Source of the DNA: an uncultured Mucilaginibacter sp.
Lineage (GTDB): Bacteria > Bacteroidota > Bacteroidia > Sphingobacteriales > Sphingobacteriaceae
Direction of reading: 5' to 3'
Length of the DNA: 5,041 nucleotides
NCBI GenBank assembly: GCA_946479225.1
Contig: CAMLFI010000240.1
Coordinates: 1-5,041 of the forward strand
Under the pieces are notes generated by a model that ran no database searches, was not told where the DNA came from, and saw only the letters and a program-made list of their open reading frames with translations. A program made the translations under genes and the position numbers. Below are positions 1 to 5,041 of the stretch, piece by piece. Every line of letters starts with the position of its first letter. Within the stretch, counting starts at the first letter, position 1.

Positions 1-564
1 GTACTACCTGAGTATGCCTTTATAGGCCGCTCCAATGTGGGCAAGTCGTCGCTTATTAATATGCTCGCGGCAAAGAAGGGAATGGCGAAAACTTCGCAAA
101 CCCCCGGTAAAACGCAGCTCATTAACCATTTCCTGATCAACGATAACTGGTATATTGTCGATCTCCCCGGTTATGGTTATGCCCGCGTATCTAAAAACAA
201 AAAAGAAGACTGGAACAAGTTTATACGTACTTATTTGGATAAGCGTGAAAGCTTGCAATGCGTTATGGTGCTGATAGATAGCCGGCTTGAGCCGCAGAAG
301 ATAGATATTGAGTTCTGCAACTGGTTAGGCGAAAAAGGCTTGTCGTTTGTATTAGTATTTACCAAAGCCGATAAACAATCTGCTGTTAAAACAGACCAGA
401 ACGTAGCCAAATTTAAAAAGGCGCTGATGGCTACTTTTGAAGAGGTGCCGCCCTACTTTGTAACCTCATCAGAAACCCAAGATGGGCGCGACAAAGTACT
501 CGCGTTTATTGCCGATACCAACAGGCATTTTGTTGTGCCCCCGCAGCCAACCCAATATACATAG
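1..564 (+). CDS. engB: Ribosome biogenesis GTPase EngB (YihA/YsxC), 5'-truncated by window edge
   Basis: This is a TRAFAC-class GTPase needed for late assembly of the large ribosomal subunit in the cytoplasm. The reading frame is open from base 1 and ends in TAG, giving 187 visible residues; the family is about 200 long, so roughly 15-25 N-terminal residues lie outside the window. All G motifs are visible, numbering from the first codon: G1 GRSNVGKS at 9-16, the switch I/G2 region TPGKT at 34-38, G3 DLPGYG at 54-59 (the EngB signature), G4 TKAD at 121-124, and G5 SSE at 156-158. The internal GTG at 37 lies within the P-loop and cannot be the true start. There is no obvious hairpin terminator after the stop, and the next gene has its own promoter candidate. 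The family assignment is firm. The essential role is known for the family and not shown here. Confidence 0.96.
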   Translation, partial: VLPEYAFIGRSNVGKSSLINMLAAKKGMAKTSQTPGKTQLINHFLINDNWYIVDLPGYGYARVSKNKKEDWNKFIRTYLDKRESLQCVMVLIDSRLEPQKIDIEFCNWLGEKGLSFVLVFTKADKQSAVKTDQNVAKFKKALMATFEEVPPYFVTSSETQDGRDKVLAFIADTNRHFVVPPQPTQYT

Positions 565-586
565 GCTGGTAAAATGTAAATCAACA

Positions 587-619
587 CTTGTTTTTATGAA
601 TATAATTGTGCTACCTTGC
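587..619 (+). promoter_or_regulatory. Bacteroidota-type promoter for the cold-shock gene
   Basis: A -33-like CTTG at 587-590 is separated by 21 bases from TACCTTGC at 612-619. The latter fits the Bacteroidota -7 element TAnnTTTG with the G one position early. Transcription would begin around 625, giving a short leader of about 16 bases that is A-rich and has no Shine-Dalgarno sequence, as is common in this phylum. Called by eye from the consensus; no transcript evidence. Confidence 0.5.
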
Positions 620-640
620 GCACTTTAAAATAAAAATATA

Positions 641-832
641 ATGCAAGAAGGAACAGTAAAATTTTTCAATGAAACAAAAGGATTTGGTTTTATCACCCCT
701 AACGGTGGTGGTGCAGATGTATTTGTTCATTCAACAGGTCTAATCGATGAAGTTCGTGAAAATGATAAAGTGGAGTTTGAAGTAGAGAACGGCAGAAAAG
801 GCCTAAATGCGGTAAATGTAAAGGTTATTTAA
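641..832 (+). CDS. Cold-shock domain protein (CspA family)
   Basis: A 63-residue single cold-shock domain. It is a small cytoplasmic OB-fold protein that binds single-stranded RNA or DNA and acts as an RNA chaperone. RNP1 is seen as KGFGFI at residues 13-18 and RNP2 as VFVH at 27-30; the opening [15 protein letters not shown] is typical. The CspA tryptophan of KWFN is phenylalanine here (F8-F9), a common substitution in Bacteroidota homologues. Length is slightly below the 66-70 of proteobacterial CspA but complete, ending in NAVNVKVI. The start is the only reasonable ATG and follows an A/T-rich leader. The gene appears monocistronic, with its own promoter candidate upstream and a strong terminator 25 bases after the stop. 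Whether it is cold-inducible cannot be told from sequence; the leader is too short for the long thermosensing 5' UTR of E. coli cspA. Confidence 0.96.
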
Positions 833-857
833 TTATAATATTACCATTAAACGTATC

Positions 858-889
858 ACATCCGCCCCAAAAAGGCGGATGTTTTTTTT
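858..889 (+). terminator. Intrinsic terminator of the cold-shock gene
   Basis: A 9-bp perfect stem, ACATCCGCC (858-866) with GGCGGATGT (874-882), encloses a 7-base loop and runs into eight T residues at 882-889. It is GC-rich and correctly placed after the cold-shock gene stop. Confidence 0.93.
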
Positions 890-1010
890 GCGCCCTATTT
901 TAGTTTACACGCTTGATTCCTAAAGGGATTTATAGACACTTTATAGCAAAAGTGTAGCTTTTTATAAAATTTTTTATTCGTTACGGCGCGAAAAAGGCGG
1001 ACTTAAGCCT
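890..1010. other. Non-coding gap with a weak AT-rich hairpin and phased TTTATA repeats
   Basis: No reading frame is supported here. A 7-bp hairpin is visible, ACACTTT (936-942) with AAAGTGT (949-955) and a 6-base loop, followed by AGCTTTTT, so a weak second terminator is possible. TTTATAG occurs at 929-935 and 940-946, and TTTATAA at 961-967, so the copies start 11 and 21 bases apart, close to one and two helical turns. AAGGC (994-998) can pair with GCCTT (1007-1011). None of these is strong enough to name as an RNA gene or a known regulatory site. Confidence 0.3.
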
Positions 1011-1026
1011 TGGCATTGTTGTTGTG
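1011..1026 (+). promoter_or_regulatory. Possible sigma-54-like promoter of the ytxH-family gene
   Basis: TGGCAT (1011-1016), five bases, then TTGTG (1022-1026) resembles the sigma-54 pattern TGGCAC-N5-TTGCA. The -24 GG is intact, but the -12 GC is GT. A start near 1036-1038 would give a leader of about 20 bases to the ATG at 1059. The competing reading is a vegetative promoter using TTGG at 1010-1013 with TATATA at 1031-1036, which has a poor spacing and sequence for this phylum. Confidence 0.3.
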
Positions 1027-1058
1027 TCGGTATATACAACTACAAAACGAAAAACATT

Positions 1059-1433
1059 ATGAAAGATCAATCAAGAGTTATAGCGGCACTATTAATTGGC
1101 GCTGCGGCAGGTGCTGTATTGGGATTGTTATTTGCACCCGATAGCGGAGAAGGAACCAGAGGGTCTATTGGTAATTTAGCTACCGATTTGGCCGGCAAAG
1201 CCAGAGACAGAGCCAATGAGTTAAAAGATTATGGCAACAATGCTGTTGACAAGGTAAAATCAAGGTTTAACAGCGCTGCTGATGACCTTTACAATTACAG
1301 AGACGGCGTTGAAGGTGATGTGCGTAACAAAGCGAACAATGTTGCAAACGATGTGAGAGATCACGTAGACAATGCAAAATCAAGAGTAAAAAGCACTGCC
1401 GACAATGTAAACGATTCTATACAACAAGCGTAA
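1059..1433 (+). CDS. YtxH-family membrane-anchored stress protein with 11-residue repeats
   Basis: A 124-residue protein with two parts. Residues 7-25 form a glycine/alanine-rich hydrophobic segment (starting VIAALLIGAAAG) leading into LLFAPDSGEGTR (23-34), the hallmark of the YtxH family (gas-vesicle/general-stress-like proteins). This would anchor the N terminus in the inner membrane. The remainder is hydrophilic, rich in Asn, Asp, Lys, Arg and Ala, and organised as about seven consecutive 11-residue units starting at L44, L55, V66, L77, V88, V99 and V110, with I121 opening an eighth. These suggest a long amphipathic helix or a LEA-like disordered region. The family is linked to general stress and envelope conditions, but its biochemical role is unknown. 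The leader is A-rich without a Shine-Dalgarno sequence. The gene is flanked by terminators on both sides, so it is probably monocistronic. Confidence 0.88.
   Translation: MKDQSRVIAALLIGAAAGAVLGLLFAPDSGEGTRGSIGNLATDLAGKARDRANELKDYGNNAVDKVKSRFNSAADDLYNYRDGVEGDVRNKANNVANDVRDHVDNAKSRVKSTADNVNDSIQQA
1188..1430 (+). repeat. Run of hendecad (11-residue, 33-base) repeats within the YtxH-family protein
   Basis: From residue 44 the translation can be stacked in rows of eleven without gaps: L44, L55, V66, L77, V88, V99, V110 and I121 all fall in column 1. Columns 5 (A,G,F,R,A,V,A) and 8 (R,A,A,V,V,A,V) are also mostly small or hydrophobic, and columns 10-11 are mostly D/N/S or charged. Residues 63-79 and 103-119 are visibly similar (VDxxKSRxxSxADxxxx). 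The DNA units are diverged, so this is an ancient protein repeat and not a recent tandem duplication. Confidence 0.7.
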
Positions 1434-1452
1434 GGCTCCAACCAATAAACAG

Positions 1453-1489
1453 AAAAAGCGATGGATTTAAAAACCCATCGCTTTTTTTT
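1453..1489. terminator. Bidirectional intrinsic terminator between convergent genes
   Basis: GCGATGG (1458-1464) pairs with CCATCGC (1475-1481) around a 10-base loop. The stem extends through AAAAA (1453-1457) pairing with TTTTT (1482-1486). The eight-T run at 1482-1489 serves the plus-strand YtxH gene, and the A run at 1453-1457 gives a U run for the minus-strand gap operon. One structure thus ends both converging transcripts. Confidence 0.92.
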
Positions 1490-1499
1490 ATGTCCATAA

Positions 1500-1511
1500 C
1501 GCCCGAAGGCG
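1500..1511 (-). other. UUCG-capped hairpin just downstream of gap
   Basis: On the minus strand this reads CGCC-UUCG-GGCG, a 4-bp GC stem closed by the extra-stable cUUCGg tetraloop, 8 bases after the gap stop codon. It has no U run of its own and lies just before the shared terminator. A likely role is to protect the 3' end of the gap operon mRNA or to support termination. Confidence 0.5.
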
Positions 1512-1519
1512 CGAGGATA

Positions 1520-3368
<1,849 letters not shown>

Positions 3369-4355
3369 TTATATGGATAAAACATCAACCATTTGCAACA
3401 GGTCATCCTCCAGTTTAAACTGATGATCTGTTAAGGCTTCAACAAGGGAAGTAGTTTTTATAACGTTAGCCTCAAGTCCAACCATTTCCTGCGTGTGTCC
3501 CGCTATCAAGGCGTTAACAGCGGCGTAGCCCAACCTACTACCTAAAACACGGTCAAAACTGCTTGGCGAACCTCCCCTTTGCAGGTGGCCCAAAACAGTA
3601 ACTTTAATATCGTAATTGGTGATCTGCTGTTTTACTTTTTTAGCCAGGTCATAAATATTACCGCTTTTATCGCCTTCGGCAACAATTACTATACTTGATG
3701 ATTTTTTGTTAACCTCGCCATTTTTAAGCAATTCTATCAACTCATCAATTGCGGTTGATTTTTCGGGCAGTAAAATACCTTCAGCGCCGCAGGCAATACC
3801 TGCCCGCAAAGCAATAGCGCCCGAGTCGCGGCCCATTACCTCGATAAAAAACAAACGATCATGCGAGTCTGCAGTATCACGAATTTTATCAATAGCTTCA
3901 ATAACTGTGTTAGTGGCCGTGTCAAACCCAAGGGTATAAGTTGAGCCATACAGGTCGTTATCAATTGTACCCGGTATACCCATCACTTTTATGTCCGGAT
4001 ATTCCTGCGAAAATTTAAGCGCGCCGGTAAAAGTTCCGTCTCCACCTATTACAACTAACGCATCAATACCGTGTTCCTTCAAATTATTATAAGCCGTTTG
4101 CCTGCCCTCCGGAGTACGAAATTCCATGCAACGTGCGGTCTTTAAAATGGTGCCCCCCAGGTTTAGAATATTACTTACCGAACGGGTTTCCATATCGTAC
4201 ATATCATTCTCTATCAACCCTTTATAGCCCTGCCTTATGCCTACAACACTTATACCGTTGTAAATAGCTGTACGCACTACAGCCCTGATGCACGGGTTCA
4301 TTCCGGGGGCATCGCCACCGGAAGTAAGTACACCAAGTTTTAAAATTTTTTGCAT
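3369..4355 (-). CDS. pfkA: ATP-dependent 6-phosphofructokinase
   Basis: This phosphorylates fructose 6-phosphate to fructose 1,6-bisphosphate, the committing step of glycolysis, as a cytoplasmic tetramer. From the chosen start it has 328 residues (E. coli PfkA has 320). Motifs seen: GVLTSGGDAPGMN (8-20, ATP site); GGDGTF (104-109), where the glycine after Asp marks ATP rather than PPi use; PGTIDND (128-134) with catalytic Asp132, again the ATP-type PG rather than PK; MGRDSG (174-179) in the sugar-phosphate site; and LGHLQRGGSPSSFDR near the C-terminal third. An in-frame ATG at 4382 would add nine residues, but the 4355 start is preferred. It has a GAGG Shine-Dalgarno 8 bases upstream, it matches the usual family N terminus, and the upstream ATG abuts the inferred -7 element. 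It is the first gene of the operon pfkA - ASKHA protein - gap. Confidence 0.97.
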   Translation of the reverse strand: MQKILKLGVLTSGGDAPGMNPCIRAVVRTAIYNGISVVGIRQGYKGLIENDMYDMETRSVSNILNLGGTILKTARCMEFRTPEGRQTAYNNLKEHGIDALVVIGGDGTFTGALKFSQEYPDIKVMGIPGTIDNDLYGSTYTLGFDTATNTVIEAIDKIRDTADSHDRLFFIEVMGRDSGAIALRAGIACGAEGILLPEKSTAIDELIELLKNGEVNKKSSSIVIVAEGDKSGNIYDLAKKVKQQITNYDIKVTVLGHLQRGGSPSSFDRVLGSRLGYAAVNALIAGHTQEMVGLEANVIKTTSLVEALTDHQFKLEDDLLQMVDVLSI

Positions 4356-4362
4356 CGTTTTT

Positions 4363-4367
4363 ACCTC
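4363..4367 (-). promoter_or_regulatory. Shine-Dalgarno sequence setting the pfkA start
   Basis: The minus strand reads GAGGT ending 7 bases before the ATG at 4355-4353. Such sites are uncommon in Bacteroidota and are absent from the other genes here. It favours the shorter pfkA start over the upstream in-frame ATG at 4382. Confidence 0.6.
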
Positions 4368-4381
4368 AGTAATAATTTGCA

Positions 4382-4413
4382 CGAATATAAGGTGTGAAAA
4401 TTACACCATTAAA
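4382..4413 (-). promoter_or_regulatory. Promoter of the pfkA-ASKHA-gap operon
   Basis: On the minus strand, TTTA (4413-4410) is followed by a 20-base spacer and TATATTCG (4389-4382). This fits the Bacteroidota TTTG-N19-21-TAnnTTTG pattern with one mismatch in each box. Transcription would start near 4375, giving a leader of about 20 bases. The whole spacer is occupied by the palindrome at 4391-4407, which suggests repressor control. Confidence 0.55.
4391..4407. promoter_or_regulatory. 17-bp palindromic operator candidate between divergent units
   Basis: The sequence GGTGTGAAAATTACACC has perfect 5-bp arms, GGTGT and ACACC, separated by 7 bases. Inside the arms A4397 also pairs with T4401. 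The arm centres are 12 bp apart. It lies wholly in the spacer of the pfkA promoter and upstream of the divergent Nudix-regulator gene. Regulators of the NrtR/AraR type commonly bind palindromes next to their own gene, so that neighbour is the first candidate to bind here; this is inference. Confidence 0.6.
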
Positions 4414-4429
4414 TTTATTTTTATTTATT

Positions 4430-4461
4430 TTTGGTACCGCTAATTGTTGTGCGTACTTTAA
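4430..4461 (+). promoter_or_regulatory. Promoter candidate for the Nudix-type regulator
   Basis: TTTG at 4430-4433, a 20-base spacer and TACTTTAA at 4454-4461 fit the Bacteroidota consensus, except that the final G is A. The start would be near 4467, about 15 bases before the TTG at 4482. A competing -7 element, TATTTTTG at 4426-4433, is a perfect TAnnTTTG but lacks a TTTG at the right distance; its -33 region would fall on the palindrome. Confidence 0.4.
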
Positions 4462-4481
4462 AAACTTTAAATATTACCAGT

Positions 4482-5041
4482 TTGGAAGATAACACTCATG
4501 CCTTTAATTCTATATTTTCTATTGACTGCCTTGTATTTGGATACGATGCCGGCGAACTGAAAATATTACTGATTGAAAGAAACGAAGAGCCCTTTAAGGA
4601 TTGGTACGCCCTGCCGGGTTACATTGTAAAACAAGAAGAAAGCCTTGATGACGCGGCCGAACGTATCTTATATGAGCTTACCGGCTTGCGCGATCTGCCG
4701 ATGAAGCAGTTTCATACCTTTGGCGAAGTTGACAGACACCCTAAGGGCCGGGTAATTACCGTTGGTTATTATGCGCTGATACGCATAACCGGACAAAAGG
4801 AATTGCGGTCAATTAGTTCAATGGCGCGGAAAGCGTTTTGGCACCCGGTGAAAACTCTGCCTAAACTGGCTTTCGACCACAGCGATATTTTTCATACAGG
4901 CTTTGCCAAAATACGCCGTAGGTTAACCCATCAGCCAATAGCGTTTGATCTGTTGCCCGAAAAATTTACCTTAACGCAATTACAAGGACTTTACGAAGCC
5001 ATACTGGATAAAAAGCTGGATAAACGCAACTTCCGCAAAAA
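4482..5041 (+). CDS. NrtR/AraR-type transcriptional regulator: degenerate Nudix domain plus winged helix (3'-truncated)
   Basis: An open frame of 186 codons from TTG at 4482 runs off the window; the family is usually about 220-240 residues. Residues 11-110 form a Nudix fold beginning IFSIDCLVFGYDAGELKILL. The Nudix box runs from G46 to L69. Its catalytic part reads RILYELTGL (61-69) where hydrolases have REUxEExGU, so two of three metal-binding glutamates are lost (I62, L66) and hydrolysis is unlikely. GRVITVGYYALI (89-100) is typical of the regulator branch. At the C terminus, FTLTQLQGLYEAIL (162-175) and DKRNFRKK (180-187) match the winged-helix part of NrtR-like regulators; the last codon is cut. 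No in-frame ATG exists at the N terminus. TTG at 4482 fits the family length and the promoter, while GTG at 4449 is the alternative and would add 11 residues. It is divergent from pfkA and may control it; the ligand is unknown. Confidence 0.88.
   Translation, partial: MEDNTHAFNSIFSIDCLVFGYDAGELKILLIERNEEPFKDWYALPGYIVKQEESLDDAAERILYELTGLRDLPMKQFHTFGEVDRHPKGRVITVGYYALIRITGQKELRSISSMARKAFWHPVKTLPKLAFDHSDIFHTGFAKIRRRLTHQPIAFDLLPEKFTLTQLQGLYEAILDKKLDKRNFRK

Follow-up and report, generated by a model that had tools for sequence, protein, structure and literature searches.

The semipalindromic sequence GGTGTGAAAATTACACC (positions 4391–4407), located upstream of pfkA in a stretch of 5,041 nucleotides from an uncultured Mucilaginibacter sp. 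(the window), is likely to be the operator of a divergently encoded regulator of the NrtR/AraR type, and one copy of an operator that is common to several glycolytic units (the pfkA-kinase-gapA operon, pyk and eno), where the regulator would act as a repressor until a sugar-type ligand releases it. The sequence itself, its conservation, the sites shared between promoters, the homology of the protein and the identity of its recognition residues point to this reading, in which binding, repression and ligand release are the predicted steps.

The pfkA operon and its divergent regulator

Three genes of the minus strand (pfkA, kinase and gapA) are packed as an operon. pfkA (3369–4355) encodes an ATP-dependent 6-phosphofructokinase (PF00365, 9.2e-112; TIGR02482, 414.7 bits with a cut-off of 371.35). 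The second gene (2520–3368), which abuts pfkA with zero gap, codes for a BadF/MurK-type sugar (amino-sugar) kinase that matches PF01869 below its cut-off (23.7 against 31.5 bits) and whose closest solved structures are 1zbs, 8oqw, 8ow9 (putative MurNAc kinase) and 1zxo, followed by GlcNAc kinases; 1ZBS and 1ZXO are given in the paper on MurK (PMC10465942) as biochemically uncharacterised, possible MurNAc kinases. The third gene, gapA (1520–2515), codes for a type I glyceraldehyde-3-phosphate dehydrogenase (TIGR01534, 454.4 bits, cut-off 367.2). Among the best 80 of 217 loci, 73 have this gene order. Between engB/ysxC and gapA lie two ordinary genes, one for a cold-shock protein (PF00313, 641–832) and one YtxH-like (PF12732, 1059–1433).

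The regulator gene (4482–5041, plus strand), which is cut at its 3' end by the end of the window, codes for a Nudix-like domain of the NrtR/AraR type followed by a winged helix, and its likely start is the TTG at 4482 (61 relatives have an aligned codon at this place, and it is TTG in 59). The centre of the palindrome, at 4399, is thus placed 83 nt upstream of the start codon of the regulator, and not about 68 bases as had been estimated in the first-pass annotation of this DNA.

Read on the pfkA strand (minus) the operator is GGTGTAATTTTCACACC, with a GTGT-N7-ACAC core. It had been described as the only such palindrome noticed in the window, which holds for exact GGTGT-N7-ACACC (a single match with zero mismatches, the mean over 200 Markov simulations being 0.005 per window). 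Perfect 5+5 palindromes of any sequence with a 7-nt spacer occur seven times in the window, with 6.7 expected from the Markov simulations, and once in the intergenic region (4356–4481), with 0.17 expected. Taken alone, the palindrome of the window is near chance level and weak as evidence; its weight comes from its conservation.

Conservation of the operator at pfkA

Relatives of the regulator were searched in named genomes, and the best 80 of 217 loci (L001–L080; Mucilaginibacter, Pedobacter, Daejeonella and relatives) were analyzed. pfkA is divergent beside the regulator in 75 of these 80 loci, and GTGT-N7-ACAC is present 21–40 nt from the pfkA start in all 75, so that the situation which would have argued against an operator, a conserved gene pair that lacks the palindrome, was looked for and did not appear among these loci. 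When the window is included, the GTGT and ACAC arms are constant in 76/76 loci, and the spacer and the outer bases vary; this alignment was picked by the core itself, yet no locus with a divergent pfkA failed that pick. Among the other loci, two end at a contig edge without the site (L033 and L035) and one ends at a contig edge with it (L049), gapA adjoins the regulator in L048 with a one-mismatch site between them, and the regulator of L066 (genome G010) has no adjacent pfkA; a pfkA located elsewhere in this genome (L099) carries CGTGTATTATTTACACT 21 nt upstream. Twenty loci have an enlarged gap between pfkA and the regulator (270–907 nt) and all of them hold one exact site, 22–35 nt from pfkA. 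The site stays with pfkA, and not with the regulator, when the gap grows.

A relative of the regulator is present in 121 of 121 sampled genomes of the order. Twenty of its 22 most diverged members (all except G084 and G104), with regulators 45–56% identical, were also analyzed: pfkA is divergent beside the regulator in 19/20, the exact site is present in 18/20, and it is located one base from the -7 box in 16. The site overlaps this box by one base in G128 and is further away in G113; G064 keeps the gene pair, but its sole site has one mismatch and is 117 nt away; the regulator of G094 has no adjacent pfkA.

GTGT and ACAC are also found in L001–L080 at spacing 9 (35 matches) and at spacing 6 (16 matches). 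Most of the former fall on pfkA operators, where an overlapping GTGTGT lets one site be read in a second register. The spacing-6 matches constitute a separate recurrent palindrome, GGTGTTAAAATACACC and its variants (GTGT-N6-ACAC), most of whose 16 matches are located 1.0–1.1 kb beyond the regulator match. A Crp-type site was also considered for the pfkA promoter and discarded on inspection: TGTGA is present in the window, but it is missing in relatives such as AGTGTAAAAAATACACG.

The pfkA promoter

A -7 element, TATATTCG (4382–4389, minus strand), is located one base downstream of the operator, and a TAT[AC]TT[CTA]G box is kept at this same distance in 76/76 loci (the window included, the others from the best 80 of 217). 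The -7 consensus has been given as TAnnTTTG (PMC9723704, PMC7366714) and its placement as -12 to -5 (PMC9723704), by which transcription of pfkA is predicted to start at about 4377, with the operator spanning about -14 to -30. At the -33 place there is a conserved block, AAATTTAAT (4408–4416, minus strand), that does not contain TTTG, and no TTTG is conserved among the 80 distinct sequences of the promoter alignment. The first-pass annotation had the operator filling the spacer between both elements; its -7 side (4382–4389) is present and conserved, but its -33 side (TTTA at 4410–4413) is soft.

The promoter alignment consists of 55-mers (92 sequences, 80 distinct) whose rows were picked by the GTGT-N7-ACAC core, so that the arm columns are invariant by choice; the rows of the diverged order members (L282–L301) had in addition to have a -7 box at a one-base distance, leaving out G113, G128, G064 and G094. 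A nearly invariant AAATT (4412–4416) sits four bases upstream of the operator on the minus strand, with AAA in 80/80 distinct sequences and its two T in 79/80 and 78/80; it is followed by three variable bases and then by a T at -1 in 77/80. AAATT could serve as an atypical -33 element, or belong to the operator.

The regulator protein and its predicted reading of DNA

The N-terminal domain of the window protein is Nudix-like (PF00293, 40.6 bits, cut-off 21.1), with a catalytically degenerate Nudix box (RILYELTGL versus REUXEEXGU, two glutamates being lost). Its C-terminal winged helix, although the window ends before the gene does, matches PF21906 (NrtR_WHD, 58.5 bits, cut-off 27) and PF19368 (AraR_C, 25.2 bits, cut-off 23.8), and the complete ortholog L056 aligns with AraR through the wing. 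Among solved structures the best match is B. thetaiotaomicron AraR, 5bs6 (4.4e-45 for the window protein and 2.8e-57 for L056). The window protein, truncated as it is, scores 110.7 bits with the NCBIfam equivalog model of NrtR (NF050029), whose cut-off is 400.

The operator of the BtAraR co-crystal holds GTGTTACTTTTACAC (PMC4666351), and its GTGT-N7-ACAC core is the core of the window operator. AraR contacts DNA through D178, K179, R180, N181, R183 and K184 of the helix and K204 and R205 of the wing (PMC4666351). The recognition helix of the window protein is DKRNFRK, as in AraR, and its six contact residues are identical in the window protein, in 75/75 readable proteins of L001–L080 (L008, L009, L011, L015 and L066 are missing from the residue counts, as is L350) and in 20/20 of L282–L301. 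In the wing of L056, R205 is kept and K204 of AraR is replaced by F, and by Y in the Mucilaginibacter proteins that were compared. The earlier proposal of an operator at this operon is supported: the site lies in the promoter, and the adjoining divergent regulator belongs to a family whose members bind sites of just this kind.

In a tree of a chosen subset of 79 proteins (without L008, L009, L011, L015, L066 and L350) the pfkA-linked regulator forms a branch separate from AraR. The same data contain a positive control, the AraR-type locus L348, whose protein groups with AraR at 100/100 and which has AGTGTTACTTTTACACC upstream of an ara-like gene cluster (genes assigned by eye). Two other loci, L341 and L347, encode NrtR-family regulators in NAD-like clusters (by eye; a nicotinamide phosphoribosyltransferase-like gene in L341), with two GTGT-N7-ACAC sites each upstream of the regulator, and are likely NAD-type members with the same core operator. 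The core therefore belongs to the family and not to the pfkA-linked branch alone.

Further predicted glycolytic targets

A scan for copies upstream of glycolytic genes had been proposed together with the operator. A first lead came from a scan of 12 genomes with the pattern GTGTAAN5ACAC: 40 of the places found, picked for their symmetry, suggested fba and eno. Five glycolytic genes were then analyzed in 26 genomes (16 Mucilaginibacter, one Daejeonella and nine Pedobacter; the genome of the window is not among them), taking exact sites up to 300 nt upstream of the start codon. The scan recovered the same operator at pyk in 23/26 genomes (the three without an exact site include G001, which has only one family member) and at eno in 5/26, to which 12 more are added with one mismatch, GTGT to TTGT in each case and at the same place; nine of the 26 have no eno site even with one mismatch allowed, and a second eno copy of G026 also lacks it. 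pgk has an exact site in 1/26 genomes and tpi in 0/26 (one is located 308 nt upstream of tpi in G004). With one mismatch allowed, sites were found at fba in 10, at pgk in 3 and at tpi in 2 of the 26. As a spacing control, 527,611 bases of glycolytic loci gave 37 matches at spacing 7 and 1–11 at each of the other spacings from 3 to 14; 36 of the 37 fall in the counted promoter windows, the last one being the G004 tpi site.

The exact site is present at fba in 7/26 genomes (7/16 Mucilaginibacter and 0/9 Pedobacter), 77–130 nt before the start codon, and a divergent accD-like gene (by eye) shares it in L088/L093. For now fba is not taken as a firm member of the regulon, given its restriction to Mucilaginibacter and the distance of the site from the fba -7 element. 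In three Pedobacter genomes (L095 in G007, L103 in G011 and L111 in G009) GTGT-N7-ACAC is located 9–18 nt upstream of a conserved MFS-transporter-like gene (by eye), a possible further member of the regulon. In L109 (G011) a site is found 56 nt upstream of a gene whose product resembles, by eye and at its N-terminus, sugar transporters of the GlcP/FucP type.

The position of the site relative to the promoter differs between targets. Pedobacter pyk (ACACTATATTTG) has it in contact with the -7 box, and eno and Mucilaginibacter pyk have it just downstream of a -7-like box. Both placements, upstream of -7 at pfkA and Pedobacter pyk and over the predicted start elsewhere, would suit a repressor.

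Distribution outside the order

Forty loci outside the order were fetched from the 81 matches listed (one of them, L371, comes from an order member). In 12 of the 40 (L351, L352, L353, L355, L357, L359, L361, L362, L363, L364, L366 and L367) a regulator with an insertion is divergent beside pfkA, gapA and/or the kinase, and nine of these 12 have the exact site in the gap (all except L355, L361 and L364). In L356 and L360 the kinase is slightly further away and the exact site is located just before it; the kinase is present in 14/14 insertion-type loci. The pfkA, gapA and kinase neighbours are absent in L332–L350. The deciding forks of the tree between the L351-type regulators and the clade of the order have supports of 85/89 (drawn open) and 84/89.

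The pyk site was found in 10/10 diverged order members tested and in 3/18 genomes of other orders that have the insertion-type regulator. Twenty of 99 genomes with no regulator match in the first search, those listed, formed the negative group; three lack pyk, and the site is present in one of the 17 that have it (G165). A search with an L351-type regulator matched G165 (5.8e-76), G140 (5e-72) and, weakly, G155 (1.4e-12), and the pyk site is found in 0/14 pyk-bearing class members that have no regulator match in either search. G140 has an insertion-type regulator and a pyk without the site. The start codon is less sure in 7 of the 45 rows of this pyk comparison (rows with no motif found).

The sugar pocket and the ligand

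The pocket of AraR was compared in the window protein and in 95 order members. R34, R86, H131 and F129 are kept in 95/95, F36 is replaced by E in 95/95, G48 by Y, N or F (never G), and F49 is F in 29/95; the window protein has E36, Y48 and I49. G89 is replaced by Q in the 75 closer members, mostly by E in the 20 diverged ones and by K in the window. The complete L-arabinose pocket, which includes F36, G48 and F49, is thus found neither in the window protein nor in the 95 relatives, and the neighbours are pfkA, the kinase and gapA in place of arabinose genes. In NrtR the residues at positions 36 and 89 contact the phosphate region of ADP-ribose (PMC4666351). These pocket residues make both L-arabinose and ADP-ribose unlikely and a sugar likely, and the residues suggest that the ligand is probably neither of those two. 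Among the insertion-bearing regulators of L351–L367, Q replaces R34 in 7/14; their ligand may differ from that of the order clade.

Proposed model and alternative explanations

In the proposed model, a dimer of the regulator would bind GTGT-N7-ACAC through its C-terminal winged helices. At the pfkA-operon promoter, and at pyk of Pedobacter, the operator would block RNA polymerase from a position directly upstream of the -7 element, and at eno and Mucilaginibacter pyk from a position over the predicted transcription start. The glycolytic genes would remain repressed until a sugar-type ligand in the Nudix-like pocket frees the regulator, as L-arabinose frees AraR.

The first-pass annotation considered the regulator a local one, which controls itself and its neighbour. 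The divergent layout in 75/80 loci (of the best 80 of 217) is what a purely local pair would give, and the window also contains a TAnnTTTG sequence, TATTTTTG (4426–4433, plus strand), 27 nt from the operator centre, a possible -7 element of the regulator whose -33 region would overlap the operator. However, the operator also occurs at pyk and eno, which are located at other places of the genome, a regulator-side box is found at 23–30 nt from the centre in just 12/76 loci, and in the 20 loci with long gaps the site keeps beside pfkA, with the regulator hundreds of bases away. The restriction to a local pair is thus left without support and is very unlikely, a pathway regulon being more likely; self-control is possible in the window, but as a conserved feature it was rejected on the box counts and the long-gap loci. 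It is also quite unlikely that a paralogue of the arabinose, xylose or NAD type is the main binder and the neighbouring regulator a bystander. The core is indeed shared by the AraR-type L348, the NAD-type L341 and L347 (by eye) and a paralogue of G004 (L091), and many genomes have 2–8 members of the family, so that another member could bind some of the sites; against this, pfkA remains linked and divergent even where the regulator is as little as 45% identical, and G007 and G062, each with one family member (E<=1e-15), have the site at both pfkA and pyk. G001, with one family member by the same threshold, has it at pfkA and eno and not at pyk.

That the regulator works as an activator is improbable. 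A poor -33 region beside a strictly kept site resembles some activator-dependent promoters, and TTTG is absent from the pfkA promoter; the site, however, abuts or follows the -7 element, a position from which known activators rarely work. AraR, the closest characterised relative, is released from DNA by its inducer L-arabinose (PMC4666351), which also argues against activation. A hairpin or terminator in the RNA, or a palindrome arisen by chance, has in its favour that a terminator scan flags the site on both strands and that 5-7-5 palindromes are common in the window. However, both predicted starts are located downstream of the site, and its letters reappear at other promoters; the terminator or hairpin was rejected, since the arms are invariant and show no compensatory changes, and together these explanations have a negligible probability. 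The preferred reading remains that of a repressor whose operator is common to the pfkA operon, pyk and eno.

Relation to known regulators and significance

AraR (BT0354 of B. thetaiotaomicron, NrtR family) shares with the pfkA-linked regulator the Nudix-like and winged-helix domains, DKRNFRK, the GTGT-N7-ACAC core, a degenerate Nudix box and R34, R86, H131 and F129, and differs from it in its separate branch, in positions 36 (E here), 48 (Y, N or F), 89 (mostly Q or E) and 204 (F or Y), and in its targets, which are arabinose genes and not glycolytic ones. NrtR (an ADP-ribose-responsive NAD regulator; Shewanella, 3gz5/3gz6) has the same family fold and domain order, but the targets predicted here are not NAD genes and the cut protein stays far below the NrtR equivalog cut-off. 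The closest functional counterparts belong to other protein families. CggR of Bacillus subtilis (SorC family) is a repressor of central glycolytic genes that acts on one operon, which includes itself, from an operator at +32 to +77, and responds to FBP and DHAP (PMC11229326). Cra/FruR of Escherichia coli controls central-metabolism genes at many promoters, as proposed here, and responds to fructose-1-phosphate (PMC11157272). The predicted operators at several glycolytic promoters (the pfkA operon, pyk and eno) would give the regulator described here a comparable, CggR/Cra-like scope. Cra/FruR is a member of the LacI family.

Within the titles and abstract openings of the open-access literature searched, neither a transcriptional regulator of core glycolysis in Bacteroidota nor a glycolytic regulator of the NrtR/AraR family was found. 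The NrtR-family regulators given for B. thetaiotaomicron are AraR and XylR (PMC3878776), the family members named in the AraR and regulon papers control NAD, arabinose or xylose genes (PMC4666351, PMC3878776), and the main text of the AraR paper contains no word beginning with 'glycoly' (PMC4666351). The protein family and the operator type are known and, as far as searched, the pathway assignment is new.

The bacteria of this order live on sugars derived from polysaccharides. A broader proposal, which is doubtful and is offered tentatively, is that a Nudix-fold sugar sensor is the standing glycolysis switch across much of Bacteroidia, the counterpart of CggR or Cra made from a fold of enzyme type, with an unphosphorylated amino sugar as its possible signal, which would tie the supply of cell-wall or chitin sugars to glycolytic expression. 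An amino sugar is suggested because the neighbour seen most often in the fetched loci of other orders is a MurK/NagK-type amino-sugar kinase, and because order members have a conserved acidic residue, E36, at the position where NrtR holds a phosphate and AraR has phenylalanine. If the main reading is true, one protein and a simple 15-base rule would predict control at the pfkA-kinase-gapA operon, at pyk and, for many of the members, at eno, and the regulator would be a general glycolysis switch whose reach is wider than the local pair.
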